NCBI RefSeq assembly: GCF_025997915.1
Contig: NZ_AP026677.1
Coordinates: 248,001 to 312,000 of the forward strand
Source of the DNA: Aquiluna sp. KACHI24
GTDB taxonomy: Bacteria; Actinomycetota; Actinomycetes; Actinomycetales; Microbacteriaceae
DNA length: 64,000 nucleotides
Direction of reading: 5' to 3'
The notes under the pieces: model-generated
Seen by the model: only the letters and a program-made list of their open reading frames with translations
Told to the model about the DNA's origin: nothing
Databases searched by the model: none
Shown: positions 1 to 64,000 of the stretch, piece by piece
Numbering within the stretch: position 1 is the stretch's first letter
Layout of the letters: every line of letters starts with the position of its first letter
Position numbers and translations under genes: made by a program

Positions 1-640
1 GGTATGACCACCAGGTGTAGGGACCAGGGACGCCTGGGTGAGCAATACGACCAAGGTCAACCCAACCCTGAGCTGCGAAGTTGTCGAAGTGGGCACGCTC
101 CTGCGGCAAGAAGCCAGCATTCTTGAGGTTGCCCTTCCAGTTTTTGATATCCAGCTCGGTATGGCCGACATTCAGATCGCCAACCACTGCGGTAAGGGGG
201 TTGGCTTTGATCAATTCAGCCATGCGCTTTTCCATAGCCTCAAGAAACTTGTACTTCTCAACTTGCTTCGGGGTGTCTGCTTCTCCAGAGTGGACATAGC
301 AGCTGACTAAGGTGAGGATGCCCTTAGGGGTCTCAAAATCGGCTTCTAGCCAGCGGCCCGCAGAGTCAAACTCTTCAGGTCCAAAGTCTGTTCTGACATC
401 CAAGGCGGGGAGCTTTGACACGATGGCCACCCCGGCTCGACCCTTGGCGCTCGCTTCGTGGTCATAGATGTGCCAGTTGACACCGAGGTCTTCGAAGACT
501 GCCTTTTCCAGCTCACCCCGAGGTGCTCGAACCTCTTGCAAACACATCATGTCGACGTTTGACTGCTTGAACCAGTCGGCCATGCCCTTCTTAGAGGCTG
601 CGCGGATGCCGTTGACGTTGATGGTTGCGATAGTGAGCAT
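1..640 (-). CDS. xthA: Exodeoxyribonuclease III (partial, C-terminus beyond window)
   Basis: AP endonuclease/3'-5' exonuclease of base excision repair, endonuclease/exonuclease/phosphatase fold. Reading the minus strand from the ATG at 640 gives MLTIATINVNGIRAA, then the metal-binding CLQE (about residue 34), the GRAGVAI stretch and VVGDLNVGH (about residue 150), all typical of the XthA family. About 213 residues are visible; the catalytic C-terminal SDH motif lies past the left window edge. It starts 16 nt after the stop of the Rieske gene, but a TAGGCT hexamer 6 nt before the ATG and the lack of a Shine-Dalgarno suggest its own leaderless promoter. Confidence in the family is high. Confidence 0.93.
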   Translation of the reverse strand, partial: MLTIATINVNGIRAASKKGMADWFKQSNVDMMCLQEVRAPRGELEKAVFEDLGVNWHIYDHEASAKGRAGVAIVSKLPALDVRTDFGPEEFDSAGRWLEADFETPKGILTLVSCYVHSGEADTPKQVEKYKFLEAMEKRMAELIKANPLTAVVGDLNVGHTELDIKNWKGNLKNAGFLPQERAHFDNFAAQGWVDLGRIAHPGVPGPYTWWSY

Positions 641-646
641 CAGACA

Positions 647-652
647 AGCCTA
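647..652 (-). promoter_or_regulatory. -10-like hexamer TAGGCT for leaderless xthA
   Basis: TAGGCT lies 6 nt before the xthA ATG, with no Shine-Dalgarno, matching the TAnnnT-N6-8-start pattern seen repeatedly in this window. No good -35 hexamer is visible. Inference. Confidence 0.45.
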
Positions 653-656
653 GGAG

Positions 657-1103
657 TTACACGATGGCGTAGAGCTCATCACCGCGAAGCTCGATGGTGA
701 TTCGACCCAGCGCGGTTCTTGCTGGACCAGCCAGCACGGCTCCGGTCTCCTGGTCAAACCTTGCTCCATGGCAACCGCAGGCAATCTCACCATCGCTTAC
801 ACCCGAGACAATGCAGCCGGAGTGTGTGCAGGTGGCGCTGAACCCTCGAAAGTCTCCGGCCTTTGGTTGAGTCACCAAGATCGTGAGCATCTCGTCGATC
901 TTGTACTTATTTCCCGAGCCGACCATGATCTCTGATGCTGGACCGAGCAAAATCTCTCCGACTGCTTCCGCAGGAGCCTGGTTTACGGTTGCACTCGGGG
1001 GAGTGGTCTGAGCAACCTCTGGCTCTGCCGCACAAGCGGCAAGGCTCACGGCGGCTAATGACGCGACCGAAACTCCAAGGACTTCTCTTCTAGATGGCTT
1101 CAT
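657..1103 (-). CDS. Rieske [2Fe-2S] Tat-type lipoprotein
   Basis: 148-residue exported Rieske protein. The N-terminus has a twin-arginine motif (SRREVLG, residues 4-10) running into a hydrophobic stretch and a lipobox LAAC (Cys24), so it is probably exported folded by Tat and lipid-anchored. A low-complexity linker (residues 25-48) precedes the Rieske domain with CTHSGC (Cys92, His94, Cys97) and CGCHG (Cys109, Cys111, His112), which supply the two Cys and two His cluster ligands and the stabilising disulfide. It is 23 nt downstream of sdhB on the same strand, so it may be co-transcribed with the succinate dehydrogenase genes. It is not the membrane QcrA subunit, which is longer. Its electron partner is unknown. 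Confidence 0.85.
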
Positions 1104-1126
1104 GAGAAGTGAAACCGAATAGGGTC

Positions 1127-1861
1127 CTATGGTCTTCCGCGAAGAATTGCCTGCTTTACCTCAGCAATCGCCTTGGTCACCTCAATACCGCGAGGGCAAG
1201 CCTCGGTGCAGTTGAAGGTGGTGCGGCAACGCCAGACACCCTCTTTGTCGTTAAGGATGTCGAGGCGAACCTGAGCAGCCTCATCGCGGGAGTCAAAGAT
1301 GAAGCGGTGAGCGTTCACGATTGCAGCCGGTCCAAAGTACTGACCATCGGTCCAGAACACTGGGCATGAAGTGGTGCAGGCAGCACACAGGATGCACTTG
1401 GTGGTGTCGTCGTAGCGAGCACGATCCTCTGGGGACTGCAAGCGCTCCTTCTGAGGCTTGTCAGAGGCGATCAAGAATGGGTTTACATCCTTATAGGCCT
1501 GGTAGAACGGGTTCATGTCTACGATCAGGTCCTTCTCGACTGGAAGTCCCTTGATTGGCTCGATGTAGATCGGCTGGGAGATGTCTAGGTCCTTGATCAG
1601 GGTCTTGCACGCCAGACGGTTGCGACCGTTGATGCGCATTGCATCGGAACCACAAACACCGTGAGCGCAAGAGCGACGGAAGGTAAGTGAGCCATCAATC
1701 TCCCACTTCACCTTGTGTAGGGCGTCTAGCACACGGTCGGTGCCATACATCTCGACGTCATAGTCGACCCACTTTGGCTCCTGGTCAACCTCAGGATCAA
1801 AGCGACGAATGAAGAGAGTTACCTTGAAAGAGGTGACCTCAGCTACTGCTTGCTCTGCCAT
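1127..1861 (-). CDS. sdhB: Succinate dehydrogenase iron-sulfur subunit SdhB
   Basis: Electron-transfer subunit of respiratory complex II, 244 residues, cytoplasmic face of the membrane. The plant-type [2Fe-2S] site is seen in [13 protein letters not shown] plus a later Cys (LACKTL); the C-terminal ferredoxin part has [14 protein letters not shown] and CTEACPRGI, which ligate the [4Fe-4S] and [3Fe-4S] clusters. Length fits the family. The ATG at 1861 overlaps the sdhA stop codon by 1 nt, so translation is probably coupled. Part of the sdhC-sdhD-sdhA-sdhB operon, the same order as Rv3316-Rv3319 of M. tuberculosis. Confidence 0.97.
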
Positions 1862-3624
1862 TAGTACTTACGCTCCATCGGCTGGTAGTTGGTGATTACG
1901 ACAGGCTTCCAATCAACCTTGATGTTGGTCTTGGTGGCCTTGTCTGCCTTCTCTGTCTTGTACGCCATGGAGTGAACCATGAACTTCTTGTCATCGCGGT
2001 TCGGGTAGTCCTCGCGCAGGTGAGCACCACGGCTCTCGCGGCGCTCGCGACAAGTGATTACGGTTACCTCGGCTAGGTCAAGCAGGAAGCCAAGCTCCAC
2101 TGCCTCAAGCAGGTCAGTGTTGAAGCGCTTGCCCTGGTCCTGAATCGAGATCTTCTCGTAGCGGGCACGCAGCTCCTGGATCTTGTCAAAAGCCTCGTTC
2201 AAGGTCTCCTCGGTGCGGAAAACCTGGGCATTCTTGTCCATGGTCTCCTGAAGCTCCTTGCGAAGCTGAGCCACCTTCTCGTTCCCCTTTGATTTGCGAA
2301 CCTTCTCAAGCATCGCAACCACATCGGCTGCAGCATCCTTTGGAACCGGAACCTGCTTCGCAGTCTTGGCATACTCGACCGCGTAACGTCCGGCGCGCTT
2401 ACCAAACACGTTGATATCCAGTAGCGAGTTGGTTCCTAGACGGTTGGCTCCGTGAACAGAGACACAGGCACACTCACCAGCGGCGTAAAGACCAGGCACC
2501 ACTGTGTTGTTGTCGGAAAGCACCTCAGCCTTGATGTTGGTTGGGATGCCACCCATCGCATAGTGCGCGGTTGGGAATACTGGAACTGGCTCGGTGTATG
2601 GCTCAACGCCGAGGTAGGTTCTAGCGAACTCGGTGATGTCTGGAAGCTTTGCATCAATCACTGCAGGCTCAAGGTGGGTCAGATCCAGTAGGACGTAGTC
2701 CTTGTTTGGACCAGCACCGCGGCCCTCGCGAACCTCGTTGGCCATCGCACGAGCAACCATGTCACGAGGAGCTAGGTCCTTGATGGTTGGCGCGTAGCGC
2801 TCCATGAAGCGCTCACCGGATGCATTGCGAAGGATGCCACCCTCACCACGAGCAGCCTCCGAGAGCAAGATGCCAAGTCCGGCAAGACCGGTCGGGTGGA
2901 ACTGGTAGAACTCCATGTCCTCAAGTGGCAAGCCCTTGCGGAAGATGATGCCAACGCCGTCACCGGTCAGGGTGTGGGCATTAGAGGTGGTCTTGTAGAT
3001 CTTTCCAAAACCACCGGTTGCGAACACGATCGACTTTCCCGCGAACACGTGAATGTCTCCGGTTGCTAGCTCGTAGGCGACAACCGCTGCAGGCTTGCCA
3101 TCGTTCATGACTAGGTCAAGCACGTAGAACTCGTTGTAGAACTCGATGCCGAGCTTTACACAGTTTTGGTAAAGGGTCTGCAAGATCATGTGACCGGTGC
3201 GGTCAGCTGCATAACAGCTACGGCGAACTGGAGCCTTACCGTGATCGCGGGTGTGACCACCAAAGCGACGCTGATCGATCTTGCCATCTGGGGTGCGGTT
3301 GAAAGGTAGACCCATGTTTTCTAGGTCAATAACGGCTTCCACTGATTCCTTGGCCAGAATCTCAGCAGCGTCCTGGTCAACTAGGTAGTCGCCACCCTTA
3401 ACGGTGTCGAAGGTGTGCCACTCCCAGCTGTCCTCTTCGACGTTTGCCAAAGCTGCAGCCATGCCACCCTGGGCAGCACCGGTGTGGCTTCTGGTTGGGA
3501 AAAGCTTGGAAACCACCGCAACCTTGGCGTGTGGTCCAGCCTCAATAGCGGCGCGCATACCGGCACCACCAGCGCCAACGATTACAACGTCATACTCGTG
3601 ATTGATCACGTTTTGGTTTGACAC
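1861..3624 (-). CDS. sdhA: Succinate dehydrogenase flavoprotein subunit SdhA
   Basis: Catalytic subunit that oxidises succinate to fumarate with covalently bound FAD; 587 residues from the chosen start. The FAD-binding VVIVGAGGAGMRAA is near residue 13, the covalent flavin histidine lies in RSHTGAAQGG, and the active-site region HGANRLGTNSLLD is present. I chose the GTG at 3624 because TTAGGAAC lies just upstream and it falls 11 nt after the sdhD stop; a longer reading to 3693 would overlap sdhD by 58 nt and adds a non-conserved N-terminus. Leu codon CTA is frequent, as in other probably highly expressed genes here. Confidence 0.97.
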   Translation of the reverse strand: MSNQNVINHEYDVVIVGAGGAGMRAAIEAGPHAKVAVVSKLFPTRSHTGAAQGGMAAALANVEEDSWEWHTFDTVKGGDYLVDQDAAEILAKESVEAVIDLENMGLPFNRTPDGKIDQRRFGGHTRDHGKAPVRRSCYAADRTGHMILQTLYQNCVKLGIEFYNEFYVLDLVMNDGKPAAVVAYELATGDIHVFAGKSIVFATGGFGKIYKTTSNAHTLTGDGVGIIFRKGLPLEDMEFYQFHPTGLAGLGILLSEAARGEGGILRNASGERFMERYAPTIKDLAPRDMVARAMANEVREGRGAGPNKDYVLLDLTHLEPAVIDAKLPDITEFARTYLGVEPYTEPVPVFPTAHYAMGGIPTNIKAEVLSDNNTVVPGLYAAGECACVSVHGANRLGTNSLLDINVFGKRAGRYAVEYAKTAKQVPVPKDAAADVVAMLEKVRKSKGNEKVAQLRKELQETMDKNAQVFRTEETLNEAFDKIQELRARYEKISIQDQGKRFNTDLLEAVELGFLLDLAEVTVITCRERRESRGAHLREDYPNRDDKKFMVHSMAYKTEKADKATKTNIKVDWKPVVITNYQPMERKY

Positions 3625-3635
3625 TTTGTTCCTAA

Positions 3636-4079
3636 CTAATTGATAGCTGGGCAGAAGGATGGAAGAAGCTCGGATGCTGCGCCGGCTGGGCATGGGTCAA
3701 AGGTGAAAATGACCAGGGTGCCCAAGATGATGAGTAGGCCACACACCGACCACAACGTGGTGATCAGGGCCTTACGAACCTTTACCTTTTCGGTGTAGTC
3801 ATTCACGATGGTGCGCATACCGTTGGTGCCGTGGATCATGGCGAGCCAGAGCATCGCCAAATCCCAGACCTGCCAGAACGGGTCAGCCCACTTGCCAGCA
3901 ACGAATGCGAAGTCGATGGCCTTGATGCCATCTCCCACAACCAGGTTCACGACCAGGTGGGTGAAAATCAAAACAACCAGTAGCGGTCCGGAGACGCGCA
4001 TGAATAGCCAGCCGTACTTCTCCCAGTTGGCACCCTTGCGAGTGCGTGGAGTGTTTGGGGTCTCGATTACAACGCTCAT
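3636..4079 (-). CDS. sdhD: Succinate dehydrogenase membrane anchor SdhD
   Basis: Membrane anchor of complex II, 147 residues, with three hydrophobic helices (around residues 30-50, 70-90 and 110-130). The second helix carries MIHGTNGMRTI, the conserved histidine/glycine/arginine segment used for heme and quinone sites in SdhC/D proteins. The N-terminal 25 residues are polar and cytoplasmic. The ATG at 4079 overlaps the sdhC stop by 1 nt. Confidence 0.92.
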   Translation of the reverse strand: MSVVIETPNTPRTRKGANWEKYGWLFMRVSGPLLVVLIFTHLVVNLVVGDGIKAIDFAFVAGKWADPFWQVWDLAMLWLAMIHGTNGMRTIVNDYTEKVKVRKALITTLWSVCGLLIILGTLVIFTFDPCPAGAASELLPSFCPAIN

Positions 4080-4471
4080 TAGTGCGCTCCAAAGACTCGG
4101 GCTAGGTGAACTGGAGTAAAGCCAGCCACAGCGACGATGGTGATGATCATCACGGCCCAGAACATCACGTTCTGATACTTGGTTCCCTTAGACCAGAAGT
4201 CCACCGCGATGATGCGAAGACCGTTCAGGCCGTGGAACAAGATCGCGCCGACCAGGCCAAGCTCAGCCATGCCGATGATTGGGGTCTTGTAGGACTCGAT
4301 GACCACGTTGTAGGCATCCGGAGAGACGCGAACCAGGGCAGTGTCCAGCACGTGGACAAGAAGGAAGAAGAAGATTGCAACACCGGTGATGCGGTGAAGC
4401 ACCCAGGACCACATTCCGACTTTGCCTCGGTAAAGGGTCCCCGCTGGCCGAACTGCCACGCTAGCCTCCAT
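4079..4471 (-). CDS. sdhC: Succinate dehydrogenase cytochrome b subunit SdhC
   Basis: Heme-binding membrane subunit of complex II, 130 residues from the ATG at 4471. Three membrane helices are visible, with LHRITGVAIFFFLLVHVLD in the first and LFHGLNGLR in the second, matching the SdhC family signature and heme histidine. A longer reading to 4573 would run into the divergent manC gene and adds residues not expected in the family. First gene of the sdhCDAB run; its promoter must lie in the 83-nt spacer shared with manC, but I see no convincing -35/-10 pair or Shine-Dalgarno for sdhC. Confidence 0.92.
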   Translation of the reverse strand: MEASVAVRPAGTLYRGKVGMWSWVLHRITGVAIFFFLLVHVLDTALVRVSPDAYNVVIESYKTPIIGMAELGLVGAILFHGLNGLRIIAVDFWSKGTKYQNVMFWAVMIITIVAVAGFTPVHLARVFGAH

Positions 4472-4542
4472 GGATAGTAAGGGATTAGATAAAAGTCTAA
4501 CCGCTTGCGGGTGGCTATCTTCCGCTAAATCACCGATTGCCT

Positions 4543-4548
4543 TAGGGT
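4543..4548 (+). promoter_or_regulatory. -10-like hexamer TAGGGT for leaderless manC
   Basis: TAGGGT is 6 nt before the GTG of manC and there is no Shine-Dalgarno, so transcription would begin at or beside the start codon. Inference from position and the repeated pattern in the window. Confidence 0.45.
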
Positions 4549-4554
4549 GATTCG

Positions 4555-5658
4555 GTGAGTAATCAATCTCCAAATGAGCGTTTTTACGCCGTAATTCCTG
4601 CCGGGGGCGTGGGATCTAGGCTGTGGCCACTGTCAAGGGCGAGTGCCCCCAAGTTTCTGCATGATCTAACCGGTAGCGGGCAAACCCTTCTCCAGGACAC
4701 CTGGGACCGCCTGACTCCGATTGCCAATGGGCGCATCATGGTTGTCACCGGTGATGTGCATTCCCACGCAGTGGCGGAGCAATTACCCGATCTAGGTTCC
4801 AAAAATTTGATTTTGGAACCTAGCCCCAAGGACTCAACCGCGGCAATTGCCCTGGCTGCTGCCGTTTTGATGCAGCGTGAACCGGATGTCATCATCGGCT
4901 CCTTTGCCGCGGATCACGTAATCACCGACAATACGAAATTTCAAAAGGCAGTGCACGAGGCCGTCGAGGTGGCCGCCACCGGCAAGATCGTGACCATCGG
5001 CCTGCAGCCCACCGAGGCCTCGGTTGCCTTTGGCTACATTCACAAGGGAGACAGACTCGACTCAGAAACCGCGTGTGAGGTTCGTGAGTTTGTCGAGAAG
5101 CCGAACATCAAACTTGCACGCAAGTACGTAGAGTCTGGTGAATTCCTCTGGAATGCCGGCATGTTTATCGCCCCAGCCAAGTTGTTGCTCGAGGTGCTTC
5201 AGAAGACCCAGCCAAGTCTGCACGCTGGAGTGATGCAGCTGGCTGAAGGTTGGGACACCCCGCAGCGCCAGAGCCTGATGGCTCAGCTGTGGCCAAGACT
5301 CACTCAGATTGCCATCGACTACGCAATTGCCGAGCCGGCTGCCGCCGATGGTCTGGTTGCGGTGGTGCCGGGACTTTTCGAGTGGCACGACGTTGGTGAC
5401 TTTGCTGCCATCGCAGAACTACAGTCCCAGGGCCGCAAGGGGAACCTCGCTGTGCTGGGTCACGGCAAGGTGCTTGCGGACTCCTCCTCGGGAATTCTGG
5501 TTAGCGATACCAATCGCTTGGTGGCACTGATCGGCCTGGAGGACGTAATCGTCGTAGACACCCCGGATGCCCTATTGGTAACCACCAAGGAGCATGCGCA
5601 AAAGGTCAAGTCTCTGGTGGATGTATTGAAGCAATCCGGTCACTCGGAGCTGCTCTAA
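4555..5658 (+). CDS. manC: Mannose-1-phosphate guanylyltransferase
   Basis: Makes GDP-mannose from mannose 1-phosphate and GTP, the donor for mannosylated glycolipids and glycans. 367 residues; the nucleotidyltransferase signature GGVGSRLWPLSR is near residue 18, followed by EPSPKDSTAAIALAA, FVEKPN (about residue 177) and LWNAGMFIA, all typical of GDP-mannose pyrophosphorylases. It lacks the C-terminal isomerase domain of bifunctional enzymes, so it is the short monofunctional form. It starts with GTG, divergent from sdhC. The upstream pathway enzyme ManB is at 39032-40432. Confidence 0.93.
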   Translation: MSNQSPNERFYAVIPAGGVGSRLWPLSRASAPKFLHDLTGSGQTLLQDTWDRLTPIANGRIMVVTGDVHSHAVAEQLPDLGSKNLILEPSPKDSTAAIALAAAVLMQREPDVIIGSFAADHVITDNTKFQKAVHEAVEVAATGKIVTIGLQPTEASVAFGYIHKGDRLDSETACEVREFVEKPNIKLARKYVESGEFLWNAGMFIAPAKLLLEVLQKTQPSLHAGVMQLAEGWDTPQRQSLMAQLWPRLTQIAIDYAIAEPAAADGLVAVVPGLFEWHDVGDFAAIAELQSQGRKGNLAVLGHGKVLADSSSGILVSDTNRLVALIGLEDVIVVDTPDALLVTTKEHAQKVKSLVDVLKQSGHSELL

Positions 5659-5731
5659 GGGCTTTTGTAACGAATTCAATAAGGTTCTGTTTCTTGAAGG
5701 ACTAAGCCTGCTCGAGCGAGATTTGAACGGC

Positions 5732-5737
5732 TAGGCT
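5732..5737 (+). promoter_or_regulatory. Possible -10 hexamer TAGGCT of the nucleoside-uptake operon
   Basis: TAGGCT sits 48 nt before the TTG start of the BMP lipoprotein gene, in a 127-nt spacer. No clear -35 is seen 16-18 nt upstream. A leader of roughly 40 nt with a strong AGGAGG ribosome-binding site follows. Low confidence. Confidence 0.3.
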
Positions 5738-5785
5738 AAAGCCAAATCAGGCGCATCCGCGCCATCCAAATTTCAGGAGGAAACC

Positions 5786-6871
5786 TTGAAGCTAAAGAAT
5801 GCATCCGCCGCATTCGCCCTGCTGGGCGCATCGGCACTTGTGCTGACTGGTTGCGCTGCCGCACCAGAGGCAGAGCCGACCGCCAGCGAGACTGAGACCA
5901 GCGCTGCTCCAACCGTGGACTACCTAGCGTGTGCAGTCTCTGACGAGGGTAGCTGGAACGACAAGTCCTTCAACGAGTCCGTTTACGACGGTCTAATGAA
6001 GGCTCAGACTGAGCTAGGCGTTCAGATTGCAGAAGCAGAGTCCAACACCCCGGAGGACTTCGCGCCAAACCTACAGGCCATGGTTGACCAGGGCTGTGAC
6101 GTAACCTTCGCAGTTGGTTTTGCACTAGTTGCAGACGTAAACGCTGCTGCAGCTGCTAACCCAGAGGTCCAGTTCGTGACCATCGATGGTTGGAGCGAGG
6201 GCAACGCAAACCTAAAGCCAGTTTCATACGCCATGAACCAGTCCAGCTACCTAGCTGGATACCTAGCAGCTGCCTACTCAACCACCAAGGTTGTAGGTAC
6301 CTACGGTGGCGTTAACATCCCAGCAGTAACCGACTTCATGACTGGTTACTACTACGGTGCAATGGCCTACGGCAAGGAGACCGGAACCGACGTGAAGGTT
6401 GTCGGTTGGGACCCAGCCACCCCAGACAAGGGTGACTTCATGGGTGACTTCACCCCTAACTCCGGAACCTCAAAGGCAATCGCAGCTGCACAGCTAGTTG
6501 CTGGTGCTGACGTGATCTTCCCAGTAGCTGGTTTCCAGTTCGGTGCAGTTTCTGAGGCAATCAAGGAAGCTGGCGTCGACGCCGTAATGATCGGTGTTGA
6601 CAAGGACATCGCGCTAACCTCACCTGAGTACGCATCACTAGTTCTAACCTCAGCTGAGAAGCGCATGACCAACGCTGTATACGACATCCTTGCTGAGCTT
6701 TCAGCTGGCGGCGCCTTCACCGGTGACGCTTATGTTGGAACCCTTGCAAACGGTGGAACCGGTCTAAGCCCGCTATACGAGTTCGAGTCCAAGGTCTCTG
6801 ACGAGGTCAAGGCTCGCCTAGCAGAGCTAGAGGCTGGCATCATTTCCGGCGAGATCGACCCACTGAAGTAA
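5786..6871 (+). CDS. BMP-family nucleoside-binding lipoprotein (ABC transporter)
   Basis: Extracytoplasmic substrate-binding lipoprotein of the BMP/PnrA family, which binds purine and pyrimidine nucleosides. 361 residues: signal peptide with lipobox LTGC (Cys about 23), a Glu/Thr/Ser-rich spacer, then the periplasmic-binding fold with CAVSDEGSWNDKSFN and GVDKDIAL. The TTG start at 5786 is set by a perfect AGGAGG at 5775-5780. Seventeen of about 25 Leu codons are CTA, unlike the transporter genes that follow, which suggests selection for very high expression. A terminator-like hairpin separates it from the ATPase gene. Confidence 0.93.
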   Translation: MKLKNASAAFALLGASALVLTGCAAAPEAEPTASETETSAAPTVDYLACAVSDEGSWNDKSFNESVYDGLMKAQTELGVQIAEAESNTPEDFAPNLQAMVDQGCDVTFAVGFALVADVNAAAAANPEVQFVTIDGWSEGNANLKPVSYAMNQSSYLAGYLAAAYSTTKVVGTYGGVNIPAVTDFMTGYYYGAMAYGKETGTDVKVVGWDPATPDKGDFMGDFTPNSGTSKAIAAAQLVAGADVIFPVAGFQFGAVSEAIKEAGVDAVMIGVDKDIALTSPEYASLVLTSAEKRMTNAVYDILAELSAGGAFTGDAYVGTLANGGTGLSPLYEFESKVSDEVKARLAELEAGIISGEIDPLK

Positions 6872-6887
6872 TTCAGTAAAACGATTG

Positions 6888-6920
6888 GGGCCGCGGGGGA
6901 AACTCCGCGGCCCTTTTCTT
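6888..6920 (+). terminator. Intrinsic terminator/attenuator after the binding-protein gene
   Basis: Perfect 9-bp stem GGGCCGCGG (6888-6896) with CCGCGGCCC (6905-6913), an 8-nt loop, followed by TTTTCTTT. It lies 16 nt after the stop of the BMP gene and 35 nt before the ATPase gene of the same transporter, so partial termination would give much more binding protein than ATPase and permease. Confidence 0.85.
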
Positions 6921-6955
6921 TGGCACAATAGAGTGTCTGCACGAAGGAGTGCCAA

Positions 6956-8458
6956 GTGAAATTAGAGCTGCGCGGGATAACCAAGCGCTTTGGAACATTG
7001 GTAGCAAACAACCAGATCAGCCTCAGTGTTGAGCCTGGTGAAATTCACGCTTTGCTGGGCGAAAACGGCGCCGGTAAATCCACCCTTATGAATGTCCTAT
7101 ACGGTCTTTACCAGGCCGACGAGGGTGAGATTCTGCTTGATGGTAAGCCTCAGCAGTTCCGCGGTCCGGGCGATGCCATGGCTGCCGGTATCGGTATGGT
7201 CCACCAGCACTTCATGCTTATTCCGGTTTTCACGGTTGCTGAGAATGTTGCCTTGGGAAATGAGCCCACCGGTTTTGGCGGCACGCTAGACATGGCTGCC
7301 GCTCGCAAGCGTGTAATTGAAATCTCCGAACGCTTTGGATTCAATGTTGATCCAGACGCCCTGGTTGAGGATCTCCCGGTTGGCGTGCAGCAGCGTGTGG
7401 AGATCATCAAGGCGCTCTCGCGCGATGCCAAGGTTTTGGTCCTAGATGAGCCGACCGCTGTGTTGACGCCTCAGGAAACTGATGAGCTCATGGGCATCAT
7501 GCGTCAGTTGGCTCAGAGTGGAACCTCAATCGTTTTCATCACTCACAAACTTCGTGAGGTGAAAGAGGTTGCGAACCGAATCACGGTAATTCGTCTCGGT
7601 CAGGTGGTTGGCTCCGCATCGCCTGACGCCTCTACCTCAGAGCTTGCTTCCATGATGGTTGGTCGTGAGGTCGACCTTACGGTTGATAAGGAACCGGCGA
7701 AACTCGGTAATGAGGTTCTTGAGGTTCAAAACCTCTCGGTCTTGGATGACCGCCTGCAGCGAGCTGTCAACGGCATCAGCTTTAGTGTCCAGGCCGGTGA
7801 GGTGTTGGCAATTGCTGGTGTTCAAGGAAATGGTCAGACCGAATTGGCTGAGGCGCTGCTGGGACTGAGAAACCCAATCAAGGGCGGATCCATCAAGCTT
7901 TTGGGTAAGGAGCTGGCCGGAGCTTCGGTCAGAACTGTTCTCGAGTCCGGTGTCGGTTATGTCCCAGAAGACCGCAAAAAAGACGGTTTGGTGGGAGAGT
8001 TCACCATCTCCGAGAACCTGATGCTGAACCAGTCTTTCCGCTCCAGATTTACCAAGGGGCTGAACATTAACTTCCCCATTCGCAAGTCGGTGGCAACCGA
8101 CCTCGTTGAGCGCTTCGATGTAAGAACTCCTTCGATTGACACTCCGGCAGGCAAGCTATCCGGTGGTAACCAGCAGAAGGTCGTGGTTGCCAGAGAGCTC
8201 TCGAGGGACGTGAACCTGTTGATTGCCGCACAGCCCACCAGAGGTGTAGATGTCGGTTCGATTGAGTTCATTCACGAGCAGATCGTCGCCGAGCGCGATG
8301 CGGGCAAGGCGGTGATTTTGATCTCCACCGAACTTGATGAGGTGCTGGCTTTGGCGGATCGAATCGCTGTGATGTATCGCGGTCAGATTGTTGGAATTGT
8401 TGGCCCAGATAGCTCGAGGGAAACCTTGGGCAAGATGATGGCGGGAGTAGGCGCATGA
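6956..8458 (+). CDS. Nucleoside ABC transporter ATP-binding protein (two ABC domains)
   Basis: Tandem ATPase of 500 residues, of the type that powers BMP-dependent nucleoside import (YufO/NupO-like). Domain 1 has Walker A GENGAGKST (about residue 36), signature VGVQQRVEI and Walker B VLVLDEPTAVLTP. Domain 2 has the degenerate Walker A GVQGNGQTE, signature LSGGNQQKV and a Walker B reading LLIAAQPTRGVD, with the catalytic Glu replaced as usual in this family. GTG start with AAGGAG upstream. It overlaps the next gene by 4 nt. Confidence 0.94.
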   Translation: MKLELRGITKRFGTLVANNQISLSVEPGEIHALLGENGAGKSTLMNVLYGLYQADEGEILLDGKPQQFRGPGDAMAAGIGMVHQHFMLIPVFTVAENVALGNEPTGFGGTLDMAAARKRVIEISERFGFNVDPDALVEDLPVGVQQRVEIIKALSRDAKVLVLDEPTAVLTPQETDELMGIMRQLAQSGTSIVFITHKLREVKEVANRITVIRLGQVVGSASPDASTSELASMMVGREVDLTVDKEPAKLGNEVLEVQNLSVLDDRLQRAVNGISFSVQAGEVLAIAGVQGNGQTELAEALLGLRNPIKGGSIKLLGKELAGASVRTVLESGVGYVPEDRKKDGLVGEFTISENLMLNQSFRSRFTKGLNINFPIRKSVATDLVERFDVRTPSIDTPAGKLSGGNQQKVVVARELSRDVNLLIAAQPTRGVDVGSIEFIHEQIVAERDAGKAVILISTELDEVLALADRIAVMYRGQIVGIVGPDSSRETLGKMMAGVGA

Positions 8459-9678
8459 GCGAGAAAGACGCACGTTTTTCGCAGGCGATGAAGGAGATTC
8501 TCGCCGGAGGGTTCACTAGAACCATCCTCGCGGTTTTGCTTGGTTTCTTGGTTGGTGCGGTCTTCATGATCGGTTCCAACAAAGAGTTCCTCGAGTCGCT
8601 GGGTTACTTTTTCTCGCGCCCGGGCGATGCTTTTGCCGCCGCCTGGAATGTGGTGTCTGCCGGTTATGGCGCTCTGTTCAAAGGAGCCATCTATAACGCA
8701 GACGCCGACACCTTAGAAAAGGCTCTTCGCCCACTGACTGAGACCTTGCGCCTGGGAGCCCCACTGATTGCGGCAGGTCTGGGAATCGGTCTGGCTTTTA
8801 GGGTCGGCCTCTTCAACATCGGTGGCACCGGACAGCTGATTTTTGGCATGATCTTTGCGACCTTTGTGGCAACCCGCATGGATCTGCCGTTTTTGATCCA
8901 CATGATCGTCGCGATGATTGCCGGTGTATTCGGGGCGAGCCTGATGGGTGCTCTGGTTGGTTACCTAAAGGCCAGAACCGGAGCGCACGAGGTAATCCTC
9001 ACGATCATGCTCAACTATGTTGCGCTTTCGGTCTTTACCTTTTTGATGCGCGATCCACTGCTACTGCAGGCCGAGGATTCCGCCGGAAACCCAAAGGCTG
9101 ATCCACCTGCCGCAACCGCAATGCTGCCCAAGCTTCTGGGTGATGAGTATGCCCTGCACTGGGGTCTAGTAATCGCCCTTATTTCAGTGGTCGTCTACTG
9201 GTGGTTGATGGAGCGCTCCACCGTTGGTTTCCGTCTGCGCATGGTTGGTTTCAACCCAGATGCTGCTAAGACTGCGGGTATCAGCGTTGATCGAACTTAC
9301 ATCTTGGCGATGGGTCTGTCCGCTTCTTTCGTGGGAGTAGCCGCTGGCAACCAGGCACTGGGTGTGAACATTGGTATGACCCCTTCCTCCCACGCCAACA
9401 TTGGTTTCGATGCCATCACGGTTGCGCTCTTGGGCGGATCATCTGCTCCGGGTGTATTGCTTGCCGGTTTGCTCTTCGGTGCCTTCAAGGCGGGCGCACC
9501 ATCGATGCAGGTGATTGGGGTATCTCCTGAGGTGCTCGGCATCGTGCAGGGAGCAATCGTTTTGTTCATCGCCGCACCACCTTTGATTCGCGCCATGTTC
9601 AGGCTGCCTAAACCACAAACCACGAATGCGCTCGGTGCCATCACCGCCAAGTGGTTCAAGAGAGGAGGTGCCAAGTGA
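8455..9678 (+). CDS. Nucleoside ABC transporter permease 1
   Basis: Integral membrane permease, 407 residues with about ten hydrophobic segments, in the branched-chain amino acid/ribose-type permease fold (YufP/NupP-like). Conserved motifs include FRVGLFNIGGTGQL and a cytoplasmic loop GAHEVILTIMLNY that would contact the ATPase. Starts with ATG overlapping the ATPase stop (ATGA) and ends overlapping the next permease by 4 nt, so all three are translationally linked. Confidence 0.92.
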   Translation: MSEKDARFSQAMKEILAGGFTRTILAVLLGFLVGAVFMIGSNKEFLESLGYFFSRPGDAFAAAWNVVSAGYGALFKGAIYNADADTLEKALRPLTETLRLGAPLIAAGLGIGLAFRVGLFNIGGTGQLIFGMIFATFVATRMDLPFLIHMIVAMIAGVFGASLMGALVGYLKARTGAHEVILTIMLNYVALSVFTFLMRDPLLLQAEDSAGNPKADPPAATAMLPKLLGDEYALHWGLVIALISVVVYWWLMERSTVGFRLRMVGFNPDAAKTAGISVDRTYILAMGLSASFVGVAAGNQALGVNIGMTPSSHANIGFDAITVALLGGSSAPGVLLAGLLFGAFKAGAPSMQVIGVSPEVLGIVQGAIVLFIAAPPLIRAMFRLPKPQTTNALGAITAKWFKRGGAK

Positions 9679-10922
9679 ATCTAGCCAAGGAAGAAAAGGT
9701 CGGTTACAAGGCACCATCCGTGATGGGAGCCCTCGGGCTTCTAGTGCTCTACTTCTTCGGCATTGCCGGCAGGCCAGGTGAGGTGGCATTTGAACTGTCC
9801 CGTCGTCAGGATGCAGTGCAGCTTCCAAGCATCAATGTCGATGCCATGCTGCTTGGAACCGTATCGGGTGCGCTAATGCTGTTACTCTCCGGGCTGTCAA
9901 TCTTCTACTCGGTCCGTAATCACAAGACACCGATTTGGGTATCGATTGTCTTTGGATTTATCGGCGTGGTTGCGCTCTTGGGTTGGCTTGCCACCGGCAA
10001 CGCGGTTCCCGTCGCATTTATCGCTGGCACCGCGCTGGTTTTGGCTGTGCCAATCATCCTGGGTGCGATGGCCGGTGTCATGAGCGAGCGAGTTGGAATC
10101 ACGAACATCGCCATCGAAGGGCAGCTGCTCACCGGTGCCTTCATGGCCGCTGTGGTGAGCACCATCACCAAGAGCTACACCCTAGGTATCATCGCAGCGA
10201 TGGTTGCCGCGGCGTTGCTATCGATGGTGCTGGCGGTATTCGCGATCAAGTACCTCGCTCAGCAGATCATCGTTGGCGTTGTGCTGAATGTGTTGGTCAT
10301 CGGTATCACCAACTTCTTGTACCAACAGTGGCTCACTGAAGACAGCGAGAACGTGAACTTCCCAGGAACTCTGGACATCATCAAGATTCCATTGCTCAGC
10401 GATGTTCCAGTGCTAGGACCAGTGTTGTTTGAGAACCGACTTACGGTTTACGTAGCGCTACTGATTGTTCCGCTTCTGTGGTTTGTCATGTTCAAAACCA
10501 AGCTCGGTTTGCGTGCCCGTGCCGTAGGCGAGCACCCGCTGGCTGCCGACACCGTTGGTGTGAACGTAGGCAGGACTCGCTTCTGGTGGGTCACCCTCGG
10601 TGGCGCGATTGCTGGATTCGGAGGTGCAGCGCTCACGATCGGTGGCGGCGGTGCTTTTGGTCGAGAGATGTCTGGAGGCGTTGGCTTTATCGCACTTGCG
10701 GTAATGATCCTGGGCCGCTGGCACCCGATTTACGCATCGCTCGCAGCGCTGCTGTTCGGCTTCTCGATTATCCTGCGTGTTTGGGCCAACCAGGTTAGCC
10801 CTGGTATTCCATCTGATTTCATCACGATGGTTCCTTATGTAGTGACCATCATCGCTGTGGTTGGTTTCGTAGGTCGCTCTAGACCTCCGAAGGCGCTGGC
10901 TCAGCCATACACCAAGGGTTAG
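9675..10922 (+). CDS. Nucleoside ABC transporter permease 2
   Basis: Second permease of the transporter, 415 residues (YufQ/NupQ-like), with many transmembrane helices. The motif RVGITNIAIEGQLLTGAF matches the family loop that parallels the one in permease 1. I place the start at GTG 9675, which forms a GTGA overlap with the previous stop and has AGAGGAGG at 9661-9668; the upstream in-frame codon at 9651 would overlap by 28 nt. Ends 2 nt before cdd. Confidence 0.92.
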   Translation: MNLAKEEKVGYKAPSVMGALGLLVLYFFGIAGRPGEVAFELSRRQDAVQLPSINVDAMLLGTVSGALMLLLSGLSIFYSVRNHKTPIWVSIVFGFIGVVALLGWLATGNAVPVAFIAGTALVLAVPIILGAMAGVMSERVGITNIAIEGQLLTGAFMAAVVSTITKSYTLGIIAAMVAAALLSMVLAVFAIKYLAQQIIVGVVLNVLVIGITNFLYQQWLTEDSENVNFPGTLDIIKIPLLSDVPVLGPVLFENRLTVYVALLIVPLLWFVMFKTKLGLRARAVGEHPLAADTVGVNVGRTRFWWVTLGGAIAGFGGAALTIGGGGAFGREMSGGVGFIALAVMILGRWHPIYASLAALLFGFSIILRVWANQVSPGIPSDFITMVPYVVTIIAVVGFVGRSRPPKALAQPYTKG

Positions 10923-10924
10923 TA

Positions 10925-11320
10925 ATGGACATCAACTGGGCCGAGCTAAAGGCTGCGGCAATCAAGGCACTGGATTCTTCCTACGCTCCGTATTCGGGGT
11001 TCCCGGTTGGGGCAGCAGCCTTGACCGAGGATGGCCGCTTGATTACCGGCGCAAACATTGAAAATGCATCCTACGGACTGGGGCTATGTGCCGAGTGTTC
11101 TTTGGTTAGCGAGCTGTTTAGAACCGGAGGCGGTAAGTTGGTGGCCTTTGCGTGTGTCGACAAGCACGGTAACGAGCTCATGCCCTGCGGTCGCTGTCGT
11201 CAGCTGCTGTATGAGCACCACGCACCGGGGATGCTTTTGAACACGGTCTCTGGAATCAAGACCATCTACGAGGTACTGCCCGATGCCTTTGGGCCAGAAG
11301 ATCTATTGGAGCGCAAGTGA
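10925..11320 (+). CDS. cdd: Cytidine deaminase
   Basis: Zinc enzyme converting cytidine and deoxycytidine to uridine and deoxyuridine; 131 residues. The catalytic zinc motifs are CAECS (Cys and proton-shuttling Glu, about residue 56) and PCGRCRQ (about residue 89), and the N-terminal SYAPYSGFPVGAA is typical. ATG start; overlaps deoA by 4 nt (GTGA). Its place between a nucleoside importer and a nucleoside phosphorylase shows a catabolic or salvage role. Confidence 0.95.
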   Translation: MDINWAELKAAAIKALDSSYAPYSGFPVGAAALTEDGRLITGANIENASYGLGLCAECSLVSELFRTGGGKLVAFACVDKHGNELMPCGRCRQLLYEHHAPGMLLNTVSGIKTIYEVLPDAFGPEDLLERK

Positions 11321-12588
11321 GTTTTAGTGCCGTTGAACTGATCATCAAAAAGCGAGAGCGCGGTGAGCTCACAACCGATGAGATTCGCTGGTTGGTAGCC
11401 GGATACACCCAGGGCTCAGTCGCCGACGAGCAGATGAGTGCCATGGCCATGGCAATCTTGCTAAACGGCATGAACCGTCGCGAGATTAGGGATCTGACTC
11501 TTGCAATGATCGATTCGGGGGAGCGGCTCGATTTCCAGGGATTACAGGCACCTACCGCAGATAAGCATTCAACCGGTGGTGTTGGTGACAAGATCACCTT
11601 GCCACTGGCTCCTTTGGTTGCCTCTTACGGGGTTGCCGTGCCACAGCTGAGCGGTCGCGGTCTCGGTCACACCGGTGGCACCTTGGACAAGCTCGAGGCA
11701 ATCCCTGGTTGGCAGGCGAGTCTTTCAAACACCGAGCTTTACTCTCAGCTGGCAGAGGTCGGAGCGGTTATCTGTGCAGCTGGTTCTGGTCTAGCGCCAG
11801 CTGATCGCAAACTCTATGCACTTCGCGATGTCACCGGCACTGTTGAGGCAATTCCATTGATCGCCTCATCCATCATGTCCAAGAAGATTGCCGAGGGAAC
11901 CTCGGCTCTGGTGCTGGATGTGAAGGTTGGGTCCGGCGCATTCATGAAGACCTTGGATCGTGCCACTGAATTGGCACAGACTCTGGTTCAGCTTGGTCAA
12001 GATGCTGGAGTAAAGACCTCGGCGCTTCTTACCGACATGTCCACCCCGCTTGGTCGCAAGATCGGTAATGCCCTTGAGGTTGAGGAATCAATTGAGGTGC
12101 TGCAGGGTGGCGGACCCTCAGATGTTGTCGACATCACAGTCGAACTTGCTGCGGAGATGTTGCGCTTGGTTGGCATTGATGCAGACCCAAGGGAGAACCT
12201 GCAAAATGGCAAGGCTTACGACAAGTGGCGTCAGATGATTGCCGCGCAAGGCGGTAATCCTGATGCCGAGCTACCGAAGGCAAAGCACTCCACTCAAATC
12301 TTGGCTCCAAGCTCTGGAGTGCTTACCAAGCTCGACGCCCTTGATGTTGGCGTTGCATCCTGGCGCCTCGGTGCGGGACGCGAGCGTAAAGAAGATGCCG
12401 TGCAGTTTGGTGCCGGCATCGAACTTCACGCTCAGCTAGGAGATCGAGTTGAGGCCGGTCAAGTATTGATGACTCTGTTCACCGATACCGAGGAGAAGTT
12501 CCCAAGAGCTATCGAGTTGGCTGAGCAGAGCTTTGAAATTGGTGAGCAGGCAGTAAGCCGTAAGCTCATCTTGAATCGAATCAGTTAG
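11317..12588 (+). CDS. deoA: Thymidine (pyrimidine-nucleoside) phosphorylase
   Basis: Phosphorolyses thymidine or deoxyuridine to base and deoxyribose 1-phosphate; 423 residues. The glycosyltransferase family 3 phosphate-binding segment KHSTGGVGDKITL (about residue 81) and SGRGLGHTGGTLDKLE (about residue 110) are intact, and the C-terminal pyrimidine nucleoside phosphorylase domain with RKEDAVQFGAG is present. GTG start overlapping the cdd stop. Confidence 0.95.
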   Translation: MSFSAVELIIKKRERGELTTDEIRWLVAGYTQGSVADEQMSAMAMAILLNGMNRREIRDLTLAMIDSGERLDFQGLQAPTADKHSTGGVGDKITLPLAPLVASYGVAVPQLSGRGLGHTGGTLDKLEAIPGWQASLSNTELYSQLAEVGAVICAAGSGLAPADRKLYALRDVTGTVEAIPLIASSIMSKKIAEGTSALVLDVKVGSGAFMKTLDRATELAQTLVQLGQDAGVKTSALLTDMSTPLGRKIGNALEVEESIEVLQGGGPSDVVDITVELAAEMLRLVGIDADPRENLQNGKAYDKWRQMIAAQGGNPDAELPKAKHSTQILAPSSGVLTKLDALDVGVASWRLGAGRERKEDAVQFGAGIELHAQLGDRVEAGQVLMTLFTDTEEKFPRAIELAEQSFEIGEQAVSRKLILNRIS

Positions 12589-12596
12589 GACAAGCA

Positions 12597-13682
12597 TTGG
12601 ACATCAAGTCACTTCCAAAGATCTCGCTGCATGACCACCTAGACGGTGGCTTGCGTCCAAGCACAATCGTTGAGCTTGCTGCAGAGGTTGGGCACCAGCT
12701 GCCGACTACTGACCCGGTCGAGCTCGGCAACTGGTTTTCCGAGAGCGCTAACTCCGGTTCGCTGGTTCGTTACCTGGAGACCTTTGATCACACCGTTGCG
12801 GTAATGCAGACCCGCGAGGGGCTAGAGCGAGTCGCTTACGAGGCCGTTCTCGACCTAGCTGAGCACAACGTAATTTACGGTGAGCTGCGCTGGGCTCCAG
12901 AGCAGCACCTAGCAAAGGGTTTGTCACTCGATGAGACCGTTGAGGCTGTTCAAGATGGTCTTGAGCGTGGCATGGAAGAGGTAGAGGCCAGAGGGGGATT
13001 CATTCGCACCGGGCAGCTCGTCACCGCTATGCGTCACGCTGACCGTGGTCTAGAAATCGCTGAGCTAGCGGTTCGTCACCGCAACAATGGTGTGGTCGGG
13101 TTTGACATCGCAGGTGCCGAGAAGGGCTTTATGCCGGCTCGCCACAAGATTGCATTCGACTACCTCGCAAGTGAGCTTTTCCCAGTCACCGTTCACGCCG
13201 GTGAGGCAGACGGTGTTGAGTCAATCAAAGACGCCATCATCTCCGGTCGAGCACTTCGTCTCGGTCACGGTGTTCGCCTTGTCGAAGACATCATGTTTTC
13301 AAGAACTGAGGGTGACACCGATTTGGTAGTTCTAGGTCCAGTAGCTCAGTGGGTTCACGATCGTGAGATTGCTCTCGAGACTTCACCATCTTCAAACCTG
13401 CAGACCGGTGCCTTTGAGATGTTGGGTGACACAATGGCCGATCACCCATTCGACATTTTGTATGAGCTTGGCTTCAGGGTCACGGTGAACACCGACAACC
13501 GTTTGATGAGTGGCACTAACCTCACCAAGGAGCTAGAGATTTTGGTCGACACCTTCGGCTACAGCCTGGCTGATCTGGAGCAGTTCCAGCTCAACGCCGC
13601 CGCTGCAGCCTTCCAGGGCCTTCCCGAGCGTGAAGAGTTGATGGACATGATTGAGATTGGTTTTGCCAGTGCCGCTAGCTAG
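12597..13682 (+). CDS. add: Adenosine deaminase
   Basis: Zinc-dependent deaminase of adenosine and deoxyadenosine to inosine; 361 residues, about the family length. Metal ligands are seen in HDHLDGG (about residue 12), VHAGEADG (His plus catalytic Glu, about residue 200) and NTDNRLMSG (Asp pair, about residue 300), with HGVRL between. TTG start at 12597 with AGGA upstream, 8 nt after deoA. Third catabolic gene of the operon. Confidence 0.94.
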   Translation: MDIKSLPKISLHDHLDGGLRPSTIVELAAEVGHQLPTTDPVELGNWFSESANSGSLVRYLETFDHTVAVMQTREGLERVAYEAVLDLAEHNVIYGELRWAPEQHLAKGLSLDETVEAVQDGLERGMEEVEARGGFIRTGQLVTAMRHADRGLEIAELAVRHRNNGVVGFDIAGAEKGFMPARHKIAFDYLASELFPVTVHAGEADGVESIKDAIISGRALRLGHGVRLVEDIMFSRTEGDTDLVVLGPVAQWVHDREIALETSPSSNLQTGAFEMLGDTMADHPFDILYELGFRVTVNTDNRLMSGTNLTKELEILVDTFGYSLADLEQFQLNAAAAAFQGLPEREELMDMIEIGFASAAS

Positions 13683-14103
13683 CGCATTTGGACCCAATTC
13701 AATCTCAATCAATTATTCGGCCGAGAGCTTTGAGGCAGCGGTTTCGCTGGCCGTGGAGCTTTTGGTTCAGGATGGAAAAGCGCTGCCTGGTTATACCTTC
13801 GAGGTCCTAGAGAATCTGAATCAGCTCGGCCCCTACTTTGTGGTCGCTCCCGGTATTGCAATCGCTCATGCCAAGCCATCGGCTTCGGTGATTGAGACCG
13901 GCCTGGCGCTGGCAGTTTTTTCCCAAGGCGTGCAATCTGGCTCGACCAATGACCCGGTAACGCTTCTGTTTGCCCTTGCTGCCGCGGACGCAAATTCTCA
14001 CCTAGAACTACTGTCTGAATTTGCAGCCTGGATTTCTACTCCTGGAATTGTGAATTCGTTGCAAAATGCTTCCGCTGAGAGCGTTATTCGGAGACTTCTC
14101 TAA
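13669..14103 (+). CDS. PTS EIIA protein (fructose/mannitol/ascorbate IIA type)
   Basis: About 144 residues of a PTS_EIIA type-2 domain. The phosphoryl-accepting histidine is in GIAIAHAKPS (about residue 65) in the family position. The start is uncertain: GTG 13669 (14-nt overlap with add) or TTG 13651 in the same frame; neither has a clear Shine-Dalgarno. It follows the nucleoside salvage genes and precedes a lone IIB gene, but no IIC membrane subunit is encoded in the window, so its sugar cannot be assigned from context. It may work with a IIC elsewhere or act in regulation. Confidence 0.82.
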   Translation: MPLASAFGPNSISINYSAESFEAAVSLAVELLVQDGKALPGYTFEVLENLNQLGPYFVVAPGIAIAHAKPSASVIETGLALAVFSQGVQSGSTNDPVTLLFALAAADANSHLELLSEFAAWISTPGIVNSLQNASAESVIRRLL

Positions 14104-14114
14104 GGACCGCAGGT

Positions 14115-14120
14115 TACATT
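14115..14120 (+). promoter_or_regulatory. -10-like hexamer TACATT for leaderless PTS IIB gene
   Basis: TACATT is 6 nt before the ATG and there is no Shine-Dalgarno at the usual spacing. It suggests that the IIB gene can be transcribed separately from the IIA gene. Inference. Confidence 0.4.
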
Positions 14121-14126
14121 CGTTTC

Positions 14127-14399
14127 ATGAAGATTTATGCAGTCTGCGGCGCGGGCATCGGAACTAGTGTCTTGCTCAAGTCAAATGCCGATCGAGTGCT
14201 GCTAGAGCTCGGAATTGAAGCTGAGGTTCAGGCGGTGTCCATCGAGCAGGCGTTGGAGGCGGAATCTCCAGCCCAAATCGTCTTGGCCACCGAGGAGTTA
14301 GTTTCCAAACTGAAGGGCATCCGCTCTGAGGTAATACCGGTGAAAAACATCTTTGATTTGGCAGAGCTCACAAGCAAGTTGGAGCTCTCGCTCGGGTAA
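14127..14399 (+). CDS. PTS EIIB protein (ascorbate/lactose-type IIB)
   Basis: 90-residue phosphocarrier. The N-terminal CGAGIGTSVLLK contains the phosphocysteine (Cys7) followed by the P-loop-like glycine-rich turn of the IIB ascorbate/galactitol/cellobiose superfamily. The length matches a free-standing IIB. It pairs with the IIA gene 23 nt upstream; the absence of a IIC gene is the odd point. Confidence 0.82.
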   Translation: MKIYAVCGAGIGTSVLLKSNADRVLLELGIEAEVQAVSIEQALEAESPAQIVLATEELVSKLKGIRSEVIPVKNIFDLAELTSKLELSLG

Positions 14400-14402
14400 T
14401 CT
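14397..14402 (+). promoter_or_regulatory. -10-like hexamer TAATCT for leaderless PPOX-family gene
   Basis: TAATCT overlaps the IIB stop codon and lies 7 nt before the ATG at 14410, with no Shine-Dalgarno. Matches the leaderless pattern of the window. Inference. Confidence 0.4.
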
Positions 14403-14409
14403 GTGGGCT

Positions 14410-15087
14410 ATGGCCACACCTGGAAGCACTGAGCGGACGACCCTAAAGCGCATCGCTCACAAAGCATCTTTTTCTCAGCAGGATCTATATCGCATCCTGG
14501 ATTCAAATCTGGTTGCCCATGTCGGCATCATCTTTGACGATGCCCCACTCGTGATTCCAATGACCTATGGTCGGGTTGGAAACACGCTGTTTCTGCATGG
14601 TTCTTCGGGGTCACGGTTGATGCGTGCCCTGGCGCAAAACCCCAAAGTGTGTATTTCAATCACCAAGCTCAACGCCTTGAAGGTCGCCCGCAGCACCTTC
14701 AACTCGGGAATGAACTACGACGCCGCCGTGATTTTCGGTGAGGCGAAACTGGTCGAGGATGACAAGAAGGCCTGGGCACTAGATGCCATCAGTGATGCCA
14801 TTTTGCCAGGCCGCATGGAAGAGGTTCGGCCGAGCACGAAAAAGGAAGCTGCAGCGACTTTGATCATCGAGGTTGAACTAGATGAGACCTCGGTGAAGAT
14901 CTCTAACGGAGTTGTTGAAGACGAGCCGGAGGATTTGGGCACCGGAGTCTGGGCCGGTTTAGTTCCATTGAGGACTGTGGTTGGAGAGCCAACCCCGGCG
15001 GATGAAGAAACTGCGGCCCTTGAGGTGCCTCAGAGCGTGAAGCGCTTTATTTCAGACTATCCAGATAATCGCTTGCGAAAGCCCTAA
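14410..15087 (+). CDS. Pyridoxamine 5'-phosphate oxidase-family FMN-binding protein
   Basis: 225-residue protein of the split-barrel flavin-binding superfamily (Pyridox_ox_2 type). N-terminal ISDP-like region is followed by VIPMTYGRVGNTLFLHGSSG, the usual flavin-binding strands, and then VCISITKLNALKVARS. Substrate is not predictable; relatives bind FMN or F420 and are often annotated as nitroimidazole-resistance or flavin-nucleotide-binding proteins. I chose ATG 14410, just after the IIB stop. Its 3' end overlaps the convergent mutase gene by 41 nt. Confidence 0.8.
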   Translation: MATPGSTERTTLKRIAHKASFSQQDLYRILDSNLVAHVGIIFDDAPLVIPMTYGRVGNTLFLHGSSGSRLMRALAQNPKVCISITKLNALKVARSTFNSGMNYDAAVIFGEAKLVEDDKKAWALDAISDAILPGRMEEVRPSTKKEAAATLIIEVELDETSVKISNGVVEDEPEDLGTGVWAGLVPLRTVVGEPTPADEETAALEVPQSVKRFISDYPDNRLRKP

Positions 15088-16672
15088 GACTGGCCAGTCC
15101 GGCGGCTGCGCTCTGATCGGAATCTCCCAGGTGCTGCAGGTAGCACTTGAGCTTAGGCTCGGTGCCACTTGGTCTGATGATCATCCTCAGCTTCTGATTT
15201 GAAATGATCACACCGTCGGTCTTTTGAAGCTTTAGCCCTAGCGCTAGATCTTCAAACTCGACCGAGCTTCCTAAGACCTCAGTCAACGGGTTTTCTCTGA
15301 CCCCACGCATGATCTTGGAGATAACACTGAGATCAGTAACACGAATTGATATCTGACCGGTTTTGAGGTAGCCATAGCGTTCATAGAGCTTTGCAAGGTG
15401 GTCCAGTAATGACAACCCTTGGTCTTTCAATCGTCTTGCGACATCAACCATCACCACCGCGGCGGTGATTCCGTCTTTATCCGGAGTATGGGATGGGTCA
15501 ACGCAGTAGCCCAGAGCTTCTTCGTAGCCATAACCCAGGTTTGGCACCTTTGAAATCCACTTGAAGCCAGTCAGGGTTTGTTCGTATCTAACCCCGTAGT
15601 GGCTGGCAAGGCCAGCGAGGCTTGCGGAAACGATCGAGTTTGCAATTACATTTGCTCGACCTGACTGAACAAGCTCCTCGGCCAGGATGAGCCCAACTTC
15701 ATCACCGGTAAGCATGCGATATCCATCGCCAGATTTGACTCCTACCGCTAAACGATCGGCATCTGGGTCATTGGCAATAATCAAGTCCGAGCCATGTTGC
15801 TTGGCCGTCTCAAGAGCCAGATCCATAGCCCCTGGTTCTTCTGGGTTTGGGAAGCTAACTGTTGGGAAAGTGCCATCTGGTTCTTGCTGCTCAGCCACAG
15901 AAACCCAGTTCAGCCCCATCTCATCAAAGATGGGTTTGATGACTCGGTAGCCAACACCGTGCATGGCTGTATAGGTGAGGGTCAGCTCTGCAGCTGCCGC
16001 GTGAAGCGAGAGCTGCTTGGCACGTGCGATGTACTCATCGATTTCCGCCTGACCCAATAGCCCTACGTCTTCAGACATCGGGATTTCCTCGAACCGAAGT
16101 GTGTCAGCAATCTCGGTGATGTGTGCTGCGATTTCAGCATCCTGAGGCGGCACTAACTGGGATCCAAATAGCGGGCCACCCAGGTAAACCTTGTAACCGT
16201 TATCCCTAGGGGGGTTGTGGCTTGCAGTCACAACAATCGTGGCACTGGCACCCAGTTTGGCTCCCGTGAAACAGGCAACCGGCGTGGGGACCTTCGAGTC
16301 AAACAGCCTGGCCCTAATGCCCTGAGCGGCGAAGATCCGAGCCGAGTCTTTGGCAAAGACATCTGAGTTGATTCGGCCGTCGTATCCGATTACAACGCTC
16401 AGCTCACCGTGCGGGTCTTGGAACTGCGACTTATTGGCCAAAAGGAACCTGGCTATCGCAAGCGCAGCTTGAGCGACCACCACCCGATTCATACGGTTGG
16501 GACCAGCGCCAAGCTCACCGCGAAGTCCCGCAGTTCCAAACTCCAAGCGCGTTGCAAATCTTGACTCGAGGGCAGAAGCATCATTGCCCTCAATTAGTGC
16601 CTTGAGTTCAGCTCTGGTTTGTGGATCTGGGTCCTGGCTAAGCCAGGCTTTAGCAGCCTCTAGATAGTTCAT
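15047..16672 (-). CDS. pmmB: Phospho-sugar mutase (phosphoglucomutase/phosphopentomutase type)
   Basis: 541-residue alpha-D-phosphohexomutase family enzyme, close in type to Rv3308 PmmB. The phosphoserine loop is TASHNPPRDNGYKVYLGG (about residue 140), the metal loop is NDPDADRLAVGV (about residue 300), and the phosphate-binding loop is RPSGTEPKLKCY near the C-terminus. Being translationally coupled to purine nucleoside phosphorylase (TAATG overlap), it plausibly isomerises ribose or deoxyribose 1-phosphate to the 5-phosphate; that substrate is inferred from context, and glucose 1-phosphate is the alternative. Confidence 0.85.
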   Translation of the reverse strand: MNYLEAAKAWLSQDPDPQTRAELKALIEGNDASALESRFATRLEFGTAGLRGELGAGPNRMNRVVVAQAALAIARFLLANKSQFQDPHGELSVVIGYDGRINSDVFAKDSARIFAAQGIRARLFDSKVPTPVACFTGAKLGASATIVVTASHNPPRDNGYKVYLGGPLFGSQLVPPQDAEIAAHITEIADTLRFEEIPMSEDVGLLGQAEIDEYIARAKQLSLHAAAAELTLTYTAMHGVGYRVIKPIFDEMGLNWVSVAEQQEPDGTFPTVSFPNPEEPGAMDLALETAKQHGSDLIIANDPDADRLAVGVKSGDGYRMLTGDEVGLILAEELVQSGRANVIANSIVSASLAGLASHYGVRYEQTLTGFKWISKVPNLGYGYEEALGYCVDPSHTPDKDGITAAVVMVDVARRLKDQGLSLLDHLAKLYERYGYLKTGQISIRVTDLSVISKIMRGVRENPLTEVLGSSVEFEDLALGLKLQKTDGVIISNQKLRMIIRPSGTEPKLKCYLQHLGDSDQSAAAGLASLRAFASDYLDSLK

Positions 16673-17493
16673 TAGAGTTTTGCGACGATCTTCGAAAGCA
16701 GCTCTGAGATTCGACCTTCGGCATCTTTGCCGGCTTGGATCACCTCTTCGTGTGACAGTGGGGTGGTCTGGATTCCAGCTGCCAAATTGGTTATCAGCGA
16801 CATACCAAGAATCTCCATGCCAGCTTCACGAGCGGCAATTGCTTCTAGTGCTGTCGACATGCCAACGATGTGGCCACCCATTATCTTGGCCATCTGCACC
16901 TCGGCAGGCGTCTCATAATGAGGTCCGCGGAATTGGACATAAACACCCTCATCCAACTTTGGATCGACTTCGCGAGCCAGCGCGCGAAGTCGCTTGGAGT
17001 AGAGATCTGTCAGGTCGATGAACGTTGCGCCCTCAAGCGGTGAGTTGGCGGTGAGGTTGATGTGGTCAGAGATTAGAACGGCTGCTCCACCTGCCCACTC
17101 TGGCTTTATGCCCCCCGCACCGTTGGTCAAGATCATGACCTTTGCACCGGTTGCCGCCGCGGTGCGGACAGAGTGAACCACTGCACGCACGCCGTGGTTT
17201 TCGTAGTAGTGGGTTCGAGCTCCGATGACCAGGGCCATCTTGCCGCTGGGGAGCTTCACCGAGCGCAGCGTTCCAACGTGGCCGTGAACCGCTGGTTTTG
17301 AAAATCCAATGATCTCAGTGGCAGGAATGACGCTGACTGTTTCACCAATTAGGTCGGCAGCTTTTGCCCAACCAGAACCTAGGGTCAGAGCAATGTCGTG
17401 TTTTTCGATGCCTGAGATTTCAGCGATTTGCTGGGCTGCCTGCTTGGCGATTTCAAAGGGATTAGCTTGCGCGTCATTGAGCGGATTTACCAT
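16672..17493 (-). CDS. deoD: Purine-nucleoside phosphorylase
   Basis: 273-residue PNP of the trimeric PNP/MTAP class (inosine/guanosine type). Phosphate- and nucleoside-binding segments LTLGSGWAKAADL, GRTHYYE-like GARTHYYENHG, LTNGAGGI and the MSTALEAIAAREAGM region are visible. It converts inosine (from Add) and guanosine to base and ribose 1-phosphate. ATG 17493 was chosen because a TAGACT hexamer lies 7 nt upstream; a longer frame to 17526 would overlap the divergent lpdA promoter region. Confidence 0.92.
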   Translation of the reverse strand: MVNPLNDAQANPFEIAKQAAQQIAEISGIEKHDIALTLGSGWAKAADLIGETVSVIPATEIIGFSKPAVHGHVGTLRSVKLPSGKMALVIGARTHYYENHGVRAVVHSVRTAAATGAKVMILTNGAGGIKPEWAGGAAVLISDHINLTANSPLEGATFIDLTDLYSKRLRALAREVDPKLDEGVYVQFRGPHYETPAEVQMAKIMGGHIVGMSTALEAIAAREAGMEILGMSLITNLAAGIQTTPLSHEEVIQAGKDAEGRISELLSKIVAKL

Positions 17494-17500
17494 GAAAATC

Positions 17501-17506
17501 AGTCTA
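17501..17506 (-). promoter_or_regulatory. -10-like hexamer TAGACT for leaderless deoD
   Basis: Minus-strand TAGACT ends 7 nt before the ATG of the purine nucleoside phosphorylase gene, and no Shine-Dalgarno is present. The divergent lpdA gene starts 53 nt away. Inference. Confidence 0.45.
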
Positions 17507-17546
17507 GCTAACCCAAGCGGTGCCACAACTACGCCAGAATGTCAGG

Positions 17547-18965
17547 GTGAGCTCAAACTCAATACAACACAGAATTGTCATTATCGGCGGCGGCCCAGGT
17601 GGCTACGAAGCGGCTAGAGCTGCTCGGCAACTCGGTGCCGAAGTGGTTCTTGTCGAGGAGTCCGGCATCGGGGGCAACGCAGTGCTAACCGATGTGGTCC
17701 CTTCAAAGACCCTGATTGCAACAGCCGAAGCAGCACAGCGCGTTGCGCTTGCTCAGACTCTCGGTGTGAACTTCTCGCTTGAGGGCAAGGAAGTCCACCC
17801 CAAGGTTGAGGTGGACATGGCGGCCGTGAACAAGCGCCTGCTGGCCTTGGCTAAGAGTCAGTCTGAGGACATGCTCACCACCTTGAAAGAGGAGGGTGTT
17901 CGAATCATCTCTGGTCGCGGACGGCTAGATGGCAATCACCACGTCATTGTTGAGCCAACTCTGGGTGGTGAAGCAGAGCGGATTGAGGCTAAGACCATCA
18001 TCGTTGCAACCGGTGCTCACCCTAGAGAGCTTCCAAATGCCCAGCCAGATGGTGAGCGAATTCTCACCTGGAAGCAGCTCTATGAGATGGATGAGCTTCC
18101 CGAGCACATGATCGTTGTCGGATCCGGCGTTACCGGAGCCGAGTTTGCCTCTGCATACCTCGACCTTGGCAGCAAGGTCACACTAATTTCCTCGCGCGAC
18201 AAAGTTCTCCCTGGAAACGATGCCGATGCTGCCGAATTGATCGAGAGTGTTTTCCGACGCCGAGGTATGCAGATTTTGAACCAATCCCGTGCCGAGAAAG
18301 TCGAGCGCACCAAAACTGGTGTGAGGGTGACTCTTGCAACCGGTGAAGTTGTCGAGGGTTCGCACTGCCTCATGGCGGTTGGTGCGATTCCAAACACCGC
18401 AGGCCTGGGGCTAGAGGAGGCTGGAATTCGCTTGACCGAGTCCGGTCACATAATTGTGAATAAGGTCGCTCGAACCTCCAGAGCCAACGTCTACGCGGTC
18501 GGAGATTGCTCTACTGCGCTACCCCTGGCATCCGTGAGCGCGATGCAGGGTCGCACTGCCGTCTACCACACGATGGGTGATGTTGCTGCTCCGACCAGAT
18601 TGCGCAACGTTGCCTCCAACGTCTTCACCTCTCCCGAGATTGCTTCGGTTGGCTGGTCACAGGCTGAAATTGAGCAGGGCTTGGTACGTGGCGAAATCGA
18701 AAAGGTCATGCTCGAGGTGAACCCAAGGGCAAAGATGCAAGGTATTCGCGAGGGATTCATCAAGCTCTACGCCTCAGTTGGCTCGGGAACCGTAATCGGA
18801 GGTGTCGTGGTTGCACCGCGAGCATCCGATTTGATTTATCCGATTGCAATGGCGGTTGAGAACAGACTCACGGTCGACCAGTTGGCTAGAACCTACACCG
18901 TCTACCCATCGCTATCTGGTTCGATCGCAGAAGCTGCATCAGCCCTGCACCAACCAATCGACTAG
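17547..18965 (+). CDS. lpdA: NAD(P)H-quinone/disulfide-type flavoprotein reductase (LpdA-like)
   Basis: 472-residue pyridine nucleotide-disulfide oxidoreductase family protein. FAD-binding [10 protein letters not shown] is near residue 14, the NAD(P) motif [11 protein letters not shown] near residue 195, and the dimerisation domain is C-terminal. At the place of the redox disulfide it reads [15 protein letters not shown], with no CxxxxC, as in M. tuberculosis LpdA (Rv3303c), which acts as a quinone reductase rather than a lipoamide dehydrogenase. GTG 17547 is the chosen start. The stop codon shares CTAG with the convergent accA3 stop. Confidence 0.87.
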
Positions 18966-20734
18966 TCGACGATATCTAAGATTCTGGTGCCAGCCGAAAT
19001 GGTTGTGCCAGCCTCAACATTTATTGAACTGACCTTGCCGGCGCGGTGAGCGGTTAGCGGCTGTTCCATCTTCATGGCCTCCAGAACCACCACTAGGTCA
19101 CCTTCTGCAACCTCTTGACCTTCGGTCACCGCGATTTTCACGACTGTTGACTGCATCGGAGCGGTGAGGCTGTTGCCCTTGGCTCCGGTGTGGGTGGAGG
19201 CAGATGCGCTCTTGGCACGCTTTGGTGCGTGACCTGCGGCTGATCCGATTTCACCCACCAACAGGCGTTTTGGAACCGATACCTCTAGTCGCTTTCCTGC
19301 AACCTCAACCACGATTTCGTGTCTTGGCTCGGTCTCAGGCAGATCCTCGGCCTGACCGCTCCAGGCTGGGATCTGGTTATCCCACTCGGTTTCAATCCAG
19401 CGGGTAAAGACCTTGAAATCTCCGGTGGGTGCCGTGAATGCAGGGTGGGAGACAATCTCGCGGTGAAACGGCAGCACGGTCGGTAGACCTAGAACCTGCA
19501 TCTCAGCAAGCGCTCGTCTAGAGCGCTCGAGAGCCTGCTCTCTGGTGTCACCGGTCACGATTAGCTTGGCCATCATCGAGTCAAAGTTGCCGCTGATGAC
19601 ATCGCCTGAAACTACCCCGGAGTCAACTCGAACACCCGGACCACTGGGTGCCTGAAATAGGTGAACCGGTCCAGGAGCTGGCAGGAAGTTGCGTCCAGGA
19701 TCCTCTCCATTGATTCGGAATTCAAAACTGTGGCCACGAACCTCTGGGTCTGAGTACTCGATCTTCTCGCCCTGAGCAATTCTGAACTGCTCACGGACTA
19801 GGTCAAGACCAGTCACCTCTTCAGAAACCGGGTGCTCCACCTGTAGGCGAGTGTTCACCTCTAAGAAGGAGATGGTGCCGTCCTGAGCAACTAGGAACTC
19901 ACAGGTTCCAGCACCCTGGTAGCCAACTTCCTTGAGGATGGCCTTTGAGGATTCATAGAGACGTTGGTTTTGATCCGCATTCAGGAATGGAGCAGGAGCT
20001 TCCTCGACTAGCTTCTGGTGTCTGCGCTGCAGCGAGCAGTCTCTTGTCGAGACCACTACGACATTGCCGTAGGCGTCTGCCAAACACTGGGTCTCAACGT
20101 GTCTTGGCTTGTCTAGGTACTTTTCGATAAAGCACTCACCGCGACCAAAGGCGGCAATCGCTTCGCGGGTAGCGGATTCAAATAGCTCTTTGATTTCGGA
20201 GCCCTCGCGCACGATTTTGATGCCGCGACCACCACCGCCATAGGCGGCCTTGATGGCCACAGGTAGTCCATACTTCTCAACGAACTCCTCGACCTCTGCA
20301 ACACTCTCAACCGGGTTGATGGTTCCGGGGGCAAGTGGAGCACCAACCTTTTCAGCAACCTTGCGAGCGGAAACCTTGTCTCCAAGCTGCTCGATAGCGG
20401 CCGGTGGTGGTCCAACCCAAATCAAACCTGCGTCGATCACTGCCCTAGCAAAGTCTGCGTTCTCAGAGAGGAATCCATAACCGGGGTGAACCGCATTCGC
20501 TCCGCTGCGCTTTGCAACCTTGATGAGTTTTTCGATTACGAGGTAGGTCTCCGCTGCGGTGACACCAGATAGTGCGTATGCCTCGTCGGCGAGCTTGACG
20601 TGTTGAGCGTCGCGATCACCGTCGGCATAGACAGCAACAGTCAGGATTCCTGAGTCCTTGGCGGCGCGAATAATGCGAATTGCGATTTCGCCGCGGTTGG
20701 CGATCAGTAGTTTCTCAATGCGGCGAAAGCTCAT
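18962..20734 (-). CDS. accA3: Acyl-CoA carboxylase alpha subunit (biotin carboxylase + BCCP)
   Basis: 590-residue fusion of biotin carboxylase (residues 1-450; ATP-grasp loop [10 protein letters not shown], catalytic segment [12 protein letters not shown]) and a C-terminal biotin carboxyl carrier domain (about 515-590) with the biotin lysine in EAMKMEQPL. It carboxylates biotin for the AccD5/AccE partners encoded at 25571-27381, giving malonyl- or methylmalonyl-CoA; BirA at 27508 attaches the biotin. ATG 20734 lacks a Shine-Dalgarno and has TAAGCT 8 nt upstream. Confidence 0.94.
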
Positions 20735-20742
20735 AATCCGAT

Positions 20743-20748
20743 AGCTTA
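20743..20748 (-). promoter_or_regulatory. -10-like hexamer TAAGCT upstream of accA3
   Basis: TAAGCT lies 8 nt before the accA3 ATG in the 74-nt spacer after maf; no Shine-Dalgarno. This predicts a leader of only 0-2 nt. Inference. Confidence 0.35.
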
Positions 20749-20808
20749 TTGGCGATTTCTCGGGTTATTTTGGCGGCTAGCCACAAAAAAACTGGCGTTT
20801 TGTTTGGA

Positions 20809-21408
20809 TTAGCTCCAAAGGTCCAAATACTCGTGTCCTAGTTCTGTGACCATTTGGCGAAGCCCGACCAGCGATAATCCCACCACTGTGTGGTAGTCGC
20901 CCTCAATCCGCTCAACAAAAGCCCCGCCAAGTCCATCGATGGTGAAGGCTCCAGCCACGTTCAGTGGCTCCCCGGTTAGCACGTACTTCTCGATCTGGGA
21001 GTCGCTGAGATTTGCAAAGTGAACCTTGGTTTGGGTAATCAGGGTCGTACCCTTCGAGCTCGAGGTGTCGATCAGGTGGTGACCGGAGTGCAATACCCCG
21101 GACTTTCCGCGCATCTTGATCCAGCGAGAGATGGCGACATCTTTCACCAGCGGTTTTCCTAAAATCTCACCTTCAAATTCGAGCGCGCTGTCGCAGCCCA
21201 ATACAAGCGAGTTCTCAAACTGCGAGCTAACGGCTTCAGCCTTGGCTTTGGCGAGCATGCCGGTTAGTTCCCCGGCGCTCTGGGGCTTGAGTAGCTCCAC
21301 CATGGCGTCTTCATCGACTCCGGGGGCAATCGTCTCAAAGTTGATACCTGCATCGCTCAGCAGCTTTCTGCGAGCGGGCGATGTTGAGGCAAGCACTAGT
21401 TTTTGCAC
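20809..21408 (-). CDS. maf: Maf-family nucleotide pyrophosphatase
   Basis: 199-residue Maf/HAM1-like NTP pyrophosphatase that removes non-canonical or excess nucleotides. The family N-terminus STSPARRKLLSDAGI is present, followed by GVDEDAM, the CDSALEFEGEILGKP segment and a conserved KMRGKSGVLHSGH region. GTG start with TAACCT 7 nt upstream. In M. tuberculosis the Maf gene (Rv3282) likewise lies among carboxylase genes. Divergent from the methyltransferase gene, 32 nt apart. Confidence 0.92.
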   Translation of the reverse strand: MQKLVLASTSPARRKLLSDAGINFETIAPGVDEDAMVELLKPQSAGELTGMLAKAKAEAVSSQFENSLVLGCDSALEFEGEILGKPLVKDVAISRWIKMRGKSGVLHSGHHLIDTSSSKGTTLITQTKVHFANLSDSQIEKYVLTGEPLNVAGAFTIDGLGGAFVERIEGDYHTVVGLSLVGLRQMVTELGHEYLDLWS

Positions 21409-21415
21409 ATTCCCA

Positions 21416-21421
21416 AGGTTA
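21416..21421 (-). promoter_or_regulatory. -10-like hexamer TAACCT for leaderless maf
   Basis: TAACCT on the minus strand is 7 nt before the maf GTG and there is no clear Shine-Dalgarno. It lies in the 32-nt divergent spacer. Inference. Confidence 0.42.
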
Positions 21422-21440
21422 GCTGTGGAACACTTGGCAG

Positions 21441-22607
21441 GTGATTCTGGAATTAGAAATTGAGCGCGTGGCGCACGGCGGTATTTTCGTAGCGAGACAC
21501 GAGGGCAAGGTTGTCTTCGTCGACGATGCCATCGATGGTGAGCGAGTCAAGGCTCAGGTCTATCAGGATCAGGGGAGTTTTTTGAGGGCAAAGACCATAG
21601 AGGTCTTAGAACCCAGCAAGCACCGCGTCAAGCACTTCTGGAAGGCTGCCTCCCAAGGGGCTGGCGGTGCTGAGTTTGGGCACATCGCACTCGAGCATCA
21701 GCGCACTTTGAAGTCTCAGGTGCTAACCGAGGCGCTTGAGCGCATGGCCGGGATTGAGAAATCGGTTGAAGTGCAAGCTATGCCATCGGATGCCGATCGG
21801 GGTGGACTGCACTATCGAACCAGGGTTCAACTCAATGTTGACGCAGGGGGCACAGCGGGACCAAGTCGTATCCGAAGCAACGAAATCGTCTTCACCAAGG
21901 ATCTCCCCCTTGCGGTTCAGGAGATCGAAGAGCTGGGACTGCAGCTCAAAAACTGGTCTGGAGTTGAGAAGATTTCCATCGCCGCTAGCTCCACTGGGGA
22001 TTTGCAGTGGCTGGTTGATAAAAAGGTCAATGGTTCTGAGCGACTGGTTGAGCGCGTGGCAGATCGCACTTTCCGCCTCAGCACTGGAGCATTTTGGCAG
22101 GTCCACACCGATGCTCCAGCTGCCTTGACCGCAGCGGTTATCAAAGCGGTGCGGTCGGTTGGATTCAACCCGGAAAAGCAAAACCTTGACCTTTATGCCG
22201 GTGCGGGATTGTTCAGCGCAACAATTGCCCAAGCATTTGGCGGCGCTCGCTTCTTGGCTGTTGAAAACAACAAGCAGGCTGTCTCAGATGGCGAGAAGAG
22301 TGCGCGTGATTTGAATGACTTGAAATTCGAGAAGTTCGATGTGTTGGAATTTCTAAAGCGGACCAAGCCCGGTTACGACACCGTGATCATGGATCCACCT
22401 CGATCTGGAGCAGCCGGCAAGGTGATTTCTGCGCTCACCAAACTCGAGCCTCGCAACATCGTCTATGTTGCCTGTGACCCGGTGGCTCTCGCTCGCGATC
22501 TCAAGCAACTATTTGCCGCAGGTTACCAACTAAGGGGACTGGAAAGCTTCGACATCTTCCCCCACACGCACCACTTTGAGTGCGTTGCAACTCTTAGTCG
22601 GGAGTAG
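21441..22607 (+). CDS. Class I SAM-dependent RNA methyltransferase (TrmA/RlmD family)
   Basis: 388-residue m5U-type RNA methyltransferase. An N-terminal TRAM RNA-binding domain (residues 1-60, VAHGGIFVARHEGKVVFV) precedes the methyltransferase domain with SAM motif DLYAGAGLFSATIA (about residue 250), MDPPRSGA (about residue 317) and the catalytic cysteine in VYVACDPVALARDL. I see no CxxxxxCxxC iron-sulfur motif, as in several Gram-positive members. Target base (tRNA U54 or 23S rRNA U) cannot be decided from sequence. GTG start. Confidence 0.87.
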   Translation: MILELEIERVAHGGIFVARHEGKVVFVDDAIDGERVKAQVYQDQGSFLRAKTIEVLEPSKHRVKHFWKAASQGAGGAEFGHIALEHQRTLKSQVLTEALERMAGIEKSVEVQAMPSDADRGGLHYRTRVQLNVDAGGTAGPSRIRSNEIVFTKDLPLAVQEIEELGLQLKNWSGVEKISIAASSTGDLQWLVDKKVNGSERLVERVADRTFRLSTGAFWQVHTDAPAALTAAVIKAVRSVGFNPEKQNLDLYAGAGLFSATIAQAFGGARFLAVENNKQAVSDGEKSARDLNDLKFEKFDVLEFLKRTKPGYDTVIMDPPRSGAAGKVISALTKLEPRNIVYVACDPVALARDLKQLFAAGYQLRGLESFDIFPHTHHFECVATLSRE

Positions 22608-22610
22608 CCT
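22605..22610 (+). promoter_or_regulatory. -10-like hexamer TAGCCT upstream of the response regulator
   Basis: TAGCCT overlaps the end of the methyltransferase gene and is 8 nt before the ATG of the response regulator gene, which lacks a Shine-Dalgarno. Predicts a nearly leaderless transcript. Inference. Confidence 0.35.
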
Positions 22611-22618
22611 TATTTCTC

Positions 22619-23263
22619 ATGGACCCAGTACGAGTAGCAATAGTCGATGACCATGAAGCGGTGCGCCTTGGATTTGCCGGAGTGTGCCAAGAATTCAATT
22701 TTGAACTGATGGGCTCTGCTCCCACCGTGCCCGAACTGTTGACACAAATTGAGGGCAAGGATGTCGAGGTTGTGGTTACCGACCTCTCACTGGCTGACGG
22801 GTCTTTGGTCTCAGAAAACGTAGAGCAGTTAGTTGAGGCCGGTCCGGCAGTCTTGATTTTTTCAATCGCAGACAAGCCATCTCTCATGCGCGCCGCACTC
22901 AGGGCAGGCGCGACCGCGATCGTGCCAAAGTCTCAGCCCATGGCAGAGCTTGCCGAGGCTATTCGCCTAGCAGCCAAGGGTGTAATCATCAACAACCCGG
23001 AGACCTCGGCCATGATCGACGCCGATCTACTCTTCAAAGAGGCCAAGCTTTCAATTCGGGAGCGTGAGGTGCTATCGCTATACGCCTCCGGCATGAGCTT
23101 GAAGCAGGTTGCCTACGAGCTTCAAATCAAGCAGTCCAGTGCCAAAGAGCACATCGATCGAGTTCGCGTGAAGTATGCAAGGTTAGGTCGTGAGGCTGCG
23201 ACCAAGGTTGATCTTTTCAAGCGTGCTGTTGAGGATGGGATTCTCTCTGGAGAAATGCTCTAG
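22619..23263 (+). CDS. LuxR/NarL-family response regulator
   Basis: 214-residue two-component regulator. The receiver domain has the acidic pair in VAIVDDHEAVR (residues 9-10), the phospho-acceptor Asp in VVVTDLSLADG (about residue 58) and the conserved Lys in VPKSQP (about residue 103). The C-terminal HTH (about 145-205) contains LSIREREVLSLYASGMSLKQVAYEL-type residues, here cited in two parts because of length: REREVLSLYASG and KQVAYELQIKQSS. It overlaps the kinase gene by 1 nt (TAGTG). Signal and targets unknown. Confidence 0.9.
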   Translation: MDPVRVAIVDDHEAVRLGFAGVCQEFNFELMGSAPTVPELLTQIEGKDVEVVVTDLSLADGSLVSENVEQLVEAGPAVLIFSIADKPSLMRAALRAGATAIVPKSQPMAELAEAIRLAAKGVIINNPETSAMIDADLLFKEAKLSIREREVLSLYASGMSLKQVAYELQIKQSSAKEHIDRVRVKYARLGREAATKVDLFKRAVEDGILSGEML

Positions 23264-24432
23264 TGAACACCCAGCTCTCCTCTGCTGCCAGTTCCAAACT
23301 TGAGCAGCTGATCAGGAGACTGTTCGCACTCACCATCACCTTGGCAAGTGTCGAAACCTTTGCCAACGCTTTTGGTCAGTTTGAGCTTCTGACTCTCTAC
23401 GGTCAGGCCACGGTCTGGGTGCTACTTGTGACAGTGATGGTGATCATCGCCAGCACCTGGTCCCGAATTGGTTCGGATCGATTTCTGTACGCCTACGGCG
23501 CACTCTCTTTTCTCTACATGGTGAGCTGGCCGCTGGCGATTATGGATCCTGCCCTGCTCCCATCTGAGTTCCAACCTTGGATCTGGTGGGTAATCGGCAT
23601 GGGCGTGGTCGCGATGGGAGTTGTCGCCAGACCATGGATCTCGCTGCTGTATTTGTTTTTGACAACCTTGATCTGGTTCTTCCTCAACACCTCTTATTAC
23701 GGCGGTGGTGCCGATCCGATTGTGACCTTGCAAGATTCGACCTACATCTTCTTGTTTGGTGGCACGATTCTGGGTCTGTTCATCTTGGTTCGTGACTCGG
23801 TCAAGAAGGTGGACCTCGCCAACTCGGCCGTGATTCAGGCTGCGGTGTCTCAAGCATCGACGGATGCAACAGAGCGTGAGCGTCAGCGCATCGATGCACT
23901 GGTTCACGACCGAGTGTTGAACACTCTCCTATTGGCAGCTAAGGCAAAATCCAAAGAAGACGAGCAGTCAGCCGCGAAGCTGGCCCGAGAAGCAATCGCT
24001 TCGCTGCGGCAGGCCCAAAAAGATCCCGATGTCTCTGCCACCGTGACTCAGCTTGGTTTGTTCCGAGCACTCAAGCGCGTAGCTGAGCAGATGAACCCAA
24101 AGATTGAGGTCGACACTCTCTCTGGTGGCACCGAACCAATCCCGCAACAGGTTGCTCAAGCGCTCACCGAGGCAACCATCCAGGCCATTGATAATGCAGG
24201 CCGACACTCCAAGGCAGATTCAATTCGATTGAGCCTGCGATCTCTTGAACGAAATGGTGTTCGAATTGAACTGTCAGACAACGGAGTCGGCTTCCGACTT
24301 GATCGCATTCCCAGAGATCGAATCGGCGTAAAAACAAGCATCTTCGCGAGGCTAGAGGCGGTCCGCGGTAGAGCTAGCGTGAAGTCAGCCCCGGGTGAGG
24401 GAACCACGGTTTCATTGGAGTGGACCGCATGA
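23263..24432 (+). CDS. Membrane sensor histidine kinase (NarL-partner type)
   Basis: 389 residues: about five or six N-terminal membrane helices (residues 15-180), a HisKA_3-like dimerisation helix with ERQRIDALVHDRVLNTLL (phospho-accepting His about 209), and a C-terminal HATPase domain with N-box AIDNAGRHS and G-box SDNGVGFRLDRI. No extracellular sensing domain is evident, so sensing is probably through the membrane part. GTG start overlaps the regulator stop, and the end overlaps the next gene by 4 nt (ATGA). Confidence 0.87.
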   Translation: MNTQLSSAASSKLEQLIRRLFALTITLASVETFANAFGQFELLTLYGQATVWVLLVTVMVIIASTWSRIGSDRFLYAYGALSFLYMVSWPLAIMDPALLPSEFQPWIWWVIGMGVVAMGVVARPWISLLYLFLTTLIWFFLNTSYYGGGADPIVTLQDSTYIFLFGGTILGLFILVRDSVKKVDLANSAVIQAAVSQASTDATERERQRIDALVHDRVLNTLLLAAKAKSKEDEQSAAKLAREAIASLRQAQKDPDVSATVTQLGLFRALKRVAEQMNPKIEVDTLSGGTEPIPQQVAQALTEATIQAIDNAGRHSKADSIRLSLRSLERNGVRIELSDNGVGFRLDRIPRDRIGVKTSIFARLEAVRGRASVKSAPGEGTTVSLEWTA

Positions 24433-25394
24433 TTCAGATTCCTCGTCTTGCGCTCAGCCTTTTCACCCTAGCCTTTGGTTTTTACCACGCCATCTTGGGT
24501 CTGACCAACATAGGCGCATACAGTGATGCCGGCTATGCCCTGATCGCAATTGCTATCTACCTGGCTGCCCTCGTCGCGGCGGTGGCATCAATGCCCGGAC
24601 TTCGCCTCAAGAACGCGGTGGCGTGGTGGGTTTTGATTGCGTGTTTGTTTGTGCCACTTTTCATGTCGGCTGCGATTTACCCGAATGCCACCTATGGCTA
24701 CACCACCTGGCACGTCTCCGGAGTCGCCACGATTATGGCAATTGTTGCGGTGCGACAGCATCCATTCATCGCCTGGAGTGGAACGCTGTTCTTGATCGTG
24801 CAGACGCTCATCTGGGGTGGTCTTGACGTTGCCTTCAGCTCGGGAGTGGTTGGCGCATTTTTGCTCGTTCTAGCTGCCCAAGCAACCGCAACGCTTTTGG
24901 CTCGCTCCGCTGACGCGGCACAAGAGTTTTTGGAGCAGGCGGTAGCAACTGAGGCCGCCACCGCTGCAACGTCAGCTGCTCGACAAGAACGCCAAGCTCG
25001 AATTCAAGAGACACTCGCCGAATCCCTGCCGCTTCTTGAATTAATTGCCAAGCGACGCGGCAAGCTCTCAGTCAAAGACCGCATGGAAGCGGTTTTGAAA
25101 GAACATGAACTTCGGGATCAAATCCGAGGTCGAGCACTTATGCATTCTGACTTGATTCGGGCAGCTCGGGCTGCCAGGTCTCGAGGTGTTGAAGTGCAGC
25201 TTTTAGATGACGGCGGTTTTGATGAGTTGGCGCAACCTGAGATTGACAAGATTTTGAAACGAGTGGCGCGAGAGCTCAACAGGGTGACTACGGGCAAAGT
25301 TGTGATTAGGGCTTCAGCCGGTGAGAGTTGGCGCCTAACGATGGCTGCACTTCGCAAGGATGCGGATCGGCCTGATTTATTTTTGAGGCTCTAA
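24429..25394 (+). CDS. Membrane protein resembling a degenerate histidine kinase
   Basis: 321 residues, no confident family. Residues 1-150 form about five membrane helices like those of the preceding kinase; residues 160-190 are Ala/Glu-rich and probably coiled-coil; the C-terminal 110 residues (LIRAARAARSRGVEVQLLDDGG onward, with a strand pattern ending in GESWRLTMAALRK) look like a shrunken HATPase-type domain but lack a dimerisation His, N-box and DxGxG box. ATGA overlap with the kinase gene makes it the third component of one operon. A role as pseudokinase or kinase modulator is inference. Confidence 0.6.
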   Translation: MIQIPRLALSLFTLAFGFYHAILGLTNIGAYSDAGYALIAIAIYLAALVAAVASMPGLRLKNAVAWWVLIACLFVPLFMSAAIYPNATYGYTTWHVSGVATIMAIVAVRQHPFIAWSGTLFLIVQTLIWGGLDVAFSSGVVGAFLLVLAAQATATLLARSADAAQEFLEQAVATEAATAATSAARQERQARIQETLAESLPLLELIAKRRGKLSVKDRMEAVLKEHELRDQIRGRALMHSDLIRAARAARSRGVEVQLLDDGGFDELAQPEIDKILKRVARELNRVTTGKVVIRASAGESWRLTMAALRKDADRPDLFLRL

Positions 25395-25570
25395 TTCTTG
25401 AGGGCTTAAAGGTGTAAGGGGCGGATTTCTCCGCCCCACACCCCAGCGATCCAATTGGATCGAGGACCAGGCACCCTTACTACCTTCGCGGTCCTTAGAA
25501 AAAGCTATTGAAATTGCCATTGGGCTGCGAGCCAAAAACGGACATTTTTATCCCCTTCTTTGGGGGACAG
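25395..25570. other. 176-nt convergent spacer with hairpins, a perfect palindrome and a tiny ORF
   Basis: This is unusually long for a convergent spacer here, where most are 0-4 nt. On the minus strand, after accE5, it contains in order: a hairpin TCCCC/GGGGA, a possible 16-codon reading frame (25545-25495, MSVFGSQPNGNFNSFF) with GGGG 6 nt before ATG, a GGACC...GGTCC inverted repeat, a perfect 16-bp palindrome CGATCCAATTGGATCG (25447-25462), and a 13-bp stem with GAAA loop (25411-25442). I do not recognise a known RNA family. Confidence 0.6.
25411..25442 (-). terminator. Strong hairpin, probable bidirectional transcription end
   Basis: Minus-strand GGTGT-GGGGCGGA-GAAA-TCCGCCCC-TT-ACACC forms a 13-bp stem with a two-nt bulge and a GNRA-type GAAA loop, followed by TTTAAG. 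It lies 16 nt after the stop of the plus-strand degenerate-kinase gene and downstream of accE5, so it could end transcription from both sides. The T-tract is weak, so a structured-RNA role is the alternative. Confidence 0.6.
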
Positions 25571-25792
25571 TTATTTACCGAGCCAGCTGCCCCAGCCGCC
25601 GGAAAGCTGACCACGAAGCTGCTCTTGCGAACGGTGCCACGAGGTTTTTGGGGGACGAAGCGCGATTCTTCCCAAACGCCTTGACTCCAAGATGGCTGCC
25701 TCAACCACCGCAAGGGCAGCTGCTTGCTCCTCGGCATCCCCGCCTTTGACGTGGATGAGGGCCTGGATCTCTTCCGGGGTGTACTGCTTCAT
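25571..25792 (-). CDS. accE5: Acyl-CoA carboxylase epsilon subunit
   Basis: 73-residue small subunit found only with actinobacterial acyl-CoA carboxylases. The N-terminal part has the family pattern ALIHVKGGDAEEQAAALA, followed by a basic/Trp-containing tail with PPKTSWHRSQEQLRG (the W-x(5)-LR pattern). It stabilises the AccA3-AccD5 complex. TAATG overlap with accD5. Same order as Rv3280-Rv3281. Confidence 0.85.
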   Translation of the reverse strand: MKQYTPEEIQALIHVKGGDAEEQAAALAVVEAAILESRRLGRIALRPPKTSWHRSQEQLRGQLSGGWGSWLGK

Positions 25793-27381
25793 TAGAGCGG
25801 AATGTTTCCGTGCTTTTTAGGAGGAAGGCTGGCGCGCTTGGTCTTGAGTGCACGCAGTGAGCGAATGATCGCGGTCCTGGTTTGGGAGGGCTCGATGATG
25901 CCATCGAGCTCGCCGCGCTCGGCCGCTAAGAACGGGCTTGCCACGTTGTAGGTGTATTCCTTGGCCAGCTGGTCCCTCACCTTGGCAATGTCGAGACCCT
26001 GCTCCTGGGCTTCCTTGATTTTGTCGCGGAACAAAATGTTTACTGCCCCCTGGCCACCCATGACCGCAATCTCGGCAGTTGGCCAGGCCAGGTTGATGTC
26101 CGCGCCCAGCTGCTTTGAACCCATAACGATGTAGGCACCGCCGTATGCCTTGCGGGTGATGACTGTGACTAAAGGCACGGTGGCTTCGGCATATGCATAG
26201 AGCAGTTTGGCTCCTCTACGAATTACTCCGGCCCACTCCTGGTCGGTGCCTGGGAGGTAACCCGGGACATCCACCAGGGTCAAAATCGGGATCGAGAAGG
26301 CGTCGCAGAAGCGAACGAATCTGGCGGCCTTTTCGCCGGCATCGATGTTGAGGGTTCCAGCCATCTGCTGCGGCTGGTTCGCCACGATGCCCACGCTTGC
26401 ACCATCAACTCGAGCAAAACCAATCAGAATGTTTGGTGCGAAGAGCGGCTGCACCTCTAAGAACTCACCCTCATCAACCAGGGCCTCGATGATCGTCTTC
26501 ATGTCGTAGGGCTGGTTCGGAGAGTCCGGAATGATGCTGTCAAGCTTCTTGTCAGCCTCGGTGATCTCAAGCTCAGACTCAGATTGATAAACCACGCTCT
26601 CGCTGAGGTTGTTCTCTGGGAGATAACCCACGAGTGATTTCACGTAGTCGATTGCGTCGGCTTCATCATCAGCTAGGTAGTGGGCAACACCTGAGGTCTC
26701 ATTGTGGGCTCTTGCTCCACCAAGCTCCTCCATGCCAACGTCTTCGCCGGTGACAGTCTTGATGACATCCGGGCCAGTGACGAACATGTTTGAGGTCTTA
26801 TCAACCATGATCACGAAGTCGGTCAGAGCAGGGGAGTAGACCGCGCCACCTGCTGCTGGGCCCATGATGATTGAAATCTGCGGGATAACACCCGATGCCA
26901 TGGTGTTGAGCTTGAAAATCTCACCGTATTTACCCAGGGCGATGACACCCTCCTGAATTCGAGCGCCACCCGAATCCAAGATTCCAATCAGCGGGACGCC
27001 GGTCTTGATGGCGTGCTGCATGACCTTGATGATCTTGTTTCCAGCGGCCTCACCAAGTGAGCCACCAAAGATGGTGAAGTCTTGGGAGAAGACTGCAACC
27101 TGGCGACCGTGAATGGTTCCCACTCCGGTAATGACGGAGTCGCCGTAGGGGCGCTTGGCATCCATGCCAAATGCCGTGGAGCGGTGACGAACAAACTCAT
27201 CGAACTCAACAAAGGAGCCTTCATCTAAGAGCATTGCAATTCGCTCGCGAGCAGTGAGCTTGCCCTTAGCGTGCTGCTTTTCGATGGCAGCCAAACCAGC
27301 CGCGGTAACCGCTTCGTTGTAGCGGGCGCGGTAATCCTCAAGCTTCCCTGAGGTGGTTGAAAGATCTGGGCTCTGTGACAC
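25792..27381 (-). CDS. accD5: Acyl-CoA (propionyl-CoA) carboxylase beta subunit
   Basis: 529-residue carboxyltransferase. It transfers the carboxyl group from biotin to propionyl- or acetyl-CoA. The N-half shows [12 protein letters not shown] and GGARIQEGV, and the C-half shows [14 protein letters not shown] and the oxyanion-hole region [15 protein letters not shown] with [12 protein letters not shown] 27381 was chosen because GAGGAG sits 5-6 nt upstream; a longer frame to 27426 adds an unconserved stretch. Acyl-chain preference cannot be read reliably. Confidence 0.93.
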
Positions 27382-27495
27382 GTCTGCTCCTCGTTGCTCG
27401 CCTACTTTATCGGGGCGAGAGCGCACCGCTTTTTAGCACTAGCTACAAGTAAATCTCAGATTCGTTGTGAATCCCTACAACACTCTGAATTCCGC

Positions 27496-27501
27496 TAGCG
27501 T
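27496..27501 (+). promoter_or_regulatory. -10-like hexamer TAGCGT for leaderless birA
   Basis: TAGCGT is 6 nt before the birA GTG; no Shine-Dalgarno. Located in the 126-nt divergent spacer with accD5. Inference. Confidence 0.42.
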
Positions 27502-27507
27502 TTTGGT

Positions 27508-28245
27508 GTGCTCACAAAATCCCAACTGGCGGTACCTAGGCTCGATTTTTTTGAATCTATCGACTCGACCAATCTCGCTCTCGAGCGCGCCGACAGGTCG
27601 GTGTTGGATGACTTCTCCGCCTTCGTTGCGGCCAGCCAAACTGCCGGCCAGGGTCGGCTCGGAAGAACCTGGGTTTCTGAGCCTGGCAGCTCAATCTCGC
27701 TCTCGCTATTGCTTAGACCCAAGACCCAGGAGCAAAAGGGTTGGCTGACTTTGATGATGGCGACTGCCGTTCGAGCAACCATCGCCCTATTCGCAGCTGA
27801 CTCCAACCCCAAAATCAAGTGGCCGAATGATGTTTTGGTTGGTGAGAAGAAGATTTCCGGCATCCTGGCCAAGGCGGTGGGGGGCGATGTGATTTTGGGT
27901 GTTGGTCTGAATCTAAAGAAGCAAGCCGAAGCACCAGAGAATGCAACCGCCCTCGAGGAAGCTGGTTCGGTCGCGAGTTTTGACGATGTGCTCTCTGAGC
28001 TACTGACGCAGTTCCGCGCCCGCTACGCAAAGTTTCAATCCGATGCAACCTGGGCCGTAGCTAACACGGCTGAAGAATTTCGTCAGCACTCCAGCACCCT
28101 TGGCACCGAGGTGATGGCGTTGCTTCCATCGGGTGAGCAGATTCGGGGAACAGCGATAGATATCGACGCCTCGGGAAATCTGATTATTCAGGCTGATGCA
28201 AAACACGTAATTTCGGCCGCCGACATCATTCATCTGAGAAACTAG
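27508..28245 (+). CDS. birA: Biotin-[acetyl-CoA-carboxylase] ligase
   Basis: 245-residue class I biotin protein ligase. It lacks an N-terminal DNA-binding domain and so is not a repressor. The biotinyl-AMP site GQGRLGRTW (about residue 48) and KWPNDVLVGEKKISGIL (about residue 110) are intact, and a small SH3-like C-terminal domain follows. Its substrate is the BCCP domain of AccA3, and it is divergent from the accD5-accE5 genes, as in Rv3279c/Rv3280. Confidence 0.93.
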   Translation: MLTKSQLAVPRLDFFESIDSTNLALERADRSVLDDFSAFVAASQTAGQGRLGRTWVSEPGSSISLSLLLRPKTQEQKGWLTLMMATAVRATIALFAADSNPKIKWPNDVLVGEKKISGILAKAVGGDVILGVGLNLKKQAEAPENATALEEAGSVASFDDVLSELLTQFRARYAKFQSDATWAVANTAEEFRQHSSTLGTEVMALLPSGEQIRGTAIDIDASGNLIIQADAKHVISAADIIHLRN

Positions 28246-28264
28246 GGGTTCCCAAGGAGGTTAT

Positions 28265-29401
28265 GTGCCGGTAGTTGGCGTGATTGGTGGCGGACAGCTT
28301 GCCCGCATGATGCACCCTGCTGCCATCAACCTCGGCATTGAGCTGCGAGTCTTCACTGAGTCTGAGGACTCCAGTGCACACCAAGCCGCGTATCGAGTTG
28401 GCGACTATTTGAACTACAAAAATCTTGAAGAGTTTTCTCAAGGTTTAGATGCTCTCACCTTTGATCACGAGCATGTGCCAACAGAGTTGCTTCGCAAGCT
28501 TGAAGACCTTGGAGTTGCAGTCCGGCCTTCAGCTGCGGCCCTGATTCACGCTCAAAACAAGCTGGTAATGCGCGAAAAATTAGCTCAGCTTGGGTTACCG
28601 ATGCCCGCATGGAGGAGAGCTTCAAGCCCGGAAGAGGTCAACCAGTTTCTTGTCGAACACGGCCCAAAGATCGTGGTCAAGACGCCAATTGGTGGTTATG
28701 ACGGCAAGGGTGTTCGAGTGATCTCGGCAGTCGGTGAAATCGAGGATTGGTTGGCTGATCTGGACCGCTACGGAGGCGCACTGCTGCTTGAGCAAAAGGT
28801 CGACTTTGTATCAGAGTGCGCACAGCTCTCGGCACGCTCAGCAACCGGTGAATTCAAGCTTTGGCCACTTGCCAGCACCTATCAAAAAGATGGCGTTTGC
28901 TCTGAGGTCGTCGCACCATTTGGCTCCGCCGCTCTCCAAGCCAGCGCGGCTGAAATCGCAGAGCGAATCAGCGAGGGCTTGGGGGTGGTTGGTGTTCTGG
29001 CAGTTGAAATGTTCATCACATCCATGGGTGACTTGGTAATCAACGAGCTGGCAATGCGCCCGCACAACTCAGGCCACTTCACGCAGGACGGTTGCGTTAC
29101 ATCGCAGTTTGAACAGCATCTGCGGGCAGTTTTAGGTTGGCCCCTCGGAGACCCCTCAATGAGTGCTGAAGTTGCAGTGATGGTGAATCTACTGGGCGTT
29201 GATCAGGAAAATAATCTGGTCGACTACTTCCCAGCCGCCATGCAAAGGTTTCCCAAGATCAAGCTCCACAGCTATCAAAAGGAACCAAGATCAGGTCGCA
29301 AGATGGGTCACCTGAACTTGGTGGGGTCAGATGCAGCGGAGCTTTTGACTCAGGCTCGTAATGCAAGGGATTTGATTTACAACAGAGGCCAGGAGGTCTA
29401 A
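28265..29401 (+). CDS. purK: 5-(carboxyamino)imidazole ribonucleotide synthase
   Basis: 378-residue ATP-grasp enzyme making N5-CAIR from AIR, bicarbonate and ATP in purine biosynthesis. The N-terminal VIGGGQLARMM, the FDHEHVP segment, VVKTPIGGYDGKGV (ATP loop, about residue 137) and NELAMRPHNSGH (about residue 260) are all present. GTG 28265 has a strong AAGGAGG upstream. Directly followed by purE. Confidence 0.95.
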   Translation: MPVVGVIGGGQLARMMHPAAINLGIELRVFTESEDSSAHQAAYRVGDYLNYKNLEEFSQGLDALTFDHEHVPTELLRKLEDLGVAVRPSAAALIHAQNKLVMREKLAQLGLPMPAWRRASSPEEVNQFLVEHGPKIVVKTPIGGYDGKGVRVISAVGEIEDWLADLDRYGGALLLEQKVDFVSECAQLSARSATGEFKLWPLASTYQKDGVCSEVVAPFGSAALQASAAEIAERISEGLGVVGVLAVEMFITSMGDLVINELAMRPHNSGHFTQDGCVTSQFEQHLRAVLGWPLGDPSMSAEVAVMVNLLGVDQENNLVDYFPAAMQRFPKIKLHSYQKEPRSGRKMGHLNLVGSDAAELLTQARNARDLIYNRGQEV

Positions 29402-29893
29402 GTGACAAAAGTCGCAATCGTTATGGGTTCTGACTCCGACTGGAGAGTCATGGAGGCAGCCCACACTCAGTTGGCAGAGTTTGGCATTTCGGCCGAGGTG
29501 CAGGTACTAAGCGCCCACCGCACTCCCGAGCAGATGCTCAGTTGGGGATCCGGGGCAGCAGCGCAGGGCTTTAGTGTGATCATCGCCGGTGCAGGTGGAG
29601 CGGCACACCTACCGGGCATGATTGCCTCGGTTACCTCACTCCCGGTCATAGGGGTCCCGGTGTCACTGGGAAAGCTAGATGGAATGGACTCCCTGCTGTC
29701 GATTGTTCAAATGCCAGCAGGGGTGCCAGTTGCGACCGTTTCAATTGATGGAGCAAAGAACGCTGCGCTGTTGGCTTTGAGAATCCTCGGTGCGAGCGAT
29801 GCAGCCCTTCGCGAGAAGCTTGATGAGTATCGTGAATCGCTCAAGGAAATCGTGGCTCAGAAGAACTCAGATCTTCGATCTCGCCTGCAATAA
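29402..29893 (+). CDS. purE: N5-carboxyaminoimidazole ribonucleotide mutase
   Basis: 163-residue class I PurE, which converts N5-CAIR to CAIR. Signature residues are seen in [10 protein letters not shown] (residues 8-17), SAHRTPEQM (catalytic His, about residue 39) and [11 protein letters not shown] (about residue 66). GTG start immediately after the purK stop with AGGAGG 5 nt before it. Confidence 0.95.
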
Positions 29894-29966
29894 TCGCGAA
29901 CCGCTGGGTTTTTGGAGCCAATTCCAAGCTTCTCAACCTAGGGTTGAAGCTGGCCGGAGGTGAGCT

Positions 29967-30494
29967 TTGACTAAGTTTTTTGCGTTTCTAACTCTTTCAG
30001 CCAGTGCTGTGTTGCTCACCGGTTGTTCTTTGTTCTATCCCAACTGGGGCGCTACCTCACTGCCTGAGGAACCTTCTGGCGAACCCACTTCATCTGAGAC
30101 CGCCACCGAGACCCCCTCTGAGACTGAAGACCCTGCTGAAACTCAGACCGCAGAACCTGAACCAACCGAGACTGAAACTCAGAAACCAGAGCCCAAGAAG
30201 ACTGACGTAGAAATCATCATGGCGGTCGCGGAACCTGATTTTGGTGTCTTGACCGTGGTGGCGCGCATGCCATCGGTTATCGACACAGGTGGCACCTGCA
30301 CGGTTCGCTACCAGTCTGGAAACTTCGACAAGAAGTTCAACGTGAAGGCGGAGCCATCCGCTGACTACACCCAGTGTCACCCCATTGAAATCCCCCTAAA
30401 AGACCTAGTAGCGGGGGAGGGGATTGTCACCGTCAGCTACTCCTCGGATAACTATGTCGGCACTTCGGCAGCTAGCTCGGTGGTGATCCCTTAG
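29967..30494 (+). CDS. Secreted lipoprotein of unknown function with Glu/Thr/Pro linker
   Basis: 175 residues. A signal peptide ends in lipobox LLTGC (Cys20), then about 55 residues rich in Thr, Glu, Pro and Ser (EPTETETQKPEPKK), then a C-terminal beta-rich domain of about 95 residues with two Cys (GGTCTVRY and TQCHP) that could form a disulfide and resembles an Ig-like fold. TTG 29967 is set by GGAGG at 29956-29960. It overlaps the next gene by 1 nt (TAGTG), so the two secreted proteins are probably made together. I do not recognise a family. Confidence 0.7.
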   Translation: MTKFFAFLTLSASAVLLTGCSLFYPNWGATSLPEEPSGEPTSSETATETPSETEDPAETQTAEPEPTETETQKPEPKKTDVEIIMAVAEPDFGVLTVVARMPSVIDTGGTCTVRYQSGNFDKKFNVKAEPSADYTQCHPIEIPLKDLVAGEGIVTVSYSSDNYVGTSAASSVVIP

Positions 30495-33346
30495 TGCGTA
30501 AGTTCCTCGGACTTATCGCCTCAGCAACGCTCGTTGCTGTTGGCTTTATTGCCATGCCGGTGGCCACTGCGCCAGCCCAGGCAGCACCCCCGGGGAGCGC
30601 TTTTGATCCGGGCCTAATCATCTCCGACAGCGTGTTTTACGACTTTGGTTCGATGACCCTCAAGCAGGTCGAAAGCTTTCTTGATTCTCGGGTCAGTAGC
30701 TGTCGTGCCACCGATCCGGCAATTGATTGTCTAAAGAACTACAAGACCAGCATTCCCGAGACCCCTGCGACTGCACCCAAGGAAGTCGGTCCATGCAAAG
30801 CCATACCGGCCAAGGCCAACGCCTCCGCCGCTGAGGTCATCTATGCGATCTCTCAAGCATGCGGCATTAGCCCCAAGGTTTTGATCGTCACTTTGCAAAA
30901 AGAGCAGGGTCTTGTCACCTCGACCAAGCCAACTGAATACATGTATCGCGCGGCTATGGGGTTTGGCTGCCCTGATTCCGATCCAGGTATCTGTGGAAAG
31001 GTCTATGTCGGTCTTTTCAACCAGCTTTATCGAGCAGCCAAGCAGTTCCGCTGGTATGGAAATCCAGATGGCTCATTCACCTATTGGAAGCCCGGTCGCA
31101 CCATTTCGATGCGCTACAACCCAAAGGCTTCGTGTGGGTCAACCACTTTCCCTCTGAAATCTCAGGCAACAGCCAATCTCTACTACTACACGCCATACAC
31201 CCCGAATAAAGCGGCACTTGCAAATCTCTATGGCACGGGAGACAGCTGCAGCGCTTATGGAAACCGCAACTTCTGGCGCTTTTACCACGACTGGTTTGGA
31301 TCACCCATCGGCGGTGGCTATCTTCTGAAGGCCGAGGGTAGCGAAACCTTCTTGATCGTTGACAACCAGAAGTATTTGGTTACCGACCCCCGGCTTTTAG
31401 AAAACCTGGCTCCGCTTGGGCCGCTGGGCACTATCTCCCAGGCATACCTAGATAGCTTCACCACCGCCGGGGAAATGCGCCAGCTGGTCAAAAACCGTGA
31501 GACCCAAGAGATTTACCTGCTGGTTGATGGCTTGCGTTACTCGGTCGATTGCAACATCGCCACCCAGTTTGGTTTGAACTGCGACAGCGCTATCCCACTC
31601 ACCTCAGCGCAAATAAATGTCTTCATAAGTGGCGGCAACCTCACTCGTGTGATTCAGACCGACTCGGTCCGGTATTGGATTGAGGGTGGTAGCTATCGTG
31701 CAGTGGTCGGAGATCTCGCACTCCGCGCAGTTGGTGGCGAGGCGATTCCAGTTACAAAACTCGACGTTCGAAAGATCATCGGCCTAAGCTCGGGTGCTCC
31801 GCTTGCCTCAGACCTTGTGCTCTTCGGAGTTGCATCTAGCTCTGATCTAGCCATGGTTTACCAGGGCACCGCATACCGATTTGGCTCCAACCTGGTTTCC
31901 ACCCTGCCGCTCAAGACTTGGTTTGAATCAACCAGTGTCTCCCTTGAGATTTCTGCACTAGGAGCTTCGAGTGAGACAAAGCTGGTGCGCGGCTTTGTAT
32001 CTGACAGCGCGGGGTCCACCTTCGTACTCACATCCATGGGCAAGTTGCTGGTCGCCGACGCTTCAAACTGGACCAGCGCGGTGTTGCAATTGCCAGATGA
32101 TGCGTTGAGAAAAATCCCCGATGCCTCCGGAGTCCTTGCCGCTCCCGCCGTTGTGACTTCCAAGGGAAACAAGCTCAGCTACTTTGTAAATGCGGCAGGT
32201 CGCAGCACTATTCAAACGACCGCGATGCGAACCGAGTTCTTGGAGCTACTGGGTCAGGCCAAACCGATTGAACTACCTATGGCTGCCATCAACTCCATCA
32301 CTAATTCGGGCAATGCGTTTGCCCCAGGTGTGTTGGTCCGATCGAATAGCTCATCTCAGTTGTTCTTGGTTGATGATCTAGGCCGCAAGGTGCGCATGAT
32401 TTCACCAGCCCAAGCCAGCGCTCAAATCAAGGCTCCGACCTTTGTGATTGAAAAGTCCGACCTCGATCGACTCACAACTCGCACTGGTTTCAACACCATA
32501 AAGGTCAGTTGTTCCGGCGCTGGGTACCTTCTGGATAACGGAACGCTTTACCCAATCTCTGCTGCAGCCCTTGACGAGTTCCCGGGCAAGGCATACCCAC
32601 TAGCTGTATCGACCTGCGCCTCGTTCAAGATTGGCAAGCCAGTGGGGCAATTCATGCGTGATGCATCCGGCAAGTTGTTCCTGATCGAGGATGGCAAAAA
32701 GCGCAGAATTGCAAACTGGACACAGTTTGCCGCACTCAGAGGCGACGCTCCCGGTTTGGTTCAAGCCAGCGACTTCTTTGCCGGAATGATTCCAGATGGT
32801 GCCAAGGCTGGTGCGACCGCAGTCCTGGCCTCAAACTCCGACATTCCAAGCGCAGAGTTTGAAGGCTTCCAGTTTGGGGGAGTGATTCCGACCCCTACCC
32901 CAACTCCTAAACCAACGGTAACGCCAACCCCCAAGCCAACTGTCTCCCCAACCACATCAGCGACACCTAAACCAACGCCAACTCCGACCAGATCCGCAAC
33001 GGTGTCCTACACGGTCGTCTCGGGTGACACCCTGACTTCAATTGCTCGCAAGTTCTCGGTCAGCACCACCTCTATAGCCGTGGCCAATGCCCTGGTCTCA
33101 CCATTCACAATCAGGGTTGGTCAGATCTTGAAGATCCCACCAGTGGCCTCGACCGCAACCTCGACCACATCGCCGAGCACGTCGTCTGGGACTACTAAGC
33201 CCAAGACCTACACGGTTAGGTCGGGGGACACCCTTACCAGCATCGCAAGATCACTTGGGGTGAGCGCAACTGAACTGGCCACACTCAACGGAATCACCAA
33301 CCCGAATTTGATCAGGGTTGGTCAGGTTTTGAAGGTTCCTAGCTAG
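30494..33346 (+). CDS. Large secreted cell-wall protein with repeat region and two LysM domains
   Basis: 950 residues. Signal peptide (cleavage near AQA, about residue 31); a 240-residue N-terminal domain with KVLIVTLQKEQGLV and several aromatic patches that resembles a lysozyme-like hydrolase, the Glu in KEQGL being a candidate catalytic residue; about eight repeats of the form FLIxDGxKYxV between residues 275 and 800 (for example LFLIEDGKKRRIAN); a Thr/Pro linker (about 795-835); and two LysM domains (SYTVVSGDTLTSIARKF and KTYTVRSGDTLTSIARSL) for peptidoglycan binding. Domains are seen; hydrolase activity is inference. Confidence 0.75.
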   Translation: MRKFLGLIASATLVAVGFIAMPVATAPAQAAPPGSAFDPGLIISDSVFYDFGSMTLKQVESFLDSRVSSCRATDPAIDCLKNYKTSIPETPATAPKEVGPCKAIPAKANASAAEVIYAISQACGISPKVLIVTLQKEQGLVTSTKPTEYMYRAAMGFGCPDSDPGICGKVYVGLFNQLYRAAKQFRWYGNPDGSFTYWKPGRTISMRYNPKASCGSTTFPLKSQATANLYYYTPYTPNKAALANLYGTGDSCSAYGNRNFWRFYHDWFGSPIGGGYLLKAEGSETFLIVDNQKYLVTDPRLLENLAPLGPLGTISQAYLDSFTTAGEMRQLVKNRETQEIYLLVDGLRYSVDCNIATQFGLNCDSAIPLTSAQINVFISGGNLTRVIQTDSVRYWIEGGSYRAVVGDLALRAVGGEAIPVTKLDVRKIIGLSSGAPLASDLVLFGVASSSDLAMVYQGTAYRFGSNLVSTLPLKTWFESTSVSLEISALGASSETKLVRGFVSDSAGSTFVLTSMGKLLVADASNWTSAVLQLPDDALRKIPDASGVLAAPAVVTSKGNKLSYFVNAAGRSTIQTTAMRTEFLELLGQAKPIELPMAAINSITNSGNAFAPGVLVRSNSSSQLFLVDDLGRKVRMISPAQASAQIKAPTFVIEKSDLDRLTTRTGFNTIKVSCSGAGYLLDNGTLYPISAAALDEFPGKAYPLAVSTCASFKIGKPVGQFMRDASGKLFLIEDGKKRRIANWTQFAALRGDAPGLVQASDFFAGMIPDGAKAGATAVLASNSDIPSAEFEGFQFGGVIPTPTPTPKPTVTPTPKPTVSPTTSATPKPTPTPTRSATVSYTVVSGDTLTSIARKFSVSTTSIAVANALVSPFTIRVGQILKIPPVASTATSTTSPSTSSGTTKPKTYTVRSGDTLTSIARSLGVSATELATLNGITNPNLIRVGQVLKVPS

Positions 33347-34289
33347 CAGCCCAAGCCGAGGAAACAATTTCTTCAAGGCCGTGCTTGGCTTTGAAGCCAA
33401 GCACTTCTTGAATTCGCTCCACTTTGGCTACTAGTCGTGGCGGGTCACCGGCGCGACGATCTGAGATTTGGTACTCAAAGTTGATGCCCGACGAGATCTT
33501 CAGTTGATCCAGAACCTGGATCACTGAGGCCCCCTCACCGGTTCCAACATTGAAAGTGTCAAATGGGCGGTCATCGCGCTCCAGGTAATCGACGGCTGCA
33601 ACGTGAGCCTCGGCAAGGTCCTGCACATGCACGTAGTCACGGATGCAGCTTCCATCTGGGGTCGGGTAGTCGGTTCCAAAAACAATGGGCGCTTTGCCAG
33701 CCTTGAGTGCGTTGATTGCGATGGGAATCAGGTTTAGTGCGGCGGTATCAGCCAACTCCTTTGGCCCACAGCCCGCCACGTTGAAGTATCGAAGGTTCAC
33801 TCCGCGCAGGCCCCACACCTTGGCGTTTTTGACCATCCACTCGCCGATGAGCTTGGTCTCGCCATATGGGTTGATTGGTCTTCCCGGGTAGTCCTCATCG
33901 ACCTTGTCCACATCTGGCATTCCATAGGTTGCGGCAGAGGATGAGAAGACCAGCTTCTTGACGTCGTTGGCTTTCATGGCGAGCAGCAGATTCGCCAGGC
34001 CACCTAGGTTGTCGAGGTAGTAGGTCTCAGGAATCTGAACCGACTCACCAACCTGCTTTCTAGCGGCGAGGTGAATCACCGCATCGAAGCGGTGCTCTTT
34101 CATTAGGGCATTTAGGTCTGCCACCGCGGTTGGTGCAGCGAGATCTAATTGCACCAGAGGGCAGCTAATTCTTGAGCTTACTCCGGTCGAGAGATTGTCG
34201 ATTACGACGCATTCGTGACCATTTTGTTCGGCTGACCGAACAACATGAGAGCCAATGTAGCCAGCACCGCCAGTGACCAAGAGTTTCAT
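33339..34289 (-). CDS. galE: UDP-glucose 4-epimerase
   Basis: 316-residue short-chain dehydrogenase family epimerase interconverting UDP-glucose and UDP-galactose. N-terminal GGAGYIGSHVV binds NAD; the catalytic Ser/Tyr/Lys are in SSSAATYG and YGETK; RYFNVAG and the UDP-binding segment follow. Slightly shorter than E. coli GalE. ATG 34289 has TAGCCT 6 nt upstream and no Shine-Dalgarno. The 3' end overlaps the convergent LysM gene by 8 nt. Supplies galactose for envelope glycans. Confidence 0.92.
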   Translation of the reverse strand: MKLLVTGGAGYIGSHVVRSAEQNGHECVVIDNLSTGVSSRISCPLVQLDLAAPTAVADLNALMKEHRFDAVIHLAARKQVGESVQIPETYYLDNLGGLANLLLAMKANDVKKLVFSSSAATYGMPDVDKVDEDYPGRPINPYGETKLIGEWMVKNAKVWGLRGVNLRYFNVAGCGPKELADTAALNLIPIAINALKAGKAPIVFGTDYPTPDGSCIRDYVHVQDLAEAHVAAVDYLERDDRPFDTFNVGTGEGASVIQVLDQLKISSGINFEYQISDRRAGDPPRLVAKVERIQEVLGFKAKHGLEEIVSSAWAAS

Positions 34290-34295
34290 GTCTAA

Positions 34296-34301
34296 AGGCT
34301 A
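34296..34301 (-). promoter_or_regulatory. -10-like hexamer TAGCCT for leaderless galE
   Basis: Minus-strand TAGCCT is 6 nt before the galE ATG; no Shine-Dalgarno. Inference from position. Confidence 0.42.
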
Positions 34302-34347
34302 CCTTGAGGCTTTGGTAACAATTGTTCACTGGCGCAAAATATTGGAC

Positions 34348-34377
34348 TTGACACGGGCATACTTACACCGTTGTAAT
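34348..34377 (+). promoter_or_regulatory. Sigma-A type promoter of the WhiB2-like gene
   Basis: A perfect -35 TTGACA (34348-34353) and -10 TGTAAT (34372-34377) with an 18-nt spacer give a leader of about 31 nt before the ATG. The -10 lies in a 10-bp palindrome TGTAATTACA (34372-34381) that could be an operator. This is the best promoter match in the window. Confidence 0.7.
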
Positions 34378-34414
34378 TACACAAACAAGATTCACAAGAA
34401 GGCAGGGAAAAGGC

Positions 34415-34720
34415 ATGGAACAACGCGGTCAGGTGCCTGCAAACTGGTTTATCGATGTCCTAAAGCTGGGGGTTTCTGGGGCATACGGTGATGGCGAGAC
34501 CGATCCCCTAGCCTGGCAAGCAGATGCTCTTTGCTCCCAGACCGATCCCGAAGCATTCTTCCCAGAAAAGGGCGGCTCAACTCGCGACGCAAAGCGCATC
34601 TGCGCTCAGTGCACCGTGAAGTCAGAGTGCCTGGAGTATGCGTTGAAGAACGATGAGCGCTTTGGAATCTGGGGTGGTCTTTCTGAGCGTGAGCGTCGTC
34701 GCCTTCGCAAGCGCGCCTAG
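34415..34720 (+). CDS. whiB2: WhiB-family regulator (WhiB2-like)
   Basis: 101-residue iron-sulfur transcription factor. The four cluster cysteines are Cys40, Cys63, Cys66 and Cys72 (ALC, ICAQC, ECLEYAL), followed by the GIWGGLSERERRRLRKR turn and basic tail that contact sigma and DNA. The N-terminal 30 residues before the core are longer than in WhiB1. Its position beside glycosyltransferase and manB genes matches Rv3260c (WhiB2), a regulator of cell division and septation. It has its own strong promoter. Confidence 0.87.
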   Translation: MEQRGQVPANWFIDVLKLGVSGAYGDGETDPLAWQADALCSQTDPEAFFPEKGGSTRDAKRICAQCTVKSECLEYALKNDERFGIWGGLSERERRRLRKRA

Positions 34721-34726
34721 TTCGTT

Positions 34727-37321
34727 ATGTCCGCACTTTCGGTAGCGGCTGTTGTTGTTTCTCACGGCAGACCTGATTACCTAAAGGCATCTCTATCAGC
34801 ACTTTCTGCTCAGTCACTGCGACCCAAACACGTCATAGTTGTTGAAACCGCGGCTGATCTTGAATCCATGGAGCTGGTGAGGGCCGCAGGCTTCCAGCTA
34901 ATCACCCCGGGCAACATACAGTTTGGAGCCGCCGTGAATGCGGCGATTGATGCCCTCCCTAAAGACTTTGGCTGGCTTTGGCTTTTGCATGAGGATGCCG
35001 TGGCCGAGATTTCAGCCCTCGAACAGTTGGGTAAAGCGGCCGAGATTTCACCTTCGGTTGCGATCATCGGGCCAAAGCTTCTGCACTTTGATGACCCGGG
35101 TCGAATCCAACAGCTCGGGCTAACCGCCACTCGAACTGGAAAGCCGTTCTTGTTGGTCGCAGATGAGTACGACCAGGGTCAGCATGACGCGCTGGCTGAT
35201 GTGTTGGCCACTTCAACCGCTGGCATGCTGATTGCACTCGAGGCCTGGCATCGTCTTGGTGGAGTGCAGGACTCGACTCCGTTGTTTGCCTCCGATTTGG
35301 AATTGGGTATTAGAGCCAGAGCGGCGGGATACCGAGTAATGGTGGAACCAAGTGCCAGGGTGCTGCACGCCGGGCTCTCCTTAGCTGGCATGCGAGAAAA
35401 GAGCTGGCTTGGTGGATCCAGATATGTGGCGCGTGCTAAAGCTCACATCCACACTGCCACCACGCTTTGGCCACTGCCATTTGTTCTATCGCTGTACTTT
35501 TTCATGCCCCTGATTGCGCTGGTGAGCATCCCGTTTCACCTTTGGACCAAGCGCCCAGGAAGAATTCTGGGCCAGCTGCGCGGCTGGCTCTGGGCCTGGG
35601 GAACACTTTCCCAGAGACTGCAGGCGAGATCCATCACTCGAGGCTTGGGGTCTTTGGCGCCGGTAGCCAACCTGCTTGCAACGACGAAGCAAATCAGGCA
35701 GCGCAAGCTTGACGCGCTCATTGAGCTGCCCGATGAACCCAAACCGCCAAACGGCATTTTTGCGAGTAACCAGGCTTGGTTTGCGCTGATCCCGTTACTT
35801 GCAAGTTTCCCCATCTGGCCACAGGGTCCAATAATCACGTCTTGGTTATTGCCGCTTAGTGCCGACCTAGGTGAAATCTTTGCCCAAACCGGTGCAAGTG
35901 GACTGCAATCTGGAAGTGGCTTGGCCGCTCCAACCGATCCTTTCAACTGGGTGCTACTGGCTCTCGCAGCCATTTCCCCGCTTGGCTCGGATTGGGCAGT
36001 TTCACTTTGGCTATTTCTGGGACCAACCCTCGGCTACTTCGTCGCTTGGCAGTTTGCCGCGGCCTTTGTTCAAAAGCCTTGGCTTAGAACCCTTGTCGGC
36101 CTTGGTTTCTCGCTCTCACCATTCGTTCTGGGGGCAGCGCTGGGCGCAAACTTGGTCTCCCTGACTGCGGCCTTATTTGCCCCGTTGGCTTTGCTATTTG
36201 CACTCCGGTCAATGCAGAGCCATACCAATGCCAGGGCGCTTCGCTGGTCGGGCTTGAGCGCTATTAGCCTCTTTGGACTATCCGTTTCCAGCCCAAGCCT
36301 CGCCATGGTCGCAAGTCTCTACTTTGTTGTTTTGGGACTAGTGAACCCAAGGCGCCTTCACCTTCAACTGCTGGCGCTTGTACCAAGCGTCTTGGTGCTT
36401 TACCCCTGGGTGCAGTTCTGGTTTGAGAAGGGCTCGATGCAGCTGGCCTTGATTCCGGCTTGGTCAGCACTGCCTGCACTCTCGATAGAGCTTGCTAACT
36501 GGTCGGTCTACTTTCTCGGGTCTTCTTTCCTCCTGCTAATTGGTTTGGCGGCAGCAAAAACGGGACGCTGGCTCGCAGGATTGGCTCTAATTCTTGGCCT
36601 CTTGGCAGTTAGCTACTTTGAGGTCAGCTCACAGCTGGCTCAGCTCGGTGTGGCAACTTTGATTGCGCTGGTCCTGGCAGTCTCTGGCATCTCTCAGATC
36701 AACAAACCAGTTGCTGTCGCCACTGGATTGGTTTTTGCACTCTTCGTTGGGTTTGCAGGCTGGCAGAGCGTTTCGACTGAGCGCTTGGATGCTCGAGAGT
36801 CGAGATTGATGCCTGCCCTTGTCGTTGCGCAATCCAAAGCCAACCAAGGGGACGTCTTGACTCTGAAACTTAGCCAAGGCGACAACCTTGAAGCTGAATT
36901 GGTCTGGGGCGATGGCCTACAACTTGAACAGCGGGCTGTCGCGAGCAAGTATTTGGAACCAGAACTTCCAGCCCAGCAAATTGCGCAACTTAGTGCTGGT
37001 TTGATTGCGGGTAATTCAGATGGCATTCAAGCCCTGATTCAGGAGCTGGGCATCAGTTTCATTTTGCTCAATTCCACCGACCCACAGACACAGGCTCAGA
37101 CCGAGGTGGCAATCGGCTCCATGGAGTTTTTGCAACCTGCTGGTCGATCTGAATTTGGAGCACTCTGGAGAACCGAGGTCGTGTCTGCAGTAGCACCGAA
37201 CTCGACTCCACAGCCTCTCAGGCAAGAGTTGATCTGGAGCCTTGCGGTTGCCGGGTTGTTAGCACTGCCGACTCCGGCCGTGGTGCGGGGCTATCGCCGC
37301 TCGAGAAGGAGTGAGCGATGA
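34727..37321 (+). CDS. Family 2 glycosyltransferase fused to a large membrane domain
   Basis: 864 residues. An N-terminal GT-A domain (residues 1-235; VVVSHGRPDYLKASLSAL at the start, HEDAV about residue 88 as the DxD-like site, ATSTAGMLI further on) is followed by about a dozen hydrophobic helices (residues 245-680), an extracytoplasmic stretch and a last helix near the C-terminus. It probably adds a sugar from an activated donor to an envelope acceptor; donor and acceptor unknown. It starts 6 nt after whiB2 without a Shine-Dalgarno and overlaps the next gene by 4 nt. Confidence 0.82.
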   Translation: MSALSVAAVVVSHGRPDYLKASLSALSAQSLRPKHVIVVETAADLESMELVRAAGFQLITPGNIQFGAAVNAAIDALPKDFGWLWLLHEDAVAEISALEQLGKAAEISPSVAIIGPKLLHFDDPGRIQQLGLTATRTGKPFLLVADEYDQGQHDALADVLATSTAGMLIALEAWHRLGGVQDSTPLFASDLELGIRARAAGYRVMVEPSARVLHAGLSLAGMREKSWLGGSRYVARAKAHIHTATTLWPLPFVLSLYFFMPLIALVSIPFHLWTKRPGRILGQLRGWLWAWGTLSQRLQARSITRGLGSLAPVANLLATTKQIRQRKLDALIELPDEPKPPNGIFASNQAWFALIPLLASFPIWPQGPIITSWLLPLSADLGEIFAQTGASGLQSGSGLAAPTDPFNWVLLALAAISPLGSDWAVSLWLFLGPTLGYFVAWQFAAAFVQKPWLRTLVGLGFSLSPFVLGAALGANLVSLTAALFAPLALLFALRSMQSHTNARALRWSGLSAISLFGLSVSSPSLAMVASLYFVVLGLVNPRRLHLQLLALVPSVLVLYPWVQFWFEKGSMQLALIPAWSALPALSIELANWSVYFLGSSFLLLIGLAAAKTGRWLAGLALILGLLAVSYFEVSSQLAQLGVATLIALVLAVSGISQINKPVAVATGLVFALFVGFAGWQSVSTERLDARESRLMPALVVAQSKANQGDVLTLKLSQGDNLEAELVWGDGLQLEQRAVASKYLEPELPAQQIAQLSAGLIAGNSDGIQALIQELGISFILLNSTDPQTQAQTEVAIGSMEFLQPAGRSEFGALWRTEVVSAVAPNSTPQPLRQELIWSLAVAGLLALPTPAVVRGYRRSRRSER

Positions 37322-38598
37322 AGTTAGCTCTGAGAATCATCGGTTACCTCACTTTGGTGGGATTGGGTTTTGCACTAATTCAGCTCCCTAAGCCTTTGGT
37401 GCCTGAGCAGCGGGGGGCAGTTGAAGCCACCGCCAGTGTTGACCCAATGCCCCTAAATGCTTACTGTCCAGGGCCATTAGCTGAGGTGGGTGGCGAGCAG
37501 GGAACTGACCTTGGCGCTATCGAAAGAGTTGGCAAAGCCACATTCAATCTTTGGGGGGCTGATGCTCAGGCTCAAGAAAACGGCGGTCTGCTAGTAAGCG
37601 TTGAGGGCAAGGAACAGTCCACGAAGTTGCTTTCAGCCAATCAAACGCAGGCTATCTCGAGGGAAAGACTTAGTGGCCTTGCAGCCAGCTACTGCCCGAT
37701 GCCCCAGGTTTCCGGATACTTCGTTGTTGGGGATTCTGGCCCTGGCAGCGAGAGTGTCCTACACCTTGCAAATCCAAATGATGTCGACCTAATGGTTGAT
37801 CTTGAGTTGGTGCTCGAGTCTGAGGTCGCGACCGATCGAATCTCACTCGCCGCCGGAGAACACAAGCTGGTCTCGTTGGTTGCGTTGAGCTCAGCGGAGT
37901 CAAGTTTTGTGCTTCGCTACCAAACCTCAGGTTTACCAGTTGCCGCCTTCATGCAACTTCGTGAGGTCAGTGGCCTGAGTGCCACCGGAGTGGCCCTGGT
38001 TCCGCCTACCCAACCAATAAGTCAAGGCGCAATTGCCGGTCTGGTGGTTGGAGAAAATGCAATCAAATCTCCGACCCTTAGGGTCTTCAACCCAGGCCTT
38101 GAAGATGTTGAGCTAAACCTGCAGGCCATCAACTCCGATGACTTTGAGCTGATTCAAATTCGGGTCCCGGCTGGTGTTTTGTTGGAGGAAACACTCAACC
38201 TGCCCGCTGGGGTAAGTCTGATCAGTTTCGAAGCTGCCTCAGAACTGGTGCTGTCGGTTCGAAACGACGTGATCTCTCCGAAGGTGGATTTTGAATGGCT
38301 ACTGCCAACATCGGTCTTCGAGCGAGATCTCTACCTTCAGGCTCCAGGTAGCACCGAGTTAGTGATTTCAAACCCTGGACTGAAGCCCATCAATTTGATA
38401 ATCGAAAGCTCGACAAGCCAGGAGGTCAGCGTTGCCGGTCGCTCGAGCCTTCTCGTCCCAATTGAGCGGGGTCCACTGAAGATTGCCGGATTTGGCTTCA
38501 TGGCGAGCTTGAACGTTCTGTCGAACGCGGGCTATGCCGTTATACAGCCGACCGAGATGCGAAACATCGGCGAGAGCATCCAGGTATTCGTTCGCTAA
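37318..38598 (+). CDS. Exported DUF5719-like protein
   Basis: 426 residues with one N-terminal membrane anchor (about residues 5-22, IGYLTLVGLGFALIQ) and an otherwise beta-rich extracellular region; LRVFNPGLEDVELNLQA-like strands recur (LVISNPGLKPINLII, VLHLANPNDVDLMV), giving three Asn-Pro repeats that look like tandem Ig-type domains. Proteins like this follow the WhiB2-adjacent glycosyltransferase in many actinobacteria. ATGA overlap with the glycosyltransferase gene; its stop shares CTAA with the convergent gene. The family name is from memory, so moderate confidence. Confidence 0.65.
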   Translation: MKLALRIIGYLTLVGLGFALIQLPKPLVPEQRGAVEATASVDPMPLNAYCPGPLAEVGGEQGTDLGAIERVGKATFNLWGADAQAQENGGLLVSVEGKEQSTKLLSANQTQAISRERLSGLAASYCPMPQVSGYFVVGDSGPGSESVLHLANPNDVDLMVDLELVLESEVATDRISLAAGEHKLVSLVALSSAESSFVLRYQTSGLPVAAFMQLREVSGLSATGVALVPPTQPISQGAIAGLVVGENAIKSPTLRVFNPGLEDVELNLQAINSDDFELIQIRVPAGVLLEETLNLPAGVSLISFEAASELVLSVRNDVISPKVDFEWLLPTSVFERDLYLQAPGSTELVISNPGLKPINLIIESSTSQEVSVAGRSSLLVPIERGPLKIAGFGFMASLNVLSNAGYAVIQPTEMRNIGESIQVFVR

Positions 38599-38984
38599 TT
38601 CGGGTGAATCAAATCCCAAGGGTCGGCGTCGATTAGTGCTGCAGCCGCAGAGATAACTGCCTGCTCAATTTGCAATCTTGGGTCGCTAATTCTCATCTTT
38701 CCGATTCGTTGAATCGGAATTCGATAGAGCGTGATTTGCATCTTTTCTTTATTGGCCATGAAGCGACGGATTGGTTCCTGTTCGCTGACCTGAGGCACAT
38801 CTTCGATTTCCCAGCTGAGTTTTGAGAGTTTCTCAGGGAAGGTTTCCTTCAAATACTCGCATGTCTCAGTCACCACGTCCTCGAAGAAGTGCTTGCGGGC
38901 GATGCCGTGGTGAAAGAGCTTGGACGGTAGTGGACGGCGCATCCCACGACCGTGGCGGTCGCGGCTAATCGGGCCTTGGTCCAT
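38595..38984 (-). CDS. Metallopeptidase-family-like protein (Rv3259 type), active site not conserved
   Basis: 129-residue homologue of the small zincin-like proteins encoded between whiB2 and manB in actinobacteria. The N-terminal RDRHGRGMRRPLPS and the later VPQVSEQEPIRRF and ITLYRIPIQR fit that family. The position of a zincin HExxH motif reads IEQAVIS near residue 106, so the zinc ligands are missing and peptidase activity is unlikely. ATG 38984 has TACAAT 6 nt upstream. Confidence 0.65.
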   Translation of the reverse strand: MDQGPISRDRHGRGMRRPLPSKLFHHGIARKHFFEDVVTETCEYLKETFPEKLSKLSWEIEDVPQVSEQEPIRRFMANKEKMQITLYRIPIQRIGKMRISDPRLQIEQAVISAAAALIDADPWDLIHPN

Positions 38985-38990
38985 GCCGCC

Positions 38991-38996
38991 ATTGTA
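38991..38996 (-). promoter_or_regulatory. -10-like hexamer TACAAT for leaderless Rv3259-type gene
   Basis: Minus-strand TACAAT, one base from the TATAAT consensus, lies 6 nt before the ATG with no Shine-Dalgarno. Located in the 47-nt divergent spacer with manB. Inference. Confidence 0.45.
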
Positions 38997-39031
38997 TTCT
39001 TGCCCTGCTCATTACAGCTAAGAGGGGTTCT

Positions 39032-40432
39032 TTGGTTCAGTTCAGCGACTTTGTAAAGACTTACGACGTTCGTGGTTTGGTGGGTTCACAGCTCACCGAC
39101 GAGGTCGTGGAGGCGTTTGGCGCTGGCTTCGCCGACGAACTGGGTCTCGAGGGTAAAGAGCTAGTCATCGGTTATGACATGCGCGATAGCTCCGAGCGCT
39201 TCGCCGAGAGTTTTGCAAAAGGTGCTGCCAAGCGTGGCGCATCATCAAAGGTCTTGGGGCTTTGCTCCACCGATATGTCCTACTACGCCTCTGGAATCAT
39301 GCAGTTGCCGGCCGTCATGTTCACCGCCAGCCACAACCCAGCGACCTACAACGGAATGAAGTTCTCTCGCGCAGGAGCGCGTGGAATTTCAATGAACACC
39401 GGCCTAAGTGGAATCTCCGAGCGGGCACAGGACTATTTGGCTAATGGCATCGAAGCCGTCGCTTCGCTGGGTCGGAGCGTTCGAGTAGATGTCATGCAGG
39501 ACTACGTGAAATACCTGCGATCGTTGGTAAAGCTCGAGGGCGCAAGAAAGCTAAAGATCGTCGTCGATGCCGCCAACGGCATGGGTGGTCTGACTGTGCC
39601 AGCCGTGTTCGGTTCGGCTGCTGGTCTGCCAGCGTTGGATTTTGAGATTATCCCGATGTATTTCGAGCTCGATGGCACTTTCCCAAACCATGAGGCAAAC
39701 CCGCTCGACCCCAAGAACTTAGTTGATCTGCAACGTGCAGTCTTGGAGCATGGCGCGGACCTTGGACTTGCCTTTGACGGCGATGCAGATCGCTGCTTTG
39801 CCATCGACGAAAAAGGCCATGCCATTAGTCCATCAGCGGTTGCTGCCATCGTTGCAAAGCGCGAGATTGAGCGCGTTCAGGCACTCGGTGAGAGTGACAT
39901 CACAGTCATTCACAATGCGCTGACCTCGCGATCTGTCGAAGAGGTCATCACACAGTGCGGAGCAAAGCCATTTAGGACCAAGGTTGGTCACTCTCTGATC
40001 AAGGATGCGATGGCTGAAACCGGTGCGGTATTCGGTGGAGAGCACTCCGCCCACTACTACTTCAGAGACTTCTGGGGGGCAGACAACGGCATGCTGGCAG
40101 CGATGCACCTGGTGGCAGAACTGGCAGGTTCAGGGGAGCTGGCCTCTTCGCTAGGTCAGCGCTTTACTCCGTACTTTGCATCAGGCGAAATCAACTCCAC
40201 CGTTGAGGACCGCGATGCTGCCCTGCAGCGCGTGCGTGAGTCGCTAGTTGGTGCAACGGAAGAGGTTTTTGACGGTACAACTTTCAGCTTTGAATCAGAA
40301 AATGTCTGGTGGTGGGCAAATATTCGTCCCTCAAACACCGAACCATTGCTTAGACTTAACGTGGAGTCCAGCCACGAGGCCTCGATGGTTGAGATTCGAG
40401 ACAAAGCAATCAAAGCAATACGCAATCTTTGA
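39032..40432 (+). CDS. manB: Phosphomannomutase/phosphoglucomutase
   Basis: 466-residue alpha-D-phosphohexomutase. The phosphoserine is in [16 protein letters not shown] (about residue 93), the metal loop is [12 protein letters not shown] (about residue 246), the sugar loop [10 protein letters not shown] (about residue 332) and the phosphate loop [12 protein letters not shown] near the C-terminus. It makes mannose 1-phosphate for ManC and probably also glucose 1-phosphate. TTG start with AGAGGGG upstream. Equivalent to Rv3257c. Confidence 0.92.
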
Positions 40433-40455
40433 ATCGATCATCGAAAGAGGCACAC

Positions 40456-41910
40456 ATGAGCCAGACCATTACCCAATTTGATTTCAAGGTCGCTGACCTT
40501 TCCCTCGCAGAGGCTGGTAGACACCAGATTCGTCTAGCCGAGCAGGAGATGCCAGGTCTGATGGCGCTGCGCAAGGAGTATGGTCCTTCCCAGCCACTCA
40601 AGGGAGCCCGCATCGCAGGCTCACTTCACATGACCGTGCAGACCGCCGTGCTAATCGAGACCCTGGTTGAGCTGGGCGCTTCGGTTCGTTGGGCAAGCTG
40701 CAACATTTACTCCACCCAGGACGAGGCTGCTGCCGCAGTTGTTGTTGGTAAGGGAACCACCGAGTCCCCAGCTGGAACCCCGGTATTCGCCTGGAAGGGC
40801 GAGACTCTGGAGGAGTACTGGTGGTGCACCGAGAAGATTTTCGACTTCTCCGCAGAGGGCTTTGATGGGCCAAACCTGATTTTGGACGATGGTGGCGACG
40901 CCACCTTGTTAGTACACAAGGGCGTTGAGTTTGAGAAGGCTGGTTCAGTACCACCAGCTGGTGTTGATGACTCACACGAGTACCGTGTGATTTTGGACAC
41001 CTTGACCGAATCGCTCAAGCGTGACTCCAGCTACTACACCAGAGTGGCAGCCGACATCATCGGTGTTTCCGAGGAGACCACCACTGGTGTTCACCGCCTT
41101 TATGAGTTTTTCAAGCGTGGCGAACTGTTGTTCCCAGCTATCAACGTGAACGACGCCGTAACCAAGTCGAAGTTCGACAACAAGTACGGCATCCGTCACT
41201 CCCTGCCAGATGGTCTAAACCGTGCGACCGACGTTCTAATGGGTGGCAAAGTTTGCTTCGTTGCCGGCTACGGCGATGTGGGCAAGGGTTGTGCCGAGGC
41301 ACTTCGTGGCCAGGGCGCTCGGGTTATCGTCTCTGAGATTGACCCGATCTGTGCACTGCAGGCTGCGATGGATGGCTACCAGGTCGCGGCCCTAGAGTCC
41401 GTGATTGACCAGATTGACATTTTTGTGACCTCGACCGGCAACGAGAACATCATCAGACCAGAGCACGTTCTGAAAATGAAGAACCTCGCAATCTTGGCAA
41501 ACGTTGGTCACTTCGACAACGAGATCGACATGGCCGGAATCGCTCAGATACCGGGTGTTGAGAAGGTAGAGATCAAGCCTCAGGTTCACGAGTGGCGACT
41601 GCCAAACGGTCGCGCCGTGCTGATTCTGTCCGAAGGCCGACTAATGAACCTTGGTAACGCTACCGGTCACCCTTCATTCGTGATGTCTACCTCGTTCTCT
41701 AACCAGGTGCTGGCCCAGATCGAGCTTTACCAGCGCGCTGCAGAGTATGGCCTTGGAGTTCACATCCTGCCAAAGCAACTAGATGAGAAGGTTGCACGCT
41801 TGCACCTCGATGCATTGGGCGTCGAGTTGACAAAACTAACCCCCTCTCAGGCAAGATACATTGGTGTAGCAGTTGATGGTCCTTACAAGGTGGATCACTA
41901 CCGCTACTAA
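40456..41910 (+). CDS. ahcY: Adenosylhomocysteinase
   Basis: 484-residue S-adenosylhomocysteine hydrolase that removes the methylation by-product by cleaving it to adenosine and homocysteine. The substrate site HMTVQTAVL-like stretch is near residue 56, the NAD-binding loop [15 protein letters not shown] near residue 272, and the C-terminal YKVDHYRY is canonical. ATG 40456 is preferred over an upstream in-frame codon at 40429 because GAAAGAGG precedes it and the N-terminus then fits the family. The adenosine produced feeds Add and PNP. No room exists for a SAH riboswitch. Confidence 0.96.
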
Positions 41911-41922
41911 CAGGAGGTCGCA

Positions 41923-42603
41923 GTGTCTCACAAGATTCTTGTCGTTGACGATGATGATGCACTGCGCGAAATGGTTGGCCTGGTCCTAGCCGGGGCCGGT
42001 TACGAACCAATCTTTGCTGCGGATGGCCTGAGCGCGATCGACATCTTCAACCAGTCAAACCCTGATCTGGTGTTGTTGGACATCATGCTGCCAGGCCAGT
42101 CGGGCATCGAAGTCTGTTCTCAAATCAGGGCAACCAGCGGAACTCCAATTGTTATGTTGACCGCTAAGGGTGACACCGAGGATGTGGTGCGTGGTCTCGA
42201 GGCTGGAGCCGATGACTACGTAGTGAAGCCACACAACGGAGCCGAGCTGCTCGCGAGAATCAAGGCTCGACTTCGACCAGTAGTCGATGAGGGTTCCAAC
42301 CTTCAGGTTGGTCAGATCACTTTGGACCCGTTGTCCTTCGAGGTAAAGCGTGGCGATACGCCGATTGCTCTCACCCCACTTGAGTTCAAGCTCTTGCACA
42401 CCCTTGCTACTAAGCCACAGCAAGTGTTCTCTCGCGAGATGCTGCTGGAGCAGGTTTGGGGCTACCAGTACAAGGCAGACACCAGATTGGTGAACGTTCA
42501 CGTGCAGCGACTTCGCTCCAAGATCGAGATTGACCCAGAGAACCCGAAGATCGTCCTTACGGTTCGCGGCCACGGTTACCGAGTTGGTACCGACGCTGCG
42601 TGA
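41923..42603 (+). CDS. mtrA: Response regulator MtrA
   Basis: 226-residue OmpR-family regulator of cell wall and division genes in actinobacteria. Receiver acidic residues VVDDDDALREM (residues 7-17), phospho-acceptor Asp in LVLLDIMLPGQSG (about residue 52), Lys in YVVKPHNG (about residue 101), then a winged-helix domain with LTPLEFKLLHTLA and TVRGHGYRVG. GTG start with AGGAGG 5-6 nt upstream, 12 nt after ahcY. First gene of mtrA-mtrB-lpqB. Confidence 0.95.
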   Translation: MSHKILVVDDDDALREMVGLVLAGAGYEPIFAADGLSAIDIFNQSNPDLVLLDIMLPGQSGIEVCSQIRATSGTPIVMLTAKGDTEDVVRGLEAGADDYVVKPHNGAELLARIKARLRPVVDEGSNLQVGQITLDPLSFEVKRGDTPIALTPLEFKLLHTLATKPQQVFSREMLLEQVWGYQYKADTRLVNVHVQRLRSKIEIDPENPKIVLTVRGHGYRVGTDAA

Positions 42604-44138
42604 AGTGGTTTAGAAAATCTCTAACGGCCAAAGCGGTTCTCACCACACTTGGCCTTAGCTTTTTGGCACTTGTCACCTTAGGTGGCTTCTTATCTTTTTC
42701 GCTGGCCAATGCTTTCTATCAAAACCGAGTGGAGCAGATTCTCTCTGAGACCGAGCGTGCAATCGGCTCGGTGCAGTCAACAATTGCTGCCGCTTCGCTC
42801 AATGACGAGACCAGCCTGCAGACGGTTTTGAACTCGGTGGTGCCAACGCTACAAGTCTCGGGATCTTCGGCCAATCGTCAGGTGGCACTTTTGCGATCTC
42901 CTGGTCAGCCCCAGCTCGAGCTATTTCAATCGCCTATCTCGCCAGATTTGGACTTGAACTCAATCCCCGAGGAGCTGAGAATCAAGGTTCGGGAGAACCC
43001 AGCAATCCTCAGCTACACCCCAGTTGGCCTGGTTCGAGACGGTATCACTGTTCCGGGAGTAACGGTGGGTGGGGCTATCTCTGTCCCATTGGCTGGAGAA
43101 TTCGAGCTTTATCTGGTCTATGACCTCTCACCAGAGCAAGAAGCTTTGTCCTTGGTGCAGTCAGCTCTGGCGATCGGTGGCATATTTCTCATTTTTATCA
43201 TCGGCCTAGTTAGCTACCTGGTGACCAGAAGAGTCATTCAGCCGGTCGAGCAGGCTGCCAAGGCGGCCGAGCTGCTGGCTCAGGGAAATCTGGATGAGCG
43301 GCTTGCCGAGCGCGGAGACGACGTCGTGGCTCAGTTGGCAAGGTCCTTCAACAAAATGGCCACCAACCTGCAGCAGCAAATTCAAAAGCTTGACTCATTG
43401 TCACGGATGCAGCGTCGCTTCGTGTCAGATGTTTCCCATGAGTTGAGAACCCCACTCACCACTATCAAACTTGCCGGTGAGGTCATCTTTGCCAATCGCA
43501 AAGGCCTTGACCCTGCACTCTCTCGCTCGGCTGAACTGATGCAAGCGCAGATTGATCGATTCGAGAGACTGCTCGCTGATCTATTGGAGATCTCGCGCTA
43601 CGACGCCGGAGCGGTCCAGGCAGAGCTTGAGGTCAGAGACCTAAATGCTGTAGTTGGTTCAGCAATTGCAAGCATTGAGCCACTCGCGGCCAGCAGAAAC
43701 ATGCCAATCCAGGTTCTATTGCCAGCCAGGGCTGTTGAGGCAGAGCTAGATGCAAAACGTATTGAGCGCCTAATCGTGAACCTGCTTTCTAACGCCGTCG
43801 AACATGGCGAGGGTAAGCCGATTCAGGTTGAGGTTGGCGAGAATGCAACGGCGGTAGCGGTATGTGTCACCGACTTTGGAGTCGGCATGACCAAGCAGCA
43901 GCTGGAGCGCATTTTTGACCGATTTTGGAGGGCTGATCCAGCTCGCCAGCGCTCCTTGGGCGGTACGGGGCTGGGGCTCGCCATCTCCAAGGAGGATGCG
44001 ATTTTGCACCGCGGTTGGTTGCAGGTTTGGTCAAAGCCCAAGCGTGGTTCGAGCTTTAGGCTCACGCTCCCGAAGCGTTCAGACTTGGTCATTGCCAATT
44101 CACCACTGCCGCTACCACCAAGATCGATGGAGCCGTGA
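42600..44138 (+). CDS. mtrB: Sensor histidine kinase MtrB
   Basis: 512 residues: membrane helix (about 12-35), an extracellular sensor region, second helix (about 185-210), HAMP linker (RRVIQPVEQAAKAAELLAQG), dimerisation helix with phospho-acceptor His in FVSDVSHELRTPLTTIKLAGE-type sequence (DVSHELRTPLT, about residue 280), and HATPase with N-box LLSNAVEHG and LGGTGLGLAI. GTG start overlaps mtrA; the stop overlaps lpqB. Phosphorylates MtrA. Confidence 0.94.
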   Translation: MKWFRKSLTAKAVLTTLGLSFLALVTLGGFLSFSLANAFYQNRVEQILSETERAIGSVQSTIAAASLNDETSLQTVLNSVVPTLQVSGSSANRQVALLRSPGQPQLELFQSPISPDLDLNSIPEELRIKVRENPAILSYTPVGLVRDGITVPGVTVGGAISVPLAGEFELYLVYDLSPEQEALSLVQSALAIGGIFLIFIIGLVSYLVTRRVIQPVEQAAKAAELLAQGNLDERLAERGDDVVAQLARSFNKMATNLQQQIQKLDSLSRMQRRFVSDVSHELRTPLTTIKLAGEVIFANRKGLDPALSRSAELMQAQIDRFERLLADLLEISRYDAGAVQAELEVRDLNAVVGSAIASIEPLAASRNMPIQVLLPARAVEAELDAKRIERLIVNLLSNAVEHGEGKPIQVEVGENATAVAVCVTDFGVGMTKQQLERIFDRFWRADPARQRSLGGTGLGLAISKEDAILHRGWLQVWSKPKRGSSFRLTLPKRSDLVIANSPLPLPPRSMEP

Positions 44139-45787
44139 TGAAAAAGCTAATCGCCCTGCTTGCGATTCTGACTCTGTCGGGTTGCGCCGCGATACCAACT
44201 GGGTTGGATGTTAAATCCGGACCTGAGATTGCTGCGTCCGAACAGCAAGAGGTTGCTTACTACACCCCATCGGGACCACTTGAGGGTGCAACTCCTCGAG
44301 AGATTGTCAGTGGCTTCTTGGCCGCTGGAACTGGTCCGCAAAACGACTACGCCGTGGCAAGAGAGTTTCTAAGCCGCGACTTCGCTCAACAGTGGAAACC
44401 TGATAACCAGGTATTGATTCGAAATGGAGCACCGACATTCCGCGAGGGTGGACCTGGGCTGCAGATGGTCGCTATCAATGTTCAAGCCAGGCTTGATGAG
44501 CACGGTCGCTACTCAAGCTATGAGGCGGCTGACACAACATCTCTTCGGTTCAAGCTGGTTCAGCAAGATGGTCAGTGGCGCATTGACTCCGCACCAAACC
44601 TAACCGTGGTTACACCACCGGTTTTCCAGGTGGTGTTCAAGCCATACAACATCTACTTCCTCGACACTCGCGGTAGTGATCTGGTTCCAGATCTTCGTTG
44701 GTTCCCATCGCGCGCTTCAACCGGAACCAGATTGGTAAATGCACTTTTGGCAGGACCATCGGAGTATTTGATGCTCGGGGTTCAGAGTGCCATTCCGGAG
44801 GGCACCAAGCTAACGATTGGTGCGGTGAAGATTCAGCAAGGTATTGCCGAGGTTGACTTCGACTCGGTAGCACTCAGCGCAGATGCGATCAATCGCCGCT
44901 TGATGCTCTCTCAGCTTCGGGCAACCCTGCTTCAGCTCTCCGGGGTCTCTGATGTTGTGTTGAGCGTGAATAGCTCCAGGCAAGACATTGTCCCGGCAGA
45001 GCTGTCCCCTGCTCGAAGCGGGTCTGAGGTGCTGGCTCTATCGGATGCTGTTTACCGAATCGGACCAGCAGACTCACTTGCCATCACCGGAACCGCAAAC
45101 CTAGTTCAGTTCTCCAATCCGACACTTTTGGCCGGCGCTCGCTCTGGCAACCTCTTGGCTTTTGCTGGCCCTGATGGAGTTGAGTTGATGGTTGGTTCAG
45201 GAATTGGTGTTCAGAGCCAACGGATTTCCAAAGTGAGCAATGTGGTCTCGCTGGAGTTTGACTCGGAGGATCTACTTTGGATCGTGCCTGAGCAATCAGG
45301 GTCCGATGTTCAGGTCTTTGATGGCTCAAACCAGGTGGCGTCTTTGGTCTTACCAGTCATTGGAACCCGAATTAGCGCTCAGCTAAGTCCGGAGGGCTCA
45401 AGGCTTGCTGTAATTGTGAAGAATAAAGGCGAGGTTCGCCTTGAGATATTCACGATTGCAAGGGATGTTCGAAATAACCCATCGACCATCAATCCTGGAA
45501 CCATAATCCAGGCTCCGTTGCAAAGCCCAGTCTCACTCACCTGGCAATCTCCGGTGACGCTGCGAATCTTGGAGACCTCACCGCGCTCGAGCTCCCTCAC
45601 CGACTATCCGTTGTTTGGACCCAGGGTCTTACTGCCAACGCCAGTGGTCCGAGGGGCAAAGGTCGTTGCCGGACAGGCGACTGGATCAAGTTATCTTCTC
45701 GGCACCAACGGGGAGCTTTGGAATCTGATCGGTGGCTCTTGGCGCAGGCTGCAATCAGAGCTGACCGACATTGCGAAGCTTCGCTAA
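44138..45787 (+). CDS. lpqB: Lipoprotein LpqB with GerMN domain
   Basis: 549-residue lipoprotein that modulates MtrB signalling in mycobacteria. Signal peptide with lipobox LTLSGC (Cys about 16), LpqB N-terminal domain, a GerMN domain around residues 200-280 (LVNALLAGPSEYLM and GIAEVDFDSVALS), and a C-terminal beta-propeller-like half. ATG 44138 is favoured over GTG 44135 because GGAG at 44129-44132 is 5 nt away. Follows mtrB by overlap, the conserved actinobacterial order. Confidence 0.92.
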   Translation: MKKLIALLAILTLSGCAAIPTGLDVKSGPEIAASEQQEVAYYTPSGPLEGATPREIVSGFLAAGTGPQNDYAVAREFLSRDFAQQWKPDNQVLIRNGAPTFREGGPGLQMVAINVQARLDEHGRYSSYEAADTTSLRFKLVQQDGQWRIDSAPNLTVVTPPVFQVVFKPYNIYFLDTRGSDLVPDLRWFPSRASTGTRLVNALLAGPSEYLMLGVQSAIPEGTKLTIGAVKIQQGIAEVDFDSVALSADAINRRLMLSQLRATLLQLSGVSDVVLSVNSSRQDIVPAELSPARSGSEVLALSDAVYRIGPADSLAITGTANLVQFSNPTLLAGARSGNLLAFAGPDGVELMVGSGIGVQSQRISKVSNVVSLEFDSEDLLWIVPEQSGSDVQVFDGSNQVASLVLPVIGTRISAQLSPEGSRLAVIVKNKGEVRLEIFTIARDVRNNPSTINPGTIIQAPLQSPVSLTWQSPVTLRILETSPRSSSLTDYPLFGPRVLLPTPVVRGAKVVAGQATGSSYLLGTNGELWNLIGGSWRRLQSELTDIAKLR

Positions 45788-45869
45788 CAATTTCTAAGAA
45801 CTCGCGCTTATCAACAACACAAATTCTCTTAGCCGGAGGTCAAATAACTGACGTGATGATTGCAGGGTG

Positions 45870-46481
45870 ATGGATGCCCTATTGCAACTTATTGCTCCGG
45901 TGAAGTGTGTTTGTTGCGGCAAGAGCTCGGTCCTGTGTTGCCCAGAGCACCTGACTGAGCCCGGGGTCGTAGCTCTGTCAGGGGTCCCGATGCACTACCT
46001 AACTCCACTGGATGATGATCGGCTGAGGACGATGGTTGCATTTAAAGACAAGGGTGTCACTGCCTTAGCAGCGCACTATGCCAAGGCAACCAGGTTCTAC
46101 TTGGAAGCTAAGGGGTTAACGGATGTGGTTGTTGTGGTGCCACCGAGAAATCCCCGGAACTACCGCACGAGGGGCTTTCATCCAGCACTGTTGGTTGCCA
46201 ACAAGCTTGGCCTGCGGGTCCGAAGCGCAAGAGCACTCAAAAGACTGGCCGATCAGAGAACGCTGAGCGCTCTACACCGTGCGCAAAACCTCTCAGGTGC
46301 TTACGAGCTTTCAAGCCTGGCGGGGGAGTCGGTGCTGCTCTTTGATGACGTGATGACAACCGGTGCCACGCTTAGAGAGCTCCACCGTGCTGCAACTGAA
46401 GCTGGGGGTGAGGTGGTGGCCGGCTGTGTGCTAGCTATGAGATTTCAGGAATTTGTCCCAACAGATTTGAAAAAGGCGTAG
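45870..46481 (+). CDS. comF: ComF-family phosphoribosyltransferase
   Basis: 203 residues. An N-terminal zinc-ribbon-like Cys cluster (CVCCG, CCPEH) precedes a type I phosphoribosyltransferase fold with the PRPP loop VLLFDDVMTTGATLREL (about residue 152) and VVVPPRNPRNYRTRGFHPA upstream. It is named after the competence protein ComFC, but here it stands alone and its substrate is unknown. The ATG 45870 overlaps the TGA of a tiny upstream frame (45853-45870). GTG 45867 is the alternative start. Confidence 0.82.
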   Translation: MDALLQLIAPVKCVCCGKSSVLCCPEHLTEPGVVALSGVPMHYLTPLDDDRLRTMVAFKDKGVTALAAHYAKATRFYLEAKGLTDVVVVVPPRNPRNYRTRGFHPALLVANKLGLRVRSARALKRLADQRTLSALHRAQNLSGAYELSSLAGESVLLFDDVMTTGATLRELHRAATEAGGEVVAGCVLAMRFQEFVPTDLKKA

Positions 46482-46519
46482 TTTGTAGACAGGGCATCGA
46501 AGCCCCCGAGGAGGCAACC

Positions 46520-47125
46520 GTGGATCTCAGAATTTCAGCCAGAAACCTCAATGTCTCGGAGCGATTCAAGGAATACGCTGCCGAGAAATCAGCAAAAGTT
46601 GAGCAGTACGCGCATCGGCCGCAGGAGCTCAACGTGAAAATAACTCGCCACGAGCACCACTCAACCGGAGTTGAGGACCAAGTCGAACTGACTGTTTATG
46701 AACCAGGTCATGTGGTCAGGGCAGAGGCTCGAGCAGTCGACAAGTTTGCTGCCTTTGACATCGCATTTGGCAAGTTGGTTGAGCGACTCCGTCGTTATTC
46801 GGACAAACACAAGATCCACCGTGGTGGAAATCACAAGAACCTAGGTGCGAGCGAGCTTGCAGCAGCGGACTTTGCCCAATTGGACATTAAGCCACTAGAT
46901 GTCAGGGTGAGTGTCGAGGAAGAAGAGGTCCCAGCGGACCTAACTTCTCCGATTACGATCCGTGCCAAGGAGTTTCCTGCTAACCCGATGACCAAGGAGC
47001 AGGCGGTTGATCACATGGAGCTTGTAGGCCATGACTTCTACTTGTTTTTGGACAGTGAAACGGGCAAAAATGCTGTGGTCTATCGACGCAAGGGTTACAG
47101 CTACGGGGTAATCAGCCTGAGCTAA
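46520..47125 (+). CDS. hpf: Ribosome hibernation-promoting factor, long form
   Basis: 201-residue long HPF. An N-terminal S30AE domain (residues 1-100, [18 protein letters not shown] at the start) binds the decoding region, and a C-terminal dimerisation domain (about 138-200, [15 protein letters not shown] at the end) pairs ribosomes into 100S particles. GTG start preceded by GAGGAGG. It sits between comF and secA as in many actinobacteria (Rv3241c). Confidence 0.93.
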
Positions 47126-47174
47126 TAAAAGCCCCAGCAACTACAATTGCACCCGAAACCTAAGGGAGATCATT

Positions 47175-49814
47175 TTGGTGTCAATCATTGACAAACTGCT
47201 GCGCGCGGGTGAGGGAAAGCTACTTCGTAGGCTCCAGTCAATTGCGCAGGAGGTCAACGCTCTCGAGCAGAACTTTGTCGGTCTAACTGATGAAGAGCTA
47301 CGTGATGAGACCAGACAGTTCCGTGAGCGCTACGCAGCCGGTGAGACTCTGGATGACCTACTCCCTGAGGCCTTTGCCGCAGTTCGCGAGGCTGCCAAGC
47401 GCACGATTGGTCTTAGACACTTTGATGTTCAGCTCATGGGTGGTGCCGCCCTGCACCTAGGCAACATCGCTGAGATGAAAACCGGTGAAGGTAAGACGCT
47501 GGTCGCAACCACCGCTGCTTACCTGAACGCAATTCCTGCCAGGGGCGTTCACGTTGTAACCACGAATGACTTTCTTGCCGGTTACCAGTCTGAGTTGATG
47601 GGCCGTGTGTTCCGCGCCTTGGGTATGACCACTGGTTGCCTGGTTTCAGGTCAGGAGCCTTCGGTTCGCAGAGCGCAGTATGAGTGCGACATTACCTATG
47701 GAACCAATAATGAGTTTGGTTTTGATTACCTGCGCGACAACATGGCGCTGAATAAGTCAGACCTCGTGCAGCGCGGTCACTTCTTCGCCATCGTCGACGA
47801 GGTTGACTCCATCTTGATCGATGAGGCAAGGACCCCACTGATCATTTCTGGTCCTGCCTCTCCAGAGGTAAACCGCTGGTTCGGTGTCTTCTCGAAGCTG
47901 GTTCAGACGCTTGAGGCTGAGGTTGACTACGAGGTTGACGAGAAAAAGCGCACGATCGGTGTGCTGGAGTCCGGTATCGACAAGGTTGAAGATTACCTGG
48001 GCATCGACAATCTCTATGAGTCAGCCAACACCCCGCTGATCTCTTTCCTCAACAACGCGATTCGCGCCAAGGAGCTGTTCCGCAAGGACCGCGACTACGT
48101 TGTGGTGAACGGCGAGGTTCAGATCGTTGATGAGCACACTGGCCGCATCCTGCCAGGTCGTCGTTACAACGAGGGCATGCACCAGGCGATTGAGGCCAAG
48201 GAGGGCGTGGCCATCAAGGCCGAGAACCAGACCCTTGCCACCATCACTCTGCAGAACTATTTCAGGATGTACCAAAAGCTCTCCGGTATGACTGGTACTG
48301 CCGAGACCGAGGCCGCAGAATTCATGTCAACCTACAAGTTGGGTGTGGTTCCAATCCCGACAAACAAGCCGATGATTCGTCTTGACCAGCAGGACCTGAT
48401 CTTCAAAAACGAAGAGGTCAAGTTCCGCATGGTGGTTGAGGACATCGCCACTCGCCACCAGACCGGTCAGCCGATTCTGGTTGGTACCACCTCGGTTGAA
48501 AAGAGCGAGTATCTCTCGAAGCTGCTAGCCAAGCGTGGTGTCAAGCACGAGGTTCTAAATGCAAAGAACAACGCTCGAGAGGCAGCCATTGTTGCCCAAG
48601 CGGGTAGATTCGGAGCGGTAACCGTAGCCACCAACATGGCCGGTCGCGGTACCGACATCATGCTCGGTGGTAACGCCGAGTTCTTGGCTGTTGCCGAGAT
48701 GCACAAGCTTGGTCTTGACCCTGTTGAGCAGGCCGAGGACTACGAAAAAGCTTGGGACGAGATCTTCGAAAAGATCAAAGCTCAGGTCGCTACCGAGGCT
48801 GAGAAGGTGCTGGCCGTAGGTGGACTCTACGTACTGGGCACCGAGCGTCACGAGTCCCGCCGCATCGACAACCAGCTTCGCGGTCGTTCCGGTCGCCAGG
48901 GTGACCCGGGTGAATCCAGGTTCTATCTCTCACTCACCGACGACTTGATGCGATTGTTCAATTCAGGTGCGGCTGCGGCTTTGATGAACCGCTCATCGGT
49001 GCCGGATGAATCCGTGATTGAGTCAAAGGTAGTATCTCGGGCCATTGCCTCAGCGCAGTCCCAGGTCGAGGCTAGAAACGCTGAGATTCGCAAGAACATC
49101 CTCAAGTACGACGATGTGATGAACCGCCAGCGCGAGGCAATTTACTCAGACCGCCGTCATATCCTCGAGGGCGACGACATCTCTGGCACTTTCCAGCAGT
49201 TCTTGGAGCAGGTTGTCACCGAGGTGGTTCGCAATGAAGTGACCGACACTTCGGTTCACGATTGGGATCTGCCAGGCCTATGGAATACGTTGTCTCAGAT
49301 TTACCCGGTTGGTCTTGAGGTTGATGAGGTTCTTGAAGAGGCTCGTTCGATCTCCAAGGTTTCAGTCTCATGGCTTATCGAGGAGCTGCTCTCCGATGCT
49401 CGACTTGCCTATCAGAAGCGAACCGAGGACGTTGGTGAGCAGGTCATGCGTGAACTCGAGCGCCGCGTGATGCTTTCGGTAATTGACCGTAAATGGCGCG
49501 ATCACCTCTATGAGATGGATTACCTCAAGGAGGGAATCGGTCTGCGTGCAATGGCTCAGCGAGATCCGCTCGTGGAATACCAGCGCGAGGGTTACAACAT
49601 GTTCTCGGACATGATGGCCGGCATCCGCGAAGAGGCAGTGCAGTTCCTGTTCAACGTCGAAATCAAGCAGACGGTGACCGAGGTTCAGCCACAGCCAATC
49701 CCGCAGGGTCTGACCTACACTGCGCCAAGCGAACCAGGAACTCCGGCAAAGTCCGAACCTGCCAAGCCGCAGCAAAATAAGGATGGCTCTGGAAGTAGCT
49801 TCTTCCGCGGCTAA
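47175..49814 (+). CDS. secA: Preprotein translocase ATPase SecA
   Basis: 879-residue motor of the Sec pathway. DEAD motor with Walker [12 protein letters not shown] (about residue 102), [16 protein letters not shown] (about residue 208), second half with [13 protein letters not shown] (about residue 491) and [17 protein letters not shown] (about residue 571). The C-terminus ends in SSFFRG without a zinc-binding tail. Start is TTG 47175 or GTG 47178, with AAGGGAG upstream. Only one SecA is in the window. Its stop shares CTAA with the convergent Rv3235-type gene. Confidence 0.96.
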
Positions 49815-50170
49815 ATCAGGCTGATGTCGGTGATCCGATACCTGGTGTGAACCAGCTCGGCCCTAATCGAAACTGCCTTAGTTACCCCGCTAATACGAAG
49901 GATCACCACGCCTTGAAAGGCGTGGTGATCCGTGAGAAAGGTCTGGGTTGTCTTCAGACAGACCTCGGGCCTGGATCGCAGTCCGGTTAGAGCGCGTTGT
50001 CTGGCTTCCCGTTGTGCTCGTTGGCAGACGTCGTAGTAGGTCCTGTCAGAGAGCCACCTTGCCAGCTGCTCAGGCCTTCTCACCCCCGCTAAAACTTCAA
50101 TGTAAGCAGCAGAGATCTCGGCAAAGAACGGTGCTGGGTCAACTTTCTTGGTAGCGACTTGGTCTGACAT
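49811..50170 (-). CDS. Rv3235-family protein
   Basis: 119-residue cytoplasmic protein typical of the small Ala/Arg-rich family encoded next to secA in actinobacteria. Visible features: a helical half with [20 protein letters not shown] and a beta-strand half with [19 protein letters not shown]. Function unknown. ATG with AAGGGGG 5-6 nt upstream. Family assignment from pattern and context. Confidence 0.65.
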
Positions 50171-50336
50171 AAGGCCCCCTTTTTCATAAGTCGTGGCAGT
50201 AGTTTGGCCTTATCAAATGAAACTGAAAAGGGTCAAGCCCAGGTTGTGGAAAACTCCGAAGCCTGCGAGAAAAGGCCAAATTTGATCCTGTGGAAAACCC
50301 TCCGCACAGTTTCTCGATTCTTGCCAATCTGTTGGC
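50171..50336. other. 166-nt divergent spacer with two DnaA-box-like repeats
   Basis: Between the Rv3235-family and SAF genes. It contains two copies of TGTGGAAAA (50245-50253 and 50289-50297), whose reverse complement TTTTCCACA fits the general DnaA box TTWTNCACA, 44 bp apart in direct orientation. A near-consensus CAATCT lies 6 nt before the SAF gene ATG. No other gene or RNA is visible. Confidence 0.5.
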
Positions 50337-50915
50337 ATGGCGATTCGAATGGGAAGAAAAATCCCCAATTGGTTGATACTGGCTGGAGCCGGAGTTGTGG
50401 TCTGTGTTGGACTTGTGGTCAGCGTCTTGGCAAAACCCTTGCCGGAATACTTAGTTGCCGCGGCCGACATCAAACCGGGTAGCGTGCTGAGCGAGCAGGA
50501 CTTTGTTTCTGTTCCCCTTGATTTAGGTGAGATTCAAAATTACATAAGGGCAGATCAGTTGCCCAGCAATCAAAGCGTTGTGCGAGTGGTTCGTAAGGGT
50601 GAGCTGCTGTCCGCCTTCGACCTGACCGGCGAACTGGATCCAAATTTCACAGCACTTCGTTTAGTCCCCGAGCTTCGACCCGCAATTTCCAAAGTCGGCT
50701 CTTTTGTTTCGGTTTGGCGAGCACTCGAGGGGGAGACTGGCTTTGAGATGCAGCGCCTGGTGGAGCGCGCGGAGGTGCTGGCTATTGAGGAGGGAGAGGG
50801 GTTATTTGCCGACAACGTTCCTGAGATCGAGATAAGACTTGGCATCGAACAGTCAGTCTTTGTGATGCAGGCCATCTCCCAGGAGAGTTCGATCTTCTTG
50901 GTGCCGGTGTCATGA
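50337..50915 (+). CDS. SAF-domain protein, CpaB/RcpC-like
   Basis: 192 residues with one N-terminal membrane helix (about 15-32) and an SAF domain (about 38-105; AAADIKPGSVLSEQDFVSV and VRKGELLSAFDL), the arrangement of the pilus assembly protein CpaB/RcpC. The remaining C-terminal part is shorter than in full CpaB. It overlaps the ATPase gene by 4 nt. No other Tad pilus gene (cpaF, tadB, tadC or flp) is in the window, so a pilus role is doubtful. Confidence 0.72.
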   Translation: MAIRMGRKIPNWLILAGAGVVVCVGLVVSVLAKPLPEYLVAAADIKPGSVLSEQDFVSVPLDLGEIQNYIRADQLPSNQSVVRVVRKGELLSAFDLTGELDPNFTALRLVPELRPAISKVGSFVSVWRALEGETGFEMQRLVERAEVLAIEEGEGLFADNVPEIEIRLGIEQSVFVMQAISQESSIFLVPVS

Positions 50916-51775
50916 GCTTGATTGATTTGGAGCGCAGGGTAGAACCCAAGCCTGAGTCACTGCAGCGAGATGCTTCCATCGTTTCGGTCTGGGGTTCCGC
51001 CGGAAGTGGGAAAACCAATCTTGCAGTGAACTTGGCGTTTGAACTTGCTTCGATGGGGCACCAGGTTTGTCTTGTGGATTGCTCCACCCGCAGACCGGCC
51101 ATTGCCCCATGGTTGGGCATCACCGAACCGGGTCCCGGAATTCTCGGGCTTTTGCGCCTAGCTCGACAAGATCGACTCGACCAAGAGCAGTTTCTTCGGC
51201 TCAGCCACGAGATTTGTTTTGGCAATCACTCACTCGCTTTGATCAGCGGGATATCTCAACCTGCGCGCTGGCCAGAGTTTGATGGTGAAGCAATAAACGC
51301 ACTGCTTGATTGGATCTCCAGGCAATACAGTTTCGTGGTTTTGGATTTAGATTCAGACCTAGAGCGAGGGCTCATAAAACTCGAGGCGTCCATTGAGCGA
51401 AACCAGCCCACCGCGAGCCTTCTAGAGCGATCAACCAGGGTCTTGATGGTCTCAGGGAGCGACCCAGTATCTGTGAATCACACGCTCATGGCAGTCAGGG
51501 ATCTAACCTGTGATTACGAGCTGATCGCCAATCGCCTTCGAAGCTCGGTGCTGGGAAGAGACCCAGCTAGGCAGGTCCGCGACACCCTCTATGAACTGCT
51601 ATCCAAGGAGTTGATCTCAGTCTTGCCGGATGATTCAGAGGCTGTGGATCAGTCCATGTTGAAATCCCAACCGCTATTGATGATTGCCAAAAACTCCAAA
51701 TTGCGTGAAGCCATCAGAGCGCTGGCGATCGAACTAATCAAACACCGCGAGGGTAGACTCGAGAATCGTGAGTGA
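50912..51775 (+). CDS. MinD/ParA-like ATPase (CpaE type)
   Basis: 287 residues of a SIMIBI-class P-loop ATPase. Walker A is GSAGSGKTN (residues 28-36); the Lys that marks the deviant ParA/MinD loop (expected at position 29) is Ser. Switch-like VCLVDCSTRRPA (about residue 53) and Walker B VVLDLDSDLE (about residue 145) follow. ATG overlaps the SAF gene, and the end overlaps the kinase gene by 8 nt, so the three products are probably made in a fixed ratio. Relatives position Tad pili or partition cargo; the role here is unknown. Confidence 0.72.
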   Translation: MSLIDLERRVEPKPESLQRDASIVSVWGSAGSGKTNLAVNLAFELASMGHQVCLVDCSTRRPAIAPWLGITEPGPGILGLLRLARQDRLDQEQFLRLSHEICFGNHSLALISGISQPARWPEFDGEAINALLDWISRQYSFVVLDLDSDLERGLIKLEASIERNQPTASLLERSTRVLMVSGSDPVSVNHTLMAVRDLTCDYELIANRLRSSVLGRDPARQVRDTLYELLSKELISVLPDDSEAVDQSMLKSQPLLMIAKNSKLREAIRALAIELIKHREGRLENRE

Positions 51776-53183
51776 GACCGTTCAGCAACAGCAGTGGTTG
51801 CGATCGCTGATTGCCGACTGGCAACTCATTTCCGACATGGCATTTGCAGACCTAGTGCTTTGGGTTCCAGTGGGAGCAAAGCTTCAAGCCTTCGCTCACG
51901 CCAGACCATCCACTGCTCCCACGCTCTTTCATCGAGATCTCACCGACAGCTCTCCTCGCTACGACTGGATCGAACTGATTGAGGCTGCATTCTCATCGGG
52001 TGAGGCTCAGGTCTCTGGCTCGATCACACAAGTTGACGACCTATCCGCAAGAATTTCCGCTTTTCCAGTTTTAGCTCCAGGTAGCAAGAAACCGCTGGCG
52101 GTCATCTCCCGTCACACGAATCTTTCGCAGCCTCGCTATACCAACCGACTGCAAATCAATTTCAACGAGTGTGCAACGCAGCTCTTGGAAATGGTGGCCA
52201 GGGGTGAGTTTCCAATTCCCGAGGCTGGCACCGCAGCCAAGCGTGGGGCTCCTCGACCAAACGACGGCTTTATTCGACTAGACCAAGCCGGACGGATTAT
52301 TTTTGCCAGCCCAAATGCGTTGTCGGTCTTCAACCGAGCAGGTCTTCAGGGTGAACTTGAGGGGCGATTGCTTGCCGAGGAGATCACTGGCACCCAGTCC
52401 AAGTTGGTTCAGATAGACGAGGGTCTCCCTTTGGTCTTGACCGGCAAGGCAGCTTGGCGCACCGACATTGAATTTCCAGATTTCACGATCGCTGCTCGCT
52501 CGATCCCGCTAACCAAGGGCTCAGAGCGCATCGGTGCGATCGTGCTATGTCGAGATGTGACCGAGCTTAGGGTCAGGGAGCGTGAACTGATCACGAAGGA
52601 TGTCACGATTCGTGAGATCCACCACCGAGTCAAGAACAACCTTCAGACTGTCGCGAGCCTTTTGCGGATTCAGTCGCGGCAGACTTCGAGTGAAGAGGTC
52701 AAGGAATCGCTGTCGCAAGCGATGCGCAGAGTGAGCGCAATCGCAGTTGTGCACGATGTGCTCTCTGAAGGCATTGACCAAGAGGTTTCTTTCGATCAGA
52801 TCTTTAAACGAATCCTGCTCTTGATCCCCGAGATCGCCGGTTATCACACCACAGTGAAGACCGAATTTGTGGGGAGTTTTGGAGACATGGCGGCTGCTCG
52901 CTCAACTCCATTGGCGTTGGTGCTGACCGAGGTGGTTGCCAACGCGGTCGAGCATGGTCTGAGCGATCGGTCTGGCACTATCACCGTAAGCGCGGAGCGG
53001 GAGAAGCAAAACCTTCACATCGAGATTATTGATGATGGTGCTGGGTTGCCTGAGGGCAAGGTTGGCAGCGGTTTGGGCACGCAGATCATTCGAACCCTGG
53101 TGGAGTCGGAGTTGCGCGGAAAGATTAACTGGACCTCGCCAATTCGTGGCGGGACCAAGGTGGTTATTGACCTACCGGTTTAG
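51768..53183 (+). CDS. pdtaS: PdtaS-like soluble sensor histidine kinase
   Basis: 471 residues, no membrane helix. N-terminal GAF-like sensor (residues 1-140), a PAS-like middle (about 165-275), a HisKA_2 helix with phospho-acceptor His in IHHRVKNNLQTVASLL (about residue 284), and a HATPase domain with VANAVEHGLSDRSG and DDGAGLPEG. In mycobacteria PdtaS (Rv3220c) signals to the RNA-binding regulator PdtaR. The gene starts with GTG inside the end of the ATPase gene. Its stop shares TTAG with the convergent whiB1-like gene. Confidence 0.85.
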   Translation: MSETVQQQQWLRSLIADWQLISDMAFADLVLWVPVGAKLQAFAHARPSTAPTLFHRDLTDSSPRYDWIELIEAAFSSGEAQVSGSITQVDDLSARISAFPVLAPGSKKPLAVISRHTNLSQPRYTNRLQINFNECATQLLEMVARGEFPIPEAGTAAKRGAPRPNDGFIRLDQAGRIIFASPNALSVFNRAGLQGELEGRLLAEEITGTQSKLVQIDEGLPLVLTGKAAWRTDIEFPDFTIAARSIPLTKGSERIGAIVLCRDVTELRVRERELITKDVTIREIHHRVKNNLQTVASLLRIQSRQTSSEEVKESLSQAMRRVSAIAVVHDVLSEGIDQEVSFDQIFKRILLLIPEIAGYHTTVKTEFVGSFGDMAAARSTPLALVLTEVVANAVEHGLSDRSGTITVSAEREKQNLHIEIIDDGAGLPEGKVGSGLGTQIIRTLVESELRGKINWTSPIRGGTKVVIDLPV

Positions 53184-53434
53184 CCTGCTCGGCGTGCGCG
53201 TGCGTAGCGACGCTTTAGGGATCTGCGCTCGTCTTCGCTGAGTCCGCCCCAAACACCAGTGTCCTGGTTTTCCTTGATTGCGTACTCGAGGCATTGAGCC
53301 GAAACTGAACACTGTCTGCAGATTGATTTTGCCTGCTCGATTTGCTCTAGCGCTGGTCCAGTGTTGCCTACTGGGAAGAAGAGCTCAGGGTCTTCATTGA
53401 GGCATCGGGCCTGGTTTAGCCACTGCATATCCAT
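53180..53434 (-). CDS. whiB1: WhiB-family regulator (WhiB1-like)
   Basis: 84-residue iron-sulfur regulator. The cluster cysteines are Cys11, Cys39, Cys42 and Cys48 (ARC, ICRQC, AQCLEYAI), then GVWGGLSEDERRSLKRR and a basic tail. Length and position beside pdtaS match Rv3219 (WhiB1). ATG with AGGA about 11 nt upstream. WhiB1-type proteins bind SigA and respond to nitric oxide in mycobacteria; here this is by homology only. Confidence 0.88.
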   Translation of the reverse strand: MDMQWLNQARCLNEDPELFFPVGNTGPALEQIEQAKSICRQCSVSAQCLEYAIKENQDTGVWGGLSEDERRSLKRRYARARRAG

Positions 53435-53553
53435 AGTGTTCTGTTATTCCTAAGGGTCGAAACAGGAGGTATCCCGGTGGGGTAAAGTCACATCTGCAAC
53501 GTCCAAAATGGTTTCACACCGAAGCCCATAAATCAAGACCCAAAATTGCGAGC

Positions 53554-53928
53554 ATGAACATAAAACTGACCGTGGCAATAGCTATCTTGGCGATGGAATC
53601 TTTCGCGCTCATCGCGGTTACACTCTGGTCGCTCTTAGCAATCTTGCAGGGAAACACCTTCTCTTTGACGAGCTCGCTCTTCCTCTTTGGACTCTTGATC
53701 GCGGCTTCACTCTGGGCCGGCAACATAACTTTTGGACTAGCCAGGCGCAAGCGCTGGTCTCACACGGCAGCCATGGTTTTACAGCTATTGATCGCTTCGA
53801 TTGCGACCGCAAGCTTTTCCGGAGAGTTTGCCTCACCGGTTATCGGCTGGGGACTTTTGATCCCTGCGGCGTTGGGTTTCTACCTGCTTTTTTCGAGACA
53901 GGTGAGAGTGGAATTCGGTAAGGACTAG
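53554..53928 (+). CDS. Small membrane protein of unknown function
   Basis: 124 residues with four predicted membrane helices (about 8-28, 38-58, 68-90 and 95-115). A short positively charged loop (LARRKRWSHTAAM) lies between helices 2 and 3. No recognisable family. It stands alone, and its stop shares CTAG with the convergent bcp gene. Confidence 0.6.
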   Translation: MNIKLTVAIAILAMESFALIAVTLWSLLAILQGNTFSLTSSLFLFGLLIAASLWAGNITFGLARRKRWSHTAAMVLQLLIASIATASFSGEFASPVIGWGLLIPAALGFYLLFSRQVRVEFGKD

Positions 53929-54398
53929 CCGATTCTCTTGAGCAGCATGTTGGTGTGGCCGGTCGCCTTTACGTTGTAGAGGGCGTCGACCACCACACCA
54001 TTCTCATCAATCAAGATTGTTGAACGCAGAGCTCCCTTGTAGATACGTCCGTAGAGAGACTTCTCTCCATATGCGCCGTAGGCGCGGTGCGCATCCATGT
54101 TCTCATCGCTAAGCAGGGCGAAGGTGAGTTCATGTGCATCTTCAAAGCTCTTCAGCTTCTTTACGGGATCAGGCGAGACACCCACGATTTTGTAGCCCTT
54201 CGCCTCGAATTGAGGCAAAGCATCTTGGAAATCGGCGGCTTCTTTGGTGCAGCCGGGGCTCCCTGCAGCGGGGTAGAAGTAGAGAACGGTTTTGGTTCCG
54301 AGTAGGTCCGAGAGTGACTTAGTTTCGCCATCTTGATTCAACAAGCTGAAATCTGGAGCCTTATCTCCAGGACTCAGTCGCTGCACTACGTCGGACAT
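53925..54398 (-). CDS. bcp: Bcp-type peroxiredoxin lacking the resolving cysteine
   Basis: 157-residue thiol peroxidase of the AhpC/TSA superfamily. The peroxidatic Cys50 is in SPGCTKEA; the resolving Cys of 2-Cys Bcp (five residues later) is Ala55, and there is no other Cys, so it must act as a 1-Cys enzyme. ATG 54398 with GAGG upstream is preferred over the GTG at 54404. A paralogue with both cysteines is at 57907-58368. Confidence 0.88.
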   Translation of the reverse strand: MSDVVQRLSPGDKAPDFSLLNQDGETKSLSDLLGTKTVLYFYPAAGSPGCTKEAADFQDALPQFEAKGYKIVGVSPDPVKKLKSFEDAHELTFALLSDENMDAHRAYGAYGEKSLYGRIYKGALRSTILIDENGVVVDALYNVKATGHTNMLLKRIG

Positions 54399-54488
54399 CA
54401 ACACCTCGGCTTTGGTTTATAGAAACATTATTCATCCGAAAGCTGGCCCGAGTCTCAGTTCGCCAATAGCGTTTGCGAAAAAAGTTCG

Positions 54489-54517
54489 TTGCAGGGCTCA
54501 ATTTCAACTGCTAGGAT
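54489..54517 (+). promoter_or_regulatory. Promoter of tRNA-Lys
   Basis: TTGCAG (54489-54494) and TAGGAT (54512-54517) with a 17-nt spacer, 11 nt before the tRNA 5' end. The expected transcription start is about 54524. Confidence 0.6.
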
Positions 54518-54528
54518 TTCCCCTCGTT

Positions 54529-54601
54529 GCGCCTCTAGCTCAATCGGCAGAGCAACTGACTCTTAATCAGTGGGTTCTGGGTTCAAGTCCCAGGGGGCGC
54601 A
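54529..54601 (+). tRNA. tRNA-Lys (anticodon CTT)
   Basis: A 73-nt cloverleaf: acceptor GCGCCTC pairs with GGGGCGC (one U-G pair), anticodon stem ACTGA/TCAGT with loop CTCTTAA (anticodon CTT), and T-arm CTGGG-TTCAAGT-CCCAG. Discriminator A at 54601; the 3' CCA is not encoded. A T-run follows at 54603. Confidence 0.95.
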
Positions 54602-54679
54602 CTTTTTCATTTAACTGATTCTTAAATTACGCGCCTTCACGCCCGCTCAAACTGATCTCAGCCGATTTTTTTTACGCAC

Positions 54680-54708
54680 TTCACAAATTTGTCTAGACCC
54701 CCTAGACT
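54680..54708 (+). promoter_or_regulatory. Promoter with overlapping inverted repeat before the VOC gene
   Basis: TTCACA (54680-54685) and TAGACT (54703-54708) with a 17-nt spacer. The -10 ends 6 nt before the ATG, so a leaderless transcript is expected, and no Shine-Dalgarno is present. The inverted repeat GTCTAG-N5-CTAGAC (54691-54707) covers the spacer and -10, as a repressor operator would. Confidence 0.6.
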
Positions 54709-54714
54709 TATGCC

Positions 54715-55551
54715 ATGGCCAAACTAGCTGACTCCCTAACCATGGGTCCTGTGACCCTGCGGGTTGCGAATCTTGATTTGATGTCCGATTACTACATCAG
54801 TGCGGTGGGACTGAAGTTGGTCGGTGAGACTCTCAACTCCAAGGTCCTGGGCGGCGATCAGGGAACTGCTTTGATCTTGGAACATGCTCCGGAACTGCGT
54901 CACGCTGGACCCAGCGAGGCCGGTCTTTTCCACACCGCGTTTTTGTTTTCGTCTCGATCCGAGCTGGCTTCGGCTGTGGCATCAGTCGCTACCAAGCACC
55001 CAGGGTCTTTCACTGGGTCAGCCGACCACCTAGTTTCTGAAGCGTTTTACTTCGATGACCCAGAGGGCAACGGTGTCGAACTCTACTTCGATAAAGAGCG
55101 CACGCTTTGGTCGTGGCAACACGGCCAAGTTCAGATGGATACGTTGAGGCTCGACCCCAATCAGTATATTGCCGAAAACCTTGACCCTGAGGCTGAGTTG
55201 TCCGCAGCCGTCATCGGTCACGTTCATCTCAGCGTCGGAAACATTTCTCAGGCCAAGGATTTCTATATCGATCTGCTCGGGTTTGACGTGACGATGGACT
55301 GGGGTGGGACTGCCTTGTTTGTCTCGGTGGGCGGTTATCACCACCACATGGCCATGAATATTTGGCGATCTCGTGGGGCTGGTCGACGCCAGCCCACGCT
55401 CGGTCTCAGAGACGTTTCACTGGTTCTGCCAAATGACCAGGTGTTTGGTGCCGCTGTAGAGCGATTGAGTAGGTCTGATGTGAGGCAGCTCGAGACAAAT
55501 TTGGTCCTGGTTGAGGACCCCTGGGGCAACCAGGTGAGCCTTAGCTACTAG
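54715..55551 (+). CDS. VOC-family ring-cleavage-type dioxygenase (CatE-like)
   Basis: 278 residues with two glyoxalase/VOC repeats (about 10-125 and 160-270). Metal-ligand positions are seen as His in FHTAFLFSS, His in IGHVHLSV and Glu in GVELYFD, as in CatE-type catechol or hydroquinone 2,3-dioxygenases. The exact substrate is unknown. The start codon is 54715; the stop abuts the convergent zinc-ribbon gene with no spacer. A palindromic promoter suggests repression by a MarR- or similar-type regulator. Confidence 0.8.
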   Translation: MAKLADSLTMGPVTLRVANLDLMSDYYISAVGLKLVGETLNSKVLGGDQGTALILEHAPELRHAGPSEAGLFHTAFLFSSRSELASAVASVATKHPGSFTGSADHLVSEAFYFDDPEGNGVELYFDKERTLWSWQHGQVQMDTLRLDPNQYIAENLDPEAELSAAVIGHVHLSVGNISQAKDFYIDLLGFDVTMDWGGTALFVSVGGYHHHMAMNIWRSRGAGRRQPTLGLRDVSLVLPNDQVFGAAVERLSRSDVRQLETNLVLVEDPWGNQVSLSY

Positions 55552-55830
55552 TTATTTTTTAACGGTTGAGAGTGCGTAGCCGCCGGCGACGCAGAGCGCT
55601 ATAGGTCCAACGAAGTCAAGGCCAGAAAACCAAGTGGTGCCACTGTTTGCAATCACAAAAACAAAGCCGAGCAACCCCACCGCGATCAAGCTCCAGCCAA
55701 TACCCCTTGAGACTCTGGGGTCAACCCTGTTGAGGTCTTCGCGTGATTTTGCGGTGAGCTTTCCGCAGGCTGGGCATCTGAAATCGTGTTGTGTAATTGC
55801 TGCGCTGCAGTGAGGGCAATTCATATCCAT
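55552..55830 (-). CDS. Small zinc-ribbon membrane protein
   Basis: 92 residues. N-terminal zinc ribbon with CPHC and CPAC (residues 5-8 and 19-22), a short charged linker, then two membrane helices (about 44-62 and 72-88). No known role. ATG 55830 has TAGTGT 6 nt upstream and no Shine-Dalgarno. Confidence 0.65.
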   Translation of the reverse strand: MDMNCPHCSAAITQHDFRCPACGKLTAKSREDLNRVDPRVSRGIGWSLIAVGLLGFVFVIANSGTTWFSGLDFVGPIALCVAGGYALSTVKK

Positions 55831-55836
55831 AGCTAA

Positions 55837-55842
55837 ACACTA
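55837..55842 (-). promoter_or_regulatory. -10-like hexamer TAGTGT for leaderless zinc-ribbon gene
   Basis: Minus-strand TAGTGT, 6 nt before the ATG at 55830. In the 45-nt divergent spacer with the cysteine hydrolase gene. Inference. Confidence 0.42.
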
Positions 55843-55875
55843 GGGGCAATAAGCTGTGGGGGATTGGAGATTCCG

Positions 55876-56382
55876 ATGACTAAAGCGCTGATGGTGATCG
55901 ACGTACAGGCAAGCTTGTTCCTAGGCAAGTGGGCTGTTCCGAATAAAGCCGAGCTGCTGTCTCGAATTGGTGATCGAGTGCTTCAGGCTCGCATGGCTGA
56001 GGAGCCAGTGATCTTTGTCCAAAACGATGGACCAGAGGATGAACTAGACGCCCCTGGTCTTCCGATGTGGGATTTGGTCATCAACCCTCGGCCAGAGGAG
56101 CTGGTGGTTAGAAAGACTACCCAAAACGTTTTTGAGTCCAACCCAGATTTGGCCGATGAGCTTCGCGCTCGCGGCATCACTGAGATTGAAGCCTGCGGTG
56201 TGCAGTCAGAGCTATGCCTAATTTCAAGTATTCGCGGGGCTCACGCAAACGGCTTCAAAGTGAGTCTGAATCCAGGACTGCATGGCACCTATGACGGCGG
56301 CTATCCAGGTGCCGATTCCGGCCCGAGCGCGCAAGAGCTGCACGATGCAGTGCAGCGTGAGGTGGATGCGCTCTCCAAGTGA
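55876..56382 (+). CDS. Isochorismatase-like cysteine hydrolase
   Basis: 168 residues of the nicotinamidase/isochorismatase superfamily. The triad is visible as Asp in MVIDVQ (about residue 9), Lys in VRKTTQNVF (about residue 75) and Cys in GVQSELCLIS (about residue 114). The substrate cannot be told from sequence. ATG 55876 has GGAG 6 nt upstream; a TTG at 55864 in frame is less likely. Overlaps the dehydrogenase gene by 4 nt. Confidence 0.82.
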   Translation: MTKALMVIDVQASLFLGKWAVPNKAELLSRIGDRVLQARMAEEPVIFVQNDGPEDELDAPGLPMWDLVINPRPEELVVRKTTQNVFESNPDLADELRARGITEIEACGVQSELCLISSIRGAHANGFKVSLNPGLHGTYDGGYPGADSGPSAQELHDAVQREVDALSK

Positions 56383-57302
56383 CAAATAACCTGATTGCTC
56401 TTGAACCCAAGCGGTTCGATTCATATGTTGCGGCTATAGAAGCCGCTGGTGGCCAGTTATCCGAACTCGGTCATCAAGTTGAGGCCCTAATTTGGACCGA
56501 TTATTCAAAGCCAGATTTGTTAGCACAGACGATCCGCGAGAATCCCCAATTGCGTTGGGTGCAGCTACCCTTCGCCGGAGTAGATGCTTTTGCAGACCTA
56601 CTCCACCTACCAGTCACCTTCACCTCTGCCAAGCGCTCCTACTCTGAACCGGTTGCTGAACACGCGCTTATGTTGGCTATGGCCCTTGGTCGAATATTGC
56701 CCAAACGGGTGAAGGCGCTGAGTTGGGGTAAAAAACATGCTGAGTCGCTTTATGACGAGGAAGTCGTAATCGTTGGAGGTGGCGGAATTGCTCAGGAGCT
56801 AGTGCGACTTCTGGTTCCGTTTCGATCCCGGATCAAAGTAGTTCGAAAGCGTGAGAGTGAGCCCTTTGATACCTACGGCATGGCCGAGGTGGTCCCATTT
56901 GAAAGGCTCGATGAGTCCTTAGCTAGGGCAAAGTTTGTCTTTCTCGCATGCGCTCTGACCGATGAGACCAGATTCTTGTTCTCAGGCCCAAGGTTCTCAG
57001 TTATGCGAGACGACTCATATCTGGTGAACGTGGCTCGAGGAGAGGTTGTTGATCAGGAAGCCCTCTTAGACGCTTTGGATTCGGGGGATATCGCTGGTGC
57101 CGCAACGGATGTCACCTACCCAGAACCGCTACATGAGGGTCACCCGATGTGGGGTAGGGAAGATCTGATTATTACCCCGCACACCGCTGACACGAAACCG
57201 ATTGTTGAGCGACTTTTTGCTCAGCGATTGAGGGTAAACGTCGGATCTTGGATTGCGGGAAACCAACTAACCGGAGTGGTTGATCCAGAGTTGGGGTATT
57301 GA
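56379..57302 (+). CDS. D-isomer 2-hydroxyacid dehydrogenase family protein
   Basis: 307 residues, NAD(P)-dependent. The Rossmann motif reads VIVGGGGIAQELV (about residue 128), and the catalytic Arg, Glu and His are in NVARGEVVD, PEPLHEGHPMW and ITPHTADTKP. Substrate unknown; glyoxylate/hydroxypyruvate-type reductases and erythronate- or phosphoglycerate-type dehydrogenases are possible. GTG start overlaps the hydrolase gene, and the stop overlaps the LysE gene by 1 nt. Confidence 0.85.
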   Translation: MTNNLIALEPKRFDSYVAAIEAAGGQLSELGHQVEALIWTDYSKPDLLAQTIRENPQLRWVQLPFAGVDAFADLLHLPVTFTSAKRSYSEPVAEHALMLAMALGRILPKRVKALSWGKKHAESLYDEEVVIVGGGGIAQELVRLLVPFRSRIKVVRKRESEPFDTYGMAEVVPFERLDESLARAKFVFLACALTDETRFLFSGPRFSVMRDDSYLVNVARGEVVDQEALLDALDSGDIAGAATDVTYPEPLHEGHPMWGREDLIITPHTADTKPIVERLFAQRLRVNVGSWIAGNQLTGVVDPELGY

Positions 57303-57910
57303 TGGAGCTGAGCAACTGGCTTCTCTACACGGCGGCTGCGCTTGGTCTGTCCCTTACCCCGGGGCCTAATGGTTTGTTGGCGCTGACTCATGGCGCGCTC
57401 TACGGAACCAAACGAACGGTCGCGACAATCTTGGGTGGGGGAGTTGGCTTCACGATTGTCATCGGGTTGTCCATGTTTGGTATCGGTGCCATGCTTGCAG
57501 CCAATGCCGAGCTGATCTTTTGGCTGAAGTGGCTTGGCGGCGCATACCTGGTTTTCCTTGGCATCCAAGTTTGGCGGTCGGAACCGATCGGAGTGGCAAC
57601 ATCGCAGGGCGGTAAGTCGAGACCTTGGTCGCTTTTTCAAGCAGGCCTTTACTCAGCTGTCTCAAACCCCAAGGGCATCTTGTTTTTTGTAGCCTTTTTG
57701 CCGCAGTTCATTGAGCCTCAGAAACCTCTGCTGTGGCAGTTCCTGATAATGGCGGCCACGTTCTTCGTTATCGAGTTCTGCTACGAATTGACGGTCGCTG
57801 CGCTGGCCGACAGGATCACGCCATGGCTGAAAAAGGTTGGCAAAAACTTCAACCGAGTCTTTGGCTCGGTGTTTATTGCTATTGGGGTTTTGCTGCCGCT
57901 GCGCGGTTAG
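57302..57910 (+). CDS. LysE/RhtB-family exporter (first copy)
   Basis: 202-residue membrane exporter with about six helices. The N-terminal LTPGPNGLLALTHGALYGTK is the RhtB/LysE signature. Substrate may be an amino acid or homoserine lactone-like compound. ATG 57302 overlaps the previous stop by 1 nt (TGATG), with TTG 57299 as the alternative. Its stop shares TTAG with the convergent bcp2 gene. Confidence 0.83.
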   Translation: MELSNWLLYTAAALGLSLTPGPNGLLALTHGALYGTKRTVATILGGGVGFTIVIGLSMFGIGAMLAANAELIFWLKWLGGAYLVFLGIQVWRSEPIGVATSQGGKSRPWSLFQAGLYSAVSNPKGILFFVAFLPQFIEPQKPLLWQFLIMAATFFVIEFCYELTVAALADRITPWLKKVGKNFNRVFGSVFIAIGVLLPLRG

Positions 57911-58368
57911 ATACCTAGCTCGTTTTTGAGCATCTCGATGTGACCCTTCGCCTTCACGTTGTAAAGCACGTGGGTTAGGGCGCCGCTCTCATCTACTACG
58001 AATGTTGATCGAATGGTGCCCATGTAGGTCTTGCCGTACATGCTCTTCTCTCCGTATGCGCCATAGGCCTGCTGCACGGCGTTGTCTGGGTCGGAGAGGA
58101 GGTCGAAGTTCAGGTTCTCCTTGTCCTTGAATTTCTTTAGCTTGCCAGGCAGGTCAGGGGAGATTCCCAAGACCGTGTAGCCAGCTGATTTCAAGGTGTT
58201 GATGTTGTCTCTTAGCTCGCAGGCCTGAGTGGTGCAGCCCGGGGTTGATGCCGCCGGGTAGAAGTACACCACTACCTTTTGACCGGCTAGTGAATCCAGG
58301 CTGACTGACTGGTCGTCTTGATTCTTCAGGGTGAACTTAGGGGCTGAATCTCCGACTTTTACGCTCAT
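57907..58368 (-). CDS. bcp: Bcp-type peroxiredoxin, 2-Cys form
   Basis: 153-residue thioredoxin-dependent thiol peroxidase. The peroxidatic Cys45 and resolving Cys50 are both present in PGCTTQACEL, unlike the paralogue at 53925. It overlaps the crtYf gene by 4 nt, so it is in the carotenoid cyclase operon and may protect the pathway or its products from peroxides. Confidence 0.92.
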   Translation of the reverse strand: MSVKVGDSAPKFTLKNQDDQSVSLDSLAGQKVVVYFYPAASTPGCTTQACELRDNINTLKSAGYTVLGISPDLPGKLKKFKDKENLNFDLLSDPDNAVQQAYGAYGEKSMYGKTYMGTIRSTFVVDESGALTHVLYNVKAKGHIEMLKNELGI

Positions 58369-58700
58369 GCGTTTTCCATTTCTCTAGCTGCTTGCTTTGT
58401 TCTTTTTGAACCCAAGCCCTCGAGCTTGAGCCAAGTTGACATTGTGAGCACCACCAGGCTGAAGCCAAACAGCAGGTCCTCTAGCGGGGCGTTCACGATT
58501 CGAATTCCCATAATCGCGTTCTCGCCATAGGTGACAATTTCGGTGCCGGTTAGGTAACCGTTGGTCAAGAGTTGAAAGAAAATCACTATCGAGTAGGCGA
58601 TGTAGAAGCTTGTCCTAGCGAAAAGACCTGTCTTCAAAATGCCTGACTCTATGAAGATCACGATTGCTACCGAGATAAGGGCAAGAACTGTGTAACTCAT
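58365..58700 (-). CDS. crtYf: Lycopene cyclase subunit CrtYf-like
   Basis: 111 residues with three or four membrane helices and the cyclase motif PLEDLLFGF (about residue 72) of the heterodimeric actinobacterial lycopene cyclases. It works with the adjacent CrtYe-type protein to close ionone rings on lycopene or C50 precursors; beta or epsilon specificity cannot be decided from sequence. Overlaps crtYe by 4 nt and bcp by 4 nt. Confidence 0.87.
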   Translation of the reverse strand: MSYTVLALISVAIVIFIESGILKTGLFARTSFYIAYSIVIFFQLLTNGYLTGTEIVTYGENAIMGIRIVNAPLEDLLFGFSLVVLTMSTWLKLEGLGSKRTKQAAREMENA

Positions 58701-59053
58701 TTACTCACCAGCTCACTTCTTTTCTCTCGGTAGGCAAGCAGCATGCGGTAAGCAGAGCGGGTTCCCTCCATGGTGAGGATTGCAGCGACCGGGATCAAGA
58801 CAAAGAACAGGTATTCCTCGAGCGGGATATCCAGCGGGCCATAGATGCCAAGGATTTGATCGCGGTCAAAGAACCAGTGACCCTGTGAAATTGCATAGGC
58901 ATCCCAGATGATGAACCAAGGTGCGACAAGAAGAATGGTTGTCAGTAATCGGATTGGGTTTCTCAAGACTCGAATCTTGAAACCCCACTCGAGCCACCAG
59001 GATCCGAAGACCACAAACAGCAGCATCGCCATGTAAGACCACTGCCCGAACAT
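58697..59053 (-). CDS. crtYe: Lycopene cyclase subunit CrtYe-like
   Basis: 118 residues from ATG 59053, which has CAGGAG at the right distance; a longer frame to 59089 would run into blh. Three or four membrane helices and the motif PLEEYLFF (about residue 76) identify it as the partner of CrtYf. First gene of crtYe-crtYf-bcp. Only 27 nt separate it from the divergent blh gene. Confidence 0.87.
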   Translation of the reverse strand: MFGQWSYMAMLLFVVFGSWWLEWGFKIRVLRNPIRLLTTILLVAPWFIIWDAYAISQGHWFFDRDQILGIYGPLDIPLEEYLFFVLIPVAAILTMEGTRSAYRMLLAYREKRSELVSK

Positions 59054-59060
59054 ACTGCTC

Positions 59061-59076
59061 CTGAGACTAGACTCAG
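59061..59076. promoter_or_regulatory. Palindromic spacer with overlapping divergent -10-like hexamers (crtYe/blh)
   Basis: CTGAGACTAGACTCAG is an imperfect 16-bp palindrome (14 of 16 positions match). It contains TAGACT on the plus strand (59068-59073, 7 nt before the blh GTG) and TAGTCT on the minus strand (59064-59069), which share two bases, so polymerase could not use both at once. No good -35 hexamers are seen. Confidence 0.5.
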
Positions 59077-59080
59077 CCCT

Positions 59081-60034
59081 GTGCTGCAATCAGAACTGAA
59101 GCTGCTGGTTCAACTTCGAACCATCTCTAGATACAGCATTTTGTTCGGCACTTTTATTTCAATTCCGTTGAGTTTTTTCTTCCCTGAACAGATTATTTGG
59201 CAGGTCGTTCTCGCTCTCTTTGCCCTGGCTGTCGGAACCCCGCATGGGGCTGTCGACCACCTGGTTACCGTGCCAAAGTTCAAGCTCTTGAAGATGACCT
59301 TGTTTATCGCTGGCTATCTCGCGGTAACCGGTCTGGCGATCTGGTTCTTGATTGCAAACAACCTGCTTGGTTTTCAACTCATCGTCTTGATCAGTGCAAT
59401 TCACTTCGGTATTGGTGATGCCTCCTTCATCAAAGAGATTGAAAGCCGCAAAGGAATCCAGAATCTACCTCGCCTGAGTTATGCCCTCGCCGCGGGCTTC
59501 ACACCGGTGTTTATCCCGCTTCTAACCGAAGGTGCGGCCGAGGCTCTGCAGGCAGTAAACCCAAGTCTTGTTGGTTGGGCCGCAGGATTTGAGACAGAGC
59601 TTTTGTGGGCGGTAATCGCCCTGAATCTTTTTGCGGTTGGCCTCATGGCGCTAAAACGTCGCTTCGATGAGGTCATTGACTTGCTGCTACTTCTTGGAAT
59701 CAGTCTTGTTGCACCGCCACTTGTTGCCTTCGCTTTTTACTTCGGTTTGTGGCACGCCCTTCGGCATACCGGCCGATTGACCCTAGAGCTACGAAGCGCC
59801 CAGCGCTTGCATGAATCAGGCCGCCGCTGGGCCAGTTTTTTCAAAGCATTCATCGCTGGTGTGCCAGCTTTGGTTTTGGTTTTGGGTTTCACGATCGGCT
59901 GGGCACTCTTGTCTGACTTTAGTTTGCCGGAAGAGCTGCTGTGGCTTTTGCTGGTCGTGATTTGGGCTTTGACGGTGCCCCATATGGCCCTTACGGCAAG
60001 ATTGGATGCCAAGGCGATGGGAGTGAAGCTTTGA
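59081..60034 (+). CDS. blh: Brp/Blh-family beta-carotene 15,15'-dioxygenase
   Basis: 317-residue membrane enzyme cleaving beta-carotene into two molecules of retinal, the chromophore of microbial rhodopsins. Conserved His residues are seen in GTPHGAVDHL (about residues 50-59), AIHFGIGD (about residue 107) and GLWHALRH (about residue 229). Several membrane helices are evident. GTG start with TAGACT 7 nt upstream. No rhodopsin gene lies in the window, but Blh implies one elsewhere. Overlaps the LysE gene by 4 nt. Confidence 0.9.
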   Translation: MLQSELKLLVQLRTISRYSILFGTFISIPLSFFFPEQIIWQVVLALFALAVGTPHGAVDHLVTVPKFKLLKMTLFIAGYLAVTGLAIWFLIANNLLGFQLIVLISAIHFGIGDASFIKEIESRKGIQNLPRLSYALAAGFTPVFIPLLTEGAAEALQAVNPSLVGWAAGFETELLWAVIALNLFAVGLMALKRRFDEVIDLLLLLGISLVAPPLVAFAFYFGLWHALRHTGRLTLELRSAQRLHESGRRWASFFKAFIAGVPALVLVLGFTIGWALLSDFSLPEELLWLLLVVIWALTVPHMALTARLDAKAMGVKL

Positions 60035-60633
60035 TCTCTGCAACCACTGGATTTTTGACGGGGCTCTCGCTGATTATCGCAATCGGTGCTCAGAATGCGT
60101 TCGTGCTGAGGCAAGGGCTTCGTAAAGAGCACATCTTTCCAATCGTGCTCTTTGCATCGATCTCTGATGCGCTTCTAATCATCGTTGGCATTGCTGGCCT
60201 GGGTGCTGTGATTCAGGGTTACCCGCTGGCCCTTGAGGTGATTCGCTACGTCGGAGCTGCCTACCTGGCATGGTTCGGCGTATCGGCACTCAGAAGGGCT
60301 TTGAAGCCTGGATCATTGGAGGCTGGTTCAGGATCCGGCATCACTTTGGGTAAGGCAATCGCAACCGTGGCTGCGCTGACCTACCTAAATCCACACGTTT
60401 ACCTCGACACCGTGATTTTGGTTGGCGGCATTGGTAATCAGTTTGGCGATGAGCGTTGGCTGTTCGCATTTGGCGCCGCCACCGCATCCTTTGTTTGGTT
60501 CTTTTCGCTTGGCTACTTCGCCAAACTGCTTTCTAGATTTGTTTCCTCTCCGAAATTCTGGAGGGTGCTCGATGGCTTCATCGCTTTGGTGATGTTCTCA
60601 ATTGCAGTGCTTTTGTTGACCTATGAGTTTTAG
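60031..60633 (+). CDS. LysE/ArgO-family exporter (second copy)
   Basis: 200-residue exporter with about six helices. LSLIIAIGAQNAFVLRQG is the LysE/ArgO signature, so basic amino acids are the likely substrates. TTG 60031 overlaps the blh stop (TTGA) with GGGAG upstream; a longer frame to 59941 overlaps blh extensively. It differs clearly from the RhtB-like copy at 57302. Confidence 0.85.
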   Translation: MISATTGFLTGLSLIIAIGAQNAFVLRQGLRKEHIFPIVLFASISDALLIIVGIAGLGAVIQGYPLALEVIRYVGAAYLAWFGVSALRRALKPGSLEAGSGSGITLGKAIATVAALTYLNPHVYLDTVILVGGIGNQFGDERWLFAFGAATASFVWFFSLGYFAKLLSRFVSSPKFWRVLDGFIALVMFSIAVLLLTYEF

Positions 60634-60647
60634 GGATTGAATAGAAA

Positions 60648-61793
60648 ATGACATTTGAAGAGAGCTCGCTCGGAAACTTTGCTAACCGCTCAAGTTCTAA
60701 ATGGCGTCGCTACCCGGCCGATGTTCTTCCGATGCACGTCGCGGAAATGGACTTTGAGGTAGCTGTCGAGATTCGCGAGAAACTCCACGATCTGGTGTCT
60801 CGCTCTGACCTTGGCTACCTTGGACCAATCCCCGAGCTTGCCACTGCCTTTGAGAAGTATGCGCTCGCAAAGTGGGGTTGGCAGATTCACAAGCCGAACC
60901 TGAAACTCGCCACCGATGTTGGCGTTGCAGCGGTAGAGATTTTGCGTGTGGTCACAAAACCAGGCGAGCGGGTATTGATCAACTCCCCGGTCTATTCGAG
61001 CTTTTATCACTGGATACACGAGGTTGGTGCTGTCGAGCACGATGCTCCACTTCGACTTGAGGGAGACTCTTGGCGGCTAGATCTTGAAGCGATCGAGGAA
61101 GCCTTCAAATCAGGCGTGAAGGTCTACATGATCTGCTCACCGCAAAACCCAGTCGGCACTATCCACTCGGCCGAAGAGCTCCAAGCCATTTCCGACCTGG
61201 CAAACCAATACGGGGTTTTAGTGATCTCGGATGAGATTCACGCCCCACTTAGCTTTGAAAGCTTCACTCCCTACCTGACTATTGAAGGAGCAGATAGAAA
61301 CGGCGTAGTCATCACATCGAGCTCTAAGGCTTGGAATACTGCTGGCCTAAAAGCAGGCTTTCTGATCTATCAATCCGATGAGGTAGCCAAGCGAATTCAA
61401 GGTATTCCGGAGGCTATGCACTGGCGCAGCTCACTACTGGGTGCTTTTGCCATGACAGTCGCCTATGACGCTTGCGACTACTGGATTGATCAGACGAATG
61501 TTCGATTGCAGGAAAACCTGGCCCATTTAAGGGCTGAGGTTGAAAGGCAGCTCCCCAAGGCCAAGATGTTTGACCACAAGGCAACCTACTTGGCTTGGAT
61601 TGATCTAACTGAATACCAGCTGGCGAAACCCCAGGCCGAGATTCTTCGCCGCGGGGTGGCCTTGGTCCCTGGAGAAGATCATGCTCCCAAAGACGAATAT
61701 TCAACCTTCGTGCGATTTAACTTTGCGTGCTCAAAGGAACGAATTACCGAAGCGGTTCGTCGGATGCGCTCAGCGCTTGAGGGCAGTAACTAG
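60648..61793 (+). CDS. patB: MalY/PatB-type aminotransferase (putative cystathionine beta-lyase)
   Basis: 381-residue fold-type I PLP enzyme. The PLP lysine lies in SSSKAWNTAGLKAG (about residue 225), with YMICSPQNPVGT and VISDEIHAPL upstream, as in MalY/PatB C-S lyases that cleave cystathionine or cysteine. Convergent with metZ, with which it shares 24 nt at the 3' ends. Role in methionine/cysteine metabolism is inferred from family and neighbour. Confidence 0.85.
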   Translation: MTFEESSLGNFANRSSSKWRRYPADVLPMHVAEMDFEVAVEIREKLHDLVSRSDLGYLGPIPELATAFEKYALAKWGWQIHKPNLKLATDVGVAAVEILRVVTKPGERVLINSPVYSSFYHWIHEVGAVEHDAPLRLEGDSWRLDLEAIEEAFKSGVKVYMICSPQNPVGTIHSAEELQAISDLANQYGVLVISDEIHAPLSFESFTPYLTIEGADRNGVVITSSSKAWNTAGLKAGFLIYQSDEVAKRIQGIPEAMHWRSSLLGAFAMTVAYDACDYWIDQTNVRLQENLAHLRAEVERQLPKAKMFDHKATYLAWIDLTEYQLAKPQAEILRRGVALVPGEDHAPKDEYSTFVRFNFACSKERITEAVRRMRSALEGSN

Positions 61794-62993
61794 ATCTTCG
61801 ATAAGGTCTGCTGGGTTTTCAAGCCCAACTGAGAGTCGCAACGTGCCATCGCCGATACCCATGCGCATTCTGGTTTCAGGATCGAGTCTGCGGTGGGTCG
61901 AAGATGCAGGGTGAGTGATAAGGGACCTCGAGTCTCCGAGGTTATTCGAGATGTCGATGACCTCCAGTCGGTTCATCAACTCAAAGGCGCGGTCCTTGCT
62001 CTCAAGATCAAGAGCTAGGGTCGTCCCACCCTTGAGCATTTGTCTCTTTGCTAACTGCTGCTGAGGGTGAGAGTCCAAGAATGGGTGGTGCACCTTGGCA
62101 ATTCCTTTTGCACCGGAGAGCGCCTTCGCAATCTCAAAAGCGGAATCAGCCATCTTGTGAACTCGCATCTCCATGGTCTCAAGCGACTTCAGTAGCACCC
62201 AGGCGTTGAAAGGCGAAAGAGATGGTCCGGTGTGACGGGTGAATGGCTTTAGGTGTTGGTCGATGTATTCCTTGGAGCCCAGTAGCGCTCCACCCAATAC
62301 CCGGCCCTGACCATCGATGTGTTTGGTTGCCGAATACATCACGACATCGGCACCAAACTCCAATGGCTTTTGAAGCACCGGTGATGCCATGACGTTGTCA
62401 ACGATCAAGAGTGCCCCCGCTGAGTGAGAGAGCTTTGCGACCATAGCGATGTCGACAATCTCCATCAGTGGGTTTGAAGGAGTCTCGATAAAGACCGCCT
62501 TCGCCTTTTTACTGAGTGCCCTCTCCCAAGCGTCCTGGGTGTTTTCGATAACTACCTCAACCTCGACGCCCCAGCGCGGCAAGATCTCGGTTAGGACTAC
62601 ATAGCAGGAGGAGAACATAGCGCCGGATGCCACTACTCGATCGCCGGCGGAAACCAAGCAGGCCACAGAGGCAAACATCGCACTCATCCCACTACCGGTT
62701 GCGTGTGCGGCTTCCGCACCTTCAATTAGAGCTAGACGCTCCTCAAACATTTGGACAGTTGGGTTTGAAAACCTGGAGTAGAGGTGGTGCTCTTCGGTTT
62801 CAGCGAAGCTGGCCTCTGCCTGTTCTGCGCTGTCGTAGGTGAATCCTGAGTTGAGAAATAGCGCCTCGGAGGTCTCTTGAAAACCCGTTCTGGTCAGGCC
62901 GCCGCGGACCGCGATGGTGTCCGGGTGCAGCTCACGTGAGGTAGGTGTTGAGCTGTTTGGGTTATAGCCCCAGGGTCGATTGCGCTTTGTCAT
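61770..62993 (-). CDS. metZ: O-succinylhomoserine sulfhydrylase/cystathionine gamma-synthase family
   Basis: 407-residue Cys/Met metabolism PLP enzyme. The PLP lysine is in YSATKHIDGQGRVLGG (about residue 205), with YSRFSNPTVQMFEERLA and ETPSNPLMEIVD typical of MetZ. Makes homocysteine or cystathionine from activated homoserine. ATG 62993 has TATGTT 8 nt upstream; an upstream in-frame ATG at 63020 would overlap the divergent SprT promoter. Substrate choice between sulfide and cysteine is uncertain. Confidence 0.85.
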   Translation of the reverse strand: MTKRNRPWGYNPNSSTPTSRELHPDTIAVRGGLTRTGFQETSEALFLNSGFTYDSAEQAEASFAETEEHHLYSRFSNPTVQMFEERLALIEGAEAAHATGSGMSAMFASVACLVSAGDRVVASGAMFSSCYVVLTEILPRWGVEVEVVIENTQDAWERALSKKAKAVFIETPSNPLMEIVDIAMVAKLSHSAGALLIVDNVMASPVLQKPLEFGADVVMYSATKHIDGQGRVLGGALLGSKEYIDQHLKPFTRHTGPSLSPFNAWVLLKSLETMEMRVHKMADSAFEIAKALSGAKGIAKVHHPFLDSHPQQQLAKRQMLKGGTTLALDLESKDRAFELMNRLEVIDISNNLGDSRSLITHPASSTHRRLDPETRMRMGIGDGTLRLSVGLENPADLIEDLVTALKR

Positions 62994-63019
62994 TGCCCAA
63001 AAACATACCCGCAAACCCA

Positions 63020-63025
63020 TAGTCT
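63020..63025 (+). promoter_or_regulatory. -10-like hexamer TAGTCT for leaderless SprT-like gene
   Basis: TAGTCT is 7 nt before the GTG at 63033; no Shine-Dalgarno. In the 39-nt divergent spacer with metZ. Inference. Confidence 0.42.
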
Positions 63026-63032
63026 TTGCAGC

Positions 63033-63476
63033 GTGGAAACCAAAGTCATCGCTTTAGCGACCGAGCTTTTTCAAAAGCACGGCATCGTGAACTACTCCTT
63101 CGGATTCGATAGAGCGATTCGCAGGGCTGGGTTATGCGACTACACCAAGCGCCGAATAACCATTTCTAAGCACCTCTTGGCTGCTGCTGACATGGATCAA
63201 ATTGAACAGGTGCTGCTGCATGAGATTGCCCATGCATTGGTCGGTAAGAGCGCAGGTCACGGCAAGATCTGGCGACAGAAGGCCAGTGAGATCGGCTATC
63301 GCCACGAGAGGATCGACGGGTCATCGCTGGCCTCTGAAGTTGCAAAGTGGCGGGGAAGTTGTCCCCAAGATCACGAGCACTACCGCTCGAGAAAACCGCA
63401 GCGGCCACTGTCTTGCAAACTTTGTGCGCCGAGTTTTTCTAGGCGCTACCTGATTAGCTGGGTTGAGGTCCGATGA
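63033..63476 (+). CDS. SprT-like zinc metallopeptidase-fold protein
   Basis: 147 residues. The zincin motif HEIAHAL (about residue 69) is intact, followed by the second His region GHGKIWRQKA (about residue 80), and a C-terminal zinc-ribbon-like set (SCPQDHEH, SCKLCAP). This is the SprT-family layout; the biological role in bacteria is unknown. GTG start. The 3' end overlaps the UbiA-family gene by 23 nt. Confidence 0.83.
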   Translation: METKVIALATELFQKHGIVNYSFGFDRAIRRAGLCDYTKRRITISKHLLAAADMDQIEQVLLHEIAHALVGKSAGHGKIWRQKASEIGYRHERIDGSSLASEVAKWRGSCPQDHEHYRSRKPQRPLSCKLCAPSFSRRYLISWVEVR

Positions 63477-64000
63477 TTACGGCACTGACGATCGCGCCTG
63501 CCAAAAAGTTCAAATAGATAAATCGTCTCCATCCACGATTCGCTACCTCGCAGTTTTCATCCGTTATGCCCCATTCGCGACCAACCACGAATAGGTATGG
63601 AAGAGCTGCCAGCGCAGCCTGCGGATAGCGATCACCAAGGAACAGGGTGACCACCCCCGCTACCAAATACATGAAAAATGCGATTCGAACGGTCGCCTTG
63701 GCCCCCAATACGGTGGCAATCGACGCGATACCGGCCTCTCGGTCGGCTCTAATGTCTTGCACCGCCCCGAAAGCATGCGAAGCCATGCCCCAGAGGGTGA
63801 AGCTAAAGGTGATTAGCCAGATCCTTTGATCAAAGCTCGCTCCTGCAAGAGTGAGACCAAAGAGCATGGGGCCAACAAAGTGCATGGCTGAGGTGAAGGA
63901 ATCAAGAAACGGAATCTCTTTGAATCGAAGGCCACCGAGGCTGTAAGCGACTACCGAAAACAAAACCACCATCAGGACCACCGAGCTGAGCAGGTCCCCA
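63454..64000 (-). CDS. crtEb: UbiA-family prenyltransferase, probable lycopene elongase (partial)
   Basis: The C-terminal 181 or so residues of a membrane prenyltransferase whose N-terminus lies past the right window edge. The second Asp-rich motif DIRADREAGI, the SIATVLGAKATV segment that follows it and several membrane helices identify the UbiA family. Being near crtYe/crtYf, it is probably the enzyme that adds C5 units to lycopene to give C50 carotenoids (CrtEb type), but menaquinone-type prenyltransferases are an alternative. The first Asp motif is not visible. Confidence 0.78.
   Translation of the reverse strand, partial: GDLLSSVVLMVVLFSVVAYSLGGLRFKEIPFLDSFTSAMHFVGPMLFGLTLAGASFDQRIWLITFSFTLWGMASHAFGAVQDIRADREAGIASIATVLGAKATVRIAFFMYLVAGVVTLFLGDRYPQAALAALPYLFVVGREWGITDENCEVANRGWRRFIYLNFLAGAIVSAVIIGPQPS

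Follow-up and report, generated by a model that had tools for sequence, protein, structure and literature searches.

The window analysed here is the 64,000 nucleotide stretch at positions 248001-312000 of the one-contig genome of Aquiluna sp. KACHI24 (1,459,348 bases, 1.46 Mb). The gene order at the locus is secA, a DUF6459 gene in the reverse orientation, a SAF gene, a gene for a MinD-like ATPase, pdtaS, and a whiB gene in the reverse orientation. The features, in window positions, are as follows.

47175..49814, + strand, secA, called as an open reading frame; upstream anchor of the locus, a SecA marker lying upstream in most related loci
49811..50170, - strand, DUF6459 protein (Pfam PF20060, E 8.2e-16), a conserved neighbour, found in relatives whether or not they carry the cassette
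50337..50915, + strand, RcpC/CpaB-like SAF protein, 192 aa (Pfam SAF, E 3.3e-6, above cut-off; fold model; PDB match RcpC)
50912..51775, + strand, TadZ/CpaE-like ATPase of the MinD fold, 287 aa, P-loop GSAGSGKT (CbiA (MinD/ParA), E 8.3e-7, above cut-off; fold model; co-occurrence with tad-1 TadA)
51768..53183, + strand, PdtaS-type sensor histidine kinase with GAF, PAS-like, HisKA_2 and HATPase_c domains, 471 aa (GAF_PdtaS, 1e-28; match to 2ykf)
53180..53434, - strand, WhiB-family regulator, the conserved 3' neighbour (Pfam Whib, 3.7e-25)

The SAF and ATPase frames overlap by 4 nt and the ATPase and PdtaS frames by 8 nt, all three on the + strand, and the overlapping three-gene operon given in the preliminary description was reproduced in its frames, strands and overlaps. 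The CpaB-like, CpaE/MinD-like and PdtaS-like gene calls likewise hold up, with matches to Pfam SAF, to CbiA, and to GAF_PdtaS, HisKA_2 and HATPase_c. No pilus ATPase, TadB/C or pilin gene was seen adjoining the trio, and the remark that pilus genes are missing nearby is correct to that extent, but two tad loci are present elsewhere in the same genome (see below). Promoter and terminator scans of the locus gave counts near shuffle level (1 versus 1.5 and 5 versus 3.9), and no Rfam families were found there.

The SAF protein includes a SAF beta-clip domain (28 bits against a Pfam cut-off of 21), and its model (pLDDT 90.8, pTM 0.59) predicts an N-terminal helix at residues 11-31, which is a probable membrane anchor, followed by the beta-clip and a second beta-rich domain. 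The closest PDB match of the model is the Tad ring protein RcpC [PDB 9gzr] (Foldseek E 3.1e-7), the sole entry with E < 1e-3. VIA-align matched the model to RcpC over 145 residues (Z 9.6), with an rmsd of 9.2 indicating that the domains are placed differently, and RcpC alone aligned over more than 80 residues among the VIA matches listed. By VIA Z score, FlgA and antifreeze SAF domains come out level with RcpC, which is set apart from these by the Foldseek E-value and the aligned length only. No CpaB/RcpC profile in Pfam or NCBIfam matched the protein at E <= 1, and its match to flgA_cterm (2.1e-5) lies under the cut-off of that profile. The SAF gene adjoins the ATPase gene in the 27 family cassette loci read (26 and the window; one ends at a contig edge) and in 20/20 stretches from other families.

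The model of the ATPase (pLDDT 88.7) adopts a MinD/ParA fold, with a ParA-family ATPase [PDB 3ea0] (Z 28.8) and MinD [PDB 3r9j] (Z 27.2) as the best VIA matches. The classical Walker A motif described earlier is present, as WGSAGSGKT. Among 145 distinct homologues, which are copies in the fetched loci told apart by the stretch of 70 residues that runs from the P-loop onward and not a random sample, 137 carry GxxGxPGR[T/S], a form that exceeds the classical P-loop by one residue and has Arg in place of Lys. Canonical GxxGxGKT occurs in only three of these sequences, all from the genus of the window, and one homologue (L072) has the longer form but with Lys. Only 26 residues precede the P-loop in the window ATPase, and it has neither a long N-terminal extension nor the receiver-like domain of TadZ/CpaE; in 11 of the 20 relatives aligned, the protein continues for about 110 residues or more at the N-terminus, going by predicted start codons. 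The protein is not filed as Ssd, scoring 20.8 bits with TIGR03815 against a cut-off of 154.45. This profile was also tried and dropped as a genome-wide marker because it matches in all 150 Microbacteriaceae genomes, in none of them above the cut-off. A contig search with the window ATPase itself as query found no relative, and closer alignment gave 303, the best 80 of which include proteins from Salinibacterium, Cryobacterium, Glaciihabitans and Agreia.

The preliminary description had proposed a genome search for cpaF, tadBC and flp, and two tad loci were found. The search for secretion ATPases returned two matches above the cut-off, each in one of the following regions of the contig (C1).

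About C1:912.5-918.1 kb, tad-1-like locus: TadA (T2SSE, 1.2e-35), TadB (T2SSF, 0.0023, below cut-off) and TadC (T2SSF, 1.4e-8)
Same locus, small ORFs: a 51-aa membrane protein, two TadE-looking ORFs without Pfam support, and one weak TadE/G match (0.018)
About C1:1103.2-1105.5 kb, beside a topoisomerase gene, tad-2-like locus: TadA (2.5e-31) and one TadB/C ORF (T2SSF, 2.8e-4, below cut-off)
Same locus, small ORFs: a 55-aa Flp-like DUF4244 protein (3.7e-18) containing GAITAEY, plus a pair of ORFs resembling pilins, of which one matches TadE/G weakly (0.0081)

In the tad-1-like locus a 635-aa protein is encoded on the opposite strand, between TadC and the 51-aa protein. The pairing with tad-1 and tad-2, and the TadE/G and pilin labels, come from gene order and weak profiles and not from sequence comparison with Micrococcus luteus. 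Both regions were read with Pfam, and no SAF or TadZ gene was seen beside either. The genome also includes comEC (6.5e-48) and comEA, and one prepilin peptidase (2.5e-10). The Flp competence set of the M. luteus type is present, consisting of tad-1, tad-2 with one TadB/C ORF and Flp, the prepilin peptidase and comEA-comEC, with several of the small ORFs lacking Pfam support.

The distribution of the ATPase was compared with that of tad-1-type TadA (best E < 1e-50) in the 150 Microbacteriaceae genomes. A clear homologue of the ATPase (E <= 1e-9) was found in 109; weaker matches (G007, G031, G035, G043, G055, G087, G105 and G115) were regarded as partial and scored absent. Both genes are present in 106 genomes and neither in 39; another 3 have the ATPase without TadA, and 2 have TadA without the ATPase (Fisher p 5.6e-30, ancestry ignored). 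The five discordant genomes comprise two assemblies that are 82-83% complete (G012 and G039), one with a TadA fragment (G140), one with partial TadA matches only (G111), and one true exception (G082). Of the 39 genomes with neither gene, 38 still have PdtaS, and therefore the ATPase follows tad-1, not PdtaS. A different TadA is also kept in at least 31 of these 39, unlike in M. luteus, where both loci are needed. At class level, where tad-1-type TadA was called at E < 1e-110, the two genes are both present in 81 of 197 genomes and both absent from 77, with 39 discordant (ATPase only in 22, TadA only in 17), and in one family (f29) 10/15 genomes have tad-1-type TadA but no ATPase match at 1e-20. 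On a PdtaS tree of 39 rows the presence label changes at least 5 times, compared with 10.5 in shuffles. An independent-pairs test on the same 39 loci yielded 1 pair on supported branches and 5 on all branches, and the sign test was without power because the independent pairs are too few.

In other families, the ATPase and tad-1-type TadA lie on the same contig in 42 cases, some of these contigs being short enough alone to bring the genes close. The two are within 20 kb in 23 of the 42, with TadA downstream on the same strand in 22 of the 23, and within 110 kb in 35, with TadA downstream on the same strand in 32; one pair (G421) is 35 kb apart on opposite strands. Tad-1-type TadA follows the ATPase in 4 of the 20 other-family stretches read (L164, L166, L167 and L168). 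No SAF or ATPase marker stands beside TadA in any of the 18 family tad-1 loci read, own locus included (7.6-19 kb each). The downstream position of TadA in other families therefore suggests an ancestral locus that joined SAF, ATPase and tad-1, and that was later split in Microbacteriaceae. The loci read with and without the ATPase had been chosen on that basis, ahead of the search for TadA in the other genomes. It was also considered whether tad loci carry a TadZ of their own, and this was rejected; among the family tad loci read, a TadZ-like gene lies beside TadA only in a third, different Tad type (L192-L194, 3/3).

The 20 other-family stretches also share further neighbours, namely a relative of the ∼196-aa ORF that lies upstream, and an HTH gene on the reverse strand, each of the two in 19 stretches. 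In one Microbacteriaceae locus the HTH protein is assigned to Pfam HTH_17, which is also the domain given for Mlut_14660 of M. luteus. Of the 27 family cassette loci, 17 carry the HTH marker, as do two cassette-less loci (L086 and L093). The marker was not found in the window locus or in those of the two congeners, and a search for an HTH_17 protein in the genome of the window, run with no positive control, was empty.

The position of pdtaS is less constant. Among 56 genomes, which are those with both genes among the matches listed with coordinates and not a random sample, 42 have the ATPase gene ahead of pdtaS in the same orientation, with < 400 nt between domain matches; in the other 14 the two are further apart (0.4-5.8 kb) or inverted. 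As the ATPase is found in 109 of the 150 family genomes and lies close upstream of PdtaS in 42 of 56, this order is beyond chance. However, PdtaS is never directly beside the ATPase in the 20 other-family stretches. The kinase matches PdtaS of Mycobacterium tuberculosis [PDB 2ykf] (E 1.8e-47), and one match to a PdtaR-type ANTAR protein was found in the genome (E 2.8e-20; the ANTAR domain only was scanned).

The preliminary description put forward a surface-linked polarity or sensing module feeding the PdtaS-PdtaR pathway. In such a module no pilus takes part, and SAF and the ATPase would pass a signal of surface contact or polarity to PdtaS, and through it to PdtaR acting on RNA. The tight overlaps in the window, the frequent position of the ATPase close upstream of PdtaS and the presence of an ANTAR protein all agree with such a module. 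However, the result that was named as contrary to it, a Tad locus elsewhere needing these subunits, has turned up; the ATPase tracks tad-1 TadA (106/39/5 of 150), and PdtaS stays where the SAF-ATPase pair is absent, stands apart or inverted in 14 of 56 genomes, and adjoins the ATPase in none of the 20 stretches from other families. The pilus-free module was therefore rejected as the main reading and is now very unlikely. PdtaS is better regarded as an old neighbour that may simply share a transcript with the pair. It could still have a regulatory link with the pilus, since the table of a review names the GAF domain of M. tuberculosis PdtaS among c-di-GMP binders (PMC10519070). It is a long step further, and an improbable one, to suppose that the kinase serves the pilus directly as its sensor through a link to TadZ and RcpC, that DNA uptake in actinobacteria is thereby tuned via PdtaR by c-di-GMP or by the state of the pilus, and that the re-formed classical P-loop of this genus makes TadZ an active positioning ATPase.

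A role of the SAF-ATPase pair that is mainly regulatory, controlling expression of comEA/EC without being a structural part of the pilus, has its basis in M. luteus, where a SAF knockout was reported to raise the comEA/EC promoter in LB, a repressing condition, and where the same screen also yielded mutations in the neighbouring HTH17 gene (PMC8467076). Yet the same knockout lowers transformation 10^4-fold (10,000-fold) despite the raised promoter, and SAF G27D lowers it > 10^5-fold (PMC8467076). The RcpC-like fold with its N-terminal helix and the tie to TadA also speak for a structural part, leaving the mainly regulatory role unlikely. The other suggestion made at the outset, a remnant of a pilus locus, is nearer the truth, but the operon appears to be a distant yet intact part of a pilus locus that has been split. 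Loss of function would fit the lack of tad genes beside the trio, the missing HTH_17 neighbour and the absent N-terminal extension of the ATPase. Against this, the frames are open, identity to one congener is 46% for the ATPase and 43% for SAF, the P-loop of the window ATPase is canonical, and complete-looking tad loci exist elsewhere in the genome. On account of the latter, a functionless relic was rejected and is scarcely credible.

The SAF protein and the ATPase are thus most probably subunits of the Tad (Flp) pilus machine of this cell, the former as RcpC/CpaB and the latter as TadZ/CpaE, with genes lying outside the two tad loci. The pilus is probably a competence pilus used for DNA uptake, by analogy with M. 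luteus. Under this arrangement the tad-1 and tad-2 loci would make the motor, membrane platform and pilins, with SAF and the ATPase supplied in trans. The SAF protein, held in the membrane by its N-terminal helix, would form an outer ring guiding the filament through the cell wall, as the RcpC precedent suggests, and the ATPase may mark the assembly site and recruit the TadA/B/C machine, as TadZ does in the precedent for site selection. The pilus would then work with ComEA-ComEC in DNA uptake. Gene content, predicted folds, co-occurrence and synteny are observed, and the ring, site selection and DNA uptake are inferred with the help of precedent. The likely partner of the SAF/CpaE operon is pointed out by its tie to tad-1 within the family and by the position of TadA downstream of the ATPase in other families. 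Freshwater actinobacteria reported to be naturally transformable, Rhodoluna lacicola and Aurantimicrobium photophilum (PMC11577799), make the role of the operon testable.

Each of the three products resembles a known protein. The kinase shares the GAF-PAS-HisKA_2 layout of M. tuberculosis PdtaS, but unlike that gene, pdtaS of the window overlaps a tadZ-like gene. The ATPase has the MinD fold and the tad-gene tie of TadZ/CpaE and of actinobacterial Ssd. It differs from both in its classical P-loop, in the absence of the N-terminal extension and in falling far under the TIGR03815 cut-off, the atypical P-loop being a feature of its homologues. The Walker A of TadZ has been described as atypical, and the protein as binding ATP with low ATPase activity (PMC6668835). 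The best structural match of the SAF protein, Pseudomonas aeruginosa RcpC [PDB 9gzr], likewise consists of one N-terminal helix and two beta domains, although the SAF protein is 192 aa and the RcpC construct covers residues 33-303. To our knowledge, no secretin is to be expected in a Gram-positive cell. RcpC of P. aeruginosa was reported to be a dodecamer in the shape of a ring, with one membrane helix as its anchor, and to dock on the outer-membrane secretin (PMC12307814).

The closest known arrangement, compared by its published description, is that of M. luteus, where Mlut_14650-40-30 form an operon for SAF (RcpC/CpaB), CpaE/TadZ and a sensor kinase with a PAS domain, next to the divergent HTH17 gene Mlut_14660 (PMC8467076). 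As here, that operon is separate from the two tad loci, and comEA-comEC are present in the genome. The divergent HTH17 gene was not found in the genome of the window, and the name PdtaS is absent from the available text of the M. luteus operon paper (PMC8467076). A 2015 report on M. luteus, in the part available, gave no TadZ ortholog and found that Flp pili and transformation need both tad loci (PMC4322843), and the later authors proposed that rcpC and tadZ could sit outside the tad loci, the direct role of the operon in the pilus being still to be verified in 2021 (PMC8467076). The tad-1 and tad-2 gene orders of the present genome are those reported for M. luteus (PMC4322843), matched by order and not by sequence. 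A similar operon has therefore already been described, and the new details are the presence/absence tie to tad-1 and, in the genus of the window, the classical P-loop where most homologues have GxxGxPGR[T/S].

Within the window, 14 perfect base pairs form a hairpin at 49900-49931, inside the DUF6459 coding region. A gene at 45867-46481, upstream of secA, presumably encodes a ComF-like phosphoribosyltransferase, and two minus-strand genes at 53925-54404 and 57907-58368, separated by ~3.5 kb, are taken from their translations to be peroxiredoxin-like paralogues.

Elsewhere in the genome, the tad-1-like locus (L066) includes a gene for an exported-looking, repeat-bearing protein, and in two compared genomes that carry neither the SAF protein nor the ATPase, pdtaS is adjoined by an HTH gene related to the regulator of the cassette. 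The positions are:

L066:5869-7776 (genome contig C1, ~913.9-915.8 kb), strand opposite to the tad genes: gene for the 635-aa protein, with TadC on one side and a small membrane protein on the other.
L086:8632-8886: HTH gene beside pdtaS.
L093:8270-8524: HTH gene beside pdtaS.

A third type of Tad locus, found in the stretches L192, L193 and L194, has its own TadZ-like gene immediately upstream of TadA.

Matches to the tad-1 TadA are interrupted or partial in four genomes (G037, G071, G111 and G140), with two TadA pieces lying tens of kb apart in G037 and G111, and the gene is apparently in decay in all four. In family f29 of the class-level set, 10 of the 15 small genomes (e.g. G323, G342 and G448) include a tad-1-type TadA and have no match to the ATPase at 1e-20; TadZ in these 10 is either very divergent or missing. 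Among the 150 Microbacteriaceae genomes, 39 lack both the tad-1 TadA and the ATPase, and at least 31 of these retain some other TadA. Micrococcus luteus is reported to require both tad loci for Flp pili and transformation (PMC4322843), a requirement that does not fit with the retention of a different TadA in genomes without the tad-1 one.
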